A model generated the notes under the pieces. That model was not told the origin of the DNA. It did no database searches and saw nothing but the letters and a program-made list of their open reading frames with translations. Below are positions 1-64,000 of a stretch of DNA of 64,000 bases, piece after piece; positions within the stretch are counted from its first letter, which is position 1; the number at the start of each line of letters is the position of its first letter. The stretch comes from Sphingobacteriaceae bacterium (lineage in GTDB: Bacteria > Bacteroidota > Bacteroidia > Sphingobacteriales > Sphingobacteriaceae): contig JACMJM010000032.1 of the NCBI GenBank assembly GCA_014380615.1, forward strand, positions 62,001 through 126,000, read 5' to 3'. The translations under genes and the position numbers were made by a program.

Positions 1-378
1 AAGAAAAATATTACCATGCACAAGCGTATAAACTTGTTCGCGTTTTTCTTGTCATCGCTTTTCCTGGTTTCATATATCCTGTTTCACTACCTGGCTCCCG
101 AAACCAGGTTTGGAGATTTGGATCATGACGGAGCGTTGTCTCAAGGCGAGATAGCAACGGCCGGTAACACACGATATGTTTACTACGTTATCCTTATTAC
201 TCATATTATCCTTGCGGCAATTGTTTTACCTCTGGTGCTATTCAGTTTTTACAGAGGGTTACAGTTACAGGTTGAAAAGCATAGAAAACTGGTTCGCTGG
301 AGTTACCCAATTTGGTTATATGTAACCGTAACAGGAGTAATTGTTTATTTAATGATATCCCCTTACTATACGGTGTAG
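1..378 (+). CDS. DUF420 family membrane protein, 5' end cut by window edge
   Basis: Resembles the DUF420 (YozB-like) integral membrane family; function unknown. The frame stays open from base 1 (codons reading KKNIT) to the ATG at 16, and family members are longer than the 120 residues after that ATG, so the gene almost certainly starts before the window. Three hydrophobic segments are visible (roughly residues 8-27, 53-80 and 98-115 counted from the ATG at 16). An acidic loop with FGDLDHDG lies between the first two. The next gene on the same strand starts 150 bases on behind its own promoter-like box. Family fairly sure; true start unknown. Confidence 0.8.
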   Translation, partial: KKNITMHKRINLFAFFLSSLFLVSYILFHYLAPETRFGDLDHDGALSQGEIATAGNTRYVYYVILITHIILAAIVLPLVLFSFYRGLQLQVEKHRKLVRWSYPIWLYVTVTGVIVYLMISPYYTV

Positions 379-429
379 ATACGCAAATAGACAGATACGA
401 AGCGGTTATCTTTAATCTAAAAATCTTCT

Positions 430-511
430 AATCCGCATATTTCCACATCCGCACATCTTCCCATTTGCACATCTCTAATCCGCACATCTTCCATCGTTTA
501 ATTTGCACATT
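430..511. repeat. Short imperfect tandem repeat of CACAT-type units
   Basis: Degenerate units of the form CCGCACATCTTCC / TTGCACAT follow one another across about 80 bases (CCGCATAT, CCACAT, CCGCACATCTTCC, TTGCACAT, CCGCACATCTTCC, TTGCACAT). They lie in the gap between the DUF420 gene and the small exported protein and stop just before the promoter-like box at 516. No coding potential is evident. It looks like a simple intergenic repeat; any role is unknown. Confidence 0.55.
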
Positions 512-515
512 TACT

Positions 516-523
516 TATCTTTG
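516..523 (+). promoter_or_regulatory. Bacteroidota -7 box (TATCTTTG)
   Basis: TATCTTTG matches the Bacteroidota -7 consensus TAnnTTTG and ends 4 bases before the ATG at 528. A good -33 TTTG at the usual spacing is not visible. If used, transcription would begin at or almost at the start codon, giving a leaderless or near-leaderless mRNA. Confidence 0.45.
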
Positions 524-527
524 CGTC

Positions 528-800
528 ATGAAAACTATTAAGTACGGTGTGGTTGTAATTTGTTTTCTGCTTTCGATTACATTTTCTTCAAATGTTGAAG
601 CGCAATGTTCTATGTGTACGTTAAATGCCGAAAACTCTGTGCAGCATGGAAACCATCAAGGAAAAAATCTAAACAAGGGAATTCTTTACCTTTTGGCAAT
701 GCCCTATCTGGCTGTCGGGTTGATTGGTTTTATCTGGTATAAAAAATATCGCAAAAAGGATATTCTGGTAGATGTTAAAGACGGAAAATTAATTGATTGA
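528..800 (+). CDS. Small exported or membrane protein with CSMC motif
   Basis: A 90-residue protein of unknown function. The start at 528 gives a clean N-terminal signal sequence (Lys-rich start, hydrophobic stretch, then VEAQ); an in-frame ATG at 465 would add 21 residues encoded by the tandem repeat and is unlikely. After the signal comes QCSMCTLNAE, a CxxC pair that could be oxidised or bind metal outside the cytoplasm. A hydrophobic segment near residues 57-74 is followed by a basic KKYRKK patch. It sits between the DUF420 gene and the DUF2461 gene, with only 8 bases to the latter. Real gene likely; role not recognised. Confidence 0.7.
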   Translation: MKTIKYGVVVICFLLSITFSSNVEAQCSMCTLNAENSVQHGNHQGKNLNKGILYLLAMPYLAVGLIGFIWYKKYRKKDILVDVKDGKLID

Positions 801-808
801 TCTGATCC

Positions 809-1471
809 ATGATCGAAGCACCAACACTGAAATTCTTAAAAGGACTTTCTCAAAACAATAACCGTGAGTGGTTCGGCATTCATAAGAAAGATTATGAGGC
901 TTCCCGAGAGAATGTGCTGGAATTTACATCAAAAATTATAGCGGATCTAGCCGCTTTTGACGATACTATCCCCACCGATCTGAATCCTAAAGATTGTGTA
1001 ATGAGGATCTATCGCGACATACGTTTTAGTAACGATAAAACGCCTTTCAAAACTAATTTCGGAATTGCTATTTCCGCAAATGGTAAAAATTTTAAGGGGC
1101 CGGGTTATTACATTCATATTCAACCATCGAAATCTTTTATTGCGGGAGGTGCCTGGTATCCGGAAACGGATGAGCTGAAAGCCATACGCCAGGAAATTGA
1201 TTACAATGGTTCGGAACTGCGGTCAATTTTAAATGAGGATGGCTTTAAAAAAGTATTTGAAGATTTAGACAGGGAAGGGGCACTTAAAACTACGCCTAAA
1301 GGTTATCCGGCCGATCATGAAGATATTAACTATTTAAAATTGAAGAGTTTCACCGCAACCTCTCAGATCGCTGATACGGTTTTAACAGGACCGGGAGCCG
1401 TAAAAAAAATAGTTGATAACTTAGAAAAAATATATCCTCTTACAATTTTTTTGCGCAACGCTATTTCTTAA
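809..1471 (+). CDS. DUF2461 domain-containing protein
   Basis: A 220-residue soluble protein matching the DUF2461 (TIGR02453) family, of unknown biochemical function. The recognisable pattern is an N-terminal FLKGLSQNNNREWFGIHKK, then MRIYRDIRFSNDKTPFKTNF near residues 65-84, then a GPGYYIHIQP strand. Length is normal for the family. No signal peptide. It starts 8 bases after the small exported protein and ends 8 bases before the OmpA lipoprotein start, so these are probably cotranscribed. Family assignment is confident; function is not known. Confidence 0.88.
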   Translation: MIEAPTLKFLKGLSQNNNREWFGIHKKDYEASRENVLEFTSKIIADLAAFDDTIPTDLNPKDCVMRIYRDIRFSNDKTPFKTNFGIAISANGKNFKGPGYYIHIQPSKSFIAGGAWYPETDELKAIRQEIDYNGSELRSILNEDGFKKVFEDLDREGALKTTPKGYPADHEDINYLKLKSFTATSQIADTVLTGPGAVKKIVDNLEKIYPLTIFLRNAIS

Positions 1472-1479
1472 TATTGTAT

Positions 1480-2313
1480 ATGAATAAACTTCTCTTTTTG
1501 TTGTTCGCGGCTTTCTTTTTAAGCTCCTGCATCGTTTTATCTACTAAAAAATATAATTCTTTACTTGCGGAGAGAGATTCATTGTCTGCCGGTTGGAACG
1601 ATGCGAATGTGAAGATTGAAAGTCTCGAAGAAGAGATAGCACGTTTAAAGGGTGATACATCTAAAATTAATCACCGCATGGCGGATTTGGAGAGTAAATT
1701 AACCGGCCTCGATGCTAATTATGCCTCGTTGCGGGCTAATAGTTCATCTGAGATAAAAAAACTGGCGGCCGACCTTGAGCGCAGGGAGGCACGACTTAAA
1801 GAAGTTGAGGAGATTCTCCGTAAGCGCGACGCTGCCACAAACGCTCTCAAGGAAAAGCTTCAAAAAGCGTTATTGGGATTCCAGAAAAGCGGGCTGGCCG
1901 TTGATATCAGGAACGGAAAAGTTTATGTGTCGTTAACCGATAAACTTCTGTTTTCGAGCGGGAGTATTGTAATCGATGAAAAGGGTAAACAGGCATTGGC
2001 TGAGCTTGGAAAGGTGTTAAAAACACAGCCCGAAATAAATATCTCTGTAGAAGGGCATACAGATAATCAGCGTGTGGTAAACCTGGGGCAAATTAAAGAT
2101 AATTGGGATTTAAGTGTATTGCGGGCAACCTCGGTGGTGCGTTATTTAACTGATGAACAAAAAATTGAATCGAACCGGATTACCGCCACAGGTAAGGGTG
2201 AATATCAGCCCATTTCGGCCGGAAATGCCGCAGATATCAGGAGTAGAAACAGACGGATTGAAATTGTGCTTTCGCCGAAGCTGGATGAGCTTTATGATTT
2301 GATAAAGGAATAA
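1480..2313 (+). CDS. OmpA-family peptidoglycan-binding lipoprotein
   Basis: A 277-residue envelope lipoprotein. The ATG at 1480 is preferred over the in-frame TTG at 1474 because it begins a standard signal sequence with lipobox LSSC (Cys17). Residues about 20-135 form a long charged coiled coil. The C-terminal OmpA-like domain (about 150-277) carries the expected EGHTDNQ and RNRRIEIVLSP motifs that bind diaminopimelate in peptidoglycan. It likely tethers the outer membrane to the wall. It follows the DUF2461 gene closely and is the last gene before the repeat-rich gap at 2314-2710. Confidence 0.9.
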   Translation: MNKLLFLLFAAFFLSSCIVLSTKKYNSLLAERDSLSAGWNDANVKIESLEEEIARLKGDTSKINHRMADLESKLTGLDANYASLRANSSSEIKKLAADLERREARLKEVEEILRKRDAATNALKEKLQKALLGFQKSGLAVDIRNGKVYVSLTDKLLFSSGSIVIDEKGKQALAELGKVLKTQPEINISVEGHTDNQRVVNLGQIKDNWDLSVLRATSVVRYLTDEQKIESNRITATGKGEYQPISAGNAADIRSRNRRIEIVLSPKLDELYDLIKE

Positions 2314-2339
2314 TTCAGGAAGGGGGGGTAACGGGTCTT

Positions 2340-2504
2340 CCTTGGTCTCACAGAACATCTCTTGCCCTTGGTCTGGGTCCTTTAGCTTGCCCTTTTTCTG
2401 TGTCCTCACAGAACATCTCAAGTAGAAATTAAGCGGATGGAATGTAGATTGAAAACTAAGAAAAAGTTAGTGACAGGTTAGTCTGTGAGGAGACAGACCA
2501 AGGG
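2340..2504. repeat. Composite intergenic repeat with direct and inverted copies
   Basis: A 14-base word, TCACAGAACATCTC, occurs twice in direct orientation (2348-2361 and 2406-2419). CCTTGGTCT at 2340-2348 and CCCTTGGTCT at 2365-2374 are complementary to AGACCAAGGG at 2495-2504. TCCTCACAGA at 2403-2412 is complementary to TCTGTGAGGA at 2482-2491. The region can fold into a large stem structure. No gene is supported here: a minus-strand reading frame across it is an overlap of the OmpA gene's 3' end. Confidence 0.6.
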
Positions 2505-2524
2505 GAAAGTTGTGATGAGTTAAG

Positions 2525-2559
2525 AAACTTTCCAAAAGTTCTAAACTTTTGGAAAGTTT
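2525..2559. repeat. Perfect 16-bp inverted repeat (hairpin, 3-nt loop)
   Basis: Arms 2525-2540 (AAACTTTCCAAAAGTT) and 2544-2559 are exact reverse complements around a CTA loop. It lies between the + strand OmpA operon and the convergent - strand rfbC operon, so it could serve as a bidirectional terminator. There is no long T tract after it, so a dispersed palindromic repeat is equally possible. Confidence 0.7.
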
Positions 2560-2588
2560 TAAGGCCTGCGATTTCTGCTACAGCGACG

Positions 2589-2680
2589 CCCCCCTGATTC
2601 TAAGCCGGATCGAAACGGCAGCTTTTTATGTGCTTGGGCATGCAGGGGGGAAGATAAAAACTATAGTGTAGAGCCGGGCC
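2589..2680. other. GC-rich structured intergenic element
   Basis: CCCCCCTG (2589-2596) pairs with CAGGGGGG (2643-2650). An AGCTTTTTAT run (2620-2629) is nearly complementary to ATAAAAACT (2654-2662), which crosses the first stem, so the two stems are alternatives or a pseudoknot. The right part (ACTATAGTGTAGAGCCGGGC) resembles the right part of the element at 58451-58520 (ACTTGCAGCGGAAAGCAGGG), suggesting one dispersed family. A structured RNA or a palindromic mobile repeat are both possible. Confidence 0.45.
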
Positions 2681-2710
2681 GCAGCACCTATGGATACCGC
2701 AGTACCCTTT

Positions 2711-3259
2711 CTAAAACGGACTTGTAAACTCTCTGAACAAAGGCAATACTTTATCTTTTTCTGAAAGTATTATTTCTTCATCTTTTAACCCCCAGTTGAT
2801 ACCCAGTTCGGGATCGTTCCAGATTACTCCGATTTCGGAAGCCTTGTTGTACAGGTTGGTTACTTTGTAGGAAAAAACGGTATTATCCTCCAGGGTAGCA
2901 AACCCGTGTAAAAAGCCGGGAGGGATCCATAACATTTTAAAGTTTTCGGCGCTTAACTCTACGCTTACGTGCTGGCCATAGGTGGGAGAATCTTTCCGTA
3001 TATCAACGGCAATATCAATTACACTGCCCTGTATAACCCGTACCAGTTTTCCCTGCGCAAACGGGTTTGCTTGTCCGTGTAAGCCTCTCAGCGTTCCGCG
3101 GTGCGAAAAGGACTGATTATCCTGAACAAAATCGGCGGTGATGCCTGCATCCTGAAAGATTTTTTTGTTGAAGTTTTCGAAGAAATAACCTCTGTCGTCT
3201 TTCCAAACTTTCGGTTCGATGATAAGTAGGTTGGGAATGGAAGTTTCTATAAAGTTCAT
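2711..3259 (-). CDS. rfbC: dTDP-4-dehydrorhamnose 3,5-epimerase
   Basis: RfbC/RmlC converts dTDP-4-keto-6-deoxy-glucose to dTDP-4-keto-rhamnose in the dTDP-L-rhamnose pathway that feeds surface polysaccharides. The 182 residues are the normal length for this cupin fold. Visible signatures include RGLHGQ (catalytic His region), VIQGSVIDIAVDIRKDSPTYG and WIPPGFLHGFATL. The other rhamnose genes (rfbA, B, D) are not in the window. The start codon overlaps the stop of the upstream DUF4286 gene as TAATG, so the two are translationally coupled, and the TPR gene lies just upstream of both. Confidence 0.95.
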   Translation of the reverse strand: MNFIETSIPNLLIIEPKVWKDDRGYFFENFNKKIFQDAGITADFVQDNQSFSHRGTLRGLHGQANPFAQGKLVRVIQGSVIDIAVDIRKDSPTYGQHVSVELSAENFKMLWIPPGFLHGFATLEDNTVFSYKVTNLYNKASEIGVIWNDPELGINWGLKDEEIILSEKDKVLPLFREFTSPF

Positions 3260-3561
3260 TAGCTTATAAATTCCATAACGGTACTGAAGTGTACGGCCTG
3301 GTTATTGAATTTTAGTGAATGAGAGTTTAACAATGCAGAAGCGTGAACCTCTTTAAAGGTTGTGTAATTTTGAATGTTATCCGCAATAAATTGAAGGCAG
3401 TATGTTACCCCCTCGTTTGGCGATTCGAGTACTTTTAGTACGCGATTTGAGACTAAAAGACTGCTTGACAAAGCTTCGGGAATAAAGGTTTGATTGATCC
3501 AGCTTAGCCATTGGGCCTCGATGGCCTCATCAACTATAACCGTGATATTGTAAAGAATCAT
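3259..3561 (-). CDS. DUF4286 family protein
   Basis: A 100-residue soluble protein of the DUF4286 family, which is common in Bacteroidota and has no known function. It has the family's opening MILYNITVIVDE and a small ferredoxin-like pattern of strands. It starts 27 bases after the TPR gene stop and its own stop overlaps the rfbC start by one base (TAATG), so TPR, DUF4286 and rfbC are probably one transcript. Nothing in the sequence ties it to rhamnose synthesis directly. Confidence 0.85.
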   Translation of the reverse strand: MILYNITVIVDEAIEAQWLSWINQTFIPEALSSSLLVSNRVLKVLESPNEGVTYCLQFIADNIQNYTTFKEVHASALLNSHSLKFNNQAVHFSTVMEFIS

Positions 3562-3588
3562 GCTGCGAAGATAACGGCAATCTTTTTG

Positions 3589-5403
3589 CTAACCAAGATT
3601 ATCTCCGCGTAAGTTTCTGAATCGTTTTCTGGCTTCGGTAACATATAAACTGCCGGGGAAATCGGTAATAATTTTTTGATAGTACTCCATGGCCTTAGCG
3701 GTGTTTTTCAGCGTAGTTTCGTGGATTTCGGCCAGCATAAAGAGGGCGTCATCGGCCCATAAGTCGGTACTATGGTTTGCCACAATTAAGTTAAGCTGTT
3801 CAATCGCTTTGTCGGTAAGATTCTGCTTCTGATAAATTCTGGCTTTCGACATCAGTATATCATCTTCGAGGGAGTTTTTTGGATAAAGAGCATTTATGCT
3901 GTCGAGCGTTCGAAGTGCTTTATCGTATTGATTGATGAAGATCAAAAAGTCGGCCGCCGCAAACTTTTTTAAAGAATTGGTATCGGCTTCAGACTCTGTA
4001 TTTTCTGCGATCAAAAGGCTGAGGTTTAAAGCGTCGTTAGCAATTAGTTGAGATGTTGAGCTTTTCAAAACGTCTAGCTGGGCCTTGCTCCACACAAAGT
4101 CTCCCCGGTAATATGAGAGTTTGGCGTTTTTAAATTTGGCTTCCTGGCCTATGGGTTCGTTCGCATATTCTTTTTCGGCTTGCCCGTACGTAAGGGCTGC
4201 TTCCCAAACTTCGCCGGTAAGAATATACACATCTCCCAGTTCCAATTTCGTTTGGCCGATAATAGTAGGTGAAAGTCCGGGCAGTTTTATGATTTCTTCG
4301 AGCAAGGTTTCGGCCTGTTTGGGTTTGCCGAGATAAAAAGCCTGCAAAGATGCCAATTGGCGCATGGCCAGAACCGTATTTCTGGTTTTCCCGAATTCTT
4401 TGATCAGGTCGAGGTAGTCTTTTTCTAGTTGTTGGAGTTCTGTGAGGTTAAATTTATTGGATGTTAACTGAAGATTTTTTGTGTATAACAATTGCATTTT
4501 CGCCGGCACATAATGCGGGGCTGAGGGCCCTTTAGTTAGAAGATATTCCAGTCCTTCAACTGCCTGATCGTAAGCTTTATTGGCTATGAATAGGGATGTT
4601 AAATCATACACCCGGTCGCCTTCTTCTTTTAAACGCTTGTCGAGGGCTATGATCTGTTTCAGCGCAAGGTCGAATTCTTTTTGTTGAATATATTGCCAGG
4701 CCAGCATATCGGAGTAAGCGATGTTTTGCGGCTCTTTTTGGAGTTTTCTGAGCAAGGCGGTTTTTAGAATGTCGTAATCTTCGGGCGATTCGAATAAGTT
4801 GGCGAAAGTGCTTTTCGCCTGGTTCAGTAATTGTATTTCGGGGTCTTTACTAAAAAGGTTAAGGTATTCCTGAACCAGCATGGTTTTATTCTTTTGATAC
4901 CTGTAGAGTGCCAAAAGGTCGAAGGCGAACGCCGTTTCGTCATTTAAAATTTTTCGGCCGCTTACAAGTGTTTTTACAGAATAATCGTACCCATCTGCAC
5001 GATAGAAAGTTACAGAAAGGTCGCGAATCATGTTTTCGTCTTTCGGCAGGTTTTTAATAAGGTTGTTATACCAGTCGGTTGCTTTTTCTACCTGTCCCCG
5101 CTCTTTCAGTATTCTGCCAAAGTCTACCTGGAAATTAAAGTTGCTTTTGTAAGCATTCATCATTTTTTTTACCAGTTTTTCGGCATCGTCATACTCTTTA
5201 AGTTTAATTAAAGAATTTAGATAGGGATCGTAATACTGAAGTTGATTTCTGCTTTGGTTAAAGAGCTTTTGGTAAATACTTAAAGCTTTGCTATAATCGC
5301 CGTTTTGATAATACTGAAGTGCGAGCACATCTTCTGAGGCAACTTGCGCATTACCAAGTACAGAAACGAATGATAGTATTAAAGCTACAAAGTATCTCTT
5401 CAT
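3589..5403 (-). CDS. Exported tetratricopeptide repeat protein
   Basis: A 604-residue protein with a cleavable signal peptide (MKRYFVALILSF..VLGNAQ). The rest is an array of helical TPR-like repeats from about residue 25 (ALQYYQNGDYSKALSIYQKL) to the end (AMEYYQKIITDFPGSLYVTEARKRF). The last repeats resemble those in BamD/YbgF-type envelope proteins. It probably acts as a periplasmic scaffold; the partner is not evident. It heads the TPR-DUF4286-rfbC run and is divergent from the S9-like gene at 5624, with a 220-base AT-rich gap that should hold both promoters. Confidence 0.85.
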   Translation of the reverse strand: MKRYFVALILSFVSVLGNAQVASEDVLALQYYQNGDYSKALSIYQKLFNQSRNQLQYYDPYLNSLIKLKEYDDAEKLVKKMMNAYKSNFNFQVDFGRILKERGQVEKATDWYNNLIKNLPKDENMIRDLSVTFYRADGYDYSVKTLVSGRKILNDETAFAFDLLALYRYQKNKTMLVQEYLNLFSKDPEIQLLNQAKSTFANLFESPEDYDILKTALLRKLQKEPQNIAYSDMLAWQYIQQKEFDLALKQIIALDKRLKEEGDRVYDLTSLFIANKAYDQAVEGLEYLLTKGPSAPHYVPAKMQLLYTKNLQLTSNKFNLTELQQLEKDYLDLIKEFGKTRNTVLAMRQLASLQAFYLGKPKQAETLLEEIIKLPGLSPTIIGQTKLELGDVYILTGEVWEAALTYGQAEKEYANEPIGQEAKFKNAKLSYYRGDFVWSKAQLDVLKSSTSQLIANDALNLSLLIAENTESEADTNSLKKFAAADFLIFINQYDKALRTLDSINALYPKNSLEDDILMSKARIYQKQNLTDKAIEQLNLIVANHSTDLWADDALFMLAEIHETTLKNTAKAMEYYQKIITDFPGSLYVTEARKRFRNLRGDNLG

Positions 5404-5623
5404 TGTTACGATTGATGGTGTTTTAAAATGCGGTATTGATAAAGATAACGAAAATGCAGAGCTTTCATTTTAAACATTTTTTTTTAATCTTTAGAGCCGT
5501 ATGTTAAACAACTGATTTTAGCTGTATTCTAATTGTTACTTGTTTGAATGGATAAATGGCATATTTTAGTACTTTAAACCCCCGTTAAATCCCGAAAGGG
5601 ACAATATTTCGTTGAGTTTTTAT

Positions 5624-7513
5624 ATGCAGAAACAGTTGAAGAAATGGCTATGTGTTGTCGGAGTGTTCCTGTTGGCAGCTTGTTCTGGCGAGCGAAAGGC
5701 AAAAAGAGTATTACTGGAAGATTTTTTTAAGAATCCGGTAAAAACTTCTTTTCTTATTTCGCCCGATGGAAAATACATCTCCTATCAGCAACCTTATAAA
5801 AACCGTATGAATATTTTTGTTCAGACCGTTGATGGCAAGAATGTTACACGTATAACTAACGAAGCGGAATACAATACAACTTTCTATTGCTGGGCAAATA
5901 ATAACGAGTTGCTCTTTATGAACGACAACGGCCGTGATAAAAGTGCGCATTTGTATGCGGTATCTAAAACCGGGGAGAACTTTCGGGGCTTATTGCCGGT
6001 CGACTCCGTACGGGTTCGTTTAATTAATCACCATAATATTATCAATAATCAATTGTTAATCGCTCTAAATAAACGCGATTCAACCATATTTGATGTTTAT
6101 CGATTAAATATCGGAACGGGTAAGCTCGCGCTCGCCGAAAAAAATCCTGGAAATATTATACACTGGTTTGCCGATGATTACGGGATGTTGCGGATGGCTT
6201 TAGCAAGTGACGGAGTTAATGAAACTTTGCTTTTCAGGACATCGGAGACCGAAGAATTCAGGCCTGTTATAACGAATAATTTTAAGAACAAAATATCCCC
6301 GATAGGGTACTGCAATACCAAAAAGACGCGTATTTATGCGCTTTCGAATTTGAATCGCGATAAGGCCGCGCTGGTTGAATTTGATTGTGAAACAGGTAAG
6401 GAAACAAAAGTGATTGTGTCTCATCCCGACGTAGATATTAGCGAAGGAGGGTATTCTTTTTCACGCCATAAGTTGCTTTATGCCAGTTATGAAACCTGGA
6501 AAAAAGAGCGGATTTATCTCAATGATTCTGTAAAGGCGGTGTATAAGCATTTGGAAGGGCTGCTTCCTAATACTGAAATACGCATAGTGGATCGCGATTC
6601 GGTTGAAAAGCAATTTATTATTAAAACTTTCACCGATAAAACTCCAGGGGCCTTTTATCATTATTCTATAAAAACCGGAAAGCTTGTAAAGCTAAGCGAT
6701 ATTAATCCTTCTATACTCGAAGAGGAAATGTGCGGAATGAAACCTGTATCATACAAGTCGCGCGATGGTTTGACTATAAACGGTTATTTAACACTACCAT
6801 TAGGATATAAGCCTAAAAATTTGCCATTAATAGTTATCCCGCACGGAGGGCCGGCTTACCGAAACTCATGGGGTTTTAACCAGGAAGTGCAGTTTTTGGC
6901 CAATCGCGGATATGCTGTTTTTCAGGTAAATTTCAGAGGATCGAAAGGTTATGGAAAGAAGTTTTGGATTGCCGGATTTAAGAAGTGGGGCAGCGATATT
7001 CAAAACGATATTACTGATGGTGTGCAATGGCTCATAAAGGAAGGCATAGCTGATAAAAAACGAATCGGGATTTATGGTGCTGGCTTTGGCGGCTACAGTG
7101 CTTTACACGCATTATCTTTTCAGCCTAAGCTTTATGCCTGCGGGGCCTCTCAATCGGGTTTTCTCAATTTGTTTACCTACATAAAAGCAGTCCCTCCTCA
7201 TTACAGGCCTACCTTGCAAATGTATTATGAAATGGTAGGAAATCCTGAAAAGGAGATTGACGATTTAAGAGCGGTATCGCCTGTTTTTCATGCGGATAAA
7301 ATAAAAGCTCCATTGCTTATAGCCCAGGATACTAAAGATGAAAGGGTTAATATAAACGAGACCAATCAATTTGTTAAAGAGCTAAAAAAGCGTAAAATAC
7401 CTATAACATATATCACTAAGGAAAGTCGGGCATTCAATTTCAGAAACCCTGAGAACAGAATGGAGTTCTATAAAGAGCTGGAGAAATTTTTTGCCGCTAA
7501 CCTTATGAAGTGA
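5624..7513 (+). CDS. S9 prolyl-oligopeptidase-like lipoprotein, catalytic Ser and His missing
   Basis: A 629-residue lipoprotein: the ATG at 5624 (preferred to the TTG at 5612) begins a signal sequence with lipobox LLAAC. Residues about 30-370 look like a seven-bladed beta-propeller and about 375-629 like the alpha/beta-hydrolase domain of the S9 (acylaminoacyl-peptidase type) family. The nucleophile elbow, normally GxSYGGY, reads GAGFGGY, so the Ser is Gly487. The acid is kept (Asp572 in KDERVN). The His of the usual EGHGFR reads AFNFR, placing Phe604 there. Oxyanion-loop HGGP is present. It is therefore predicted to be an inactive, binding-only homologue. The histidine kinase starts 6 bases downstream, which suggests an accessory sensing role. 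Confidence 0.88.
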   Translation: MQKQLKKWLCVVGVFLLAACSGERKAKRVLLEDFFKNPVKTSFLISPDGKYISYQQPYKNRMNIFVQTVDGKNVTRITNEAEYNTTFYCWANNNELLFMNDNGRDKSAHLYAVSKTGENFRGLLPVDSVRVRLINHHNIINNQLLIALNKRDSTIFDVYRLNIGTGKLALAEKNPGNIIHWFADDYGMLRMALASDGVNETLLFRTSETEEFRPVITNNFKNKISPIGYCNTKKTRIYALSNLNRDKAALVEFDCETGKETKVIVSHPDVDISEGGYSFSRHKLLYASYETWKKERIYLNDSVKAVYKHLEGLLPNTEIRIVDRDSVEKQFIIKTFTDKTPGAFYHYSIKTGKLVKLSDINPSILEEEMCGMKPVSYKSRDGLTINGYLTLPLGYKPKNLPLIVIPHGGPAYRNSWGFNQEVQFLANRGYAVFQVNFRGSKGYGKKFWIAGFKKWGSDIQNDITDGVQWLIKEGIADKKRIGIYGAGFGGYSALHALSFQPKLYACGASQSGFLNLFTYIKAVPPHYRPTLQMYYEMVGNPEKEIDDLRAVSPVFHADKIKAPLLIAQDTKDERVNINETNQFVKELKKRKIPITYITKESRAFNFRNPENRMEFYKELEKFFAANLMK

Positions 7514-7519
7514 TAGTAA

Positions 7520-9196
7520 ATGGGAAGATTAAAGGAATATTATTACCGTAAAAACAACGTTTTAAACGCCAGTTTTTTGGTTTTAATAACCGTATCGCTC
7601 TTTGTTGCCCTGCTTCTGGCACATAACTTCACCGAAAAATATGTCGAGAATGAGTTTAATACTCAAAAAATTGCGGTACTGGAAGAAACTATAAAGCCTT
7701 ATAATGAGTTTTTTCTGAAAAAGATCCCCGAAATTTCCTTTTATCAGGGATACCTCGATTCGGCTTCGGTAGTTAAGTATACCGGTACTGTATTTAAAAC
7801 CTACCCTTTTGTAAGCCGGATTATTTTCTACGATACACAAATCAGTAATCACCCTGTTCCAAACGCATTTAGGGTTAATAACTTTTCGATGCTACCTAAA
7901 GTTATTTACCAGTTGGGCCCTGAAGTTCCCCCCGACTCTATGATTTTATATCGAAGTCCTGCGAAGAAACCCACAATCAGAGCTGTTGAAGAGTTTAATC
8001 GAATGGCTGTTAAGTTTTCCACTTATATAGGCAGCCTTGATACCACAAAAGCCCTTATAGAAAGTGAAACTTTCGACGTTTATTACAATATCACACATAA
8101 TCCAAGCAGAATTACATTTATGAATATCCCGCGGGAGCAGGATCTTCGGAGTTTCAACGATTTAATGTTGAAGCCGCCTAATTCTTCTCCAGTTTACGAG
8201 CAGGATATTCTGTCGTTCCGGTTAAATCCTTTTAAATTAAAGATCAGGAATAACCATTCGGAACTTTATCAGGAGATCAAAATCAAACCTATCGTTTTTG
8301 AGTCGGTTGATACAGATCCTGATTTGATAAGTACCGACCTTTCGCTAACCGGTGCTTTCGCCGATTATAAATTGTTCTTCAGCTCTTCCCGTAGTTATTT
8401 ATCAAAAGAAATAAACCGAAGGTTTTTCCCTGTGGCCTTATCAATTTTAGCGATATATGGTATTTTGGGGGTTATCGCGTATTTGATTTACCGAAATCTG
8501 AATATCAACAGCAGGATGTTTAAGCTACAGTATGATTTTATTAATAATTTAACTCATGAGTTTAAAACTCCGCTAAGCGTTATTAAAATAGCAGGCAATA
8601 ACATACGGAGTTCTAATACACTTTCGGACAAGGAACGGTTGCGATACGGTAAAATATTGGATGAGGAGGCAGACAAGCTGAATGATTTAATGAATAAGCT
8701 CTTGTCATTTACTCAAATTGAGAATCAATCAATCCAGATAAAGAGCGAAGAACTTAATCTGGAAGTGTTTGTTCAGAACTTAATTGACGCTTATCAGATA
8801 AAGTATCCTGAGTATGAGATAACTTACAATATCAGGAAGGTTGAAGTGTTTAAAACAGATCCGGTATTGATGGCAAGTATTTTTCAAAATCTTATTGAAA
8901 ATGCTTATAAATATTCTCTGCCTAAGAGAAAAGAATTGCATATTGATATATCGGTAGAGCGTGGTAAAATAGTATTCAGGTTTGCCGATCAGGGTATCGG
9001 GATCCCGAAAGAGGAGATGGAGAATATATTCAGAAAGTTCTACAGGATACAAAGCCAGTATAATCAGCAGGGTAGTGTAGGCTTAGGGTTAGCATTTTGT
9101 AAGGAACTGGTTAATTTTATGAAAGGTGATATTTTTGTTAAAAGTAAAGTCGGAATCGGTTCTGAATTTACCATAGTTTTACCATACGAACAGTAA
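7520..9196 (+). CDS. Membrane sensor histidine kinase
   Basis: A 558-residue kinase. TM helix at about 17-35, a roughly 260-residue periplasmic sensor region, a second TM at about 298-322, then HisKA with the H-box NNLTHEFKTPL (phospho-His346) and a HATPase domain (N box FQNLIENAYKYS, G1 DQGIGIP, G2 GSVGLGLAF). The overall plan resembles the Bacteroides RprX type. The sensor region has no family I recognise. It begins 6 bases after the S9-like lipoprotein and ends 1 base before the response regulator start, so the three genes are almost certainly one operon. Confidence 0.93.
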   Translation: MGRLKEYYYRKNNVLNASFLVLITVSLFVALLLAHNFTEKYVENEFNTQKIAVLEETIKPYNEFFLKKIPEISFYQGYLDSASVVKYTGTVFKTYPFVSRIIFYDTQISNHPVPNAFRVNNFSMLPKVIYQLGPEVPPDSMILYRSPAKKPTIRAVEEFNRMAVKFSTYIGSLDTTKALIESETFDVYYNITHNPSRITFMNIPREQDLRSFNDLMLKPPNSSPVYEQDILSFRLNPFKLKIRNNHSELYQEIKIKPIVFESVDTDPDLISTDLSLTGAFADYKLFFSSSRSYLSKEINRRFFPVALSILAIYGILGVIAYLIYRNLNINSRMFKLQYDFINNLTHEFKTPLSVIKIAGNNIRSSNTLSDKERLRYGKILDEEADKLNDLMNKLLSFTQIENQSIQIKSEELNLEVFVQNLIDAYQIKYPEYEITYNIRKVEVFKTDPVLMASIFQNLIENAYKYSLPKRKELHIDISVERGKIVFRFADQGIGIPKEEMENIFRKFYRIQSQYNQQGSVGLGLAFCKELVNFMKGDIFVKSKVGIGSEFTIVLPYEQ

Positions 9197-9197
9197 T

Positions 9198-9884
9198 ATG
9201 AATAAAGAGATAAAAGTTGCAATAGTAGAAGATGATGAAAATCTTCGCTTTCTGGTTTCTCATCGATTACAAGCTGAAGGCTATGTAACTCTGGAAGCAT
9301 CGGATGGTAGTGAGGCTGAAGAACTTATTATGGCCGAATCCCCCGATATTGTTTTATTAGATTGGATGCTTCCGATTAAAGAAGGCTCTGAGGTGTGTAA
9401 AAATGTACGTGAAAAAGGATATGAAGGGGTAATTATCATGATGACCGCCAAGGCGCAGGACGTTGATAAAATTAACGCCTATAGTTTCGGTGTGTCCGAC
9501 TATGTAACCAAACCGTTTAATATGGATGTTTTGGTTGCTCTCATAGAAAACAAAGTAAAGTTTGTGATCAACAATGAGAAAACCGAGAGCCATAAATTCG
9601 GTAATATGGAGCATCACCCCAATACCCACTCACTTTTAAAGGGCGGTAAAAAAATCGAGCTTACCATATTGGAGAACCGGATTTTGCTGTACTTTCTTAA
9701 AAATGCCAATAAGGTTATCCATCGCGACGAATTGATGATGGTGGTATGGGGCTATAACTCCGACGTAAATACCCGTACATTGGATATGCACATAGTTAGG
9801 CTCAGAAAAAAGATTGAAGACAATCCAGACACTCCGAACTATTTGCAAACAGTTCGAGGAATCGGTTATAAATTTGTTTACTGA
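9198..9884 (+). CDS. OmpR/PhoB-family response regulator
   Basis: A 228-residue regulator: receiver domain (1-120) with acidic pair EDD near the N-terminus, phospho-acceptor Asp55 in IVLLDWMLP, Thr in MMTAK and Lys in VTKPF; then a winged-helix DNA-binding domain ending in TVRGIGYKFVY. It is the cognate partner of the kinase 1 base upstream and is similar in plan to RprY. A strong terminator follows at 9902-9939. Targets cannot be read from the window; the S9-like gene at the head of the operon is a natural candidate for autoregulation. Confidence 0.95.
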   Translation: MNKEIKVAIVEDDENLRFLVSHRLQAEGYVTLEASDGSEAEELIMAESPDIVLLDWMLPIKEGSEVCKNVREKGYEGVIIMMTAKAQDVDKINAYSFGVSDYVTKPFNMDVLVALIENKVKFVINNEKTESHKFGNMEHHPNTHSLLKGGKKIELTILENRILLYFLKNANKVIHRDELMMVVWGYNSDVNTRTLDMHIVRLRKKIEDNPDTPNYLQTVRGIGYKFVY

Positions 9885-9901
9885 TAGCGGTTAGGAAAAA
9901 T

Positions 9902-9939
9902 AAAAACCCTGCATCAATTTTATGATGCAGGGTTTTTTT
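9902..9939 (+). terminator. Rho-independent terminator of the two-component operon
   Basis: Stem CCCTGCATCA / TGATGCAGGG with a 6-base loop, preceded by AAAAA and followed by TTTTTTT. It lies 17 bases after the response regulator stop. Confidence 0.9.
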
Positions 9940-9999
9940 ATGCTTAAGCTTTAAGTTGTTTGCTCGATGTCGGAGTTGAATGCCCTACTGCGGGTAAAT

Positions 10000-10032
10000 A
10001 AAAAAAGCCCTGCGTAAACGCAGAGCTTTTTA
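10000..10032 (-). terminator. Terminator of the large T9SS cargo gene
   Basis: On the minus strand AAAAAGCTCTGCG pairs with CGCAGGGCTTTTT around a 4-base loop with one mismatch and a T-rich tail. It sits 16 bases beyond the stop at 10049. The plus-strand side also ends in Ts, so it may work in both directions. Confidence 0.8.
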
Positions 10033-10048
10033 AAACAAGAGCTATAAT

Positions 10049-13000
10049 TTATTGAGTAACAATAGCTTTAAAAGTAAGTGATACATTACTTCCTGTTAAC
10101 TTGAAGAAATACACACCAGGTGCGATTGCAGATGCATCGTAGCTGAATGAATACTCCTGGAAAGATTTAGCAGGGCCAGAATAAATACTCTGAACTTTAG
10201 CACCACTTACATTAAACATATCCAAAGTTACTTTTGCTTCATCTGTAACTACGTTAAATGTAACTGTAGTTTGTTTAGCCAAAGGATTTGGATATGCGGC
10301 AAGCGAATTGGTATTGTTTACCGATAAGCCCGGAGCAAGAGACATATCTAAAGATGAAACTGCTGCTATAGAACCGGTAGAACCACAGTTACCTATAGTG
10401 CTTCCTTTTACAAGATGTGCATTAACCGCATTCGGGCTGATACAGATTTGTACCCAAGGGTTTTTAGCACTTCCGGTTTTCTGACAAACTAATACTTTGT
10501 CGTTTTTGTTTCCGCAACGAACGTCAACTACGGTGATAGTTACACTAGTAGCCGCAGAACATCCGAACTCATTCGTAGCAATAACATCAAAAGTGTAGCT
10601 GCCAGCCGCGCTTGGTGTAAATACCGGGCTTGCGCTTGTAGCAGAGCTTAAGCCGGTAGACGGCGACCATGCGTAAGTTGTTAAACTGTTTGATGATGTA
10701 CCATTGGTTGCGTTAAGTGTTAAACTTTGCGCACCATAACCTAAGGCAATGGTTTTGTTGTTTAAACCGGTAAAAGTGTTATCAGTTCTTGTAACAGCAA
10801 CTGTAGGAACCGGCGTAACGCCAATTACATTTACAACAGCCGAGGCCGAAGAAACGTTACCGTTTTTATCAGTTACAGTAAGAATAACCGTATTGTTTCC
10901 AAGATTTGAACAATCAAACGCTGATTTATCAATGCTTAACGATTGGATTCCGCAAGCATCATTGCTATTGTTATCAACAGAAGCGGCAGTTATTGTTGCC
11001 GAACCGTTTACAAGTGTAACAGAGATGTTTTGGGTTAAAGCAATCGGAGCCACATTATCTTCAACAGTAACCGTTGCAGTAGCAGAAGAACTGTTTCCGT
11101 TAACATCAGTAACTGTTAAAGTAACTGTGTTTACACCTACATTCGAGCAATCAAATGATTTTTTGTCAAGGCTGTAAGAAGCGATTGAGCAATTATCAGA
11201 TGAACCGTTGTTGATTTGTGATTCGGTGATAGCACCTTGTCCGTTAGCGTCAAGTTGAACAGTAACGTTTTGTGTCGCAACTATAGGCGCTATGTTATCC
11301 TGAACAGTAACAGTTGCCTGAGCGCTTGCTACATTGCCGTGGATATCAGTTACAGTTAATTCTACAATGTTCGCACCAACATTTGAGCAGTCGAAAGAAG
11401 ACTTGTTTAATGAATATGATGCGATACCGCAATTATCAGTAGAATTGTTATTGATTTGTGATACAACAATACCGGCAGTACCTGCAGCATTTAATTGTAC
11501 GATGATGTTTTGAGTAAGTACATTCGGTAACTGAGTGTCTTTTACAGTAACGTCAAAGCTCTGGGTAGAAGTATTACCAGCAGCATCAGTTGCTACAAAG
11601 GTATTCGTAGTAGTTCCTACAGGGAATATTGCACCCGATGGCAAGCCCACAGTTTGTGCGATAGTAGTACCAGGGCCGTAACCGATTCCCCATACGCCGA
11701 ATGAAGAGTTACTGCTGGATGCAGTCCATCCTAAGTAATCAGATTCAAAGCTTCCGTTAACTAATGAACTTCCGGTAATTTTTACATTATCAAGAAGTAC
11801 ATCAAGATAGAAGTTGTTTACAGTTGCGTCAATAACCTGCAAGCGTACATTTTGACCCGCAAATTCTGAAATATCAAAACTGTAACTAGTCATTGGTATT
11901 GAAGAAGGCGCACCCGGATTAGTTTTGAATACAGTACGCAATAAAGCGTTTGTTGAAGCATTTCTGATCTGTACCGCGATAAATTGATTGTTAGAATCAA
12001 AGCTACCGTAATGGTTAGTGTACTTCAAATCATAGCTTAATACAATCGGGCCGACAGCCGGTAAAGTAACGTTCTGGTATAAGTAATGAGTAGAACTTCC
12101 TGATTGCAAGAAGACCGCCATTTTTTGTCCGTCTGTTGGATTAAATGTTAGCGGTAAACCTGGAGATGATTGTGATTCAAAGCGGTTATTAGCGAAATCG
12201 TAGAATTGCTGTCCGCTTTGTAATACATGTACAACATTAGCGCTGGTTACAACACTGCAATTATCTGTTGCTACAGGCATGGCGTAGTTTACAACCGCAC
12301 TACATTTATTAAGGTTGTTATTAACAGTGAATGACGCAGGAGCCGTAATTGATGGAGGCGTTACATCATTAACTGTAATGGTGGCGGCACTTGTACTGCT
12401 TGCGCCTTTAGTATCCGTAACGGTTAAAGTAACATTTGTTACTCCAATTTTATACGGGCCAGCCGGAGAAACTGAGTAAGTTAGTGAATCTCCGTCTGCA
12501 TCTGTTGAACCGTTGTTGAAATCAAGAGCTGAAGCGATTGCCTGGCAATTTGCATTTGCCGGAAGAACCAGTGATTTAGCTATTGCAACAGGTGCGGCAT
12601 TACAAAATGATCCGGGATCTGTAACAGTTACTTCAGCAACAGCAGAGCTTTGGTTTCCGCTAGCATCAGATACTACCAAAGTTACAGATACAGGTGCACC
12701 CACATCAGAGCAGTTGAAAGTAGTAGGGCCGGTTATTGATAAAGTTACAGCACTGCAATTATCTGCGCTGCCATTGTCAATACTTGAGGTAGTAATACTT
12801 GCTACGCCTGATGAATCTAGTGCTAATGTGATGTTTTTTGCTTTTGCAACAGGAGCTACGTTGTCTGTAGCATTAACCGCTACTGGAGCAGATATCGCAG
12901 AGCAGCCAAACAGGTCGAGTACACTTACAGTATAAGTACCGGCTGTTGTTGTAACTAGTTGCCTTTGTGTAGCACCCGCCATTAATACACCATTTTTATA

Positions 13001-15001
13001 CCACTGATAAGTGCTTGATTCTGAAGCGGTGATTGTTAACTGGCCATTGCATAATGAGGCATTTCCAGTTGGTAGTGTAGTAACCGTTGGATTGTTATTT
13101 ACATTAACAGTTGTTGCGGAAGAAGTTCCTGAACATCCGCCAGCGTTAGTAACCGCAACTGTATATTCTCCTGATTCTGAAGCTGAATAGCTCTGGCTTG
13201 TCGCACCGTCTATTGCAACGCCATTTCTGAACCATTGGTAGCTGTCTCCGGTGTTTGCAGACATTGCTACTGTTTGACCCTGACAAACCGTAGACTGGCC
13301 GGCAACTATAATAGCTGCTGATACCACAGTAACTGTAGCCGGGGCTGTAGAAATATTTCCTGCTCTGTCTCTAACTCTTAAAATAACTGCGTTAGCGCCA
13401 AGATCGGCACAAGTGAAAGCGCTTTTGTTAAGTGTTATAGAGTCAAGCCCGCAAGCATCGCTTGATCCGTTGTCGATCATAGCAGGAGTGATAATAGCCG
13501 TGCCCGCAGGACTCAATGGCACAATGATGTTTTTTGCGATCGCAACCGGCGGGGTATTGTCGGTTACAGTACTATTGTTTCTGTGAACACGAAGACTGTT
13601 GTAAGAAATACCGCTTGTAGAAATATCAGGAACATTATCACCGTCTAAATCAGCGATAAGCACACCGCTAACTTCTGCCTGTCCGGCGTAGTCGATACGT
13701 GGAGCGAATGAAATATTTCCCGCACCTGTACTTGTGTTTTTGTAAACGGAGAATTTATTTTCACCGCTTGATTTAGTAACAATATCCGGACTTCCGTCGC
13801 CATCCGCATCACCTACACCAATTCTGTAGTTGCTGCTAGGGCTAGCCATATTGTAAGGAGCGGCGAAGCTGATGGTACCAACAGCAGAGGTATTTCTAAA
13901 AATTGAAGTTGTTCCGCCGTTGTGATTATTGGTTGTGAAATCAATTTTACCGTCTTTGTCAAAATCTCCTAAAAATAACCGGTATGGATAAGCTGATCCG
14001 GTTGCCCAGGTTTGAGTAGGAGCGAATGTGAAGGTGGTTGCACCAGGTGCCGTCGTGTTTCTTACAGCCGTAACAAAGTTATTTCCACCACAACTTGTGC
14101 CAATATCTACCGTTCCGTTTCCATCAACATCGGCGATTGCTATTCCTGTAGCAGAACCGATATTGTTGATGTTAGTGTTTTGAATGAAACTGATTGTGCC
14201 TGGTGTTGAGGTGTTTCTGAAGGTAAATAATATATTACCCTGTGTATTGGCTAAATCAATTTTACCGTCATTGTTTAAATCTCCGGCGGCAATCTGATAA
14301 CCGTTTGTTCCGGCTAATAATCCAACCTGAGTAAATGATATGTTACCAGGAGTACTATTATTTTTTAACAGGTAAGTTCCGTAGCCGGTTACGGTTACCG
14401 CGATGTCAATTTTTCCGTCGCCGTCAAAATCTGCGGGAACCTGGCACCTTGAAGGCCCGGGAAGATAAACCCTGTACTCTGGAGCGAATGAAAATGCTCC
14501 CGGATTACTTAGATTTCTTACAATGGATATACTGTTTTGTGTAAATCCGGTAACAAGAAGGTCTGGCTTGCCATCTAAATCCATATCCTGTGATACCATT
14601 TGGTAACCACCGCTCACATACTGAGAATACGATACCGTATTATAAGTAGTGGCTGATATTGTGGTAGGGCAAAAAATACCATTGAAAGAGGAGGATGATG
14701 CGCCGATTAAATTACAGCCGTTCTTAACGGTAATAGGGGCGTAAGTTGCGCCTAGAGGAACCTTAACCGTTAATACTCCGAACGATGCGGTAAGTACCTG
14801 TGCCTTAGTGGCGCCAAAAAATACCTGATTATTTGCAGGGATCGGGTCGAAATAGGATCCCGATATTGTTACTGTGCTACCTATAAACCCGGTATTGGGG
14901 CTAAAGGTGTTAATTACCGGCGCATTGCAGACTTGTGCGTTTGCGATGGTACCCACAGCCAGAATGAGGGCCGTGATTAAAATAGTAAAAGTTTTTTTCA
15001 T
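10049..15001 (-). CDS. Giant secreted multidomain protein with T9SS sorting domain
   Basis: A 1650-residue surface or secreted protein. In order: signal peptide (ending ANAQ); IPT/TIG domain (about 24-95); a run of VCBS/FG-GAP repeats (about 110-480) with repeated DxDGDGxxD calcium-type motifs; two roughly 80-residue Ig-like repeats with Ig-like modules (QWFRNG, QWYKNG) between them; a HYR domain interrupted by about 190 residues; three more near-identical 80-residue repeats (SSDNCSIASYSLDKKSFDCS type); a PKD-like module; a Cys-rich ICISPNAVNAHL segment; and a type A T9SS C-terminal domain (AAYPNPLAKQ to the end). No catalytic domain is recognised; adhesion or matrix function is inferred. The T9SS genes are 26 kb away in this window. 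Confidence 0.92.
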   Translation of the reverse strand: MKKTFTILITALILAVGTIANAQVCNAPVINTFSPNTGFIGSTVTISGSYFDPIPANNQVFFGATKAQVLTASFGVLTVKVPLGATYAPITVKNGCNLIGASSSSFNGIFCPTTISATTYNTVSYSQYVSGGYQMVSQDMDLDGKPDLLVTGFTQNSISIVRNLSNPGAFSFAPEYRVYLPGPSRCQVPADFDGDGKIDIAVTVTGYGTYLLKNNSTPGNISFTQVGLLAGTNGYQIAAGDLNNDGKIDLANTQGNILFTFRNTSTPGTISFIQNTNINNIGSATGIAIADVDGNGTVDIGTSCGGNNFVTAVRNTTAPGATTFTFAPTQTWATGSAYPYRLFLGDFDKDGKIDFTTNNHNGGTTSIFRNTSAVGTISFAAPYNMASPSSNYRIGVGDADGDGSPDIVTKSSGENKFSVYKNTSTGAGNISFAPRIDYAGQAEVSGVLIADLDGDNVPDISTSGISYNSLRVHRNNSTVTDNTPPVAIAKNIIVPLSPAGTAIITPAMIDNGSSDACGLDSITLNKSAFTCADLGANAVILRVRDRAGNISTAPATVTVVSAAIIVAGQSTVCQGQTVAMSANTGDSYQWFRNGVAIDGATSQSYSASESGEYTVAVTNAGGCSGTSSATTVNVNNNPTVTTLPTGNASLCNGQLTITASESSTYQWYKNGVLMAGATQRQLVTTTAGTYTVSVLDLFGCSAISAPVAVNATDNVAPVAKAKNITLALDSSGVASITTSSIDNGSADNCSAVTLSITGPTTFNCSDVGAPVSVTLVVSDASGNQSSAVAEVTVTDPGSFCNAAPVAIAKSLVLPANANCQAIASALDFNNGSTDADGDSLTYSVSPAGPYKIGVTNVTLTVTDTKGASSTSAATITVNDVTPPSITAPASFTVNNNLNKCSAVVNYAMPVATDNCSVVTSANVVHVLQSGQQFYDFANNRFESQSSPGLPLTFNPTDGQKMAVFLQSGSSTHYLYQNVTLPAVGPIVLSYDLKYTNHYGSFDSNNQFIAVQIRNASTNALLRTVFKTNPGAPSSIPMTSYSFDISEFAGQNVRLQVIDATVNNFYLDVLLDNVKITGSSLVNGSFESDYLGWTASSSNSSFGVWGIGYGPGTTIAQTVGLPSGAIFPVGTTTNTFVATDAAGNTSTQSFDVTVKDTQLPNVLTQNIIVQLNAAGTAGIVVSQINNNSTDNCGIASYSLNKSSFDCSNVGANIVELTVTDIHGNVASAQATVTVQDNIAPIVATQNVTVQLDANGQGAITESQINNGSSDNCSIASYSLDKKSFDCSNVGVNTVTLTVTDVNGNSSSATATVTVEDNVAPIALTQNISVTLVNGSATITAASVDNNSNDACGIQSLSIDKSAFDCSNLGNNTVILTVTDKNGNVSSASAVVNVIGVTPVPTVAVTRTDNTFTGLNNKTIALGYGAQSLTLNATNGTSSNSLTTYAWSPSTGLSSATSASPVFTPSAAGSYTFDVIATNEFGCSAATSVTITVVDVRCGNKNDKVLVCQKTGSAKNPWVQICISPNAVNAHLVKGSTIGNCGSTGSIAAVSSLDMSLAPGLSVNNTNSLAAYPNPLAKQTTVTFNVVTDEAKVTLDMFNVSGAKVQSIYSGPAKSFQEYSFSYDASAIAPGVYFFKLTGSNVSLTFKAIVTQ

Positions 15002-15049
15002 TAGTTTTTTGGGTTAATTGTGAACGGTTATTGTATATGTTTGAGAGAG

Positions 15050-15493
15050 TTAATACGCTTGGGTTATGGTTTTGAAAATTATTTGCTCGGGATCGTAATC
15101 GGGAGGAAGGGACAATTGCAATGCGGGAATGCTGTTCTCGCAAGTGCTTTTTGTGATTTTAAGGCCAGAGGCTTTGTATTGAATAAGTTTGGCGAAACTT
15201 TTATCTGAATCTTTCGATTTTAATACCTGCACAAATACTTTAATATTCTGGTCTTGTTTCGACTTATTATCGAGTGCTAAATGAACGATTTGAGTACTGT
15301 CGCACTTGGTAATTCGTGTCATTATGGATACTGAGTTATCCAAATCGGCGATTTTGTTCCAACCGGAATTATCGTTGCTTAGAGTAAAAGAAACGAAGAG
15401 AAAACATGAAGTGCTAAATAAAAAACTTAATAAAAAAGAAAAGCGCGCTGGGTTGTACCCATACGCTTTTTTTAACCTAAACGTTGTTGGCAT
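15050..15493 (-). CDS. Hypothetical small exported or anchored protein
   Basis: A 147-residue protein of no family I recognise. A basic N-terminus is followed by a hydrophobic stretch (FSFLLSFLFSTSCFLFVSF, about 18-36), then a mainly beta-like domain with three Cys residues and a repeated pattern of short charged segments. It lies 48 bases upstream of the giant T9SS cargo on the same strand and has a good chance of being cotranscribed with it. It could be a partner or anchor for that protein, but only position supports this. The start at 15493 is the only in-frame ATG before the hydrophobic segment. Confidence 0.6.
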   Translation of the reverse strand: MPTTFRLKKAYGYNPARFSFLLSFLFSTSCFLFVSFTLSNDNSGWNKIADLDNSVSIMTRITKCDSTQIVHLALDNKSKQDQNIKVFVQVLKSKDSDKSFAKLIQYKASGLKITKSTCENSIPALQLSLPPDYDPEQIIFKTITQAY

Positions 15494-15794
15494 GAATTTT
15501 AAATTAGTTGAAACCTTTTGACTTGAAATACGTTAACCGGCATCTAAGTTAGATAAATTAACTATTGCAATTAAGATATTTCTTCAAATCACATATATGT
15601 GTGGTGTGAAGAAATTTCTACACATTGAGAGTGAGAGCATAGAGCTTACCCGTTTGTAAACCTATGATTAGAAATTATCAAAAATTTGTATTTGGATTTT
15701 CTTTTCAGTTAAAGATTGTGGAATGCGGAAATCGAAAATTATTCTTAATTTATTGATCTTATAAGCAAGTATTGCTAATCTAAACTGAGGATTT
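15494..15794. other. Gene-free AT-rich stretch with a dyad
   Basis: About 300 bases without a supportable reading frame. It should hold the promoter of the minus-strand 15493 gene. No TAnnTTTG box is obvious on the minus strand. The only structure is the dyad at 15578-15615. Confidence 0.6.
15578..15615. promoter_or_regulatory. Nested dyad symmetry upstream of the small exported protein
   Basis: ATTTCTTCA (15578-15586) is complementary to TGAAGAAAT (15607-15615), and the centre is a perfect 12-base palindrome CACATATATGTG (15590-15601). It lies 85 bases upstream of the minus-strand start at 15493. It could be an operator for a dimeric regulator or a hairpin in a long leader; the sequence alone does not decide. 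Confidence 0.4.
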
Positions 15795-16694
15795 CTAAAA
15801 ACAATCAAAGAGCAGAAGCATTAAAGCCTGCAAAATCATGGTTCCGTCAAGAAGAAAAAAGTAGTAATATTCATTTTTCTTAAATTCGGATTTAAATATC
15901 AACCAGCCAGTTATAGCAATGGTTGACAACAGGGCGAAAAAAATGCTGTTGAATTGTTGAGTAAATAAAAATAGCAGCGATAAATACGCCGCTAACAATC
16001 CCTGACAAATTAAGTAAGATTTTTTCTCCCCTACAATTACCGGGATTGTTTTTAAATCATAACTTCTGTCCTGAAAAAGGTCGCGGATATCAAAAGGAAC
16101 AGTGATGGCTGCAATAAAAAGGAAGCGCTTGGCTATAAGAATTATTGTATCGTTTGCCGGTATCATCACCAGTTGGCTGTTTCCCAATTCAACTATCGGC
16201 AGCAGCACACAGCTTAGCGACCAGATTAGGGCAATAAGAAAAAGCTTGAGACCAGGAACGTTTCTGAGACCGAATTTTTTATCAGCTAAGGTGAAAAGGG
16301 GAAGATTGTAGCTGATTGCAATTCCCCCCAGGAATAAAAGAAGCACTTGGGAAGCAGTGGATAAAAAGAATGGTGTGATTACTATTAACGATAATACAGA
16401 GATAAGTGTAAGGGTTATCATCAAGCGGTAATTGCGATGAACCCAGCGCACTCTTCTGAAGGGCGACTTTTTTGGTTCAGCCGGTTTTGACATAAACGCG
16501 CTAAAATTGTACAGGGCTAATGTTGCGAAAAAGAGCACGGCCAGCACATGCTTATCGCAGGGAACATGTAGTAAATAATAGGTTACCTGCGCCTGCGCCA
16601 CCGCACACAACGCTATGAAAATATTGCTGAAAAGCAATAAGTCTAATGCTTTGTAAAAGGCTTTGCGTAAGAAACTGGGACCGGGTTCTGACAT
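15795..16694 (-). CDS. UbiA-like prenyltransferase-family membrane protein
   Basis: A 299-residue protein with eight or nine hydrophobic segments, in the pattern of the UbiA superfamily of intramembrane prenyltransferases. The second Asp-rich motif is present (DIRDLFQDRSYDLKTIP, about residues 199-215). The first, normally NDxxDxxxD, reads NFSAFMSKP near residue 63, with both key aspartates absent. Such divergent members are annotated in Bacteroidota without a known reaction. The substrate is unknown and normal prenyl transfer is doubtful. It starts 20 bases after the metallophosphoesterase stop, so it is probably the distal gene of that transcript. Confidence 0.75.
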   Translation of the reverse strand: MSEPGPSFLRKAFYKALDLLLFSNIFIALCAVAQAQVTYYLLHVPCDKHVLAVLFFATLALYNFSAFMSKPAEPKKSPFRRVRWVHRNYRLMITLTLISVLSLIVITPFFLSTASQVLLLFLGGIAISYNLPLFTLADKKFGLRNVPGLKLFLIALIWSLSCVLLPIVELGNSQLVMIPANDTIILIAKRFLFIAAITVPFDIRDLFQDRSYDLKTIPVIVGEKKSYLICQGLLAAYLSLLFLFTQQFNSIFFALLSTIAITGWLIFKSEFKKNEYYYFFLLDGTMILQALMLLLFDCF

Positions 16695-16714
16695 GCAAGT
16701 TTGGTAATAACAGG

Positions 16715-17965
16715 CTATGACCGCTGTAACTCAAATATCGTAATTTCGGGCAATATTCCAACCCGGCCGGGATAACCTAAAAAGCCGTATCCTACATTAA
16801 CATAAAGTTGCTGATCCTTTTCGGTGTATAAGCCTGCCCAGTCTTTATAAATATATTCAACAGGGCTCCATTGAAATTCTTTGGTTTTAACCCCAAATTG
16901 CATGCCGTGAGTATGACCACTAAATGTTACATCAATATCGGGGTGATTTAAAATCTGGGCCCGCCAGTGCGATGGATCGTGCGACATTAGTAGCTTTACA
17001 GGTAAATCTTCTGTTCCTTTTAGTGTTTTAACCAGATCTCCCTTTTGAATAAACCGCCCGGCACCCCAGTTTTGGCAACCAAGAATACCTATTTCTTCAT
17101 TGTCTATTTTAAGTCGGCGATGTTCGTCGAGCAGAAGATTCCAGCCCATTGCGGTATGAGTTTTTTTAACAGCTTCCAGATTTTGTGCTTTAGCATTTGA
17201 TGGTTCTTTACCGAAATAATAATCGCCATAATCGTGATTTCCTAAAACTGAAAATACCCCGAGTGGTGCCTTAACCTTCGAAAAAATATCCTGATAATCT
17301 TTCATTTCTGATGCCAGATTATTTACAAGATCGCCTGTGAAAAATACAAGATCCGGTTTTTCGCCCAGAAGCATTTCAACTCCTCCTAATACCGCTTTTT
17401 TGTTATAAAAGCTACCCGAATGAATGTCGCTTATCTGAGCGAGCTTGAGTCCGTGAAAGGCTTTAGGCAGATTTTTTAAGTAAAGTTTTCTTCGGGTAAT
17501 CTGGTAATCGTACGCTCCAGAAATAATGCCCCAGGTTAATGCTCCGAAAGGAACCGCCGCAACGATGAGACCCGATTTAACAATGAATTCTGATCTGGAT
17601 ATTTTTTCGGGTTCTGCGGCTTTTTCGGTAACAGTTTTTTGATCTCTGAGTTTCCGGGTTATCAACAGTATGCCTCTTCTGATATCGTCGATAAAAAGAA
17701 AAGGCAAAAAGAAGATTTTGGTAACAAAGCTCATGAAAAATGCTACCAGAATTATTGCACGTGCTGTTAGTTTTATATTAAAATAAATTCCAGCAAAAAC
17801 ACCGAGGATTAAAATAATACTGTATCCCCAATATAACCTGGTAAAAGTTGTCCTTCTTTTTTCAATTATTTTGATTTTTAAAGAAAGAAGTGCTTTGAGT
17901 ATGTACCAATCTATGATTAAAAGCAATACACTTATCAGCACCAGCATAAATAGTCTGTCGGACAT
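16715..17965 (-). CDS. Membrane-anchored calcineurin-like metallophosphoesterase
   Basis: A 416-residue protein with about four N-terminal membrane segments (to about residue 160) followed by a metallophosphoesterase domain. Metal-binding motifs are complete and in order: DIHSG, GDLVNN, GNHDYG, SHDPSHW and SGHTHGMQFG. The family includes YaeI-type phosphodiesterases acting at the membrane surface, on lipid or nucleotide phosphates; the substrate here is unknown. It lies 33 bases downstream of the MoxR-type ATPase gene and 20 bases upstream of the UbiA-like gene, which suggests a shared transcript. Confidence 0.9.
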   Translation of the reverse strand: MSDRLFMLVLISVLLLIIDWYILKALLSLKIKIIEKRRTTFTRLYWGYSIILILGVFAGIYFNIKLTARAIILVAFFMSFVTKIFFLPFLFIDDIRRGILLITRKLRDQKTVTEKAAEPEKISRSEFIVKSGLIVAAVPFGALTWGIISGAYDYQITRRKLYLKNLPKAFHGLKLAQISDIHSGSFYNKKAVLGGVEMLLGEKPDLVFFTGDLVNNLASEMKDYQDIFSKVKAPLGVFSVLGNHDYGDYYFGKEPSNAKAQNLEAVKKTHTAMGWNLLLDEHRRLKIDNEEIGILGCQNWGAGRFIQKGDLVKTLKGTEDLPVKLLMSHDPSHWRAQILNHPDIDVTFSGHTHGMQFGVKTKEFQWSPVEYIYKDWAGLYTEKDQQLYVNVGYGFLGYPGRVGILPEITIFELQRS

Positions 17966-17998
17966 ATATATTAACGAAAAGTCTGCGGTTAATTAAAA

Positions 17999-19498
17999 TT
18001 AGCGGTCATCAAAATCCTCATCTTCATCCTCATCAAAACTGGCGTTAAACAGGCTGCCCAGCATATCTTTAAATGCGTACCCATTGTCGAGATAAGATTT
18101 GCTGACTTGAGAAAATTCCGATAATCCATGTAATAAAAATTCCATTAAGAGTAATGTTTGAGTGTCTATAAGACTCGGATGGAACTGTTTTATTACATCG
18201 CGTAAGCCGGGAACCGAGTTAAGTGTTTTGGTGTATTCTTTCTCCGACAGATCATCAACTATACTGATGCTATTTCCCATCCCAAACCAATTAATAATGT
18301 CGGTATACGGATTGAGACCTTTAGAACGCTTTAGTTTTTCCGGATCGGGAAAATATTGAGCCATTAAGGTTTTAATGGCCTTGCCTACCAAAATATTGGC
18401 CACTTTAGCAGGGCCTTCCTGCTCTCCTTCATAAACCAGCTCAATTTTTCCGGTTATGGCCGGGATAACTCCAAGAAAATCTGAAATTCTTACAAACGTA
18501 CGCTCTTCATCATTTATCAGCATCCGCCGCTCGGCGTTGCTAATTAGATTCTCGTAGGCGGAAATAGTAAGCCGGGCCGATACCCCGGATTTCTTGTCAA
18601 TATATTCCGAGTTTCTTGCTTCAAAAGCGATCTGTTCGATCAGGTCTTTAACCAAACCATCCGATTCGACATTCACAAGCTGTTCGGGCGTAAGCCGTGC
18701 TTCCTGCTGAGTGATTTTTCTCGAAATTTCTATATTTCTTGGGTAGTGTGTCAAAATCTGGCTTTCGATCCGGTCTTTAAGTGGTGTAACAATAGAGCCC
18801 CGGTTGGTATAATCTTCAGGATTTGCTGTAAATACAAACTGTACATCCAAAGGTAATCGTAATTTAAAACCGCGAATCTGGATATCCTTTTCCTGTAAAA
18901 TATTAAAGAGTGCTACCTGTATTCTTGCTTGCAGATCGGGAAGTTCATTGATTACGAAAATACTGCGGTGGGCACGGGGAATTAATCCATAATGAATCAC
19001 CCGCTCGTCGGAATAAGTGAGTTTTAAGGATGCCGCTTTAATAGGATCCACGTCTCCTATCAAATCCGCAACCGTTACATCAGGCGTGGCGAGCTTTTCG
19101 GTATAGCGCTCGTCTCTGTGCAGCCAACTAATGGGTGTTTTATCGCCATTTTTTTCCAATTGTTCTTTTGCAAACCACGAAATGGGGTTTAAGGGATCAT
19201 CATATAGCTCTGAACCCTCTATATAAGGGATGTATTCATCGAGCAGGTTTACCATTAAGCGGGCTATCCGGGTTTTAGCCTGGCCACGCAAACCCAGCAA
19301 CAAGATGTTATGCTGTGATAAGATGGCGGTTTGAAGATCTGGAATTACGGTGTCTTCATAACCTATAATTCCTTCGAATCCTGCTTCTTTGTTTTTCAAT
19401 AATGCGATCAGATTTTCCCGCAACTCTTGTTTAATTGAGCGCGATTTGTAACCTGATTTTTTAAGTTCGCCTAATGTTTTAATATCGTTTTTGTTCAT
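17999..19498 (-). CDS. MoxR-type AAA+ ATPase (magnesium-chelatase-like)
   Basis: A 499-residue AAA+ ATPase. Walker A is GLRGQAKT (about residue 70), the Walker B region reads IFVINELPDLQAR with Asn-Glu instead of Asp-Glu, and sensor 1 is FTANPEDYTNRG. It is often annotated as magnesium chelatase in Bacteroidota, but the MoxR/RavA group, which remodels or loads metal into partner proteins, fits better because the next gene upstream encodes a VWA-domain protein. The C-terminus ends in a very acidic tail (DEDEDEDFDDR). The gap to the VWA gene (92 bases) holds a large inverted repeat. Confidence 0.88.
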   Translation of the reverse strand: MNKNDIKTLGELKKSGYKSRSIKQELRENLIALLKNKEAGFEGIIGYEDTVIPDLQTAILSQHNILLLGLRGQAKTRIARLMVNLLDEYIPYIEGSELYDDPLNPISWFAKEQLEKNGDKTPISWLHRDERYTEKLATPDVTVADLIGDVDPIKAASLKLTYSDERVIHYGLIPRAHRSIFVINELPDLQARIQVALFNILQEKDIQIRGFKLRLPLDVQFVFTANPEDYTNRGSIVTPLKDRIESQILTHYPRNIEISRKITQQEARLTPEQLVNVESDGLVKDLIEQIAFEARNSEYIDKKSGVSARLTISAYENLISNAERRMLINDEERTFVRISDFLGVIPAITGKIELVYEGEQEGPAKVANILVGKAIKTLMAQYFPDPEKLKRSKGLNPYTDIINWFGMGNSISIVDDLSEKEYTKTLNSVPGLRDVIKQFHPSLIDTQTLLLMEFLLHGLSEFSQVSKSYLDNGYAFKDMLGSLFNASFDEDEDEDFDDR

Positions 19499-19508
19499 GT
19501 TTTTTAGT

Positions 19509-19577
19509 GGGGAAGTCCGAAAGTCGGGAAGTTCGTATGCCGGCGGGTTAGCGAACCTCGGACTTGCGGCCTTCCCA
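19509..19577. repeat. Intergenic inverted repeat between VWA and MoxR genes
   Basis: AAGTCCGA (19513-19520) is complementary to TCGGACTT (19558-19565), and GTTCG (19531-19535) to CGAAC (19552-19556). GGGAAG at 19510-19515 can alternatively pair with CTTCCC at 19571-19576. The hairpin fills most of the gap between two genes that should work together. It could attenuate the downstream ATPase gene or be a dispersed repeat. Confidence 0.6.
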
Positions 19578-19590
19578 ACTGTAGGATAAA

Positions 19591-20688
19591 TTATCTTACT
19601 GTTCTTCTTCTGTTACGAATGTAATCTTCAAAAATATACTCACCCAGGCCCTTTAAGGAGCTGTAAAAGGCCTTGCCTCCGTTTATCTCGGTAAATTCGC
19701 GTACAAATTGCTGCAGATAAGGATCTTTAGCGATCATAAACGTGGTGATGGGAATATTCATTCGTTTACATTCTGCCGCTTTATTTAAAGTTTTGTTAAC
19801 CACTTTACGGTCAAGCCCGATACTGTTTTTGTAATACCTTCCGCCTTCTTTAAGGCAGGTGGGCTTACCATCGGTGATCATAAAAATTTGCTTATTGTGT
19901 GTTTTCCTTCGGCGAAGAATGTCTGCCGCTAATTCGAGCCCAGCATACGTGTTGGTATGATATGGCCCCACTTGCAGGTATGGAAGTTCTTTTAAGGTTA
20001 TGGGCCAAGCGTCGTTTCCGAATACCACAATATCTAAGGTGTCTTTAGGATATTTGGTTTTTATTAACTCGGCAAGAGCCATGGCTACTTTTTTTGCCGG
20101 AGTAATCCGGTCTTCACCATAAAGTATCATCGAGTGTGATATATCAATCATCAATACTGTTGACGAGATGGACTTATAATCTTTTTCCTCCACTTCCAGA
20201 TCTCGCTCAGTAAGCGTAAAGTCGCCTAAGCCGTGGTTAATCTGTGCATTATGAATAGAGGCGGTCATGTCGATCTGATCAAGGCTGTCGCCGAATTGAA
20301 ATTCACGTCTGTCGGCGTTTTTTTCTTCGCCAATGCCCGAAATATTAGTGTTGTGACTGCCCTTGCCTGCTTTTCTTAATTTTCCGAAAATTTCTTCCAG
20401 AGCCGATTTTCTGATACTTTGTTCGGTTTTTGCGGTAATTTTAAAACCTCCGTTGTCCTCATCAGAACTTAAATAGCCTTTATTCTTCAGATCGTCAATA
20501 AAATCTCCCATTCCATATTCGTCATTGGTTAGATTATATTGCTTATCGAGTTCATTCATCCAGGTTAGCGCTTCATTCGCATCGCCTGATGTGTAATTCA
20601 ACAACTCGAGAAATAATTTCAATAACTCGTCGAAGCCGCCTTTAGGCAGCTCGCTGGGAATATATTGCGAAAATGAGTGACCCCGCAT
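19591..20688 (-). CDS. VWA domain protein, partner of MoxR-type ATPase
   Basis: A 365-residue cytoplasmic protein. The N-terminal 160 residues are helical and charged. The C-terminal half is a von Willebrand A domain with a complete MIDAS metal site: DISHS (DxSxS), the Thr in HTNTYAGL, and ITDGKPT. MoxR-VWA pairs (such as RavA-ViaA) act as chaperones or in cofactor or metal insertion. No substrate gene is obvious here: the flanking sugar kinase and metallophosphoesterase do not suggest one. It is upstream of the ATPase gene on the same strand. Confidence 0.88.
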   Translation of the reverse strand: MRGHSFSQYIPSELPKGGFDELLKLFLELLNYTSGDANEALTWMNELDKQYNLTNDEYGMGDFIDDLKNKGYLSSDEDNGGFKITAKTEQSIRKSALEEIFGKLRKAGKGSHNTNISGIGEEKNADRREFQFGDSLDQIDMTASIHNAQINHGLGDFTLTERDLEVEEKDYKSISSTVLMIDISHSMILYGEDRITPAKKVAMALAELIKTKYPKDTLDIVVFGNDAWPITLKELPYLQVGPYHTNTYAGLELAADILRRRKTHNKQIFMITDGKPTCLKEGGRYYKNSIGLDRKVVNKTLNKAAECKRMNIPITTFMIAKDPYLQQFVREFTEINGGKAFYSSLKGLGEYIFEDYIRNRRRTVR

Positions 20689-20747
20689 GTGTTGCCTTTA
20701 TGTGATATACGATATAACGAATTTAAAAGTTTGTATTGCAGGCGATG

Positions 20748-21644
20748 TTATTGGTTTGTAAAATTAAATTTTACAAAATCTACTAGTTCATCAACCGCAT
20801 AATCGGGGTTAGCACCCGGCCTCGAAGCTACCAATGCGCCTGCCGAGCAAGCTCTGATTAAGGTTTGCTCCATTGGTTCTTTTTTTAAGTAGTTTGATAT
20901 AAAAGATGCTAAAAACGCATCGCCGGCGCCAACTGTATCGGCAACTTTAATTCGAAATCCGGGGTGACTGTAAAATTCATTTTTATGAAGTACTATGGCA
21001 CCCTTATCGCCCAGTGTAACGCAAATAGTATCGGTGTTGGTAATAAGGCGGAGTTGTTTTAACCTAAGTTCGTCGCTTTTTTCGTTCAGTTGGTATAATT
21101 CGCTAATGTATTCAAGCTCATGCTCGTTAAGTTTAAGGATATCGCAACGTTTCACCAGTTCGTCGAGTGATTTTTTTTCGAAATGCGGCGGACGCAGGTT
21201 CATGTCGAATACGGCAAGTTTTATTTTGTCCAGTAATTGCAAAAGTGTTGTATGACTTGTTTTACTGCGACATGCCAGACTGCCGAATACTAAAGCATCC
21301 GAGTTGCTCACTAATTTTCGAAAGGTTTCCTGATAGCGGATTTCATCCCATGCTACCGGTGCTTTTATGGTATAAGTAGCCTGTTGATGTTCATCAAGCC
21401 GCACATCGACAAGGCCGGTAGGTAAAGAGTTGTGCTCTTGAAGGTAGGTAACCGGCAGCCCCTGATTAAGAAGAAAATGCTTTAACTCTTTTCCGTTCTC
21501 ATCATCGCCCACACTACTAATTAAATAGCTGTTAATTCCTTGTTTTTTGAGATGCAGAGCCACGTTCATAGGGGCGCCACCCGGCAACTTGCCTTGCGGA
21601 AGCTTGTCCCATAAAATTTCACCAAAACAGATTACCTGATGCAT
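20748..21644 (-). CDS. PfkB-family carbohydrate kinase (fructokinase-like)
   Basis: A 298-residue ribokinase-fold sugar kinase. It has the N-terminal GEILWDKLPQGKLPGGAPMNVALHL sugar-binding region and the C-terminal DTVGAGDAFLASF motif with the catalytic Asp and anion hole. The LPGGAPxNVA pattern and length suggest a fructokinase-like specificity, which is inferred. It is 59 bases upstream of the VWA gene on the same strand; no sugar transporter or hydrolase is adjacent, so the physiological sugar cannot be told. Confidence 0.88.
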   Translation of the reverse strand: MHQVICFGEILWDKLPQGKLPGGAPMNVALHLKKQGINSYLISSVGDDENGKELKHFLLNQGLPVTYLQEHNSLPTGLVDVRLDEHQQATYTIKAPVAWDEIRYQETFRKLVSNSDALVFGSLACRSKTSHTTLLQLLDKIKLAVFDMNLRPPHFEKKSLDELVKRCDILKLNEHELEYISELYQLNEKSDELRLKQLRLITNTDTICVTLGDKGAIVLHKNEFYSHPGFRIKVADTVGAGDAFLASFISNYLKKEPMEQTLIRACSAGALVASRPGANPDYAVDELVDFVKFNFTNQ

Positions 21645-21762
21645 TAAATGATATATAGCAATAATTCGATTGTTATTAATGAATTGAAATTAGTACCACT
21701 TTGTTTGAATAAAGAAGTACAATATACTATTCTAACCTAAATGTAATACGAATCAAATTATA

Positions 21763-21790
21763 TAAAAAAAGCCTGTCATTTCTGACAGGC
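21763..21790 (-). terminator. Terminator of the fasciclin gene
   Basis: On the minus strand GCCTGTCA pairs with TGACAGGC around a short loop, followed by TTTTTTTAT. It lies about 25 bases beyond the fasciclin gene stop. Confidence 0.9.
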
Positions 21791-21814
21791 CCCTACTAAA
21801 ACTTAACAATTGTA

Positions 21815-22360
21815 CTACGGCATTACCACGGTGTCGATAACGTGAATAACTCCATTCTTTTGAAAAACATCAGCAATGGTAACTTTTGATGTTCCTCCTT
21901 TTTCATCTTTCAGAATAAGGTCATTTCCCTGCATCATGGCCCAAAGTCTGCCGCCATTAACTGTTTTAAATTCAGCATTTCCATTGCCTTTTTTGATAGC
22001 TTTCGCGATATCTGCTGCGCTGTGTTTTCCAGCTACAACATGATACGTTAAAATTGCGGTAAGCAATGCTTTGTTTTCTGGTTTAACCAATGTACCTACT
22101 GTGCCGGCAGGCAATTTGTCGAACGCTGCGTTAGTTGGAGCGAATACGGTAAAAGGTCCGTCAGACTTAAGCGTCTCTACCAAACCCGCAGCTTTTACAG
22201 CAGCTACTAATGTGGTATGATCTTTAGAGTTAACTGCGTTGTCAACAATGTCTTTGGTTGGATACATAGCCGCGCCACCAACCATAACTGTTTTTTGAGC
22301 AAACGACTGACTTGTAAATACACTAGCTACTAATGCCATTACTGTTAAAATTTTCTTCAT
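21815..22360 (-). CDS. Exported fasciclin-domain protein
   Basis: A 181-residue protein with a signal peptide (ending SQSFAQ) and a single fasciclin (FAS1) domain from about residue 40 to the end. H1 and H2 motifs are clear: GPFTVFAPTNAAFDKLP and the terminal NGVIHVIDTVVMP. FAS1 proteins mediate adhesion or ligand binding at the cell surface. It stands alone between two convergent-looking gaps, with its own terminator at 21763-21790 and an upstream gap of about 95 bases to hemW. Confidence 0.92.
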   Translation of the reverse strand: MKKILTVMALVASVFTSQSFAQKTVMVGGAAMYPTKDIVDNAVNSKDHTTLVAAVKAAGLVETLKSDGPFTVFAPTNAAFDKLPAGTVGTLVKPENKALLTAILTYHVVAGKHSAADIAKAIKKGNGNAEFKTVNGGRLWAMMQGNDLILKDEKGGTSKVTIADVFQKNGVIHVIDTVVMP

Positions 22361-22454
22361 GTTGTATAAGGGTTATCTTTAATTATGAAGAATTACGGAA
22401 CCTTTAAGTAATTAGATTTCGGGAAGAGTAACTTTTTTTAACAGTCTTAAGATA

Positions 22455-23594
22455 TCAGGCCAATTCTTCAGCTACAAAGAGTTCCGAAGCAATTTTATCA
22501 GCGAACAATTTGCCTGATGTAGTGAGTTTTACGAAATCGTTTTCAGCTTTGATATGGCCTCTTTCGAGGAAGATTTTTAACGACTTTTCAATTTGATTTT
22601 TATATCCAGCACCAAAATCCTTCTCTAACTTACGCATATCCATTCCCCACATGGTTCTTAATGAAGTCATGATATATTCGTTTACACGATTCTCGGGGCT
22701 GAGTATTTCCTGCTCGGCGGGAATTGTTCCTTCAAAAATTTCACGGATATATTTAGGATTGTTAGCGACATTCCACTGCCGGGATTCGCCGTTAAAAGAA
22801 TGAGCTGAAGGGCCTATACCCAGGTAATGAATACCACGCCAATAATTGGTATTATGTTTCGAATAGCTTCCTGGCTTGGCAAAGTTCGATGTTTCATAAT
22901 GCTCAAAACCGGCTTTGCCAAGCATTTTCATCAAGGTTAAGTACTGTTCGGCACTTTGATTATCATCCAGTGGTTTTTGCTTCCCTTTGTTTATAAATGA
23001 GGCTAATGCGGTTTTAGGCTCTACCGTCATCGAGTAAGAAGAGATATGCGGAACGTCCAGAGCTATCGCTTTTTGAAGATTCGATTTCCATTTAGAATCA
23101 GTAAGCAAGGGATAGCCGTATATTAAGTCAATCGTGATGTTCTCGAAACCAGCATCCTGGACTCTTTTTATCGAGCTTTCGGCTTCCCCGGAATTGTGCG
23201 CCCTATTCATCCAGATCAGATCTTCTTCAAAAAAAGATTGCACACCAATGCTGAAACGATTTATGGCCGTTTGTTTCAAATTACGCACGGTTTCCATATC
23301 TAAATCGTCTGGATTGGCTTCTAGTGTAATTTCCGCATCAGAACTTACGGTATGTACGGAAGAAATCTTCTCAAACAATAGTTGAATTGACTTTGCTCCG
23401 ATCAGCGAAGGAGTACCCCCGCCAAAGTAAACGGTTTCTATAGTTTGTAGCCCGAGATAGCTGCGTTGCAGTTCTATTTCTTTCAGCATTGCATCCAGAA
23501 GCTCCGCCTTATATTTTAATGAAGTAGTAAAATGAAAGTCGCAGTAATGACAAGCTTTTTTACAGAAGGGGATGTGGAGATAGATGCCGGCCAT
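22455..23594 (-). CDS. hemW: Radical SAM heme chaperone HemW
   Basis: A 379-residue radical SAM protein with the cluster motif FCKKACHYCDF (CxxxCxxC) near the N-terminus, then ETVYFGGGTPSL and a C-terminal HemN-type domain. HemW binds heme and inserts it into respiratory enzymes; it is often mis-annotated as oxygen-independent coproporphyrinogen oxidase. The Cys directly after the cluster in true HemN (CxxxCxxCxC) is absent (CDF), which supports HemW. No heme genes are adjacent on this strand. Confidence 0.92.
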   Translation of the reverse strand: MAGIYLHIPFCKKACHYCDFHFTTSLKYKAELLDAMLKEIELQRSYLGLQTIETVYFGGGTPSLIGAKSIQLLFEKISSVHTVSSDAEITLEANPDDLDMETVRNLKQTAINRFSIGVQSFFEEDLIWMNRAHNSGEAESSIKRVQDAGFENITIDLIYGYPLLTDSKWKSNLQKAIALDVPHISSYSMTVEPKTALASFINKGKQKPLDDNQSAEQYLTLMKMLGKAGFEHYETSNFAKPGSYSKHNTNYWRGIHYLGIGPSAHSFNGESRQWNVANNPKYIREIFEGTIPAEQEILSPENRVNEYIMTSLRTMWGMDMRKLEKDFGAGYKNQIEKSLKIFLERGHIKAENDFVKLTTSGKLFADKIASELFVAEELA

Positions 23595-23662
23595 CTTACA
23601 AAGATAAGACAGGGATGAAATTAATAGTGTTTAAATTTCGCACCTTAGGTAAAGCTATAGAA

Positions 23663-23696
23663 GGTGCCCGGCTTGTTTAACGTAACAACGGGCACC
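23663..23696 (-). terminator. Terminator-like hairpin after the YgaP-like gene
   Basis: GGTGCCCG (23663-23670) is complementary to CGGGCACC (23689-23696). It sits 7 bases beyond the stop at 23703 on the minus strand. There is no T run after the stem, so it may rather be an mRNA-stabilising hairpin. Confidence 0.5.
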
Positions 23697-23702
23697 TATC
23701 TA

Positions 23703-24041
23703 TTAGTAAGTTTCTGTTGGCATTGCGGTAACCGGTACCGTAGGCGACCCTGAATCGCTGAATGAGGAATCCTGATAGCTATTCATTTCTTGTTCGTCCA
23801 TCTTTTCCTTAACGGGGCAATATCCTGTAAGTCCCCTGTAAAGAAGGGCAGTACCTAATCCCAGTTCGGTGATGGCGAGAAAGGGGTGTGAAAATACATT
23901 GGTAATGCCTTTTAAAGCAATAAACGCTCCGGCACCAACCGAAATAATACGCTCGGTTTGCCCAACATTTGCATACGCGCTTTCCTGAAGGATAGAATTG
24001 TTTAAAGTATCCGATACTTTATTAATTATTGAATTTTCCAT
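23703..24041 (-). CDS. YgaP-like/DUF2892 membrane protein
   Basis: A 112-residue protein with a central pair of hydrophobic segments (about residues 33-72) in the pattern of DUF2892, the membrane part of YgaP: NVGQTERIISVGAGAFIALKG and TALLYRGLTGYCPVKE. The Cys in GYCP is typical of the family. The rhodanese domain of true YgaP is absent. A short Ser/Pro/Thr tail ends the protein. Function unknown. It is followed by a hairpin at 23663-23696. Confidence 0.75.
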   Translation of the reverse strand: MENSIINKVSDTLNNSILQESAYANVGQTERIISVGAGAFIALKGITNVFSHPFLAITELGLGTALLYRGLTGYCPVKEKMDEQEMNSYQDSSFSDSGSPTVPVTAMPTETY

Positions 24042-24208
24042 GATATTATAGATGTTTAAAGGATAACCCTATTAATAAAAGAGTGTTTCTGTTTTTTGAA
24101 GATTGTTTTAGCCGGCCCAAAGTTTGCTTTTACCGACTTTTTACCACCACTTGCCTAAAAGTAATTGTGGTGCGGTGGATGCGGCTATACATTTGAGAAA
24201 CAAAAATC

Positions 24209-24322
24209 ATGAAAGCGATACATTCGATACTGGTGGCATTAGCATTACTATTATTCTTTCATTCCTTTTCAGAATTTGATTCAGAGGAAAAGCAAGAGCC
24301 GGAAAAACATTGCTCAGAATAA
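24209..24322 (+). CDS. Possible 37-residue membrane or secreted peptide
   Basis: An ATG-started frame encoding MKAIHSILVALALLLFFHSF followed by an acidic tail ending KHCSE. It has the shape of a signal anchor or cleavable signal and begins after a purine-poor leader (TTTGAGAAACAAAAATC). It overlaps no other gene: it lies between two minus-strand genes and ends 15 bases before the AsmA-like stop. Whether it is translated is uncertain; no homologue is recognised. Confidence 0.4.
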   Translation: MKAIHSILVALALLLFFHSFSEFDSEEKQEPEKHCSE

Positions 24323-24337
24323 TATTTTAAAGTCGAA

Positions 24338-26851
24338 TTACTGCGAATTTTTTTCTTCCTTTCGTTCCTCTTTTCTTAATGCTTTTTGCTTCTGTTTTTC
24401 GATTTTTTCTTCATCTTTTTCAGCCTTCTTTTCGTCTTTTTCTTCGTCCTTCTTGCCGAGTTTAAATTTTACATTTCCGTTCTCGTCGTCTTGGGCTCTA
24501 ACATTGATAACGATGCCGTTGTCGAATCTTTCTCTTTTCAAACTGTCGGATAATCCGATGTCTCTTTTAGGATTGCGAAGGGGTACTCTAAGCGCAATAT
24601 CGGTGCCTGTTGGCATGCCGTAAACTCCGTCAACATAAAGGTTTAAAACACTCGATTCAATATACATGGGCCGTATAGTAATTTTACTGCCGTTTATATC
24701 AAACGTGTTTTTTAATCGTGTAAACGTGATGTTCGAGAAATCCCGGTTAGGGAAAGCGAAATTGCCGATTTTTTTCATCGGCTCGAAGTTTAAGATCGCT
24801 CCGTCTTTTATCTCGAAACTTACCGAACCATTAAACGATTTAGGAACAATCTGCCCGTTTTCGCGCATTAAGCCCGATATTTTGGTTGTAGAGTTAAATC
24901 CTCCTTTTAAGTTTTCGTCTAAAATTGCATCCTGTCCAAAGTTCTCAAAGGCATAAAAGAGTTTGGCGATATTCACATTTACTATTTTAGTGTTGATGTT
25001 GAAACGATTGATTGGTCCGGATTGATCAATATTTCCACGTACTTCCAGCCTTCCCTCGGCATGGTTTAAACTTACATCTTGCAGCTCAATCCCCGATTGC
25101 TTTAATAATATACTGGAGTGAACCCTGTCTGCCGCAAACTTGCGGAAAATAAGCTTATCCGCCTCCATATCTAAATGAATCGTAGCTTCTTCCAATACCT
25201 TGTCTAATTGGCCGAAAACCTTTGCGGCCGACTTATCACTCCTGGTTGCTGTGCGAGATGTTTTACGTTTTCCCAAAAAAGCCATCAACTCCCCCATGTT
25301 AATTTTGGGACTTTTTACATGCAGATCAAGGCGAATTCGCCGCGGGTCGGTATAGTAAAGGTTAAGAAAGTTTAGCAGCGAACCCTGGATCAAAAAAGTA
25401 TTTGTGCCGCTTTTAGCATGCAGGTTTTCAAGCAAAAGATCCTGTCCTCTGAATCTAAACAAACCTTTGATGTCGGAAAAATCAAGATTGCGGGGATGGT
25501 AATTTAGTGTCGCGTTGTTAAACGCAAGTGTTCCGTAAATGTAGGGTTCTGTACTGTTGCTTTTGTTATACGGGGCTCTGTACAGAAGATTTAATCTGGC
25601 AGTACCTTTATGGAAGTGAAAACTTTGTGAGCCCGAAACCGCATTCAGCTTCTCCAGGGCGAAATTTGATTGGAAGCGGCCCTCAAAAATCGGTTTATTG
25701 AGATTGATAATTCTTACAGTATCCGCTTTAAAAGGAATATTAAAATAGGCACCCTTGAAATCGGCAAACCCGATAACTGAATTGGCGTCGTTAAACCCTT
25801 GCCCTTTTTTAAACTGATTATCGAAATAACCTGTAAAACTGCAGTTGGTGATACGTTCGCCAGATAGAGTTAAATCATTATTATCTACCTTCCAGGAGAC
25901 CAGTATTTTAGGATCGCCTTTACTTTTAAGGCTTCCCTGTATCAGTGCTTCGGCAAAAAAAGGCTTTTCTAAGGTATAGATGGCAAGTTTCGAAGAAATA
26001 TTTCGGGCTAAAAGAGGTGTGATGTTTTTAAGCTCTACATCGGGTGCTATTAAAGCCAGCTTAAATTCAGAAACAGTTTCGGTTGAGCGGAAATTACCCC
26101 CGATTCGAAACTCTTCCTGGCCAATGGTCATATCCTGCACCGGAATCATGAGGATACCGCTTGCTTCTGTATAATCCATGTCAAGTTTTGTTTTTACAAC
26201 CTGATTTTTTATAAAGCTTCCTCTTTTTAAATTAAACGCAAGAGTGTTAACCTTTGTATTTAGAATAATTTTTCCTTTCCATCCGGTTTTAGTGTGATTT
26301 ATTTTTGCCGAAAAATAGCGGATATCAAAGTTGAAATATTTTTTTCTTTGCTGATTGTCTTGTATAAATGATACATTTTTAAATTCTATACGCTTTATTC
26401 TCTTGCGTTTCCCTTCCTTTTTATCATCGCTTCCCGCAGTAAAAATGGTGTTATTGCTCTTTCCTTGCTGATCTGTAAATAGGTAGATTTTACCATTTTC
26501 GATGTAAAGCTTCTGAATTACTGTGCTTCCGCTGATTAACGAAATCACATTTAATGAAACGAAGATTTCTTTTGCCTCTAATAGGCTATGGCGGTGTTTA
26601 TTATAGAGGCTATCTCTTAAGATGACATTCTTTAACGAAACCGAAACCCCCGGAAAGCCTTGCAGCAAAGCGGGTTCCATGTTTTCTATGGTAAGTTTAC
26701 CGCTAATATCATTGTTAAGTTGAGCCGTAACCATTGCTAATAATTTCTTTTTGTTTACCGTAACGTATGCGGCAACACCCAGCCAGAGTAAAAGCACGGT
26801 GCCCAGAAGAATTCCGGTAATTTTTAAAGCAATTTTTACGGGTGGGCTCAT
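24338..26851 (-). CDS. AsmA-like envelope protein
   Basis: An 837-residue protein with an N-terminal signal anchor (about 6-28) and a long beta-rich periplasmic body, the shape of AsmA/TamB-like proteins that carry lipids between the membranes. The start at 26851 (MSPPVKIALK) is preferred over 26899, which would add a Cys-rich 16-residue stretch before the TM. The AsmA N-terminal pattern LSGKLTIENMEPALLQGFPGVSV-like is visible, and a conserved C-terminal block lies near RVPLRNPKRD. The last 45 residues are a highly charged Lys/Glu tail (KKDEEKDEKKAEKDEEKIEK). It is divergent from the CxxC membrane protein gene at 26986. Confidence 0.82.
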   Translation of the reverse strand: MSPPVKIALKITGILLGTVLLLWLGVAAYVTVNKKKLLAMVTAQLNNDISGKLTIENMEPALLQGFPGVSVSLKNVILRDSLYNKHRHSLLEAKEIFVSLNVISLISGSTVIQKLYIENGKIYLFTDQQGKSNNTIFTAGSDDKKEGKRKRIKRIEFKNVSFIQDNQQRKKYFNFDIRYFSAKINHTKTGWKGKIILNTKVNTLAFNLKRGSFIKNQVVKTKLDMDYTEASGILMIPVQDMTIGQEEFRIGGNFRSTETVSEFKLALIAPDVELKNITPLLARNISSKLAIYTLEKPFFAEALIQGSLKSKGDPKILVSWKVDNNDLTLSGERITNCSFTGYFDNQFKKGQGFNDANSVIGFADFKGAYFNIPFKADTVRIINLNKPIFEGRFQSNFALEKLNAVSGSQSFHFHKGTARLNLLYRAPYNKSNSTEPYIYGTLAFNNATLNYHPRNLDFSDIKGLFRFRGQDLLLENLHAKSGTNTFLIQGSLLNFLNLYYTDPRRIRLDLHVKSPKINMGELMAFLGKRKTSRTATRSDKSAAKVFGQLDKVLEEATIHLDMEADKLIFRKFAADRVHSSILLKQSGIELQDVSLNHAEGRLEVRGNIDQSGPINRFNINTKIVNVNIAKLFYAFENFGQDAILDENLKGGFNSTTKISGLMRENGQIVPKSFNGSVSFEIKDGAILNFEPMKKIGNFAFPNRDFSNITFTRLKNTFDINGSKITIRPMYIESSVLNLYVDGVYGMPTGTDIALRVPLRNPKRDIGLSDSLKRERFDNGIVINVRAQDDENGNVKFKLGKKDEEKDEKKAEKDEEKIEKQKQKALRKEERKEEKNSQ

Positions 26852-26985
26852 AAGTTTTTTCGGGGCAGGCTTGATATATACGCAATAACATATTAACACC
26901 TAACATGTTCCATCATCTAAAAAAATTACATTTGGTGTAGAAATATATCTTAAACAATCTAAATAGTGATATTGTACTTTTTAAA

Positions 26986-27393
26986 ATGGAACTATCCACA
27001 CAAATTACCTGGCTCTTTATGCTTGCTATACCTGTTGCATGTATAGCATGGACTGTAACTCACGAAGAAGTGTTTAAAGAACCCCGTGAGTTCTGCGTAG
27101 ATCGCTCTCAGAAAGCAAAACGGCTCATCAAACGCAAGTTTTATTATTTGTTCACCTGCGAGTATTGTTTCAGCCACTATGTAACAGCTATACTTTTGGT
27201 TATAACCGAGTTCCATCTTCTTTTTAACGATTGGCGCGGTTACCTGATATCTGGATTTTCAATTGTTTGGATTGCGAATATTTATATGAGTTTGTATGCT
27301 CTAATCAGGATAGATCTTAAAAAAGGCAGGATAATAAATAAGATCGAAGAACAGAAGATACAAGAGGAAGATCAGGCTACGGCCGAGAAATAA
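26986..27393 (+). CDS. Small membrane protein with TCEYC motif
   Basis: A 135-residue protein with hydrophobic segments at about 8-24, 62-80 and 84-104. The motif FTCEYCFSHYVTA recalls the CPFCxGFW-type motif of the DUF1360 family, so it may be a distant member; this is not certain. The two Cys residues lie close to the membrane and could be redox active. It starts behind an AT-rich gap shared with the divergent AsmA-like gene and is 51 bases upstream of the esterase gene. Confidence 0.65.
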   Translation: MELSTQITWLFMLAIPVACIAWTVTHEEVFKEPREFCVDRSQKAKRLIKRKFYYLFTCEYCFSHYVTAILLVITEFHLLFNDWRGYLISGFSIVWIANIYMSLYALIRIDLKKGRIINKIEEQKIQEEDQATAEK

Positions 27394-27444
27394 CCTGCTA
27401 TTAATCCCGTTTTAAATTTACTATTTCAGTTATTATAGTTGAGC

Positions 27445-28410
27445 ATGACTAAATTCCTGATTTTTCTCCTGTTTTTTTCGGTGTTCTCGTTTAGAGTATT
27501 GGCGCAGCCGGTAATGCGCGATACTTCTTTTGCGGTTCATAGTACCTATATTAAAACAAAGAAAAAATATCCCGAAATCTCTATTGCCAATCCTACAACA
27601 CCAAATGGGGTAAAGATCAAAACAAACATTGCTTACAGCAGTATATCTAAGCGCGAATTATTTCTTGATGTATTTTATCCGAAAAAAAAATCACCAAGGG
27701 GCTATGCGGCTGTACTGATGATACACGGCGGAGGTTGGCGTTCGGGCGATAGAAGTCATAATACCCCCACTGCCAAACTGCTGGCAGCAAATGGTTATGT
27801 CGCCGTATCGGCCGAATACCGGTTATCTACCGAGGCAACTTATCCTGCCGCCATCCACGATTTAAAAACAGCTGTCAGATGGATTCGCGCTAACGCTCAA
27901 AAATACAATATTGATACAACGAAGGTTGCCGCCTGGGGTTGCTCTGCCGGTGGCCAGCTCGCGACACTGCTTGGAACCACTAACGGGAACGCGAAATTTG
28001 AAGGCGAAAGAGAGTATGCTGATTATTCGAGCACTATTCAGGCAATTGTTGATGTTGACGGAACGCTTGCTTTTATCCATCCCGAATCTGGCGAGGGCGA
28101 TGATAGTAAAGGTAAGTCGGCAGCTACACACTGGTTTGGTTATTCAAAAACCGAACGTCCGGATCTATGGCATGAAGCAGGCCCCTTAAATCAGGTGAGC
28201 CCTAAAACTCCACCTGTATTATTTATAAACAGCTCCGTCGATCGGATGCATGCGGGCAGGGATGACATGATCCGGAAGCTTAACTCCTGGAATATATATT
28301 CAGAAGTCCATACCTTCCCTGATGCCCCGCACCCTTTCTGGCTGTTTAATCCTTGGTTTGAACCTACAGTAAGTTATACTGTTAAATTTCTCGATAAAAT
28401 ATTTAAATAG
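27445..28410 (+). CDS. Exported alpha/beta hydrolase (BD-FAE/acetyl-esterase type)
   Basis: A 321-residue secreted esterase. The ATG at 27445 is chosen over the TTG at 27439 and begins a signal peptide ending VLAQP. The oxyanion motif HGGGW and nucleophile motif GCSAGGQ (GxSxG) are present, with a late DAPHPFW carrying the likely catalytic His. This fits the BD-FAE/carboxylesterase group that often removes acetyl or feruloyl groups from plant polysaccharides; the actual substrate is unknown. No glycan-utilisation genes are nearby. Confidence 0.88.
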   Translation: MTKFLIFLLFFSVFSFRVLAQPVMRDTSFAVHSTYIKTKKKYPEISIANPTTPNGVKIKTNIAYSSISKRELFLDVFYPKKKSPRGYAAVLMIHGGGWRSGDRSHNTPTAKLLAANGYVAVSAEYRLSTEATYPAAIHDLKTAVRWIRANAQKYNIDTTKVAAWGCSAGGQLATLLGTTNGNAKFEGEREYADYSSTIQAIVDVDGTLAFIHPESGEGDDSKGKSAATHWFGYSKTERPDLWHEAGPLNQVSPKTPPVLFINSSVDRMHAGRDDMIRKLNSWNIYSEVHTFPDAPHPFWLFNPWFEPTVSYTVKFLDKIFK

Positions 28411-28535
28411 ATAATGAAGGCGCAATATCGCCTGGCGTAAAATCAGTTTTGTCGCTTTCACGGCAAATTTAAAGTCTGCAAAACACTGGGCCCGAAATTT
28501 GATTATCATAATAGCTTCGGCGTTATAGATAACAC

Positions 28536-30050
28536 ATGGCAAAAGGCAATAAAATAAAAAAGCAAAACACAGATGTAGTTTTAATTGGCGCCGGAATTAT
28601 GAGCGCTACGCTGGGCGTTTTACTAAAAGAACTTGATCCTGAACTGACCATCGAAATTTTCGAGCGGATGGATGTCGCCGCCGCAGAGAGTTCGGATGCC
28701 TGGAACAATGCCGGAACCGGACATTCGGCATTTTGCGAATTAAACTATACACCAGAGCTTGAAGACGGCAGCATATCAACCGATAAAGCTATTAAGATTG
28801 CTGAATCATTCGAAATATCAAAGCAGTTTTGGGCCTACATGGTTCAAAACAATCGTGTAAGATTACCCGAAAGTTGGATTCAGCCAATTCCACACATGAG
28901 TTTTGTATGGGGAAAGAAAAATGTGAGCTACTTAAAAAAGCGCTACGATGCGCTTCAGCAAAACCATCTTTTTCATGGTATGGAATATACCGAGGATACA
29001 GCCAAACTAAAGGATTGGATTCCGCTTATAATGGATGGCCGGGATGATTCTGAAAAGCTTGCGGCTACGCGAATGGATATCGGCACCGATGTAAACTTCG
29101 GAGCTTTAACCCGCTGCATGTTTAATCATTTGAAAACCTTACCAGGGGTTACTGTTAACTTTAATCACGAGGTTCGCGACCTGGTTCAAAAGGAGAATAC
29201 CTGGCATATTAAAGTAAAAGAATTGTCAAACGGCGATAAAAGAAAAGTGAAAGCAAACTTCGTTTTTATTGGTGCGGGCGGTGGTTCTTTACCTTTGCTT
29301 TTAAAATCCGGTATCCCGGAAGGGAAAGGTTTTGGAGGCTTTCCGGTAAGCGGCCAGTGGTTACGTTGTACCAATCCCGAAATTATTGAGAAGCATTTCG
29401 CCAAAGTATATGGTAAAGCACCGGTAGGTTCGCCTCCAATGTCTGTTCCACATTTGGATACAAGAATAATAAAAGGAAAAAAGGAATTGTTATTCGGACC
29501 GTATGCGGGTTTTACCACTAAATTCTTGAAAAATGGTTCGGTGATGGATTTGCCCTTATCAATAAAAGCTGCAAACCTTGTTCCTATGCTTGCTGCGGGT
29601 TTAAAGAATATGTCATTAACCAAGTATTTAATAGATCAGGTCCGGCAGTCGCCCGATGACCGCCTGGCAGCCTTACAGGAGTTTTTTCCCGACGCTAAAC
29701 TCGAAGACTGGGAGCTTGAAGTTGCCGGACAGCGAGTTCAGGTGATTAAAAAAGATCCGGTTGAAGGAGGAATTCTGGAATTTGGAACCGAAGTTGTAAG
29801 TGCGAAAGACGGATCTATAGCGGCTTTACTTGGCGCATCACCAGGCGCCTCAACTGTGGTAGCAATTATGTTAAATCTCCTGGGGCTATGTTTCAAAGAT
29901 CGGCTTCAATCTCAGGAATGGCAAAACAAATTGAAAGTAATGATTCCTTCTTATGGCAGGGTACTAGCCGATGATCAGAAACTATTGGATGAGGTTAGAA
30001 ACTGGACGGGTGAAATACTGGGCTTGAAGGTTGCCGAGTATGCGCAGTAG
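28536..30050 (+). CDS. mqo: Malate:quinone oxidoreductase
   Basis: A 504-residue FAD-dependent enzyme that oxidises malate to oxaloacetate and passes electrons to the quinone pool, replacing or supplementing malate dehydrogenase in the TCA cycle. It has the N-terminal dinucleotide fold [20 protein letters not shown], the Mqo signature [20 protein letters not shown], and the C-terminal GASPGAST motif. Length is normal. The upstream gap of 125 bases has no clear promoter box. The downstream gap carries the inverted repeat at 30062-30108. Confidence 0.96.
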
Positions 30051-30061
30051 GTTTTTCTGTC

Positions 30062-30108
30062 GTCGAAATAACAGACTAGGCAGTTAACAGCTTGTTTGTT
30101 ATTTCGAC
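30062..30108. repeat. 12-bp perfect inverted repeat, dispersed-repeat type
   Basis: GTCGAAATAACA (30062-30073) and TGTTATTTCGAC (30097-30108) are exact reverse complements around a 23-base loop. The flanking CCAGAGGGAGAAATCTCTTGAG continues a pattern often seen in Bacteroidota intergenic repeats (recalled, not searched). It separates the convergent mqo and SGNH-hydrolase genes and may also act as a terminator for either. Confidence 0.6.
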
Positions 30109-30189
30109 CAGAGGGAGAAATCTCTTGAGAATATGAATAATTGCTCTGCCGAACAAAAAAGGCAAACATTTCCAGTCAGTCGCAAACTT

Positions 30190-30861
30190 TTACAACTCAT
30201 TTTTCAAAACCTCCCAAACATTCTCCGCTACAATCTTATAACCTTCTCCGGTAGGATGGATCCCATCTCTAAGGTTGAGTTTAACGTTTCCGGCAACACC
30301 CTCCAGCATAAAGGGTACAAAGGGTATTTTATTCTTTTCAGCCAGTTCACGGAAAATTACCCTGAAATCTGATGCGTATTTACCTCCCATATTTGGTGGT
30401 ACTTCCATGCCTAATAAAATCCGTTTGGCATTCGGATACCGAACTTTAACCGTATCCAGTATCGATTGAAGGTTTTTTCTGGTCTCCGTTACCGGGATTC
30501 CTCGCAGCCCGTCGTTAGCACCTAACTCCAATACAAAAATATCGATAGTCTGCTTCAAAAGCCAGTTTATTCGGTTAACACCACCAGCCGTCGTTTCGCC
30601 ACTCAGGCCGGCATTAATTACTTTGTAAGGAAGGTCCAGCGAATCTATTTTACGTTGGATTACTGCGGGAAAGGCTTCGTCAGGATCTTCAAGTCCATAA
30701 CCTGCCGTAAGGCTGTTTCCGAAAAATAAAATAGTTTTCCTCAGCTTTACCGAATCTGAATCGTCTTGCTGATTCTTAGCACCCGTCTTTGGGCTGTTTT
30801 CATTGTTGCATGCCGCCATTATAGCCACCATTAAAAGTAATATTGATTGTAAGTACCTCAT
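30190..30861 (-). CDS. SGNH/GDSL hydrolase lipoprotein (TesA/arylesterase type)
   Basis: A 223-residue lipoprotein: the start at 30861 gives a signal sequence with lipobox IMAAC, whereas 30891 would add ten residues. Block I reads FFGNSLTAGYGL (Asn where most members have Asp, next to the nucleophile Ser), block III GANDGLRG, and block V DGIHPTGEGY carries the catalytic Asp and His. This is the TesA thioesterase/arylesterase group. It is divergent from an ABC transporter gene pair, exactly as E. coli tesA is from ybbA-ybbP. Confidence 0.9.
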   Translation of the reverse strand: MRYLQSILLLMVAIMAACNNENSPKTGAKNQQDDSDSVKLRKTILFFGNSLTAGYGLEDPDEAFPAVIQRKIDSLDLPYKVINAGLSGETTAGGVNRINWLLKQTIDIFVLELGANDGLRGIPVTETRKNLQSILDTVKVRYPNAKRILLGMEVPPNMGGKYASDFRVIFRELAEKNKIPFVPFMLEGVAGNVKLNLRDGIHPTGEGYKIVAENVWEVLKNEL

Positions 30862-30996
30862 CTTATATCGGCTGATAGTATTTCTAAACATGCTGTTCCT
30901 GCTTTAGTTTAAGTATAAATGCTTTTGAATTGTAATAATTCTAAAGATTTTCGATCAAACTTTTGTGCTCTTGTTAAAGCATTATAACTTACGAAT

Positions 30997-31683
30997 GTGG
31001 AGAAAATTCTGAATATTAAAAATCTTGGAAAAATTTACTCAAGTGGAGGACGTGATCTAACCGTCCTCGAAAATATTAATTTTTCGATCGAAGCGGGTTC
31101 TATGGTATCAATTGTTGGTCCTTCCGGCAGTGGTAAAACAACGCTCCTGGGTTTATGCGCCGGACTTGATCGCTCGTCTTCAGGACTCGTCGAACTTAAC
31201 AATATTCGTATAGACCAGCTTGGCGAAGATCAGCGGGCAAAGCTGCGAAACCAGTATGTAGGATTTATTTTTCAGAACTTTCAATTACTGCCAACTTTAA
31301 CAGCGCTTGAAAATGTTATGGTTCCTCTCGAACTTCGGGGCGAAAAGAATATTCGTCCCAAGGCCTTAGACCTTCTTGATAAAGTTGGACTTGCTGATCG
31401 TGGTCATCATTACCCTTCGCAATTGTCGGGTGGCGAACAGCAGCGAGTATCTCTTGCAAGAGCGTTTTCCAACAGCCCAAGAATATTATTTGCTGACGAA
31501 CCAACAGGAAATCTCGACGCCGAAACAAGTGAAAAAGTTGTGAAGTTAATTTTCGACTTAAATAAAGAAGCCGGAACCACACTTGTTTTGGTAACCCATG
31601 ATATGGAGCTTGCCTCAAAAACCCAACGCATTATACGGATAAAGGGCGGATCTATCATTGCTGATGACTTAACAGGGATTTAA
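30997..31683 (+). CDS. ABC transporter ATP-binding protein (YbbA type)
   Basis: A 228-residue ATPase. Walker A GPSGSGKTT, Q-loop FIFQNFQLLP, signature LSGGEQQRVSLARAF, Walker B ILFADEPTGNLD and the H-loop THD are all present. It matches the MacB/LolD-like group. GTG at 30997 is the only start codon in frame. The stop overlaps the permease start by one base (TAATG). With the permease and the divergent SGNH hydrolase it forms the YbbA-YbbP-TesA arrangement, thought to act in lipid or envelope homeostasis. Confidence 0.93.
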   Translation: MEKILNIKNLGKIYSSGGRDLTVLENINFSIEAGSMVSIVGPSGSGKTTLLGLCAGLDRSSSGLVELNNIRIDQLGEDQRAKLRNQYVGFIFQNFQLLPTLTALENVMVPLELRGEKNIRPKALDLLDKVGLADRGHHYPSQLSGGEQQRVSLARAFSNSPRILFADEPTGNLDAETSEKVVKLIFDLNKEAGTTLVLVTHDMELASKTQRIIRIKGGSIIADDLTGI

Positions 31684-34232
31684 TGGCCGATAATACCCAC
31701 AATAACCGTTTAAATATCGGCTGGCTTTTTAAAATGGCCTGGCGCGATAGTCGCAGAAGTCGTTCCCGGCTGTTTCTTTTTGTCTCGTCCATTATCCTTG
31801 GTATAGCAGCTTTAGTTGCCATTTACTCTTTCGGAGATAGTTTAAAGAGGGATATTGATACCCAGGCCGCCAGCCTGCTCGGAGCCGATCTGTCTATTTC
31901 CAGCAACAAGCCGGTTTCTGCAGAAATGCAGGGACTTCTTGATTCGCTTGGAGATAGCCGTTCACAGCAACGCAGTTTTGCCTCCATGGTGTATTTTCCT
32001 AAAAGTCAGGGGACCCGGCTGGTTCAAATCAAGGCGTTGGAAGGTGATTTTCCTTATTACGGCAGTCTGGAAACCGTTCCCGCGAAAGCCGGAACAGATT
32101 TTAAAAAGGCCCGGGATGTTATCGTTGATAAAACCTTAATGCTGCAATTTAACGCGGCTGTTGGAGATTCTTTAAAAGTAGGAGAGATAACCTTCAAAAT
32201 TGCCGGTATTCTGCAAAAGGCTCCGGGACAAACCGGTATTTCGGCATCAGTGGCACCTGTAGTTTATATCCCGTTCAGATATCTGGAACAAACCGGCTTA
32301 TTGAAAAAAGGAAGCAGAATCAATTATCAGTATTTCTATAAATTTAACGATCCGGATGGTGTGGAGAAGCTTGTTAAGCGCCTTGAACCACGATTGGAAA
32401 AGGCCGACTTAAACCATCAAACCGTTGCGGAGCAAAAACGTGATACCGGTCGTTCTTTCGAAGACCTTACTCAATTTCTATCACTTGTAGGATTTGTCGC
32501 GCTTTTATTAGGATGTATCGGAGTAGCCAGCGCCATACACATTTACATCCGTGAGAAACTCTCTACAATAGCTATACTTCGCTGTTTGGGAGTTAAAGCA
32601 TCTCAGGCGTTTTTAATTTATCTCATTCAAATAGTTGGAATCGGCTTTATCGGTTCGCTGATAGGTGCGGTATTGGGTACACTTATTCAGCAAGTTTTGC
32701 CATTTGTTCTCCAAGATATACTACCGGTAGAAATTTCAGTCATAGTATCCTGGAGAGCCATTTTGCAGGGGATAGTATTGGGTGTTATCATTTCGGTTCT
32801 GTTTGCTATGCTTCCTCTGGTATCAGTAAGAAATATATCACCTTTAAATACTTTGCGCATCTCCTATCACGAAACAAGTGTCTTTAAAGATCCGCTTAAA
32901 TGGTTGGTGTACGTTTTAATATTAGGGTTTGTGATAGGATTTTCTTACCTGCAACTTAATAGCTGGCGCGAAGCAGTGTTTTTTACAGTTGCGGTGATTG
33001 TTGCTTTTTTAATTCTTACCGGAACAGCGGCTCTTTTAATATGGCTGGTTCGAAGGTTTTTCCCTTCTTCCTGGAGCTATCTTTGGCGGCAAGGACTTGC
33101 TAATCTGTTTCGGCCAAACAATCAAACACTTATTCTTATTGTTTCGATCGGTTTGGGCACTGCGTTTATCAGTACATTATTTCTGGTTCAGGATATTCTT
33201 TTAAACCGGGTAGAGCTTTCTGCCAGCGGGAATCAACCTAACATGGTGCTGTTCGATATTCAAAGTACCCAAAAAGAAAAAGTTGCCGCTTTAACAAGGC
33301 AGCAGGCTTTACCAGTAATCAGTGAAGTGCCGATAGTAACCATGCGTATCGAAGAAGTAAATGGGTTTACGGCGGCAGACGTTAAAAAAGATAGTACGAT
33401 TAAAGTCTCACGCCGTGCATTCAATTCCGAACTAAGGGTAACTTACCGAGACACATTATCTGCTTCCGAGCGAATTACACAAGGTAAATGGATTGGTAAA
33501 GTAACGCCAGACGGAGTAATTAATGTATCTCTCGAAGAAGGATACGCAAAGAGAATCCATGTTAAAATCGGCGATAAAATCACTTTTAATGTACAGGGGG
33601 CTCTAATTCCCACAGTGGTAAGCAGCTTTCGGGAGGTTGATTGGAATCGCATACAAACTAACTTCCGACTGGTATTCCCATCAGGAGTACTTGAAGATGC
33701 ACCGCAGTTTTATGTTTTGATGACACGGGTAGCCAACGGACAGCAATCGGCTAAATTCCAGCAGGCCGTTGTACAGGCATTTCCGAATATTTCGGTGATC
33801 GACCTGGAATTGGTTTTGAATGTCCTGGATGAAATTTTAAGCAAAATCGGGTTTGTAATTCAGTTTATGGCTGCTTTTAGCATTGTTACCGGATTAGTGG
33901 TACTGGTGGCTTCGGTACTCATCAGTAAGTATCAGCGCATCCAGGAAAGTGTATTGCTCCGCACCTTAGGTGGCAGTAAAAGGCAAATCTTAATTATAAC
34001 GGCTTTAGAATATTTATTTTTGGGCGCATTTGCTGCGGCAACGGGTATCATCCTTTCAATAGGTGGAAGCTGGGCGCTGGCAAAGTATAATTTTAAAACT
34101 TCCTTCAGTCCAGACGTTTTGCCGTTAGTAATTTTGTTTTTCCTCATCTCTCTTTTAACCGTTATAATCGGACTTTTAAATAGCAGAGGCATTTTAAACA
34201 GGCCGCCGCTGGAAGTTTTGCGAGGCGATTAG
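31683..34232 (+). CDS. ABC transporter permease (YbbP/FtsX type)
   Basis: An 849-residue permease with two FtsX-type repeats. The first has a TM near residues 28-47, a large periplasmic MacB-like region and three TMs around residues 265-385. The second repeats this with TMs near residues 485-505 and 725-840. The C-terminus LNRPPLEVLRGD is typical. It is coupled to the ATPase gene by a TAATG overlap. Transported substrate is unknown; lipids or hydrophobic molecules are suggested by the TesA-like hydrolase neighbour. Confidence 0.9.
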   Translation: MADNTHNNRLNIGWLFKMAWRDSRRSRSRLFLFVSSIILGIAALVAIYSFGDSLKRDIDTQAASLLGADLSISSNKPVSAEMQGLLDSLGDSRSQQRSFASMVYFPKSQGTRLVQIKALEGDFPYYGSLETVPAKAGTDFKKARDVIVDKTLMLQFNAAVGDSLKVGEITFKIAGILQKAPGQTGISASVAPVVYIPFRYLEQTGLLKKGSRINYQYFYKFNDPDGVEKLVKRLEPRLEKADLNHQTVAEQKRDTGRSFEDLTQFLSLVGFVALLLGCIGVASAIHIYIREKLSTIAILRCLGVKASQAFLIYLIQIVGIGFIGSLIGAVLGTLIQQVLPFVLQDILPVEISVIVSWRAILQGIVLGVIISVLFAMLPLVSVRNISPLNTLRISYHETSVFKDPLKWLVYVLILGFVIGFSYLQLNSWREAVFFTVAVIVAFLILTGTAALLIWLVRRFFPSSWSYLWRQGLANLFRPNNQTLILIVSIGLGTAFISTLFLVQDILLNRVELSASGNQPNMVLFDIQSTQKEKVAALTRQQALPVISEVPIVTMRIEEVNGFTAADVKKDSTIKVSRRAFNSELRVTYRDTLSASERITQGKWIGKVTPDGVINVSLEEGYAKRIHVKIGDKITFNVQGALIPTVVSSFREVDWNRIQTNFRLVFPSGVLEDAPQFYVLMTRVANGQQSAKFQQAVVQAFPNISVIDLELVLNVLDEILSKIGFVIQFMAAFSIVTGLVVLVASVLISKYQRIQESVLLRTLGGSKRQILIITALEYLFLGAFAAATGIILSIGGSWALAKYNFKTSFSPDVLPLVILFFLISLLTVIIGLLNSRGILNRPPLEVLRGD

Positions 34233-34254
34233 TTTTTACGGCATTGTATCTAAT

Positions 34255-34749
34255 ATGCAAGAAGAACCGCTAATCAATCAACGTTTATTGTTAGAACGCT
34301 TTCCCGGAAAAGGTGGATGGACCTATGCGCGCCTTCCCGAAATAGCAAAAGGAAAAAAGAATCATTTCGGCTGGCAAAAAGTTCGCGGTTTTATTGACGG
34401 TTACGAGGTTAAGCAGTTTCACATAATGCCAATGGGGAAGGGGCAGCTAATGATCGCGATAAAGGCCGAAATTCGCAAAGCGATTAAAAAGAAAGAAGGC
34501 GATTGGGTTGATGTTGTTTTGTATTCTCTCGAACCTCCCTTGCCTTTGCCCGAAGATTTTCAACTTTGCTTGGAGGATGAACCGCTCGCTTTAAAATATT
34601 TTCTCGAACTTTCGAAAAACGACAAAAAGGAGCTTTTAGATTGGATTTATGCGATTAAATCCGAGCAGGTAATTGTAGATCGTATGGCTTCGGCTATAAA
34701 TAAACTAGCTTTGAAGCAGCCATTGTTTAGTCAAAAAAATCAATCCTGA
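34255..34749 (+). CDS. DUF1905/YdeI-type protein
   Basis: A 164-residue soluble protein with an N-terminal DUF1905 domain (GGWTYARLPEIAKGKKNHFGWQKVRGFIDGYEV, about residues 17-48, in short pieces) and a C-terminal YdeI/OmpD-associated-like helical part. Function unknown. It starts 22 bases after the permease stop and ends 1 base before the next start, so it may be read through from the ABC operon. Confidence 0.8.
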   Translation: MQEEPLINQRLLLERFPGKGGWTYARLPEIAKGKKNHFGWQKVRGFIDGYEVKQFHIMPMGKGQLMIAIKAEIRKAIKKKEGDWVDVVLYSLEPPLPLPEDFQLCLEDEPLALKYFLELSKNDKKELLDWIYAIKSEQVIVDRMASAINKLALKQPLFSQKNQS

Positions 34750-34750
34750 T

Positions 34751-35152
34751 ATGAATATTAGTGCTGTTGCCGGATTTTGTATGATCTTACTGTTAATTTC
34801 TTCCTGCACAAAATCGGTTAAGCCCGAAGAACTTTATGGCGAGTGGAAGTATCTTAAAGTTGAAAATCCCAATCAGAATCCTCCGCTAATTATGTCTGAT
34901 ACGGAAGTGAAGGAGGCCAACCCATCCATCATTTTTTCAAAGAATGATGATTTGGTAATTATGTGGGGAGGCAAAAAACTTTCTTACGGTAAATTCAGGA
35001 TGGAAAACAGCATGATTCGCTATAAAGAAAACCTTCCCGGAGGTGTTGTCCGGGAGTTCCCTTTTATCATTAAAGAAATTTCAAAAGATAAATTGATTTT
35101 CGAAACAATGGCGCAGGACTTTACACGGGTTACCGCTCAGAAGGTACGGTAG
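34751..35152 (+). CDS. Small lipoprotein, lipocalin-like
   Basis: A 133-residue lipoprotein with a signal sequence ending LLISSC (lipobox). The mature part has GEWKYLKVENP followed by alternating beta-strand patterns, recalling small lipocalin-like proteins of Bacteroidota. No exact family is recognised. It begins 1 base after the DUF1905 stop, so it is likely cotranslated, and it converges with the small gene at 35154-35384 with only one base between them. Confidence 0.7.
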   Translation: MNISAVAGFCMILLLISSCTKSVKPEELYGEWKYLKVENPNQNPPLIMSDTEVKEANPSIIFSKNDDLVIMWGGKKLSYGKFRMENSMIRYKENLPGGVVREFPFIIKEISKDKLIFETMAQDFTRVTAQKVR

Positions 35153-35153
35153 T

Positions 35154-35384
35154 TTACGAAATCCGGTAGCCGTTCAATTGCCGGGTTATCCGCTGTTGCA
35201 AGTCGTCATCTACTTTCCCAGGATTGTTTTCCAGTAACCATCCCCCATCTGTCGTTGCGCTGAATGAAGCAATAATTTCTCCTTTTTTCAGTATGTCGAA
35301 TGTTTTTGCCTCTCGTTCAGTTTGAACTTCATAGTCTGCAAACGAACCATCACTTAGCATTACCTGTAAATTGTATTTTTCCAT
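35154..35384 (-). CDS. Hypothetical 76-residue protein
   Basis: A small soluble protein without a recognised family. The composition is ordinary and a pattern of short strands followed by a C-terminal helix (DDDLQQRITRQL) is visible. It has no signal. It lies tail to tail with the lipoprotein gene, one base apart. The neat packing and normal codon use suggest it is real. Confidence 0.6.
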   Translation of the reverse strand: MEKYNLQVMLSDGSFADYEVQTEREAKTFDILKKGEIIASFSATTDGGWLLENNPGKVDDDLQQRITRQLNGYRIS

Positions 35385-35491
35385 AGCAGTTTCTGAGCCT
35401 TAATAACCAAGCTTAACCTTTTCGGTTTTATAAATGGTAGCCTTTGTGGAATTTAAGGCTTGCTATCATCTTAAAATAAAGATGAATTACA

Positions 35492-36004
35492 ATGGCCGAA
35501 TTAAACAACATGCGGGGAGTTGCTTCAGGACGAAGTGTTTCCTCCAAAAAGCTCCCTAAAGTAGACCTCACCGCCATGGTTGATCTGGCTTTCCTGCTCA
35601 TCACATTCTTTATGCTTACTACCACATTGTCCAGGCCATCGGAAATGAAGGTTTCAATGCCTGTAGACAAAGGGCGAGGAGAAGTTCCGGATACCAGAAG
35701 TATGGCCGTTTGCCTGGGCGCGGGTAATAAAATGTTATGGTATATGGGCACTACAGCCAATCCCCGCGAAGTTAATGTTACAAACGCTTCTGGTTTGAGA
35801 AACGCTTTGCTGAAACAAATGAAGCATGTTTCGAAAACCACCGGAAAGTCGTTAATTGTTTTAGTTAAACCCGGCGACCGCTCGAGATTTAAAAATCTGG
35901 TTGATGTACTCGACGAACTTGCAATTTCACAGGTTCCAACCTACGCAATTATCGATATCACACCTGAGGATAAAAAAATGCTTGCTGAAAAAACCATACT
36001 TTAG
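35492..36004 (+). CDS. ExbD/TolR-family biopolymer transporter subunit
   Basis: A 170-residue protein with one TM segment (about 26-48) containing the conserved Asp in TAMVDLAFLLITFFML, which conducts protons in the ExbBD motor, then a periplasmic domain. Normally it works with ExbB and TonB, or as TolR with TolQ. Neither partner is in this window, so it must use a distant ExbB or serve another complex. The N-terminal 25 residues are Ser/Lys-rich and cytoplasmic. Confidence 0.9.
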   Translation: MAELNNMRGVASGRSVSSKKLPKVDLTAMVDLAFLLITFFMLTTTLSRPSEMKVSMPVDKGRGEVPDTRSMAVCLGAGNKMLWYMGTTANPREVNVTNASGLRNALLKQMKHVSKTTGKSLIVLVKPGDRSRFKNLVDVLDELAISQVPTYAIIDITPEDKKMLAEKTIL

Positions 36005-36304
36005 GAATGATATATCCCATAAAAAAGAGCTGTTTTAAATACGGAAACTTTACATCCCCGGCTTCAGTCTGATCCTGCTATGGGAGGTTTTTGAATCGTA
36101 CAACAATCTTTTCCCACCTGTCGAACGCTTTCAGGCAGGCCCCCTGCCATCACAAATTCATTAATGAGTTAAGCTAATACATTGGATTTTTTGAAAATCG
36201 TAACTTTTAGAATTCAGCTACGTAAGTAGAAATCTTAATTAAAGAAGGATTTGTTCAACTTTATTCTGCGGGAAAATCTTTAGTTTTTTGCCTTTAACTT
36301 ATAT
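36005..36304. other. Gene-free stretch upstream of the PAS protein
   Basis: About 300 bases with no supportable reading frame. One small hairpin-capable GGCAGGCCCCCTGCC lies near 36134-36148. The last 60 bases are AT-rich and probably include the promoter of the 36305 gene, but I see no clear TAnnTTTG box. Confidence 0.5.
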
Positions 36305-38833
36305 ATGGAATTTTACAATGCCGCCGAGTTTTTTAACTTGTCTAAGGATTTATTTTGCGTTATCGGGGCGGATGGTTATTTGAGAAAGGTTAACGATGCA
36401 TTTCAGCGGTCGTTAGGGTATAGTGCCGAAACACTTCTCTCAAATCCCATCTCTCATTTCCTGCATAACGATGATCTTCCGGAGTTTAGCGGCTATTACA
36501 AAGCGGCCAGCCCCGGGGCAATTACAAGTCGCTTTAAGTGTGCCGACGGAAGCTATAAATGGCTTTTATGGAACTGTACTATAGTGCCGGGCCAGTCGTA
36601 TATCTACGCCTCCGTTCGAGATATAACTTCCCAGAAAAGTTTAGAGCAACACCTCACCCGTGCGTTACAAAGCAATCAGCGAATACTCGATTCTTCGCTC
36701 GACCTGATATGTACCTTTGATACGGAAGGCAATTTCGTATCGGTAAGCAAAGCTTCCGAAAATCTGTTAGGATATTCTTGCGATGAAATGTCAGGAAAGT
36801 CATGCGGAATGTTTCTTCATCCTTCTGATGCTGAAATAACCTCAAAAATGGCAGCAGACCTATTGAACGGGGCTGAACTTACGAATTTTGAAAACAGGTA
36901 TATCCATAAAAACGGCTCCATAGTTACTGTGGTATGGTCGGGCAAATGGATCGCCGAAGATCAACTGTTCTATTGTGTGGGAAGAAATGCCGCCGAACGA
37001 AAAAAGCAGGAAGATGAAATAAAGTTTAATGAGAAGCGGTTTAAAGAGTTGGTTCAAACCGGAGCTGATGTGATTGCGATTTTAAATTCGGATGGAATTT
37101 GCCAATTTACGAGCGAAACGATCTCCAATGTTTTAGGTTACGATCCGCAACACTGGATAGGAAAAAATATCTCGGAATTTATACATCCCCAATATTATGA
37201 AATATTTAATATCGCTCTTAAACGTGTTTCTCAGCAGTTTAAGGTCGAACTCCCCGCTTTTAAGCTAAAAAATTCGAAAGGGGAATGGCGATGGATAGAA
37301 ACGGTGCTTACCAATTTAATTAATGAAGATACTATAAAAGGGATTGTCGCCAATTCCAGAGATGTGACAGAACAATTTCTGATAGAAAACCAGAAGGAAA
37401 AAGCGATACGACGGCTTAACAAACTGATTGAAAATTACACGCAAGGTTATTTTAGTTTGGATAAAAACTGGATAATAAGGGAGGTAAATCCTGCAACGCT
37501 CCGGCTATTAGACATGCCTCGGGAGAAGCTCATAAACAGATCATTATTGGAGTTGTTCCCCAGCCATCAGGCTAATTTTTCCAGTCAGTACAGAATAGCT
37601 GTACGAGAGAACCGCTTTGTCGAGTTCGAAGAAAAAATGTCTAGCACAAATCGCTGGTTTCAGATCGCGGCTTATCCCTACGAAGAAGGATTAACGGTTT
37701 TCTTTAAGGAAGTAACCAATGAGAAGCTGCAGCAACTTTTGGTGAATTTAGAAAAAGAAGTTTTAGAATATCATATCGGAGCAGAACGCACCCTGAGCAA
37801 CACCGTTACATCTTACCTGAGCGGCTTAACAGATATTTATAATTTTAAATGCCTTTTAAGCTTATTCAATAAAAATACGGCTTTGCTCATGCCCTTCTCT
37901 GCGCCCGCATTGCCAGACGAATATCTTAATCTTTTAACAAATGGGTTTCCTGTTTCGCAAGAAATGGGTTCATGCGGAGCAGCGGCATTTACAGGCGAAT
38001 GTTATGTGGTAAGAGATATTTCCAGCCACCCTAACTACGACCCTTTCAAAGATGTTCTGTTAAAGAATGAACTGCTTTCCTGCTGGTCGCTGCCATTAAT
38101 CAGTGCGGGTGGTAAATTGCTTGGCACCCTCGCTGTTTATCATAATACAATTAAGGTGCCTGATGAGTATGAGCGTAATCTGATCAAGCGCGTAGCTGCG
38201 TTTTTACAGGTTTTGATTGAGAGCCATCAGGTAAAAGAGCGGCTGATTATCAGTAATGAAAGGTATAAATATATTACTATCGCCACCAATGATGCAGTGT
38301 ATGATTGGAACATGATAAACGAATATTTATACTGGGGCGAAGGAGCACAAAAGCTTTTTGGATATAAGGAGAAAAAAAGCAAATTATCCGATTGGGAGAA
38401 GAGAATTCATCCGGCAGAAAGAGCGTTTATCAGCAAATCACTTGAGATGGCACTTAAAGATCCTGACGTAACCTATTGGCATGAAGAATACAGATATAAA
38501 AAAGCCGATGGTTCTTATGCTTTTGTTATTGAGGATGGATGCATCATCAGGGATGAACAAAAAAAACCGATACGTATGGTTGGTGCGTTAAAAGATATAA
38601 CAAAGCTTCAGGAGAACGCCAATCAGATTCTGAAACAAAACAAACGTCTTCAGGAAATTGCTACTATAAATTCTCATCATATTCGAAAGCCACTTGCTAA
38701 TGTGTTGGGTATTATCAACGCTTTAAATTATGCCGATAACAAACAAACTGCCGAACTACTCGCAATGTTGGAAGAAAGCGGATCAGAATTAGATAGAATA
38801 GTACGTAAAATAGCAAAAAAGACCCTGGTTTAA
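36305..38833 (+). CDS. Multi-PAS/GAF signalling protein with H-box but no ATPase domain
   Basis: An 842-residue cytoplasmic protein. Four PAS domains (about 1-115, 125-240, 245-360, 370-475), a GAF domain (about 510-650, MGSCGAAAFTGECYVV), a fifth PAS with PAC (about 655-775, WHEEYRYKKADGSY), then a histidine-containing H-box SHHIRKPLANVLGI (probable phospho-His791). The protein ends about 50 residues later; the HATPase domain expected of a histidine kinase is absent. No transmembrane segment is visible. The frame continues cleanly to the stop, so this is not an obvious frameshift. It may be a phosphoacceptor or scaffold served by another kinase. Confidence 0.88.
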   Translation: MEFYNAAEFFNLSKDLFCVIGADGYLRKVNDAFQRSLGYSAETLLSNPISHFLHNDDLPEFSGYYKAASPGAITSRFKCADGSYKWLLWNCTIVPGQSYIYASVRDITSQKSLEQHLTRALQSNQRILDSSLDLICTFDTEGNFVSVSKASENLLGYSCDEMSGKSCGMFLHPSDAEITSKMAADLLNGAELTNFENRYIHKNGSIVTVVWSGKWIAEDQLFYCVGRNAAERKKQEDEIKFNEKRFKELVQTGADVIAILNSDGICQFTSETISNVLGYDPQHWIGKNISEFIHPQYYEIFNIALKRVSQQFKVELPAFKLKNSKGEWRWIETVLTNLINEDTIKGIVANSRDVTEQFLIENQKEKAIRRLNKLIENYTQGYFSLDKNWIIREVNPATLRLLDMPREKLINRSLLELFPSHQANFSSQYRIAVRENRFVEFEEKMSSTNRWFQIAAYPYEEGLTVFFKEVTNEKLQQLLVNLEKEVLEYHIGAERTLSNTVTSYLSGLTDIYNFKCLLSLFNKNTALLMPFSAPALPDEYLNLLTNGFPVSQEMGSCGAAAFTGECYVVRDISSHPNYDPFKDVLLKNELLSCWSLPLISAGGKLLGTLAVYHNTIKVPDEYERNLIKRVAAFLQVLIESHQVKERLIISNERYKYITIATNDAVYDWNMINEYLYWGEGAQKLFGYKEKKSKLSDWEKRIHPAERAFISKSLEMALKDPDVTYWHEEYRYKKADGSYAFVIEDGCIIRDEQKKPIRMVGALKDITKLQENANQILKQNKRLQEIATINSHHIRKPLANVLGIINALNYADNKQTAELLAMLEESGSELDRIVRKIAKKTLV

Positions 38834-38945
38834 TTTTAGCTTTGGGTCTCCATGTGCTCATCCTGTTAAAACTATCTTTAGGAAAACCAGATAATAATCA
38901 GGTTATTTGCATAAAAAAAGCACTAGATAAGACAATTACCTGGGA

Positions 38946-39953
38946 ATGTTTGGGAAATTCTTCGTTTTCTTTATCGGCTTACTTATATCAGGATTGAGTG
39001 TTTCGGCGCAATCAGATTCCACCGGCAGGGCCGCACCAGCATCAGCAAAATACTCCCGCCCGCTTTTTCGCGATTCGGCATCTTTGGCCAATTGGCAGGC
39101 AAAAAAAGACTCCATAAAGCAGATTAAAGATTCCTTAAAAGCGGTAGGCGACTCCTTAAGTATGGTATGGCTGAAAAAACCAGATACTAATCGCCCTAAC
39201 CAGTTTGTTGATAGCCTGGTTGAACTTTATTTGGTCAAAAATCTTGATTTTCAGGCCTGGGCAAAGAAATTTCCTAAAAAGGTAGAACGTTATGACAGGG
39301 GTAAAGCCAGGCCGAAAGGGGAAGTATGGATCATCGCTTTTGTATTCGTTCTTCTTTTTTGCTTCGCCCTTTTAAAAAATGCTTTTTCGAAAGAATTATC
39401 GGCTATTATCCATGCCTTTTACAGCAACAGGGTTTTAGGGCAAATCAATAAAGAGGAAAAGTTTTTTAATTCATGGCCCTTCATTTTTCTCTACCTGCTA
39501 TTTGGATTCACCATAGGTATGTTTCTTTATCAATGCGGGAAATACTTCCAGTTATCCTATAATTACAGCGGATTCGGATGGTTTATGCGCCTCTCTGTAA
39601 TCGTTATACTACTGTTTACCGTTAAAATACTTGTCCTTCGGTTTTTAGGATTTTTATTGGATTCGTCAAAAATCGCCAAAGAATATATCTCCGTTCTAAT
39701 TTTGAGTTACTTTAATGCCGCCTTGTTTTTCATCCCGGTAGTAATCGCTTTTTGCCTAACTCCGGCCAGGTTCGCCCCGGTATATATCTATCTCTCTTTC
39801 ATTCTGATAGGCGGAATTTTCTTCTTCCAGTTTTTGCGTGCGGCCACAAATATTTTATCAAATCACAGGTTTCCAATAATATATTTAATTTTCTATCTTT
39901 GTGCCCTCGAAATTTGCCCAATACTAATTCTAATAAAAGCTCTTAGGTTCTAA
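38946..39953 (+). CDS. DUF4271 membrane protein
   Basis: A 335-residue protein of the DUF4271 family found in Bacteroidota. It has a signal peptide (ending SVSAQ), a Ser/Asp/Lys-rich periplasmic region (about 23-115) and about seven TM segments (125-330). Function unknown. The gene lies 4 bases before hemD, and this pair sits directly upstream of gldK here. The location suggests, but does not prove, a link to gliding/T9SS or envelope biogenesis. Confidence 0.85.
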   Translation: MFGKFFVFFIGLLISGLSVSAQSDSTGRAAPASAKYSRPLFRDSASLANWQAKKDSIKQIKDSLKAVGDSLSMVWLKKPDTNRPNQFVDSLVELYLVKNLDFQAWAKKFPKKVERYDRGKARPKGEVWIIAFVFVLLFCFALLKNAFSKELSAIIHAFYSNRVLGQINKEEKFFNSWPFIFLYLLFGFTIGMFLYQCGKYFQLSYNYSGFGWFMRLSVIVILLFTVKILVLRFLGFLLDSSKIAKEYISVLILSYFNAALFFIPVVIAFCLTPARFAPVYIYLSFILIGGIFFFQFLRAATNILSNHRFPIIYLIFYLCALEICPILILIKALRF

Positions 39954-39957
39954 ACAT

Positions 39958-40725
39958 ATGCAATCAATCGATGCAAGAAAAAAAAAGGTGAAGAGTATAT
40001 TGGTTACACTACCAAAGCCAGATTCCGAAAAATCACCTTATTATGATCTCGCAAAAAAATTCAATGTTAAAGTCGATTTCAGGTCTTTTATACACGTAGA
40101 AGGCGTAGCGGCAAAAGATTTCAGAAAGGAAAAAATAAGTTTTGTTGACTATACAGCAGTAATTTTTACCAGTAAAAACGCGGTCGATCATTTTTTCAGG
40201 GTGTGCGAAGAAATGCGATATGAAGTACCTGCCGAAATGAAATATTTTTGCTTGTCGGAAACCATCGCCTTGTATCTTCAAAAATATATTCAGTACAGAA
40301 AGCGCAAAATATTTTTCGGTAAGCAAACCGCAAGTGATCTGGCTGAAGTTTTGAAAAAGCATGCCGCAGAACGCTTTCTTTACCCCTGCTCGGACGTAGC
40401 AGCCGAAGAGACTCAAAAATTTCTACAAGAAAACGGCTATAATTTTACCCAGGCGGTTTTATTCAGAACCGTTTGCAGCAATCTATCCGACCTTGCGGAT
40501 GTTTTTTATGATGTAATTGTTTTTTTCAGCCCATCAAGTGTTCAGTCGCTGTATAAAAATTTCCCTACCTTCGAGCAAAATAATACACGAATTGCGGCGT
40601 TTGGGGTGAGTACGCAAAAGGCTATTACAGACCGTAACCTCATAGTTGATATACCCGCACCAACCCCCATCGCTCCAAGTATGACCATGGCTATTGAGCA
40701 ATATATCAAACAAGTTAACAAGTAA
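39958..40725 (+). CDS. hemD: Uroporphyrinogen-III synthase
   Basis: A 255-residue HemD-fold protein that closes and inverts ring D of hydroxymethylbilane to uroporphyrinogen III in heme synthesis. The fold shows the paired Rossmann-like halves: VKSILVTLPKPDSEKSPY at the start, VIFTSKNAVDHFF, then VFFSPSSVQSL and AFGVSTQKAI in the second half. HemD proteins are divergent, so the call rests on these motifs and length. It begins 4 bases after DUF4271 and 184 bases before gldK. Confidence 0.85.
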   Translation: MQSIDARKKKVKSILVTLPKPDSEKSPYYDLAKKFNVKVDFRSFIHVEGVAAKDFRKEKISFVDYTAVIFTSKNAVDHFFRVCEEMRYEVPAEMKYFCLSETIALYLQKYIQYRKRKIFFGKQTASDLAEVLKKHAAERFLYPCSDVAAEETQKFLQENGYNFTQAVLFRTVCSNLSDLADVFYDVIVFFSPSSVQSLYKNFPTFEQNNTRIAAFGVSTQKAITDRNLIVDIPAPTPIAPSMTMAIEQYIKQVNK

Positions 40726-40909
40726 TATCTCTCTTGTAAATAAAAAAAAATCAAATTTCCGGTAACATTTTACCCTGTATTAGCGTAACAGCATATCTGA
40801 AAGTTGTGGGTTATAACAGATAAATACTGAAAAATTCATAAGTTTACTGTTAGAATCATTTTTAATAGATAAATTTATTACCAAATAATTTGAAAGTTAA
40901 AAAGAAGGT

Positions 40910-42241
40910 ATGCCTTTAAATACAATGAAAAAATTTTACGTTATCGCTCTCTTAATTGTATCGGCTTTCTTCAGCGGCGGTTGCGGAAGAAATTCCGGAG
41001 GGGAACTCGTTGGAGTAAAGTATAAGAAAGTACCCACAAAAACCATACCTCTCGGAATGGTTTATATCCCGGCTGGAACCTTTGTAATGGGCCAAACAGA
41101 TCAGGATATTACGTACGCCCAAATAGCCCAAAACAAACAGGTAACCGTTCAGGCGTTTTACATGGACGAGACAGAAATTACAAACAGCGAGTACCGCCAG
41201 TTTGTGAACTGGGTAAGAGACTCTATCGCTATAAAAGATTATTTGCAGGATCCTCTGTATATGATGAAGCCCAAAAAAGGTGCTGCGGCAGATGCGGGAG
41301 GGCCTCAATATATTGACTGGAAAAAAAGAGCAAATATCTGGAGTAATAAAAAGGCGGGTGCTGCAAACGCATCTAAATTACAGGCAATGTATTATCAGGG
41401 ACCTGATAGAGTGTTTGATCGTAACGAGATCGACGTACGCTTGCTGAAATATAATTTTTCGCTTTTTAAATTCAGGGATGCGGCTAATTTCCGTGGCGAT
41501 AAAACCAGAACCCGTTCTGATAATATTTTGCGCGATACAGTTCCGATTTATCCTGATACATTAGTCTGGCTTGCCGATTTTGCGTATGCTCAAAATGAGC
41601 CCTTAACACAGGGTTATTTTTCACACCCGGCATTTAAGGAATACCCTGTAGTTGGAGTGTCCTGGCGCCAGGCCCGTGCGTTCACTGTTTGGCGCACACA
41701 GTTATTCTCTGGTTATGCCGAAAGTAAAAAAATGCCTGGATATACACGCCCCGATTATAGGCTTCCAACCGAAGCAGAGTTTGAATATGCGGCCCGCGGC
41801 GGAAGGATTGGCAACGATTACCCTTGGGGCGGCCCTTATATCAGAAATGCGAAAGGCTGCTTAATGGCTAACTTTAAACCAGGGCGTGGTAATTATATAG
41901 ACGACGGAGGGCCTTTTACAGTAAATGTAAAATCCTATTTCCCTAACGACTACGGTTTATACAATATGGCCGGAAATGTTGCCGAATGGACCTCCTCAAC
42001 TTTTGACGAATCCGCATCAACATTTACACATGATTTAAACCCTTCATTAAATTACGAAGCTAAAGCAGGCGACCCTGAAGTGTTAAAGCGTAAAACGGTA
42101 CGTGGCGGTTCGTGGAAAGATATTGGTTACTTCCTGCAGAATTCTACAAGTACTTACGAATATCAGGATACAGCAAAGTCTTACATCGGTTTCCGTTGTG
42201 TTACACATTATCCCGGAAGAGATATTCGCGACAAAAAATAA
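40910..42241 (+). CDS. gldK: T9SS/gliding lipoprotein GldK (PorK)
   Basis: A 443-residue outer-membrane lipoprotein of the T9SS ring. The signal sequence ends GGC (lipobox); ATG at 40910 follows AAGAAGG, with ATG 40925 (MKKF) as an alternative. The body is a formylglycine-generating-enzyme (FGE-sulfatase) fold: IPLGMVYIPAGTFVMGQTD, DETEITNSEYRQF, YRLPTEAEFEYAARGG, NVAEWTSSTF, RGGSWKD and IGFRCV. GldK and GldN form the periplasmic ring. PorP/SprF, which precedes porK in Porphyromonas, is not upstream here; hemD is. Confidence 0.96.
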   Translation: MPLNTMKKFYVIALLIVSAFFSGGCGRNSGGELVGVKYKKVPTKTIPLGMVYIPAGTFVMGQTDQDITYAQIAQNKQVTVQAFYMDETEITNSEYRQFVNWVRDSIAIKDYLQDPLYMMKPKKGAAADAGGPQYIDWKKRANIWSNKKAGAANASKLQAMYYQGPDRVFDRNEIDVRLLKYNFSLFKFRDAANFRGDKTRTRSDNILRDTVPIYPDTLVWLADFAYAQNEPLTQGYFSHPAFKEYPVVGVSWRQARAFTVWRTQLFSGYAESKKMPGYTRPDYRLPTEAEFEYAARGGRIGNDYPWGGPYIRNAKGCLMANFKPGRGNYIDDGGPFTVNVKSYFPNDYGLYNMAGNVAEWTSSTFDESASTFTHDLNPSLNYEAKAGDPEVLKRKTVRGGSWKDIGYFLQNSTSTYEYQDTAKSYIGFRCVTHYPGRDIRDKK

Positions 42242-42297
42242 TCAACAAACGTCTAAACATACATCTTAATTCAATCTAATAACAATCTCAAACTTTT

Positions 42298-43116
42298 ATG
42301 GCTGGCAAATCGTCTTTCAAATTAGAACCTCTTCACACCGCAATTTCATGGGGAGCAAGTGTGGTAATCATTGGTGCGCTTTTTAAAATCCTTCACTTAG
42401 GGGGTATCTGGGGAAACTACATGATTGGTGCGGGTTTAGGTGTTGAAGCATTTTTATTCTTCTTAACAGGATTCTTCGCTCCAAAGCCAGATCCGGCATG
42501 GCACAAAGTTTATCCTGAATTGGCTGAGGATTTTGAAGATGAACTTCCAAAATCATCATCTAAAGCAACAGGTTCTGGTGGTTCTGGTATTTCGTCAACG
42601 GCGGCATTGGATAAAATGCTGGAAGATGCTAAAATCGGCCCCGAACTTATCGAAAGCTTAGGTACAGGTCTAAGAACATTTGGCGATAAAGTGTCTGCGA
42701 TATCTAATATAGCCGATGCCTCTACAGCCACTAACGATTTTACCGCTAAGGTTAAAACGGCAACCGCAAGTTTCGATAATCTAAGCGTATCGTTTGATAA
42801 AGCTTCTGCGAACCTGCAGGAAATGGCTAATTCGAACGTAGATTCAAAAGCTTATCACGATCAGGTTAATAATCTGGCCAAAAATCTTTCTGCGTTAAAC
42901 GCGGTATATGAACTTGAATTACAAGATTCCAGCGCTCATCTTAAATCAATGAACAAATTCTATCAGAATCTTTCATTAACCATGCAGAACTTTAACGAGT
43001 CTATGGATGATTCTAAACAATTTAAAGAGGAAGTTAACCGTTTGGCTAAAAATCTTTCTTCTTTAAATGCTGTGTACGGAAATATGCTTTCCGCTATGAA
43101 TCAGCCTCGTGTTTAA
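42298..43116 (+). CDS. gldL: T9SS/gliding motor subunit GldL (PorL)
   Basis: A 272-residue inner-membrane protein. Two TM helices (about 15-35 and 41-62, GASVVIIGALFKILHLGG and YMIGAGLGVEAFLFFLTGFF) carry the proton-translocating core, with a conserved Glu in GLGVEAF in TM2. The cytoplasmic part has two copies of a NLAKNLSALNAVY segment (near residues 197 and 249). GldL forms the pentameric stator around GldM. 56 bases separate it from gldK. Confidence 0.96.
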   Translation: MAGKSSFKLEPLHTAISWGASVVIIGALFKILHLGGIWGNYMIGAGLGVEAFLFFLTGFFAPKPDPAWHKVYPELAEDFEDELPKSSSKATGSGGSGISSTAALDKMLEDAKIGPELIESLGTGLRTFGDKVSAISNIADASTATNDFTAKVKTATASFDNLSVSFDKASANLQEMANSNVDSKAYHDQVNNLAKNLSALNAVYELELQDSSAHLKSMNKFYQNLSLTMQNFNESMDDSKQFKEEVNRLAKNLSSLNAVYGNMLSAMNQPRV

Positions 43117-43158
43117 TTATTATTGTTTAACTGATTAAGAAAAAAATCTAAATAACGC

Positions 43159-44691
43159 ATGGCTGGAGGTAAAGAATCTGCAAGGCAGAAGATGATTAAC
43201 ATCATGTATTTGGTGTTACTCGCAATGCTTGCATTGAACGTTTCGGACACAATATTGAATGCCTTCAAAAATATCAACGATAGTTTGGTGGTGTCGACTA
43301 CAAATGTCGAAGCGAGTATTAACTCGTTGATGACATCATTTGAAAATACAAAATTAAAAGAGCAGCCAGACAGGGCAAAGCCGCTGTATGACAAAGCAAA
43401 GCAAGCACTGGCGATAGGTGAAGATTTAAATAAATACATAGAAGGCCTCAAACAACAGTTTAAAACTGAAGGCCAGGGTATTGATCCTGAAACAGGCGAT
43501 CTGGTAGAACGTTCAAATCAGGATATTGCTCCTGGAATAATGATTAACAAAATGAAAGGTGCCGAATTGAAAGCGAAAATTAATGAAACGGATGCTAAAC
43601 TCAGAGCCTTGGTTGATCCCAAGGAGCGGGGAGGCCTTACGTTTTCGTTATTAGCTAAAGATCCGGAGAACCGTGTGGACGGGGTAAGAAAATCATGGGA
43701 GGAAGTAAACTTTGGTGAAGGAACTCCTTTAACCGCTGCTATGACCATTCTCAGTAAAATACAAACTGATGTAAAGAATGCGGAATCGGATATTATAAAG
43801 AGATTGTTAGGTAATTTGGATAAAGCACCTGTAATACTTGATAAGTTTTCTGCCGTGGCTGTTGCACCGTCATCTTATATCATCGCAGGCCAGCCCTACA
43901 CCGCTGAAATATTCCTAACTGCCTACGATTCGCAGGCCAACCCTCAAGTATCGGTTAACGGCTCGAATGTTTCCGTTAGGGATGGTAAAGGAATGTATAC
44001 TGTTTCAACAAGCCGGGAGGGGATGTTTTCTTATAAGGGATCTATTACATTGAGACAAGCGGACGGAACTTTTAAGTCTTATCCTCTACCAGAGCAAAAA
44101 TACCAGGTATCGCGTCCGTCGGCAGTAGTATCTCCTACCGCCATGAACGTATTTTATATAGGTGTTCCAAATCCGGTTTCAGTTTCAGCACCGGGAATTC
44201 CGAAAGAAAATTTAAGGGTAAGTATGAGCGGCGGAAGTATTTCAGGCTCCAACGGCACCTATACGGTAAAAGTTAACTCGGCAGGTATAGCCAAGGTAAA
44301 TGTTTCTGCCGATTTTAACGGGAAAGTACAGCAGATCGGAAGCTCTGAATTTAGAATAAAACGTATCCCGGATCCGGTTCCGCAATTCGCCGGAAAGTCT
44401 AGCGGGTCAGTAAGCTCGGTTCAAATTAAAAGCCAGAGTACCGTGTTCGCCCGATTAAATGGATTTGAATTCGATGCCAGGTTTACCGTTACTGGTTTTA
44501 CCCTCATTATTGCTAAGCCCAGAGCCGATGCTGTAGTAATAAAAGGTTCTGGAAACGATTTGACTCCCGCCATGCGTACCGCAATGAATGCGGTAGCTCC
44601 GGGCACAAGGGTTATATTTGATAATATTGAGGCTGTTGGCCCTGATGGCAGTACAAGAGCAATAGGTGCGATAGCATTAACAGCAAATTAG
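43159..44691 (+). CDS. gldM: T9SS/gliding motor subunit GldM (PorM)
   Basis: A 510-residue protein. The single TM (about 13-32, RQKMINIMYLVLLAMLALNV) pairs with the GldL helices; the large periplasmic part consists of four beta-rich domains that reach the GldK/N ring. Conserved features include MAGGKESARQKM at the N-terminus and repeated Ig-like strands in the last 300 residues. Length is normal for the family. It starts 42 bases after gldL. Confidence 0.96.
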   Translation: MAGGKESARQKMINIMYLVLLAMLALNVSDTILNAFKNINDSLVVSTTNVEASINSLMTSFENTKLKEQPDRAKPLYDKAKQALAIGEDLNKYIEGLKQQFKTEGQGIDPETGDLVERSNQDIAPGIMINKMKGAELKAKINETDAKLRALVDPKERGGLTFSLLAKDPENRVDGVRKSWEEVNFGEGTPLTAAMTILSKIQTDVKNAESDIIKRLLGNLDKAPVILDKFSAVAVAPSSYIIAGQPYTAEIFLTAYDSQANPQVSVNGSNVSVRDGKGMYTVSTSREGMFSYKGSITLRQADGTFKSYPLPEQKYQVSRPSAVVSPTAMNVFYIGVPNPVSVSAPGIPKENLRVSMSGGSISGSNGTYTVKVNSAGIAKVNVSADFNGKVQQIGSSEFRIKRIPDPVPQFAGKSSGSVSSVQIKSQSTVFARLNGFEFDARFTVTGFTLIIAKPRADAVVIKGSGNDLTPAMRTAMNAVAPGTRVIFDNIEAVGPDGSTRAIGAIALTAN

Positions 44692-44698
44692 AGTAATT

Positions 44699-45565
44699 AT
44701 GAAAAAGATTTTTTCGCTGGCAGTATTTGTGTTGAGTAGTATAATTGTTATAGCTCAGCAGCCAAATCTCGGTAATTCCACTAAACCGGTTGGAAAAGAA
44801 ACTCCTTTAGACGGATATTATAAAAAAGATAACCTGGCAAACGCTAAGGTTACTCCATACGCTAATCTTCGCGAGGCGGATGTAATGTCGTCGAAGCGTG
44901 TTTACAGGGAATTTGATCTGCGCGAAAAGATGAACCGCATTTATGCTTCTCCTAAAGCAAGGTTAATTGATGTAATTATGGATGCGGTTACTTCTGGCGA
45001 GATGACCGCTTATGCGCATCCCATCGGAGGAGATCCTAACGTTCATGAGTTCTCAACGGTTTTAAAACCCGAAGACGCTAAGGCTAAGTTTGCCGACAGT
45101 GTGCTTGTTCAGAAATACGACGCGAACGGCGACCCGGTTGGTAACGGCCAAAAGGTTGCCGGTGAGTTTAATCCGGATAGTATCGTTAAGTTTCAGATAA
45201 AAGAAGATTGGATTTTTGACAAACAGCGGTCTGTTTATGAACCAAGAATTATCGGTATCGCACCAATGGTAAAGATTAAGGCAGCCGGTCAGGATTTGGG
45301 CGAGCAGCCGGCATTCTGGATATATTTTCCAGAAGCCCGCCATACTTTTGTAACCAAAGAAGTAATGAGCAGATCTAATGACGCCACTGGTTTAAGCTAC
45401 GACGATATTTTCATGAAGCGTATTTTTAGCAGCTACATTGTTAAGGTAACTAACCCCGATGATCTTAGAATTAAAGATTACGCGCAGGGAATTGATAAAC
45501 TTTACGAAGCTGAGCGGATTAAGAAAGAACTTATTGATTACGAACACGATTTGTGGTCGTACTAA
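44699..45565 (+). CDS. gldN: T9SS/gliding ring protein GldN (PorN)
   Basis: A 288-residue periplasmic protein with a signal peptide (ending VIAQQ). The body matches GldN: LREADVMSSKRVYREFDLREKMN, a VMDAVTSGEMTAYAHPIGGD stretch and the FWIYFPEARHTFVTKEV region. It forms the ring with GldK. It starts 7 bases after gldM, completing a KLMN operon. The next gene, uvrC, is convergent with 26 bases between the stops and no clear terminator. Confidence 0.96.
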   Translation: MKKIFSLAVFVLSSIIVIAQQPNLGNSTKPVGKETPLDGYYKKDNLANAKVTPYANLREADVMSSKRVYREFDLREKMNRIYASPKARLIDVIMDAVTSGEMTAYAHPIGGDPNVHEFSTVLKPEDAKAKFADSVLVQKYDANGDPVGNGQKVAGEFNPDSIVKFQIKEDWIFDKQRSVYEPRIIGIAPMVKIKAAGQDLGEQPAFWIYFPEARHTFVTKEVMSRSNDATGLSYDDIFMKRIFSSYIVKVTNPDDLRIKDYAQGIDKLYEAERIKKELIDYEHDLWSY

Positions 45566-45591
45566 CAACATAGCAGGCCTATAAATTAATC

Positions 45592-47442
45592 TTACAGGCT
45601 TTCACCTTCATAATCCTCTGCTAATTCGGCGGGGGATTTTTTGTTTATATCAAAGTATGAGAGGAGTGCGGCGGTTTGTTTGGTGTTTACCACCTTTCTT
45701 AATTCTTCCTCTGTAGCTTCCCGTACTTTCTTTACCGATTTAAAATGCCTTAATAAATTTTGTGAAGTAGTTTTTCCTATTCCCGGAATGCGTTCAAGCT
45801 CGGTTACTAATGTGCCTTTATTTCGTTTGCTGCGGTGAAAGGTGATTCCAAACCGGTGGGCTTCATCGCGTAATTGCTGAACGATTTTTAAAGTCTCCGA
45901 CTTCTTATCAAGGTACATGGGATATTGATCTCCCGGATAAAAGATTTCTTCAAGCCGTTTTGCGATTCCTATTACGGTTAGCTGGTTCTCAATGCCTAAT
46001 AGTTTTAAGCTTTTTATGGCAGAAGATAGCTGCCCTTTACCGCCGTCTATAATCACTAACTGGGGTAATTCGCCTCCTTCTTCAAGCATTCTTTTATAAC
46101 GCCTGAAAACCGCTTCTTCCATTGTCGCGAAATCGTTGGGCCCTTCTACCGTTTTAACGTTAAAATGCCGGTAATCCTTTTTTGACGGTTTGGCGTCTTT
46201 AAAAACTACAATTGCCGATACCGGGTATTTGCCCTGGAAGTTGGAATTGTCGAAGCACTCGATGTGACGAGGAAGCTGATTAAGCCGCAGGTCTTTCATC
46301 ATCTGATTCAGCAAACGCTCGGTTCTTATCTCGGGATTTAACTTCTCATACTGTTCAAGTTTATCACGTTTAAAGAATACAACATTTTTATGCGACAGGT
46401 CGAGCAGCTTTTTCTTCTCACCTAATTTCGGAACTGTAAACCTGATTTTCGGATCGTCAATCTCAAGCTCGAAGGGGATGATTATTTCTTTTGAAGTACT
46501 GTTAAATCGTGTTCTGAATTCGGAGATCGCAATTGAAAGCAATTCCTCATCCGTTTCGTCTAAACGCTTTTTGATTTCCAGTGTCTGTGTTTGAATAACG
46601 GTGCCGTTCATCACTTTCAGGTAGTTTACAAAAGCGTGTTTTTCGTCGGTTGCGATATTGAATACGTCTACATCCGAGATAGAGGAATTAACAATCGTTG
46701 ATTTACTTTGATACTTTTCGAGCAGGTCGAACTGCCTTTTTAGCCGGTGGGCCTGCTCAAAGTTTAACTCTGAGATGGCCTGCTCCAATTCGCTTTTAAG
46801 TTTACGAATCACCACACCCGTTTTGCCGCAAAGAATATCCTTAATGTCTTCTATCCCCCGGTTGTAATCTCCTTCATCCTGGTAGGCCTGGCAGGGGCCC
46901 TTGCAGTTTCCTATCTGATACTCGAGGCAAACTTTAAACTTTCCAGCTGCAATGTTGTCCGGCGAAAGCGGCAGGCTGCAGGTCCGCAATGGGTAAAGCT
47001 CTTTAACTAAATCCAGAATAGTGTGCATCATGCTTACTGAAGCATAGGGGCCAAGATATTTCGAGCCGTCTCTTATGATGTTTCTGGTCCAGTAAATTCG
47101 CGGAAAGCGTTCGTTTTTAATGACAATCCAGGGATAGGTCTTGTCATCTTTAAGCAACACATTGTAACGTGGCTGATGTTTTTTTATCAGGCTGTTTTCC
47201 AGGAGCCACGCATCAATTTCGGTATCAACGATAGTAAAGGTTACGTTGGTTATTTTGCTTACCAGTACTCTGGTTTTCGCATTGATCCGATAATTGTCTT
47301 TGTTAAAATATGAACTAACCCGGTTCTTTAAATTTTTCGCTTTTCCAATATAGATTAACTCACCCTGGGCATCCCAGTATTGGTAAACACCAGGCTTAGG
47401 CGGTATTTTCCGGATAGCTTCGCGGTGGTCAAACTTCTCCAT
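45592..47442 (-). CDS. uvrC: Excinuclease ABC subunit C
   Basis: A 616-residue nucleotide-excision repair nuclease that makes both incisions around a lesion with UvrB. Order: GIY-YIG nuclease (about 15-95, PGVYQYWDAQGELIYIGKAK), Cys-rich region, UVR UvrB-binding motif (about 205-240), RNase H-like nuclease with CFDNSNFQG and VIIDGGKGQL, and C-terminal helix-hairpin-helix (LERIPGIGKTTSQNLL). Complete. It lies 15 bases downstream of the PBP gene, so it is likely on the sprE-PBP transcript. Confidence 0.97.
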   Translation of the reverse strand: MEKFDHREAIRKIPPKPGVYQYWDAQGELIYIGKAKNLKNRVSSYFNKDNYRINAKTRVLVSKITNVTFTIVDTEIDAWLLENSLIKKHQPRYNVLLKDDKTYPWIVIKNERFPRIYWTRNIIRDGSKYLGPYASVSMMHTILDLVKELYPLRTCSLPLSPDNIAAGKFKVCLEYQIGNCKGPCQAYQDEGDYNRGIEDIKDILCGKTGVVIRKLKSELEQAISELNFEQAHRLKRQFDLLEKYQSKSTIVNSSISDVDVFNIATDEKHAFVNYLKVMNGTVIQTQTLEIKKRLDETDEELLSIAISEFRTRFNSTSKEIIIPFELEIDDPKIRFTVPKLGEKKKLLDLSHKNVVFFKRDKLEQYEKLNPEIRTERLLNQMMKDLRLNQLPRHIECFDNSNFQGKYPVSAIVVFKDAKPSKKDYRHFNVKTVEGPNDFATMEEAVFRRYKRMLEEGGELPQLVIIDGGKGQLSSAIKSLKLLGIENQLTVIGIAKRLEEIFYPGDQYPMYLDKKSETLKIVQQLRDEAHRFGITFHRSKRNKGTLVTELERIPGIGKTTSQNLLRHFKSVKKVREATEEELRKVVNTKQTAALLSYFDINKKSPAELAEDYEGESL

Positions 47443-47457
47443 TGCAAAAGGGTAAGA

Positions 47458-49806
47458 TTACGGTTTAGCGGCAGTGGGTGGTTTGGTGTTTCCGGGTTTA
47501 ACAGGAACAGCACCAGCTTTAGCAGGACTTGCGGATGGCTTAACCGGAACAGGATTTGGCTTAGCCGTGGCATCTTCGGCAGCTGCGGGTATGGCCAGCG
47601 AATCGGTTGCGGGCCGCGGGGTATAAGCATCACAATTTAAAGCAATGCTAACTCCGCCTTGCGGTGCCTCAAAGTCGCCTTTTGTATATTTTAACTTAGT
47701 ATCCGCATACACTCTTTTCATATACAGCGCAAATACCGGTAGAGCAGAGTTGGCTCCTTCACCATCATTCTCTGATGTGAAATGAATCGCCCTGTCTTCA
47801 GCACCGGTCCAAACCCCAGTAACTAGTTGAGGGGTAATGCCTATAAACCAGCCATCGGAATTGTTTTGAGTAGTGCCTGTTTTGCCGCCGATCGGGTTGG
47901 TGAGATTGTATCGGTAAAGCCTTCTACCGGTGCCTTTTTGCACTACGCCTTTTAACATATCAACCATTACATAAGCCACCTGTGAGTTTAATACCTCACG
48001 TACTTGCGGTTTCTTTTCGAATAAAATATTCCCGTTTTTATCTTCTATGCGTAATAGATAAATGGGTTCGGTCCACACTCCCTGATTCACAAACGTGGAA
48101 TAAGCTCCAACCATATCGTATACACTGGCATCAAATGTGCCCAGGCAAATAGAAGGTAAACTTGGAACAACACTTGTAATGCCGATTTTCTTTGTTAGTG
48201 TTGATACTGCTGTTTCGCCCACTTGCTGCATCATATAAGCTGTGGCCCAGTTTTGCGAATGGGCAAGCGCTGTTTTCAACGTGATGGGGCCTGGAAGTGG
48301 TTTATGCCCGCCTCCGGGTGTCCATCCGTTAATTGTAACCGGTTGATTCAACACCTGATAGCATGGCGAAAAGCCTTCGTTTATGGCCACGGCATAGGTA
48401 AAAGGTTTTGCGGTAGAGCCCACCTGGCGTTTACCCATTTTTACTTGATCGTATTTAAAATGCTCGAAGTTTATTCCTCCAACCCAGGCACGTACATATC
48501 CCGCATTAGGGCCCGTAGGTTCCATCGACATCATAGCATTACGTAGCAACAGCTTATAGTACTTTACAGAATCTATTGGAGACATTAGGGTATCAATCTC
48601 ACCTTTCCAGCTATAGATCGTCATTTTCGCCGGTGTTTTAAAGTTCTTTAAAATATCACCTTCGGTTAATCCCTCTTCTCGTAATTGCTGATATCTGTCA
48701 GAACGTTTAATTCCTTGTTCAAGCACTTTTTCAGCCTCCTGGAACTTAAACGGATCGCGTCCTTTCCACGAACGGGTAAACTGCCGCTGCAGCTGCGATA
48801 TGTATTCGCGTTGCGCCTCTTCGGCATACCGTTGCATGCGTGAGTTAATGGTAGTATAGATCTTTAATCCGTCACGGTCTAAATCATAAGGTGTGCCATC
48901 GGCTTTTTCAATTTGGGTTTCCTCGAAAATCTTCTGAATGTCTTTTTTAAGAACTGCTCTGAAGTAGGCGGCTGTACCTACATTATGGTCAACCGGATTG
49001 AATTTTAAAACAAGTGGTTTTGCGGTAAGTTGTTCGGCATCACCATCGGTTAAATAGCCCGCCTTTCTCATGTTCTCCAATACGGTGTTTCTTCTCGCCA
49101 TAGAACGTTCGGGGTTACGTACCGGATTATAAAGGGAAGGCCCCTTCAGCATGCCGATAAGTACGGCAGCCTGGTCTGGACTTAATTTGTCTGGCGTAGT
49201 ATTAAAAAACGTATGGGCGGCCGATTTTATTCCATAACTGTTGTAGGCAAAATCAACCGTATTCAAATACATGGTTATGATTTCTTCTTTTGTATACTGC
49301 CTTTCAAGTTTGATTGCTGTAATCCATTCTTGCAGCTTTTGAATTACTCTTTTGAAGAAGACTTTTGACCGGCCCTCTTCTGAAAAAAGGTTTAAGGCGA
49401 GCTGTTGCGTTATGGTGCTTGCACCTTGTTGTTTGCCGATAAGATTATAAAAGATGATGGTGAATGTCCGTTTAAAATCAATGCCCGAATGCTCATAAAA
49501 CCGAATGTCTTCTGTTGCTATAAGCGCGTTGATTACATTCGGTGAAATCTCCTGGTACCGGATGTTGGATCGGTTTTGCGCGAAATAATGTCCCAGTACA
49601 ACACCGTCATCAGCTATTATTTCTGAAGCAAGGTTGCTCTTGGGATTCTCCAAATCTTTAAAAGTGGGCAATGCGCCGAATAAGCCCAGGCCGATGCTGA
49701 AAAGCAGAATTATTCCAAAAGAAATGCAGCCGATAACAATTTTCCAGAAAGTAATAGTGTAGCGACTTATTTCCTGTTTTGTTAAAGTTGTATTTCTCTT
49801 CTGCAT
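47458..49806 (-). CDS. Class A penicillin-binding protein (PBP1A-like)
   Basis: A 782-residue bifunctional murein synthase. N-terminal TM (about 17-38), GT51 glycosyltransferase (ATEDIRFYEHSGID, GASTITQQLALNLF), and a transpeptidase domain with the SxxK motif GSTAKPF, the SQN motif in ALAHSQNWAT and KTGTTQ. The C-terminal 60 residues are Pro/Ala/Lys-rich and low complexity (KPSASPAKAGAVPVKPG), probably periplasmic. It is separated from sprE by 2 bases and from uvrC by 15. The coupling suggests coexpression of wall synthesis with an envelope TPR lipoprotein. Confidence 0.95.
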   Translation of the reverse strand: MQKRNTTLTKQEISRYTITFWKIVIGCISFGIILLFSIGLGLFGALPTFKDLENPKSNLASEIIADDGVVLGHYFAQNRSNIRYQEISPNVINALIATEDIRFYEHSGIDFKRTFTIIFYNLIGKQQGASTITQQLALNLFSEEGRSKVFFKRVIQKLQEWITAIKLERQYTKEEIITMYLNTVDFAYNSYGIKSAAHTFFNTTPDKLSPDQAAVLIGMLKGPSLYNPVRNPERSMARRNTVLENMRKAGYLTDGDAEQLTAKPLVLKFNPVDHNVGTAAYFRAVLKKDIQKIFEETQIEKADGTPYDLDRDGLKIYTTINSRMQRYAEEAQREYISQLQRQFTRSWKGRDPFKFQEAEKVLEQGIKRSDRYQQLREEGLTEGDILKNFKTPAKMTIYSWKGEIDTLMSPIDSVKYYKLLLRNAMMSMEPTGPNAGYVRAWVGGINFEHFKYDQVKMGKRQVGSTAKPFTYAVAINEGFSPCYQVLNQPVTINGWTPGGGHKPLPGPITLKTALAHSQNWATAYMMQQVGETAVSTLTKKIGITSVVPSLPSICLGTFDASVYDMVGAYSTFVNQGVWTEPIYLLRIEDKNGNILFEKKPQVREVLNSQVAYVMVDMLKGVVQKGTGRRLYRYNLTNPIGGKTGTTQNNSDGWFIGITPQLVTGVWTGAEDRAIHFTSENDGEGANSALPVFALYMKRVYADTKLKYTKGDFEAPQGGVSIALNCDAYTPRPATDSLAIPAAAEDATAKPNPVPVKPSASPAKAGAVPVKPGNTKPPTAAKP

Positions 49807-49808
49807 GT

Positions 49809-52607
49809 TTATTTATTGTTCTTATAAAAGTCTGAATAGGAATCAATTAGTTGCCTGTTTTTTAATTTGTCGAGGCTTTCTTTTGTGATAACGAAGGTAG
49901 TGTATTGTTCGGCAGGAACCTTCATAATATCTTTCAGTAAGGGTGAAATAGTGTTTTCGTAAGCCTTAGCATCTTCAATAGACTGAAACACACCGACAAA
50001 AATTAACTGGTTTTCATTATTTGCATCCAGTAACTGATGCCGCAGAGTTACACCCTGATAACGGGTTCTGTTAAACTGGCCAATGCTAAAACGCGAAGAA
50101 CTTAAATTTGGCCGAATATCGCTTACGCTTATCACGAAATAATATTCGCCGACTCCAGGCAGGCTAAAAGGACTGATCTCAGAGGTGCTTTTTGGTCCTG
50201 GTAAAGCGGCTGTAGGCTTGTTATTGGCAACCGGTTTAATGTCTTTCGGGGCGGCAGTGTTTTGTAGAGGAGAATTCGTACCGGTAGCGGCAGTGGTGTT
50301 TTGCGGGTTGCCTTGCGTTGCTTGCGGCACCACGGCCTGCTCAACCTGTTGTGGCTGTAAGGCGGGTTCTTCTACAAAAGACGGTACACTTGGATCAAAA
50401 TCCAGCAGTGCGGTTGTTCTCGGAAGCATTATGCTTCGGTTAGTTTGGATATATTGTAAGTGCTGTTTGGCAAGCGGAGTAATTAACAAATCGTTAGGAT
50501 AAGCTGCGATCAATTGTTCAATAGAAGTTTCAAACTGCGGCAATTTTTGCGTATGGCCGATGGCTAATGCATTTAGGTAAGCTAATTGCGGTGATAATTT
50601 ATTGCTTCCGTAAAGCTGCTCAATTCTTTGAATGGCTGGCAGTACTTCATTGTATTTGCGCTGGGTGTAAAGGTTAAACACACTGTCATAAGCTGCGTTA
50701 AGTGTGCGTTCCTTCTCATCTTCCTCACGAGAATAGTTCGGGTCGCGTATCGCTTTCGCAAAAGGAGATTCGGGATACTTGGTGAGTATCAACTCTTTGT
50801 ATTTAGTTGATTTCTCGGGGTCTTTTACCTGATAAAGCCTGTATAAATTATAGTACGCGGGCAAGGTGTAGGTGCTTTGAGGGCTTCGTTTTAAAAGCTC
50901 CTCATAAGTTCTGATCGCTATTACTTCGTCTTTAAGTTCGTCTTTATAAAAATTTCCGATCTCGTAGTAAGCCTCCGCGATTTTTTGATTCGACTGAATA
51001 AGTAGTGGCTCACTGAGAGGGAGGTTACTTAAATAGCTTTTCCTTATAGCTTCCGGACTCAATATATTAGGAGTTGCGGCCAAAGTAGCACCAACAGGAG
51101 CATCAGGGTCGGTTGCCATGTTTTGCGTGCTTTCGGCAGCGGTTTTAGTAACCCGGCGCCAGTTATCTTCCAATCTTCTGTTGCCCCATTTACGTTTAAA
51201 ATCCGAAAATCCCTGGCCTAAGGCTGTTGAGTTGTTAAAGTAAAATTTCCCTTCTGAAGAGTTTGCGGCTGTTGGATTATCAAGGCCGGCTAAAAGGTTA
51301 TTTACAGCTGGCTGCTGACTTTCCTGATTTAAAGCGCGTTCCGTTTGCTGTCTCACTATTTCTCCGATGCGTTCTTCGCGTTGGGCATCAGTTAATCTGG
51401 CTAAAAATTGTAAAGTATCTTCACGGGCAATCGTTTGGTAGCGTTTTGCGAGTAATTCAAGATTATTTCCTTTCTTCAGTATTAAATCATAGCCAGGATA
51501 CTTTGGCGAGAGCGTGCTAACAGTGCTGTCGTAATAAGCCTTAGCTCTTACATAGTCTGCTTTATCAAAATAAAAATCCGCAAGTTTTAAATAAGTTTTT
51601 CCCTTTTGATTAAGGTTAGTTGTGCTTTTCCTGATGGAGATATTATAGTTTTCAATGGCCTTATCCACCTGATCATTTTCAAAGTAAATATTGGCCATGT
51701 GATAATAAATCTGATCGGTAAAATCTTTATTCTTATCGTGTTTCAGCAAGGTTTTAAGCCGGGTAATCCTATCCGCCTCTTTTCCGTTTTGCTCATCTTC
51801 AATTTTTATCCGGTTAAGATTGGCATTAAAAACCATCTCGAAGGGGGCGTTGCTTTTTACAACCGAAGTATAGTTTTTGTAAGCCTCGTTATATTGCTTA
51901 CTTTCCTCTTGCAGTTGAGCAAGGAGATATTTCCAACGAATTTTATCCTGTTTACTATTGCTGTTTTCAATAGCGTTTTTTAAGGCGGCTATAGCTTCGG
52001 TTTCTTTTCCTAAAGTAATAAGCAACTGGGCGTAAGTAGCAAAAACCCCAGCTTTGTGCGCTTTAGACTTATCGATATATTTAAGTGCTGTATCTATGGT
52101 TTTTGAGGCTTCCGGTATGTTTTCCTGTTGCATCAGGGCCCGGGCCTTCCAAATTAAGGTTTCCTGCCTGATGTCTTTTTCTAAAGGGTAGCTATCGTAG
52201 ATATAGGTAAAGTATTCAGACGCATTAAAGAATTTTGATTTGAGGTAGTTCGACTTTGCTATAAGCAAATAAGCATCGTCCACATAAGCACTGTGAAGTT
52301 TTTCATTAACTATCGAACCCGCTTTTTTAATTATTGAGTCGAGGTTAGTTGTTTCTGCGGCAGACATGTTTTCAGTTGGTTCCTTATAGATAGTTAAGAG
52401 CTGACTGTAATCGTCTATGTAGCCATTTTCAATATTCCTTACGCTTTCATCTAAAAGAATGTTGGCATTGTAAATAATATTATAACGTGCGGTAAGATTT
52501 TGCATTCCGCGGCTTGCTACCGAATCTTTTGGAGAAATGCAACCGGAATATAAAAGCACCGAGCCAAGAACGGCACAAATAGACAATGAAAGGAATTTAG
52601 ATTTCAA
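49809..52607 (-). CDS. sprE: T9SS-associated TPR lipoprotein SprE/PorW
   Basis: A 932-residue lipoprotein. Signal sequence ends LLYSGC (lipobox); the next block NLTARYNIIYNANILLDES is characteristic of SprE/PorW, a T9SS component needed for gliding and secretion in Flavobacterium and Porphyromonas. TPR repeats run through about residues 90-700, then a Pro/Ala/Thr-rich linker and a C-terminal SPOR-like region (about 830-930, VFQSIEDAKAYENTI). It is encoded 4.2 kb from gldN on the opposite strand. The assignment is by motif and architecture. Confidence 0.85.
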   Translation of the reverse strand: MKSKFLSLSICAVLGSVLLYSGCISPKDSVASRGMQNLTARYNIIYNANILLDESVRNIENGYIDDYSQLLTIYKEPTENMSAAETTNLDSIIKKAGSIVNEKLHSAYVDDAYLLIAKSNYLKSKFFNASEYFTYIYDSYPLEKDIRQETLIWKARALMQQENIPEASKTIDTALKYIDKSKAHKAGVFATYAQLLITLGKETEAIAALKNAIENSNSKQDKIRWKYLLAQLQEESKQYNEAYKNYTSVVKSNAPFEMVFNANLNRIKIEDEQNGKEADRITRLKTLLKHDKNKDFTDQIYYHMANIYFENDQVDKAIENYNISIRKSTTNLNQKGKTYLKLADFYFDKADYVRAKAYYDSTVSTLSPKYPGYDLILKKGNNLELLAKRYQTIAREDTLQFLARLTDAQREERIGEIVRQQTERALNQESQQPAVNNLLAGLDNPTAANSSEGKFYFNNSTALGQGFSDFKRKWGNRRLEDNWRRVTKTAAESTQNMATDPDAPVGATLAATPNILSPEAIRKSYLSNLPLSEPLLIQSNQKIAEAYYEIGNFYKDELKDEVIAIRTYEELLKRSPQSTYTLPAYYNLYRLYQVKDPEKSTKYKELILTKYPESPFAKAIRDPNYSREEDEKERTLNAAYDSVFNLYTQRKYNEVLPAIQRIEQLYGSNKLSPQLAYLNALAIGHTQKLPQFETSIEQLIAAYPNDLLITPLAKQHLQYIQTNRSIMLPRTTALLDFDPSVPSFVEEPALQPQQVEQAVVPQATQGNPQNTTAATGTNSPLQNTAAPKDIKPVANNKPTAALPGPKSTSEISPFSLPGVGEYYFVISVSDIRPNLSSSRFSIGQFNRTRYQGVTLRHQLLDANNENQLIFVGVFQSIEDAKAYENTISPLLKDIMKVPAEQYTTFVITKESLDKLKNRQLIDSYSDFYKNNK

Positions 52608-52724
52608 GGGCTGGATTTAATTTGACTTAATACAATAACAAGCAGTTTGCGAAATTATTATCTAAGCTCTGGTTATATCTATATAGTTTAATAATCCCCA
52701 AATATAAACTATTGAGGGATTTAT

Positions 52725-54356
52725 TCAGGAACATTGTGAATTGGTAAATTCAAACTTTTCTCCGTCAAACAGGCCCAAATCGCTAAGTTTTAAGGATGGA
52801 ATAACTAGTAGAGCCATAAACGATAAAGTCATGAACGGAGAGCTTAGCGTTGATCCCATTTGTTTAGCCAGGAGATCTATCCGGGTATATAATTCAGCCA
52901 CAGTATCGCCATTTTCCGCTGTCATAATACCGCCGATAGGCAAGGGCAATATCTGGCTTTCATTTTTTGAAACCGCCGCTATTCCCCCTTTACAGGATAT
53001 AATTTTGTTTACGGCTTCTGTAATAAGTTCGTCGCTCGATCCAACGGCGATAATGTTGTGCGAGTCGTGAGCTATCGATGATGCGATAGCGCCATCCTTT
53101 AGGCCGAAGTTCTTTACAAATGCTACAGAAGGAGGAGTTTCCTGATAGCGGTTCTTTACAATGATTTTAAGGATATCTGTCTCTGGGTTCGACTCCAGGC
53201 AGCCGTTTTTGACAAATGCGTCAGCCAGGATTTTATTCGTAATGAGTTGTCCGTTAAGTGCTTCAATTACCGCTATTTTAGATCCCGAGGTTTTTACTTT
53301 GATTTCCGACGATTGAAGCGGATTGCAGTTGAAGTTGTTAATCGGTTCCACATCAACAGCATTTATAAACGATTCTCCTGACTTGGCCACCAACTCTCCA
53401 TTGATATAAGCCTGCTTTACAGTGAAATTTTGCAGGTTGTCGATTATAATCAAATCCGCAAAATCACCTTTTTTAAGAAGGCCTACATCCAACTTATAAT
53501 GGTTCACCGGATTAATACATGCCGCTTTCAGAATCTTAAAGAGGTCAATTCCCTTGTCCGAAGCCCTTTTTACAAGTTGATTTATATGGCCAATCAGCAG
53601 ACTGTCCGGGTGCTTATCATCCGAACAGAACATGATCGAATCTTCATAATCATTCAGCAGATCGATCAATGCATCGAAATTTTTTGCGGCACTGCCCTCC
53701 CGGATGAGGATTTTCATGCCGTGCTTTAATTTATCCAGGGCTTCTTCTTTCGTAAAGCACTCATGATCTGTACTCATGCCAGCTTCTATGTATTGTTTGG
53801 CTTGCTCGCCGGTTAATCCCGGAGCATGGCCGTCTACCGGCTTTTTATATTTTTGAGCAAGTTCAATTTTTCCCCGAACAAGCGGATCTTTAAATAATAC
53901 TCCCGGCCAGTTCATCATTTCGGCAAGGTATTTTATCTTGTCGGATTGTAATAGCTCATCGATTTCTTTGACTGAAATTTCTGCGCCGGCGGTTTCAAAA
54001 GTTGTAGCCGGAACACAGGATGGCGCCCCGAAATAAAACTTGAATGGAACCTTATCGCCATTCTCAATCATGAATTGAACCCCTTTAATACCACATACAT
54101 TTGCGATTTCGTGCGGGTCTGAAACCGTGGCAACGGTTCCATGAACTACCGCCATGCGCGCAAACTCGGAGGGAACCAGCATTGAACTTTCTATATGCAC
54201 GTGTGAGTCGATAAAGCCGGGCAAAATGTACTGCTCATCTATTTCAACTGCTTCTTCAATCTCCTGAATCAGCCCGCCCGAAATAATCACCCTCCCGGGA
54301 TAAATTCTTTTATTAATAATATCTATGATTTTACCTGAAATGATTTTGCGTTCCAT
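52725..54356 (-). CDS. ade: Adenine deaminase
   Basis: A 543-residue metal-dependent amidohydrolase that converts adenine to hypoxanthine. Signatures: [16 protein letters not shown] (metal-binding HxH), [40 protein letters not shown], and a C-terminal [15 protein letters not shown] block with SMTLSFM-like ending. Length normal. The 117-base gap to sprE is AT-rich without a strong terminator. The upstream side borders the REP region at 54391-54467. Confidence 0.94.
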
Positions 54357-54390
54357 AGCGATAGCAAACTAACGAATAATTTGTTGATTA

Positions 54391-54467
54391 GCCCTGAAAG
54401 GGCGTTATCTATCTTATCGTCGGGTGTAGCCCGACGTAGCAGCCCACTCGTGCAACCCTGAAAGGGC
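54391..54467. repeat. REP-like palindromes, left flank of transposase
   Basis: Three palindromes: GCCCTGAAAGGGC at 54391-54403, CGTCGGGTGTAGCCCGACG at 54418-54436, and ACCCTGAAAGGGC at 54455-54467. Each is a short GC-rich stem with a 3- or 5-base loop. They lie immediately next to the transposase stop at 54482 and mirror the palindromes on its other side. Confidence 0.8.
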
Positions 54468-54481
54468 GTAATCACCTCGCC

Positions 54482-54934
54482 TCAATCCCAAACATACCGC
54501 TCGTCATATTCAACTTCATATTTTTTCAAAATATTCCGGTACTCCGTTTGAAACGATTTCTTATCATGATGTTCTCTCTGATTGGCGATATAATTAATTA
54601 CGACGTCTATTTGCTTTGGATTTACAGAAAATGCCCCATACCCATCCTGCCAGTAGAAGTTCTTATATCCTTCTCCTTTAGTTTTTATCCATTTGGATGA
54701 ATGGGATTTTACTTCTTCTACAAGCTTCATAAGTGTTATTTTCTTCGATAGCATGCAAAGAATGTGAATATGGTCGGTATACCCACCTACGATAATCGGC
54801 TGGCATTCCAGGCGTTTGCAAATGCCTCCTAAGTAGTTGTGGAGTTCTGCTTCGACCGGGGGATGGATAAGCGCTTGCCTGTATTTAGTGCTGAATACGA
54901 TGTGGATGTAGTTTTTTACTAGAGATTGGCCCAT
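54482..54934 (-). mobile_element. IS200/IS605-type Y1 transposase, REP-associated (RAYT-like)
   Basis: A 150-residue HUH single-strand transposase. ATG at 54934 (MGQSLVKNYIHIVFSTKYRQ) is the family's usual start; an ATG at 54958 would add eight residues from inside a palindrome. The HUH motif is HIHILC and the catalytic Tyr lies in VINYIANQ, with HH after it. There is no TnpB partner, and the flanks are REP-like palindromes in inverted orientation, so this looks like a domesticated REP-associated tyrosine transposase (RAYT) rather than a complete IS. All key residues are intact. Confidence 0.88.
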
Positions 54935-54945
54935 TGTTTTGAATG

Positions 54946-55012
54946 CGATGGGCTGCACCCATCGGTGGTAGATGGCGCCCCGATGGGGCTGGTATATTAA
55001 AGGGCTAATATA
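54946..55012. repeat. REP-like palindromes, right flank of transposase
   Basis: CGATGGGCTGCACCCATCG (54946-54964) is, in reverse complement, the same type as the left-flank palindrome at 54418 (GGGTGCAGCCC versus GGGTGTAGCCC). GCCCCGATGGGGC follows at 54977-54989, and TATATTA/TAATATA arms (54993-54999, 55006-55012) close the region. The left and right sets are thus inverted relative to each other. Confidence 0.8.
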
Positions 55013-55046
55013 TGAATTGGTGTGAAAAACCCTTTGGCTAAATTTG

Positions 55047-55054
55047 TATTTTTG
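55047..55054 (+). promoter_or_regulatory. Bacteroidota -7 box (TATTTTTG) of the ATP synthase operon
   Basis: TATTTTTG matches TAnnTTTG and ends 22 bases before the atpZ start at 55077. No convincing TTTG -33 box lies at the usual 17-20 base spacing. It is the best promoter candidate for the operon; the REP region ends 35 bases upstream. Confidence 0.45.
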
Positions 55055-55076
55055 GCGATGTATAGGATGTTAACAC

Positions 55077-55322
55077 ATGAAAGAAGAGAAAGAAGAGCCT
55101 GAAGACGATACGCCTATTGAGGAAGGTACTAAAGCTTTAAGTGGCTACGCAAAATATACCGGCGTTGCTTTTCAGATGATGGCGATCATTGGCATATGTG
55201 CACTCATAGGGTATAAATTAGACGAATATTATAAAAATGACCCGCAATGGATCACAGCTTTAAGTAGTGTAATCGGCGTGGTCGCATCAATTTATCAGGT
55301 TATCAGACAATTAAAATCTTGA
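55077..55322 (+). CDS. atpZ: AtpZ/AtpI-family ATP synthase accessory protein
   Basis: An 81-residue protein with an acidic N-terminus (KEEKEEPEDDT) and two TM segments (about 26-46 and 56-76, ending SIYQVIRQL), the AtpZ pattern. AtpZ is an accessory subunit found at the head of atp operons and proposed to aid Mg uptake or c-ring assembly. The stop overlaps the next gene start by four bases. Confidence 0.82.
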   Translation: MKEEKEEPEDDTPIEEGTKALSGYAKYTGVAFQMMAIIGICALIGYKLDEYYKNDPQWITALSSVIGVVASIYQVIRQLKS

Positions 55323-55702
55323 CACTCCAACGCTTTTTAGTCCTTTACTTCACTTTCCTTGTAGTTCTTGCTGCCGCACCTTTATATATTGCTCTATATT
55401 ATCCCGAAAAAGATCTGCTGATTCCGCATTTTTGGGTGTTGTTTGCTGCCTTCGCCATCCTTACTTTCCAAATTTACATGGTGGCCAGCCGTCGAATGAG
55501 AATGAACGACAAAGCATCGGGCCAGGCGCTGCTGGGAAGTGTGACGGTAAAGTTCCTTTTCGGGATGATTTTGGCATTTGTTTACCTGTATAATATTGAT
55601 ACAGACAAGACCAATTTTATACTCAACTTTTTTTATCTCTATTTATTTCATACAGTATTTGAAATCTATTCTTTGTTGTGTAACTTGCGCAACCAAAAAT
55701 AA
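55319..55702 (+). CDS. Membrane protein in AtpI position
   Basis: A 127-residue protein with four hydrophobic segments and a cytoplasmic basic patch (SRRMRMNDKASG) between the second and third, compatible with an AtpI-like c-ring assembly factor though sequence similarity is weak. The only usable start in frame is TTG at 55319, overlapping atpZ by four bases. It lies 21 bases before atpB. The same position in other Bacteroidota atp operons is often occupied by an unnamed membrane protein of this size. Confidence 0.7.
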   Translation: MTLQRFLVLYFTFLVVLAAAPLYIALYYPEKDLLIPHFWVLFAAFAILTFQIYMVASRRMRMNDKASGQALLGSVTVKFLFGMILAFVYLYNIDTDKTNFILNFFYLYLFHTVFEIYSLLCNLRNQK

Positions 55703-55723
55703 AAGTTAATATCCCTTTAATAA

Positions 55724-56884
55724 ATGGATTTGAGCCATATTTTCAATTTAAAAAAATCACTTCACATCGCTTTTTGCGCTGTTTTTATAGCTTGTTCAAG
55801 CTTGGCGGGACGTGCTCAAGAGCATGATAACACTAACGATCCGCATGTAACGCGCTCTGAAATGAACGCTCCGCATGAAGAGAAAGAAGAGGATATTTCC
55901 GCTACGATTCTTCATCACATTGCGGATGCTCATGAGTGGCACTTCTGGGGTCATGGTGAGCACAAGGTTTCTATCCCATTGCCTGTAATTTTATGGACTG
56001 AGAACGGATTAGTTGCTTTCATGTCCAGTAAGCATGATGAGAATGACCACGGAACTGAAATTTTTGAAGAAAAAGGTCAGCAATTGGTGAACTATCATGG
56101 TAAGTATTATTATCCTGCCGCAACTAAAGATGCTCACGGAGCCTATGTTGCGCTTGACGAGAATGCGGTACCAAACAATGCTAAGCCCTTTGATATTTCT
56201 ATTACCAAAAACGTTGTATCCTTATTTTTATCAATCATATTTCTGGTATTGATTTTCACTAAGGTTGCGAAATCGTACCGTGTACGTGAAGGAAAGGCTC
56301 CGAAAGGATTACAATCGCTACTTGAACCAATTATTCTTTTTGTTCGTGATGATATCGCGAGGCCACAATTAGGGCATCGTTACGCTGCATTTATGCCGTA
56401 TTTGTTGACGGTTTTCTTTTTCGTTTGGTTAAATAACCTGATGGGATTGATTCCATTTTTCCCGGGAGGTGCTAACGTTACGGGAAATATATCTGTTACG
56501 ATGATGCTTGCTTTATGCACATTCATTCTTACAACTATAAATGGTAATAAAAGCTATTGGGGGCACGTATTTACGCCGCATGTACCATGGTGGTTATATC
56601 CACTGATGATTCCTGTTGAGATCATTGGTTTGTTCACCAAGCCTATCGCTTTGATGATTCGTTTGTTTGCGAACATCACCGCTGGTCACATTCTTATCCT
56701 AAGTTTAATTTCCCTGATATTTATTTTGAAATCAGTACTGGTAGCCGGTATCGCGGTTCCGTTTGTGCTCTTCATTAGTGTGATTGAATTGGTTGTAGGA
56801 TTTATCCAGGCGTTTATCTTCACTATTTTGTCGGCCCTGTTTATTGGGATGGCAGTAGCCGAAGAGCATGTTGAGCACCATTAA
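55724..56884 (+). CDS. atpB: ATP synthase F0 subunit a
   Basis: A 386-residue subunit a, longer than typical because of an approximately 140-residue N-terminal extension with a signal-like segment (to about residue 31, SLAGRAQ) and His/Asp-rich stretches (HHIADAHEWHFWGHGEH). The core has five or six TM helices, with the essential proton-channel Arg in LMIRLFANITAGHIL near residue 317. The extended, His-rich N-terminus is seen in Bacteroidota; its role is unknown. It starts 21 bases after the AtpI-like gene. Confidence 0.94.
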   Translation: MDLSHIFNLKKSLHIAFCAVFIACSSLAGRAQEHDNTNDPHVTRSEMNAPHEEKEEDISATILHHIADAHEWHFWGHGEHKVSIPLPVILWTENGLVAFMSSKHDENDHGTEIFEEKGQQLVNYHGKYYYPAATKDAHGAYVALDENAVPNNAKPFDISITKNVVSLFLSIIFLVLIFTKVAKSYRVREGKAPKGLQSLLEPIILFVRDDIARPQLGHRYAAFMPYLLTVFFFVWLNNLMGLIPFFPGGANVTGNISVTMMLALCTFILTTINGNKSYWGHVFTPHVPWWLYPLMIPVEIIGLFTKPIALMIRLFANITAGHILILSLISLIFILKSVLVAGIAVPFVLFISVIELVVGFIQAFIFTILSALFIGMAVAEEHVEHH

Positions 56885-56906
56885 TAAAGAATTTTTTTTT
56901 GTTTAA

Positions 56907-57137
<231 letters not shown>

Positions 57138-57178
57138 AAAAAAGAACGGTTGCAGCGATTGGCTGCAGCCTTCTTTTT
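57138..57178 (+). terminator. Intra-operon terminator-like hairpin after atpE
   Basis: GGTTGCAGC (57048-style stem at 57148-57156) pairs with GCTGCAGCC (57162-57170) with one G-T pair around a 5-base loop. Flanking AAAAAAGAA and TTCTTTTT extend the stem and give a T-rich tail. This has the form of a rho-independent terminator, but atpF follows in the same direction after 38 bases, so partial termination or mRNA protection is likely. Confidence 0.75.
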
Positions 57179-57207
57179 ATTTAAAAATCAGATAAACAAA
57201 AAATATA

Positions 57208-57720
57208 ATGACAATACTGGCATTAAATCCATTAGTAAGCCCTGATCCGGGACTATTCATTTGGTCTACTGTTGCCTTTTTATTACTGTTTTTCCTGCTA
57301 AGCAAGTTTGCATGGAAGCCAATTGTAAAAGCATTAGATGAGCGTGAACGTTCTATCGAGGATGCTTTGGCAAAAGCTGAAATGGCTAAACAGGAAATGG
57401 CTAAGCTTACCAGTGAAAATGAGCAGCTTTTAAAGCTGGCACGTGCCGAGCGTGATGAAATGCTTAAAGAAGCGCGTATCCTTAAAGATAAGATCGTTGG
57501 TGAAGCTAAGGATGCTGCACAGCTTGAAGGTGCTAAAATGCTGGAGAAAGCACAACAGGAAATTTCTAGTCAGAAAGCTGCAGCAGTAGCGGAGATTAAA
57601 GGAAAAGTAGCTGAACTTTCTATCCAGATTGCTGAAAAAGTTTTACGCCAGCAAATGGCTGATAAAAGCAAACAGGAAGCTTTGGTTTCTGACCTGCTTA
57701 AAGACGTTAAATTGAATTAA
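57208..57720 (+). CDS. atpF: ATP synthase F0 subunit b
   Basis: A 170-residue subunit: one TM near the N-terminus (about 16-33, LFIWSTVAFLLLFFLLSKFAW) and a long charged helix (KPIVKALDERERSIEDALAKAEMAK onward) forming the peripheral stalk. Length normal. It is 70 bases after atpE, behind the hairpin at 57138-57178. A repeat-rich gap of 96 bases separates it from atpH. Confidence 0.95.
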   Translation: MTILALNPLVSPDPGLFIWSTVAFLLLFFLLSKFAWKPIVKALDERERSIEDALAKAEMAKQEMAKLTSENEQLLKLARAERDEMLKEARILKDKIVGEAKDAAQLEGAKMLEKAQQEISSQKAAAVAEIKGKVAELSIQIAEKVLRQQMADKSKQEALVSDLLKDVKLN

Positions 57721-57724
57721 TATT

Positions 57725-57812
57725 AGGTATAAAGAATTTAGTATAAAGTAGAATGATCAGGTTAGTTAAACTAATCTTGATACCTGATACCAAATACTTG
57801 ATACTCAAGAAA
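57725..57812. repeat. Inverted GTATAAAG/TGATACC repeat between atpF and atpH
   Basis: Left words AGGTATAAAG and AGTATAAAG face right words CTTGATACCTGATACC and CTTGATACT; an inner imperfect arm ATCAGGTTAGTT (57756-57767) pairs with AACTAATCTTGAT (57769-57781). It is the same repeat type as at 60155-60263. The hairpin would form in the operon mRNA. Confidence 0.65.
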
Positions 57813-57816
57813 CAAT

Positions 57817-58362
57817 ATGTCTGAAATACAAGTAGCATCCCGGTACGCTAAATCATTAATAGACCTTGCTGAAGAGCAAAATGCAGTTGAAGCTGTTAAG
57901 GCTGATATTGAGTCGTTTGTTAATGTTACTGGAAAAAGTTCTGAGTTGCGGGCGGTTTTAAAAAACCCGATTATCGGAATTGATAAGAAAAAGGCTATAG
58001 TGAGCCAGCTTTTTGGTGGTAACTGCAGCAAAGTGGTTTTGGCTTTCTTTAATATCGTAATAGCGAAAGGCCGGTCGGAAATACTTTATGCAACCGCTAA
58101 AGAATTCTTGAATGAGTACAACAGACGTAAGGGAGTGCTTACCGCTGTGGTAACTTCTGCGGCTCCGCTTACCGAAGAACAGAAAAGTCAGATTGCAGCA
58201 ATTGTAATTGAAGCTACTAAAAAGCAGATTGTATTAGAGACAAACATTGACCCTGATTTGATTGGTGGTTTTGTGCTGAAGGTAGGCGACAGACAGATTG
58301 ATACAAGTATTGCCAGCAGCCTGAATAAGTTGAAGAAAGAGTTTGCTCAGAAGGTGTATTAG
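57817..58362 (+). CDS. atpH: ATP synthase F1 subunit delta
   Basis: A 181-residue subunit connecting F1 to the b stalk. The N-terminal helical domain (ASRYAKSLIDLAEEQ) and the C-terminal GFVLKVGDRQIDTSIASSLNKLKKEF signature are clear. Normal length. Both gaps around it contain repeats. atpA follows after 212 bases, unusually long for this operon. Confidence 0.94.
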   Translation: MSEIQVASRYAKSLIDLAEEQNAVEAVKADIESFVNVTGKSSELRAVLKNPIIGIDKKKAIVSQLFGGNCSKVVLAFFNIVIAKGRSEILYATAKEFLNEYNRRKGVLTAVVTSAAPLTEEQKSQIAAIVIEATKKQIVLETNIDPDLIGGFVLKVGDRQIDTSIASSLNKLKKEFAQKVY

Positions 58363-58520
58363 AGTGCGAGTGCTTCGTGCTTCGACTCCGCTCAGCATAA
58401 CAAGTGTGTAGGTGGAAAGTATCCGAAGAGAGATTGACCTGACATAATAAACCTGATTGCAGCGTAAAGCCCGCAGCCCGACCTTCATCGGGAGAGGACT
58501 TGCAGCGGAAAGCAGGGCTG
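58363..58520. repeat. Two dispersed-type repeats between atpH and atpA
   Basis: First, TTCGACTCCGCTCAGCATAA at 58381-58400, a word recalled as a common interspersed motif in Bacteroidota genomes. Second, a structured element at 58451-58520: TTGCAGCGTAAAGC (58457-58470) and TTGCAGCGGAAAGC (58500-58513) are direct copies, and between them CCCGA (58477-58481) pairs with TCGGG (58488-58492). The element resembles the one at 2589-2680. atpA starts 55 bases beyond. Confidence 0.6.
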
Positions 58521-58574
58521 AATTAACAAAAGAGAACGAATAAAGATTTACAACAAAAACTCATAAATAAAACT

Positions 58575-60149
58575 ATGGTAGAGGTAAGACCAGATGAAGT
58601 TTCGGCAATATTGCGTCAGCAATTGTCGGGCTTTAAATCAGAGGCTGAACTAGAAGAAGTTGGTACCGTGTTACAAGTAGGTGACGGTATTGCTCGTGTT
58701 TACGGCCTTACCCAGGTTCAATCGGGCGAGCTGGTTGAATTTGAGAACGGTTTGCAAGGAATCGTATTAAACCTTGAAGAAGACAACGTAGGTGTTGTAT
58801 TGCTGGGTGACTATAGTGACGTTAAGGAAGGTGATACGATTAAACGTACAAGAAAGATTGCTTCCCTACAGGTAGGTGAAGGATTGCTTGGACGTGTAGT
58901 AAATACTCTTGGACAACCACTTGATGGTAAGGGTCCGATCACAGGGGAAACTTTCGATATGCCAATTGAGCGTAAAGCTCCAGGTGTTATCTATCGTCAG
59001 CCGGTAACTGAGCCTTTACAAACTGGTATCAAAGCGATTGATGCGATGATTCCAATCGGTCGCGGACAACGTGAGCTTGTAATTGGTGATCGTCAGACTG
59101 GTAAAACAGCTGTTTGTATCGATACTATTATCAACCAAAAAGAGTTCTACGAAGCTGGTCACCCGGTTTTCTGTATATATGTTGCCATTGGTCAGAAAAG
59201 CTCTACTGTAGCTCAGATTGTTCGTACGCTTGAAGAAAATGGCGCGATGGCTTACTCTGTGGTTGTTGCGGCTTCTGCTGCCGACCCTGCTCCGATGCAG
59301 TTCTTTGCTCCCTTTGCAGGTGCCGCGATTGGTGAGTTCTTCCGTGATACCGGACGTCCGGCATTGATCATCTATGATGATTTGTCTAAACAAGCTGTTG
59401 CTTACCGTGAGGTATCGCTATTGCTTCGTCGTCCACCGGGCCGTGAGGCTTATCCTGGAGACGTATTTTATCTTCACAGCCGTTTGTTAGAGCGTGCTGC
59501 TAAGATCAACGCTTCTGATAAAATTGCAAGTGAGATGAACGACTTACCGGAATCAATCAGGCATTTGGTTAAAGGTGGTGGTTCGCTAACAGCTCTTCCG
59601 ATTATCGAAACTCAGGCTGGTGACGTATCTGCGTATATTCCAACCAACGTAATTTCGATTACTGATGGCCAGATCTTCCTTGAGTCTAACTTATTCAACG
59701 CGGGTGTTCGTCCGGCTATTAACGTAGGTATTTCGGTATCTCGTGTGGGTGGTAACGCTCAGATCAAGTCGATGAAGAAAGTTGCGGGTACGTTAAAGTT
59801 AGAGCAGGCACAATATCGCGAGCTTGAAGCTTTCTCAAAATTCGGTTCTGATCTTGATGCTGCTACTAAGGCAGTATTAGATAAAGGCTCGCGTAACGTG
59901 GAAATCTTAAAGCAAGCACAGTTTTCACCGGTAACGGTAGAAAAGCAAGTTGCCATTATCTATATCGGAACTAAAGGATTATTGCGTCAGGTTCCGGTTA
60001 ATAAGGTAAGAGAATTCGAGAAAGAATACCTGAATCAGTTAGAGGCACGTAATCCGGAAGTTTTACAGGCTCTAAAAGCTGGTAAACTTGATGACAGCAT
60101 CACATCGGTTTTGGAAAGCGTTGCTAAGGATCTTGCTGAGAAATATTAA
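58575..60149 (+). CDS. atpA: ATP synthase F1 subunit alpha
   Basis: A 524-residue subunit with Walker [27 protein letters not shown], the [17 protein letters not shown] block and the C-terminal helical domain. Complete and normal length. The gene is preceded by the repeat-bearing gap and followed after 121 bases by atpG. Neither atpD (beta) nor atpC (epsilon) is nearby; in Bacteroidota they are commonly encoded elsewhere. Confidence 0.98.
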
Positions 60150-60154
60150 TAGAA

Positions 60155-60263
60155 AAGTATAAAGTATCTAGTATAAAGTATCAAGATTAGATGCCTTAAC
60201 TAGTACTTTTAGATTAAGCGTTTTGTATCCAGTCTTTATACTTGATACTTTATACCTGATACT
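60155..60263. repeat. Long inverted repeat between atpA and atpG
   Basis: A 23-base arm at 60163-60185 (starting AGTATCTAGTATAAAG) matches the reverse complement of 60241-60263 at 21 of 23 positions. The words GTATAAAG and TGATACTTTATAC recur. It belongs to the same type as 57725-57812. The hairpin would lie in the transcript 8 bases before the atpG start. Confidence 0.7.
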
Positions 60264-60270
60264 ATAATAA

Positions 60271-61152
60271 ATGGCTAATTTAAAAGAAGTAAGAAATAGA
60301 ATCTCGTCGGTAAGCTCAACACAGCAGATCACCAAGGCTATGAAAATGGTTTCGGCTGCTAAGTTAAAAAGGGCTACAAATGCGATTGTTCAGTTACGTC
60401 CGTATGCAAACAAGCTTAGAGATATTCTTTCTAATCTTTCTGCAAGCCTTGAAGAATCAAGTTCTCCGTTTATCCAGGAGCGTGAACCTAATAAGGTTCT
60501 GATTGTGGTGGTGTCATCTAACCGCGGATTGGCTGGTGCTTTTAATGCGAATGTTATCAAAACCGCAAATCAGTTAATTTCTGAGAAATATTCACAGCAA
60601 TTTGCGAAGGGTAATGTGAGCATTGTTGCTATCGGAAAGAAAAGCCAGGATTTTTATGAGAAAAGAAAATACAATGTTGTTGGTAACAATAATGAATTGT
60701 ATGCTTCTTTAACTTTCGAAAATGCTTCTGTAATTTCTGAAGCGATTATGAAAGGTTTCGCAAACGGTGATTACGACAGGGTAGAAGTAGTTTACAATCA
60801 GTTTAAAAATGCTGCTATGCAGATTCTTACGACTGAGCAATTACTTCCTGTTCCTCGTGCTGCTCAAAGCAATGATGCTGCTTCAAAAACTGATTATATC
60901 CTTGAGCCTTCACAAGAGGAGATTGTAAATGAGCTTATTCCAAAATCGGTAAAAATACAATTATACAAAGCTGTTTTAGACTCTCATGCTTCTGAGCATG
61001 GTGCTCGTATGACGGCTATGGATAAAGCGACTGAAAATGCGGGCGATTTATTGAAAGCCTTAAAACTTTCGTATAACCAGGCTCGTCAGGCTGCTATCAC
61101 AACTGAGCTTACAGAGATTGTGAGTGGTGCGGCTGCTTTAACGGGAGGATAA
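60271..61152 (+). CDS. atpG: ATP synthase F1 subunit gamma
   Basis: A 293-residue central-shaft subunit. N-terminal helix KEVRNRISSVSSTQQITKAMKMVSAAKL, then VVSSNRGLAGAFN and the C-terminal ARMTAMDKATENAG and NQARQAAITTELTEIVSGA blocks are all standard. Complete. It ends the operon in this window; a hairpin repeat and a terminator follow. Confidence 0.97.
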   Translation: MANLKEVRNRISSVSSTQQITKAMKMVSAAKLKRATNAIVQLRPYANKLRDILSNLSASLEESSSPFIQEREPNKVLIVVVSSNRGLAGAFNANVIKTANQLISEKYSQQFAKGNVSIVAIGKKSQDFYEKRKYNVVGNNNELYASLTFENASVISEAIMKGFANGDYDRVEVVYNQFKNAAMQILTTEQLLPVPRAAQSNDAASKTDYILEPSQEEIVNELIPKSVKIQLYKAVLDSHASEHGARMTAMDKATENAGDLLKALKLSYNQARQAAITTELTEIVSGAAALTGG

Positions 61153-61166
61153 GAGCCTCACCCCGG

Positions 61167-61185
61167 CCCTCTCCGAAGGAGAGGG
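61167..61185. repeat. CCCTCTCC/GGAGAGGG palindrome
   Basis: CCCTCTCC (61167-61174) and GGAGAGGG (61178-61185) are exact complements around GAA. This short GC palindrome is of the common dispersed intergenic kind and precedes the atp terminator. Confidence 0.65.
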
Positions 61186-61199
61186 AGGAAAAACGTTTT

Positions 61200-61237
61200 A
61201 AGTCCTGACTATATATTAATAGTCGGGACTTTCTTAT
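61200..61237 (+). terminator. Terminator of the ATP synthase operon
   Basis: AAGTCCTGACTAT (61200-61212) pairs with ATAGTCGGGACTT (61219-61231) with one G-T pair, followed by TTCTTATTTT. It lies about 48 bases after the atpG stop. Confidence 0.85.
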
Positions 61238-61285
61238 TTTTAAACAATTCACTTGAACCTGATATTCATTCATTAAAAATACATT

Positions 61286-62278
61286 ATGGAATATAGAAAA
61301 CTCGGCGAATCGGATCTGGAACTTTCGGTAATAACCTTTGGTGCCTGGGCGGCCGGTGGTTGGATGTGGGGTGGCACAGAGCGCAGCGAATCGGTAAATG
61401 CAATTCGCGAGGCGTATGAGGCAGGTGTTACCACGATAGACACCGCACCTGTTTACGGACAGGGATTAAGCGAAGAGATAGTAGGTGAAGCTATTAAAGG
61501 TTTGCCGAGAGATAAGGTTCAGATATTAACGAAATATGGCTTGCAATGGGGCGATCAGCGGGGCGAATTTTATTTTAACAGTAAAGATAATCAGGGAAAG
61601 GACCTGGCAATTTACAAGTATGCCGGACGGGATGGGGTTATTAAAGAGTGTGAAACCAGTCTTAGGCTATTGGGCACAGATTATATCGACCTCTATCAAA
61701 TTCATTGGAATGATCCGACTACCCCAATCACTGAAACTATGGAGGCGGTTGAACTTCTGATTCAGCAGGGGAAAGTACGATATGCAGGTGTATGTAATTA
61801 TAATGCCGACCAAATGATGGAAGCCGAAAACACCGTTAAGCTGGTTTCTAATCAAGTGCATTACAGCATGGTAAACCGCAAGATTGAAGAGGTGGTTGTT
61901 CCGCATTGCATTGCCAATAAAAAATCAATTCTGGCTTATAGCCCAATGGAGAGAGGGTTGTTAACCGGTAAAATTAAACCGGGATATGTATTCCCAGAGG
62001 GAGATCACCGATCAGGTAACAAGTCTTTTTCTCCTGAAAATATTGTTCAGGCCAATTCCTTTTTAGATAAGATAAAACATCTTGCCCAAGAAAAAGGTGT
62101 TTCAATCGGTCAGTTGGTGTTACGCTGGACCATCGATAAACCAGGTATAACCATTGCTTTGGCTGGTGCCAGAAACGCTGAACAAGCTATTCAGAATGCG
62201 GGGGCTGCTGATATTAAGTTGTCTGCTGAGGAAATGGGTTATATTAATATGCAACTCGAAGATTTAGTGCTCTTTTAA
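61286..62278 (+). CDS. Aldo/keto reductase
   Basis: A 330-residue NADPH-dependent TIM-barrel reductase. The catalytic tetrad is visible: Asp and Tyr in TIDTAPVYGQGLSEE, Lys in QILTKYG, His in YQIHWND. The late block ALAGARNAEQAIQNAG binds cofactor. Substrate unknown. It stands alone, between the atp terminator and a small exported-protein gene 21 bases downstream. Confidence 0.92.
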   Translation: MEYRKLGESDLELSVITFGAWAAGGWMWGGTERSESVNAIREAYEAGVTTIDTAPVYGQGLSEEIVGEAIKGLPRDKVQILTKYGLQWGDQRGEFYFNSKDNQGKDLAIYKYAGRDGVIKECETSLRLLGTDYIDLYQIHWNDPTTPITETMEAVELLIQQGKVRYAGVCNYNADQMMEAENTVKLVSNQVHYSMVNRKIEEVVVPHCIANKKSILAYSPMERGLLTGKIKPGYVFPEGDHRSGNKSFSPENIVQANSFLDKIKHLAQEKGVSIGQLVLRWTIDKPGITIALAGARNAEQAIQNAGAADIKLSAEEMGYINMQLEDLVLF

Positions 62279-62299
62279 TAAGAATTCTGATATTTGACT

Positions 62300-62833
62300 A
62301 TGCTATCTTTGAACGTATTCAACAAGGGCTTTTTAGTCGGGGTAATATTTCTTTCTACAGTTGCCTCAGCTAATGGGCAAGTATATCATTATAATAGCGA
62401 GGTCAGTTCGGTATACAAGCTTATCTTAAAGGAGTTTACTAAACCTTTGGCAATCAACTATAATACGAAAAACCGCGCATTCAAAAAAACTTCCTTTTGT
62501 AAGCCGGGAAACCATCAGTTGGATACGAACAATGTTAAACCAGTAGATTCAGATGAGTGGCGGGCGTTCCTTGCGTCTATAGATACTAGCCGAGTCCTCG
62601 ATTATAAAATAAACCCATCTTCTTTTGGCAGATATCGTACATCTAGTACTTCCCGTAAAAGAAAGAGCAGAATAACTCTGTCTTCACCAGTTTTTTCAGG
62701 TGACTACCAGCTTTGTGTATGCTATGTAGACCAATACAACTCACCTCTGAATGCGGCAGGTGTACTGTATTATCTAGAAAAAACGGGGCGAGGGTGGAGG
62801 GTTGTTAAAACAACAATGACTTATATTTCATAA
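62300..62833 (+). CDS. Hypothetical exported protein
   Basis: A 177-residue protein with a signal peptide (about 1-25, ending ANGQ). ATG at 62300 is chosen over the TTG at 62294. The mature part is polar, with a basic stretch RYRTSSTSRKRKSR near the middle and beta-like C-terminal segments. No family recognised. It lies 21 bases after the aldo/keto reductase gene. Confidence 0.6.
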   Translation: MLSLNVFNKGFLVGVIFLSTVASANGQVYHYNSEVSSVYKLILKEFTKPLAINYNTKNRAFKKTSFCKPGNHQLDTNNVKPVDSDEWRAFLASIDTSRVLDYKINPSSFGRYRTSSTSRKRKSRITLSSPVFSGDYQLCVCYVDQYNSPLNAAGVLYYLEKTGRGWRVVKTTMTYIS

Positions 62834-62837
62834 ATCA

Positions 62838-63010
62838 CTATTTCTTCTTCGGTACTTTTGCTCCGGCCTTTTTGGCTTCCGACAACCCAATTGCAATCGC
62901 CTGTTTATTAGAAGTTACTTTCTTTCCCGTTCCGGTTTTTAGCTTGCCTTCTTTCATCTCGTGCATGGCTTCCTCTACTTTCTCGCCAGCTTTTTTGAAT
63001 ACTTTGCCAT
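62838..63010 (-). pseudogene. Small basic DUF6496-like protein, frameshifted
   Basis: From a minus-strand ATG at 63010 the frame reads MAKYSKK and then runs into a stop after LARK. The other frame continues KKAGEKVEEAMHEMKEGKLK and KKVTSNKQAIAIGLSEAKKA to KVPKKK and a stop at 62838. Adding one A to the six-A run near 62990 would join them into a 57-residue Lys-rich protein of the DUF6496-like type. The downstream frame has no ATG, GTG or TTG before its first internal Met (62966). Either a real frameshift, a sequencing error in a homopolymer, or ribosomal slippage. Confidence 0.65.
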
Positions 63011-63063
63011 AGGTTCTGTGTTTTATTTTTAACCGATCAACTTAAACAAAAGCTTAAAAGGCT

Positions 63064-63093
63064 TTTGAGTATTGATTTTGATTCGTAATTTCG
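63064..63093 (+). promoter_or_regulatory. Bacteroidota-type promoter
   Basis: TTTG at 63064-63067, an 18-base spacer, then TAATTTCG at 63086-63093 (one base off TAnnTTTG). The ATG at 63111 follows 17 bases later. Confidence 0.45.
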
Positions 63094-63110
63094 CCTGATA
63101 AAATTTAGAA

Positions 63111-63326
63111 ATGGAAAATCCTGATCAGACTTATAAAGGTAAAAATTCTGCCAATGCCAATAACCCGGCTCATTATTCATTATTGGCAATAGGTGTTTTT
63201 GTAACGGTGTTAGGTGCGGTATTGCGTTTTATCGCAGACTGGGCTATGGTAGACGTAATTTCTAATATTATTCTTGTTATAGGAGTTTTTATTTGTCTTA
63301 AATCTGTCCTGGCTATTTTAAAGTAG
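63111..63326 (+). CDS. Small two-TM membrane protein
   Basis: A 71-residue protein with a polar Asn/Lys-rich N-terminus (about 1-24) and two TM helices (about 26-45 and 49-70). No family recognised. It is preceded by the promoter-like pair at 63064-63093 and followed after 87 bases by the secreted-protein gene at the window end. Confidence 0.65.
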   Translation: MENPDQTYKGKNSANANNPAHYSLLAIGVFVTVLGAVLRFIADWAMVDVISNIILVIGVFICLKSVLAILK

Positions 63327-63413
63327 TAGTCATAAAGCAGAGCACAAGCTAATTGTGTTTGAATTCTTTATTAAGAGATAAACCAAATGCCTGGCATCAG
63401 GCGTTATAGTATA

Positions 63414-64000
63414 ATGAAACGGATTTTGTTATACTTCATGCTATTTCTGCCATTGTTTTCCCTGGCGCAGAGTAATTCCAGCATTATAAAGATTGGTAAA
63501 CTTGTGTTAGAGGGAAGAAAGTCTTTTTATTTTTCAAAAGGCGATTCATCTGCATCTTTGATTATCGATACCCTTATTATGAAAGATAAATCCAAATTGT
63601 TTTTCACGAATAAGAAGAAGATAAATTTAGTTGTTAACCATGCCCAAATCGGTAAAGATTGTGTGATTTTTGGAACCGACGGTAAAAATAACGGTACCGA
63701 CTTAAACCTGTCAATGAATTTTATTGCCCTCAAAAGCCTTTATATTAATGTATCTGGCGAGGAAGCTAAAATCGCCAACAGACATTTTGATAATGGTAAC
63801 GGCGGGCAGGTAGTTTTAAATTATGTTTCAGGGGGTAAAAAACCTCAAACAACTGATAAGCGAGGCGCAGGCTATGTTTCTATTTCGAATAAAGCTGGCG
63901 GTAATTTGGTAAATCCTCAAACAGATATGGCTGTAATAATGGATCGTTTGCGGAACGGTACTGCCGGGAGGCCGCTTGGCCAATTTCCACAAGGGCGAGT
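63414..64000 (+). CDS. Exported protein, 3' end cut by window edge
   Basis: An open frame from ATG at 63414 to the last base (195 codons visible). The signal peptide runs MKRILLYFMLFLPLFSLAQS. The mature part has repeated short beta-like segments (GRKSFYFSKGDSSAS, VIFGTDGKNNGTDLN, NRHFDNGNGGQ) that could belong to a right-handed beta-helix, and a Gly/Pro-rich stretch at the end of what is visible (NGTAGRPLGQFPQGRV). No family is recognised and the C-terminus, which could carry a sorting domain, is outside the window. Confidence 0.65.
   Translation, partial: MKRILLYFMLFLPLFSLAQSNSSIIKIGKLVLEGRKSFYFSKGDSSASLIIDTLIMKDKSKLFFTNKKKINLVVNHAQIGKDCVIFGTDGKNNGTDLNLSMNFIALKSLYINVSGEEAKIANRHFDNGNGGQVVLNYVSGGKKPQTTDKRGAGYVSISNKAGGNLVNPQTDMAVIMDRLRNGTAGRPLGQFPQGR

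Follow-up and report, generated by a model that had tools for sequence, protein, structure and literature searches.

Recurrent loss of catalytic residues in an S9-peptidase-fold lipoprotein encoded ahead of a two-component system in Sphingobacteriales

Nearly all genomes of the Sphingobacteriaceae carry an operon in which a lipoprotein of the S9C peptidase fold precedes a sensor histidine kinase and an OmpR/PhoB-type response regulator. Comparison of the orthologous sequences shows that catalysis by the lipoprotein is apparently optional: within this otherwise fixed, order-wide operon, its predicted catalytic residues have been lost recurrently, roughly 10–15 times. It is this recurrent, optional inactivation that is new, and we found no account of the operon, or of a dead S9 partner of a kinase, in the literature searched. 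The copy analyzed here lies in a 64,000-nucleotide stretch of a Sphingobacteriaceae genome (hereafter the window). Among named relatives, Paradesertivirga mongoliensis is closest (86% identity). Our preferred explanation, to which we give slightly better than an even chance, is that the lipoprotein is a catalysis-independent accessory sensor or modulator, a non-catalytic partner of an order-specific kinase. Whether the arrangement as a whole is an order-wide three-component system, with a peptidase-fold lipoprotein acting as catalysis-independent receptor for a kinase with a new family of periplasmic domain, and with a peptidase activity that is optional and was lost at least ten times in one orthologous operon, we regard as evenly balanced.

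A lipoprotein lacking the S9 nucleophile and catalytic histidine

The spacing of the three genes, with 6 bases between lipoprotein and kinase genes and 1 base between kinase and regulator genes, agrees with a preliminary description of the locus, as do the gene bounds and the presence of a terminator after the regulator (Table 1). That description also held that the lipoprotein gene is intact and the fold of its product kept, and this was borne out. Residues 416–627 match PF00326 (3e-42), a sequence alignment to the acylaminoacyl peptidase 5l8s spans the full length of the protein, and the same structure is the best Foldseek match of the lipoprotein model (E 1.3e-37, TM 0.83 on the target). 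Both features of the S9C group, a prolyl-oligopeptidase hydrolase domain and an N-terminal propeller, are present. Aligning the orthologues confirmed that Gly487 stands in the nucleophile column of the GxSxGG motif, where intact orthologues have Ser, that Phe604 stands in the catalytic His column (EGHxF), and that Asp572 is retained. His407, Gly409, Pro410, and Arg413 are mostly retained; of the motif around them, which bears on the earlier proposal that the protein may bind peptides without cutting them, only part is kept. The lipobox Cys occurs in each of the 37 intact and 97 doubly dead forms compared. The reading of the window lipoprotein as a pseudopeptidase, its capacity for peptide hydrolysis presumably lost, is thus supported at the level of sequence. 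The feature is more than a chance occurrence: the uninterrupted gene is subject to strong purifying selection and belongs to an arrangement conserved across the order.

Table 1. Positions of the operon's parts in the window
Feature	Position	Strand	Remark
S9C-fold lipoprotein gene, 629 aa product	5624..7513	+	catalytically dead as judged by sequence
Lipobox LAAC, residues 17-20	5672..5683	+	Cys conserved in intact and doubly dead forms
GGC = Gly487, nucleophile Ser column	7082..7084	+	alignment of orthologues
GAT = Asp572, triad Asp retained	7337..7339	+	alignment of orthologues
TTC = Phe604, catalytic His column	7433..7435	+	alignment of orthologues
Sensor histidine kinase, 558 aa, two TM helices, HisKA + HATPase_c	7520..9196	+	
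Unnamed periplasmic sensor domain, kinase residues 34-304, apparently order-restricted, weakly dCache-like model	7619..8431	+	
OmpR/PhoB-type response regulator, 228 aa	9198..9884	+	
Intrinsic terminator-like hairpin, 15 pairs, usable from both strands	9902..9937	+	

The two-component pair has all of its expected domains (HisKA, HATPase_c, receiver, and winged-helix), and the kinase's transmembrane helices, at about residues 14–33 and 302–323, flank its periplasmic domain. The latter, previously described as unrecognised, indeed has no family match in Pfam or NCBIfam. Its AlphaFold model is confident (pLDDT 91.8), and most of its top Foldseek matches in the PDB are sensor domains of the dCache type or related to it, among them 3lie/3lid and 2p7j, at a weak level of similarity (E at least 0.018, TM 0.3–0.4); none of 60 members of the periplasmic-domain family matched a Cache family profile. 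On this model, a divergent dCache-like fold is plausible. An RprXY-like identity for the two-component system was considered and is unsupported, the RprY model reaching 132 bits where its cutoff is 370. A search upstream of the operon for regulator-binding repeats and a Bacteroidota promoter gave nothing usable above noise.

Repeated catalytic loss in a fixed operon

Of 201 genomes sampled from the family, 191 have an orthologue of the lipoprotein, and 399 of 401 genomes of the order encode a single copy of the kinase's periplasmic domain. A profile built from 60 members of this domain found it in none of 380 genomes from elsewhere in the class, so that an operon outside the order is not supported, and the domain looks restricted to the order. 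The three-gene arrangement, which had been proposed as something to seek in relatives, is nearly invariant: the kinase gene lies directly downstream on the same strand at 152 of the 154 orthologous S9 loci fetched, and the regulator follows the kinase at every locus where the contig extends far enough. Both exceptions (L092 and L185) are extra paralogues from genomes that also hold an operon copy. Another extra paralogue (G029:C1:361705-364971) is apparently in two pieces, again in a genome with an intact operon copy.

The window's substitutions, also proposed for a search in relatives, recur there in part. Ser and His are both missing from 97 of the 152 operonic orthologues, and the Ser-Asp-His triad is intact in 38. 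The preliminary description had named homologues of this operon with an intact triad as evidence against its proposal; the pseudoenzyme call stands for the window gene, and the 38 intact loci show catalysis to be an optional trait with repeated losses, not one absent from the system as such. Taken singly, the nucleophile Ser is present in 42 orthologues and absent from 110, the catalytic His is present in 51 and absent from 101, and the Asp is present in 150. Wherever Ser is present its codon is AGY, and most instances of Gly, the commonest replacement, have GGY, a single transition away; dead forms have Gly, Arg, Asn, or Glu in this column, and nearly unrestricted replacements in the His column. 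Two related operonic orthologues (L248 and L255) combine Glu in the nucleophile column with a retained His.

To count the losses, we used a tree of S9 and kinase sequences built with the catalytic columns left out and a tree of kinase and regulator sequences containing no S9 data. On the former, Ser requires at least 17 changes, His 10, and the intact versus non-intact state 13, and Fitch counts of the intact triad come to 13–14 changes across both trees. Under irreversible (Dollo) loss, the S9 and kinase tree gives 15 inactivations of the triad and the kinase and regulator tree 16, each with 10 losses of His. A single dead clade comprises 61 of the 150 sampled sequences, and several other inactivations sit at single tips. 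Four orthologues with Ser and without His (L142, L172, L174, and L178) are nested in dead clades and are probably chance one-step reversions from GGY to AGY. As a control, we took a DPP4-like S9 peptidase of the window genome and its relatives, in which the triad is intact at 50 of 50 loci spanning 35–100% identity; recurrent loss is therefore not general to S9 proteins in these genomes.

A presumed partnership with the kinase, and constraint after loss

Our preferred explanation treats the operon as an order-specific, three-part envelope-sensing module. The lipoprotein, an S9C acylaminoacyl peptidase by descent, would sit in the envelope beside a kinase with a Cache-like periplasmic domain and would modulate it, probably through the beta-propeller, and the OmpR-type regulator would carry the output. 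The job retained by dead forms would be binding of a ligand, docking on the kinase, or both. If that job needs no peptide hydrolysis, Ser and His could have been lost some 10–15 times with the remainder of the protein under unchanged constraint. The losses in sequence, the conserved operon, the constraint, and the restricted distribution are shown by the comparisons; contact between lipoprotein and kinase, the direction of signalling, and the ligand are what we infer.

We measured covariation of evolutionary rate as partial rank correlations of branch lengths, with bootstrapping. The S9 propeller covaries with the kinase periplasmic domain (0.35, CI 0.23–0.47) about as strongly as the cytoplasmic kinase does with the regulator (0.32), and the S9 hydrolase domain, itself correlated with the propeller at 0.54, gives only 0.04 with the periplasmic domain. 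Periplasmic and cytoplasmic parts of the kinase correlate at 0.27, and the periplasmic domain and regulator at about 0. The covariation order, from propeller to periplasmic domain to cytoplasmic kinase to regulator, is that expected of a signalling path; the value for propeller and cytoplasmic kinase (0.24) is not clearly below the 0.35 for propeller and periplasmic domain (bootstrap probability 0.85). With OmpA, DUF4286, and the epimerase as controls, the correlation of propeller and periplasmic domain stays at 0.36–0.48. When a secreted TPR protein encoded nearby serves as the control (50 taxa), it falls to 0.20, similar to that protein's own values and no higher.

The main competing explanation, which we consider unlikely yet deserving of serious attention, gives the lipoprotein its own non-catalytic role in the envelope, as a peptide binder, chaperone, or scaffold, and has it merely co-transcribed with the two-component system or produced as its output, with no kinase contact. 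That the TPR protein covaries to some degree is in keeping with this, as are five genomes where no intact S9 gene accompanies the kinase and regulator. Three of these, of genus g11 (G010, G033, and G048; loci L242-L244), have no S9 gene beside an intact kinase and regulator, and a divergent TPR gene directly adjoins the kinase gene; their periplasmic domains are not accelerated and show no excess change. In the other two (g16 genomes G141 and G186) an apparent frameshift, perhaps a sequencing error, interrupts the S9 gene. Nor did structure prediction join the two proteins: in an AlphaFold model of lipoprotein and periplasmic domain fused by in-frame read-through of the window DNA (51 paired rows, 50 of them orthologous), the domains are confident and the interface is not defined, and with a pTM of 0.65 no fixed interface is predicted, a result compatible both with a complex and with none. 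Against an independent role stand the near-invariant adjacency and gene order across the order, the confinement of kinase-less S9 orthologues to extra paralogues or contig-end cases, and a rate link that is specific to the propeller and absent between the periplasmic domain and either OmpA or the regulator. The earlier suggestion that the lipoprotein feeds the kinase is thus favoured indirectly, by the fixed operon, the near-identical phylogenetic range, and the rate covariation, and is weakened by the loci without an intact lipoprotein gene and by the undefined interface. The lipoprotein is therefore not obligatory, and would be an accessory to the kinase: both kinase and regulator are maintained in genomes that lack an intact S9 gene.

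Loss of catalysis has not relaxed constraint on the protein. Restricting the comparison to pairs with unsaturated dS, we obtained a median pairwise dN/dS of 0.042 for dead forms (9 pairs) and 0.054 for intact forms (7 pairs). The ratio of S9 to kinase branch length is 1.31 on dead and 1.20 on live branches (quotient 1.10, bootstrap 95% CI 0.96–1.25), and 83 of the 108 columns conserved to at least 97% in intact forms remain conserved to at least 90% in doubly dead ones. With ten or so losses, or more, and such strong preservation, the retained job is probably independent of cutting. We also considered that peptidase activity was the original signalling step and that dead copies are decaying passengers on their way to loss, as the lost or frameshifted genes of some lineages and the inactivations at single tips might suggest. 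A dN/dS near 0.04, with no significant rise in rate, speaks against a decaying pseudogene, and the size of the largest dead clade argues the same way; we consider this explanation very unlikely. Least probable of all is that the lipoprotein still hydrolyses peptides through an unusual mechanism or migrated residues, for although the protein keeps Asp572 and a large part of its pocket motif and, according to a passage in PMC10211241, pseudoenzymes of other families are active through migrated residues, the replacements in the Ser and His columns are as varied as described above and no compensating Ser, Thr, Cys, or His column was gained in dead forms, nor clearly in the window clade, in line with the original description of a dead S9 enzyme.

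Related systems and flanking genes

The S9C acylaminoacyl peptidases (5l8s, 4hxe/4hxg from P. horikoshii, and 1ve6 from A. pernix) are the lipoprotein's best matches in both sequence and structure, sharing the propeller, the alpha/beta hydrolase fold, the Asp, and much of the HGGP-type motif. Unlike them, the window lipoprotein and most of its orthologues lack the nucleophile Ser and catalytic His, and the protein is exported and a fixed neighbour of a two-component system. Loss of catalysis in an S9 fold has a parallel in DPP6 and DPP10, animal S9B paralogues that serve as non-catalytic auxiliary subunits of a membrane protein, with channels as partners; 4wjl ('Inactive dipeptidyl peptidase 10') is among the lipoprotein's sequence matches. 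Here, by contrast, the proteins are single-copy orthologues with many catalytic losses, presumably partnered with a sensor kinase. Most often, pseudoenzymes are observed following a single duplication and a single loss, whereas the single-copy orthologues of this fixed operon were deprived of the same catalytic residues some 10–15 times with constraint undiminished. The losses sit in lineages whose relatives still have an intact triad and so constitute a natural experiment; the set of intact and dead orthologues bears on whether a peptidase fold can signal by binding and not by cutting. More broadly, the finding suggests that the Sphingobacteriaceae share a core sensor-kinase system that has no name.

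A lipoprotein gene adjoining genes for a histidine kinase and an OmpR-type regulator is also found in MtrAB-LpqB, an actinobacterial three-component system in which, according to a passage in PMC12338722 citing Hoskisson and Hutchings 2006, the lipoprotein LpqB is a likely periplasmic modulator of the kinase. MtrA is the best NCBIfam match of the window regulator (190 bits, under its cutoff of 300). The two systems differ in phylum and gene order, and the S9 lipoprotein has no LpqB family match in Pfam or NCBIfam.

The position of the operon is syntenic, with a divergent DUF4286 gene upstream in 56 of the 60 loci with wide flanks. In the window, genes for a dTDP-4-dehydrorhamnose 3,5-epimerase and DUF4286 (2711-3561, minus strand) are divergent from the operon, an orientation seen family-wide. 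On its other side, the operon is faced by a gene (10049-15001, minus strand) for a secreted protein of 1650 residues, with a sorting tail for type IX secretion in addition to FG-GAP, HYR, and TIG domains, matched in only one of 60 syntenic loci.
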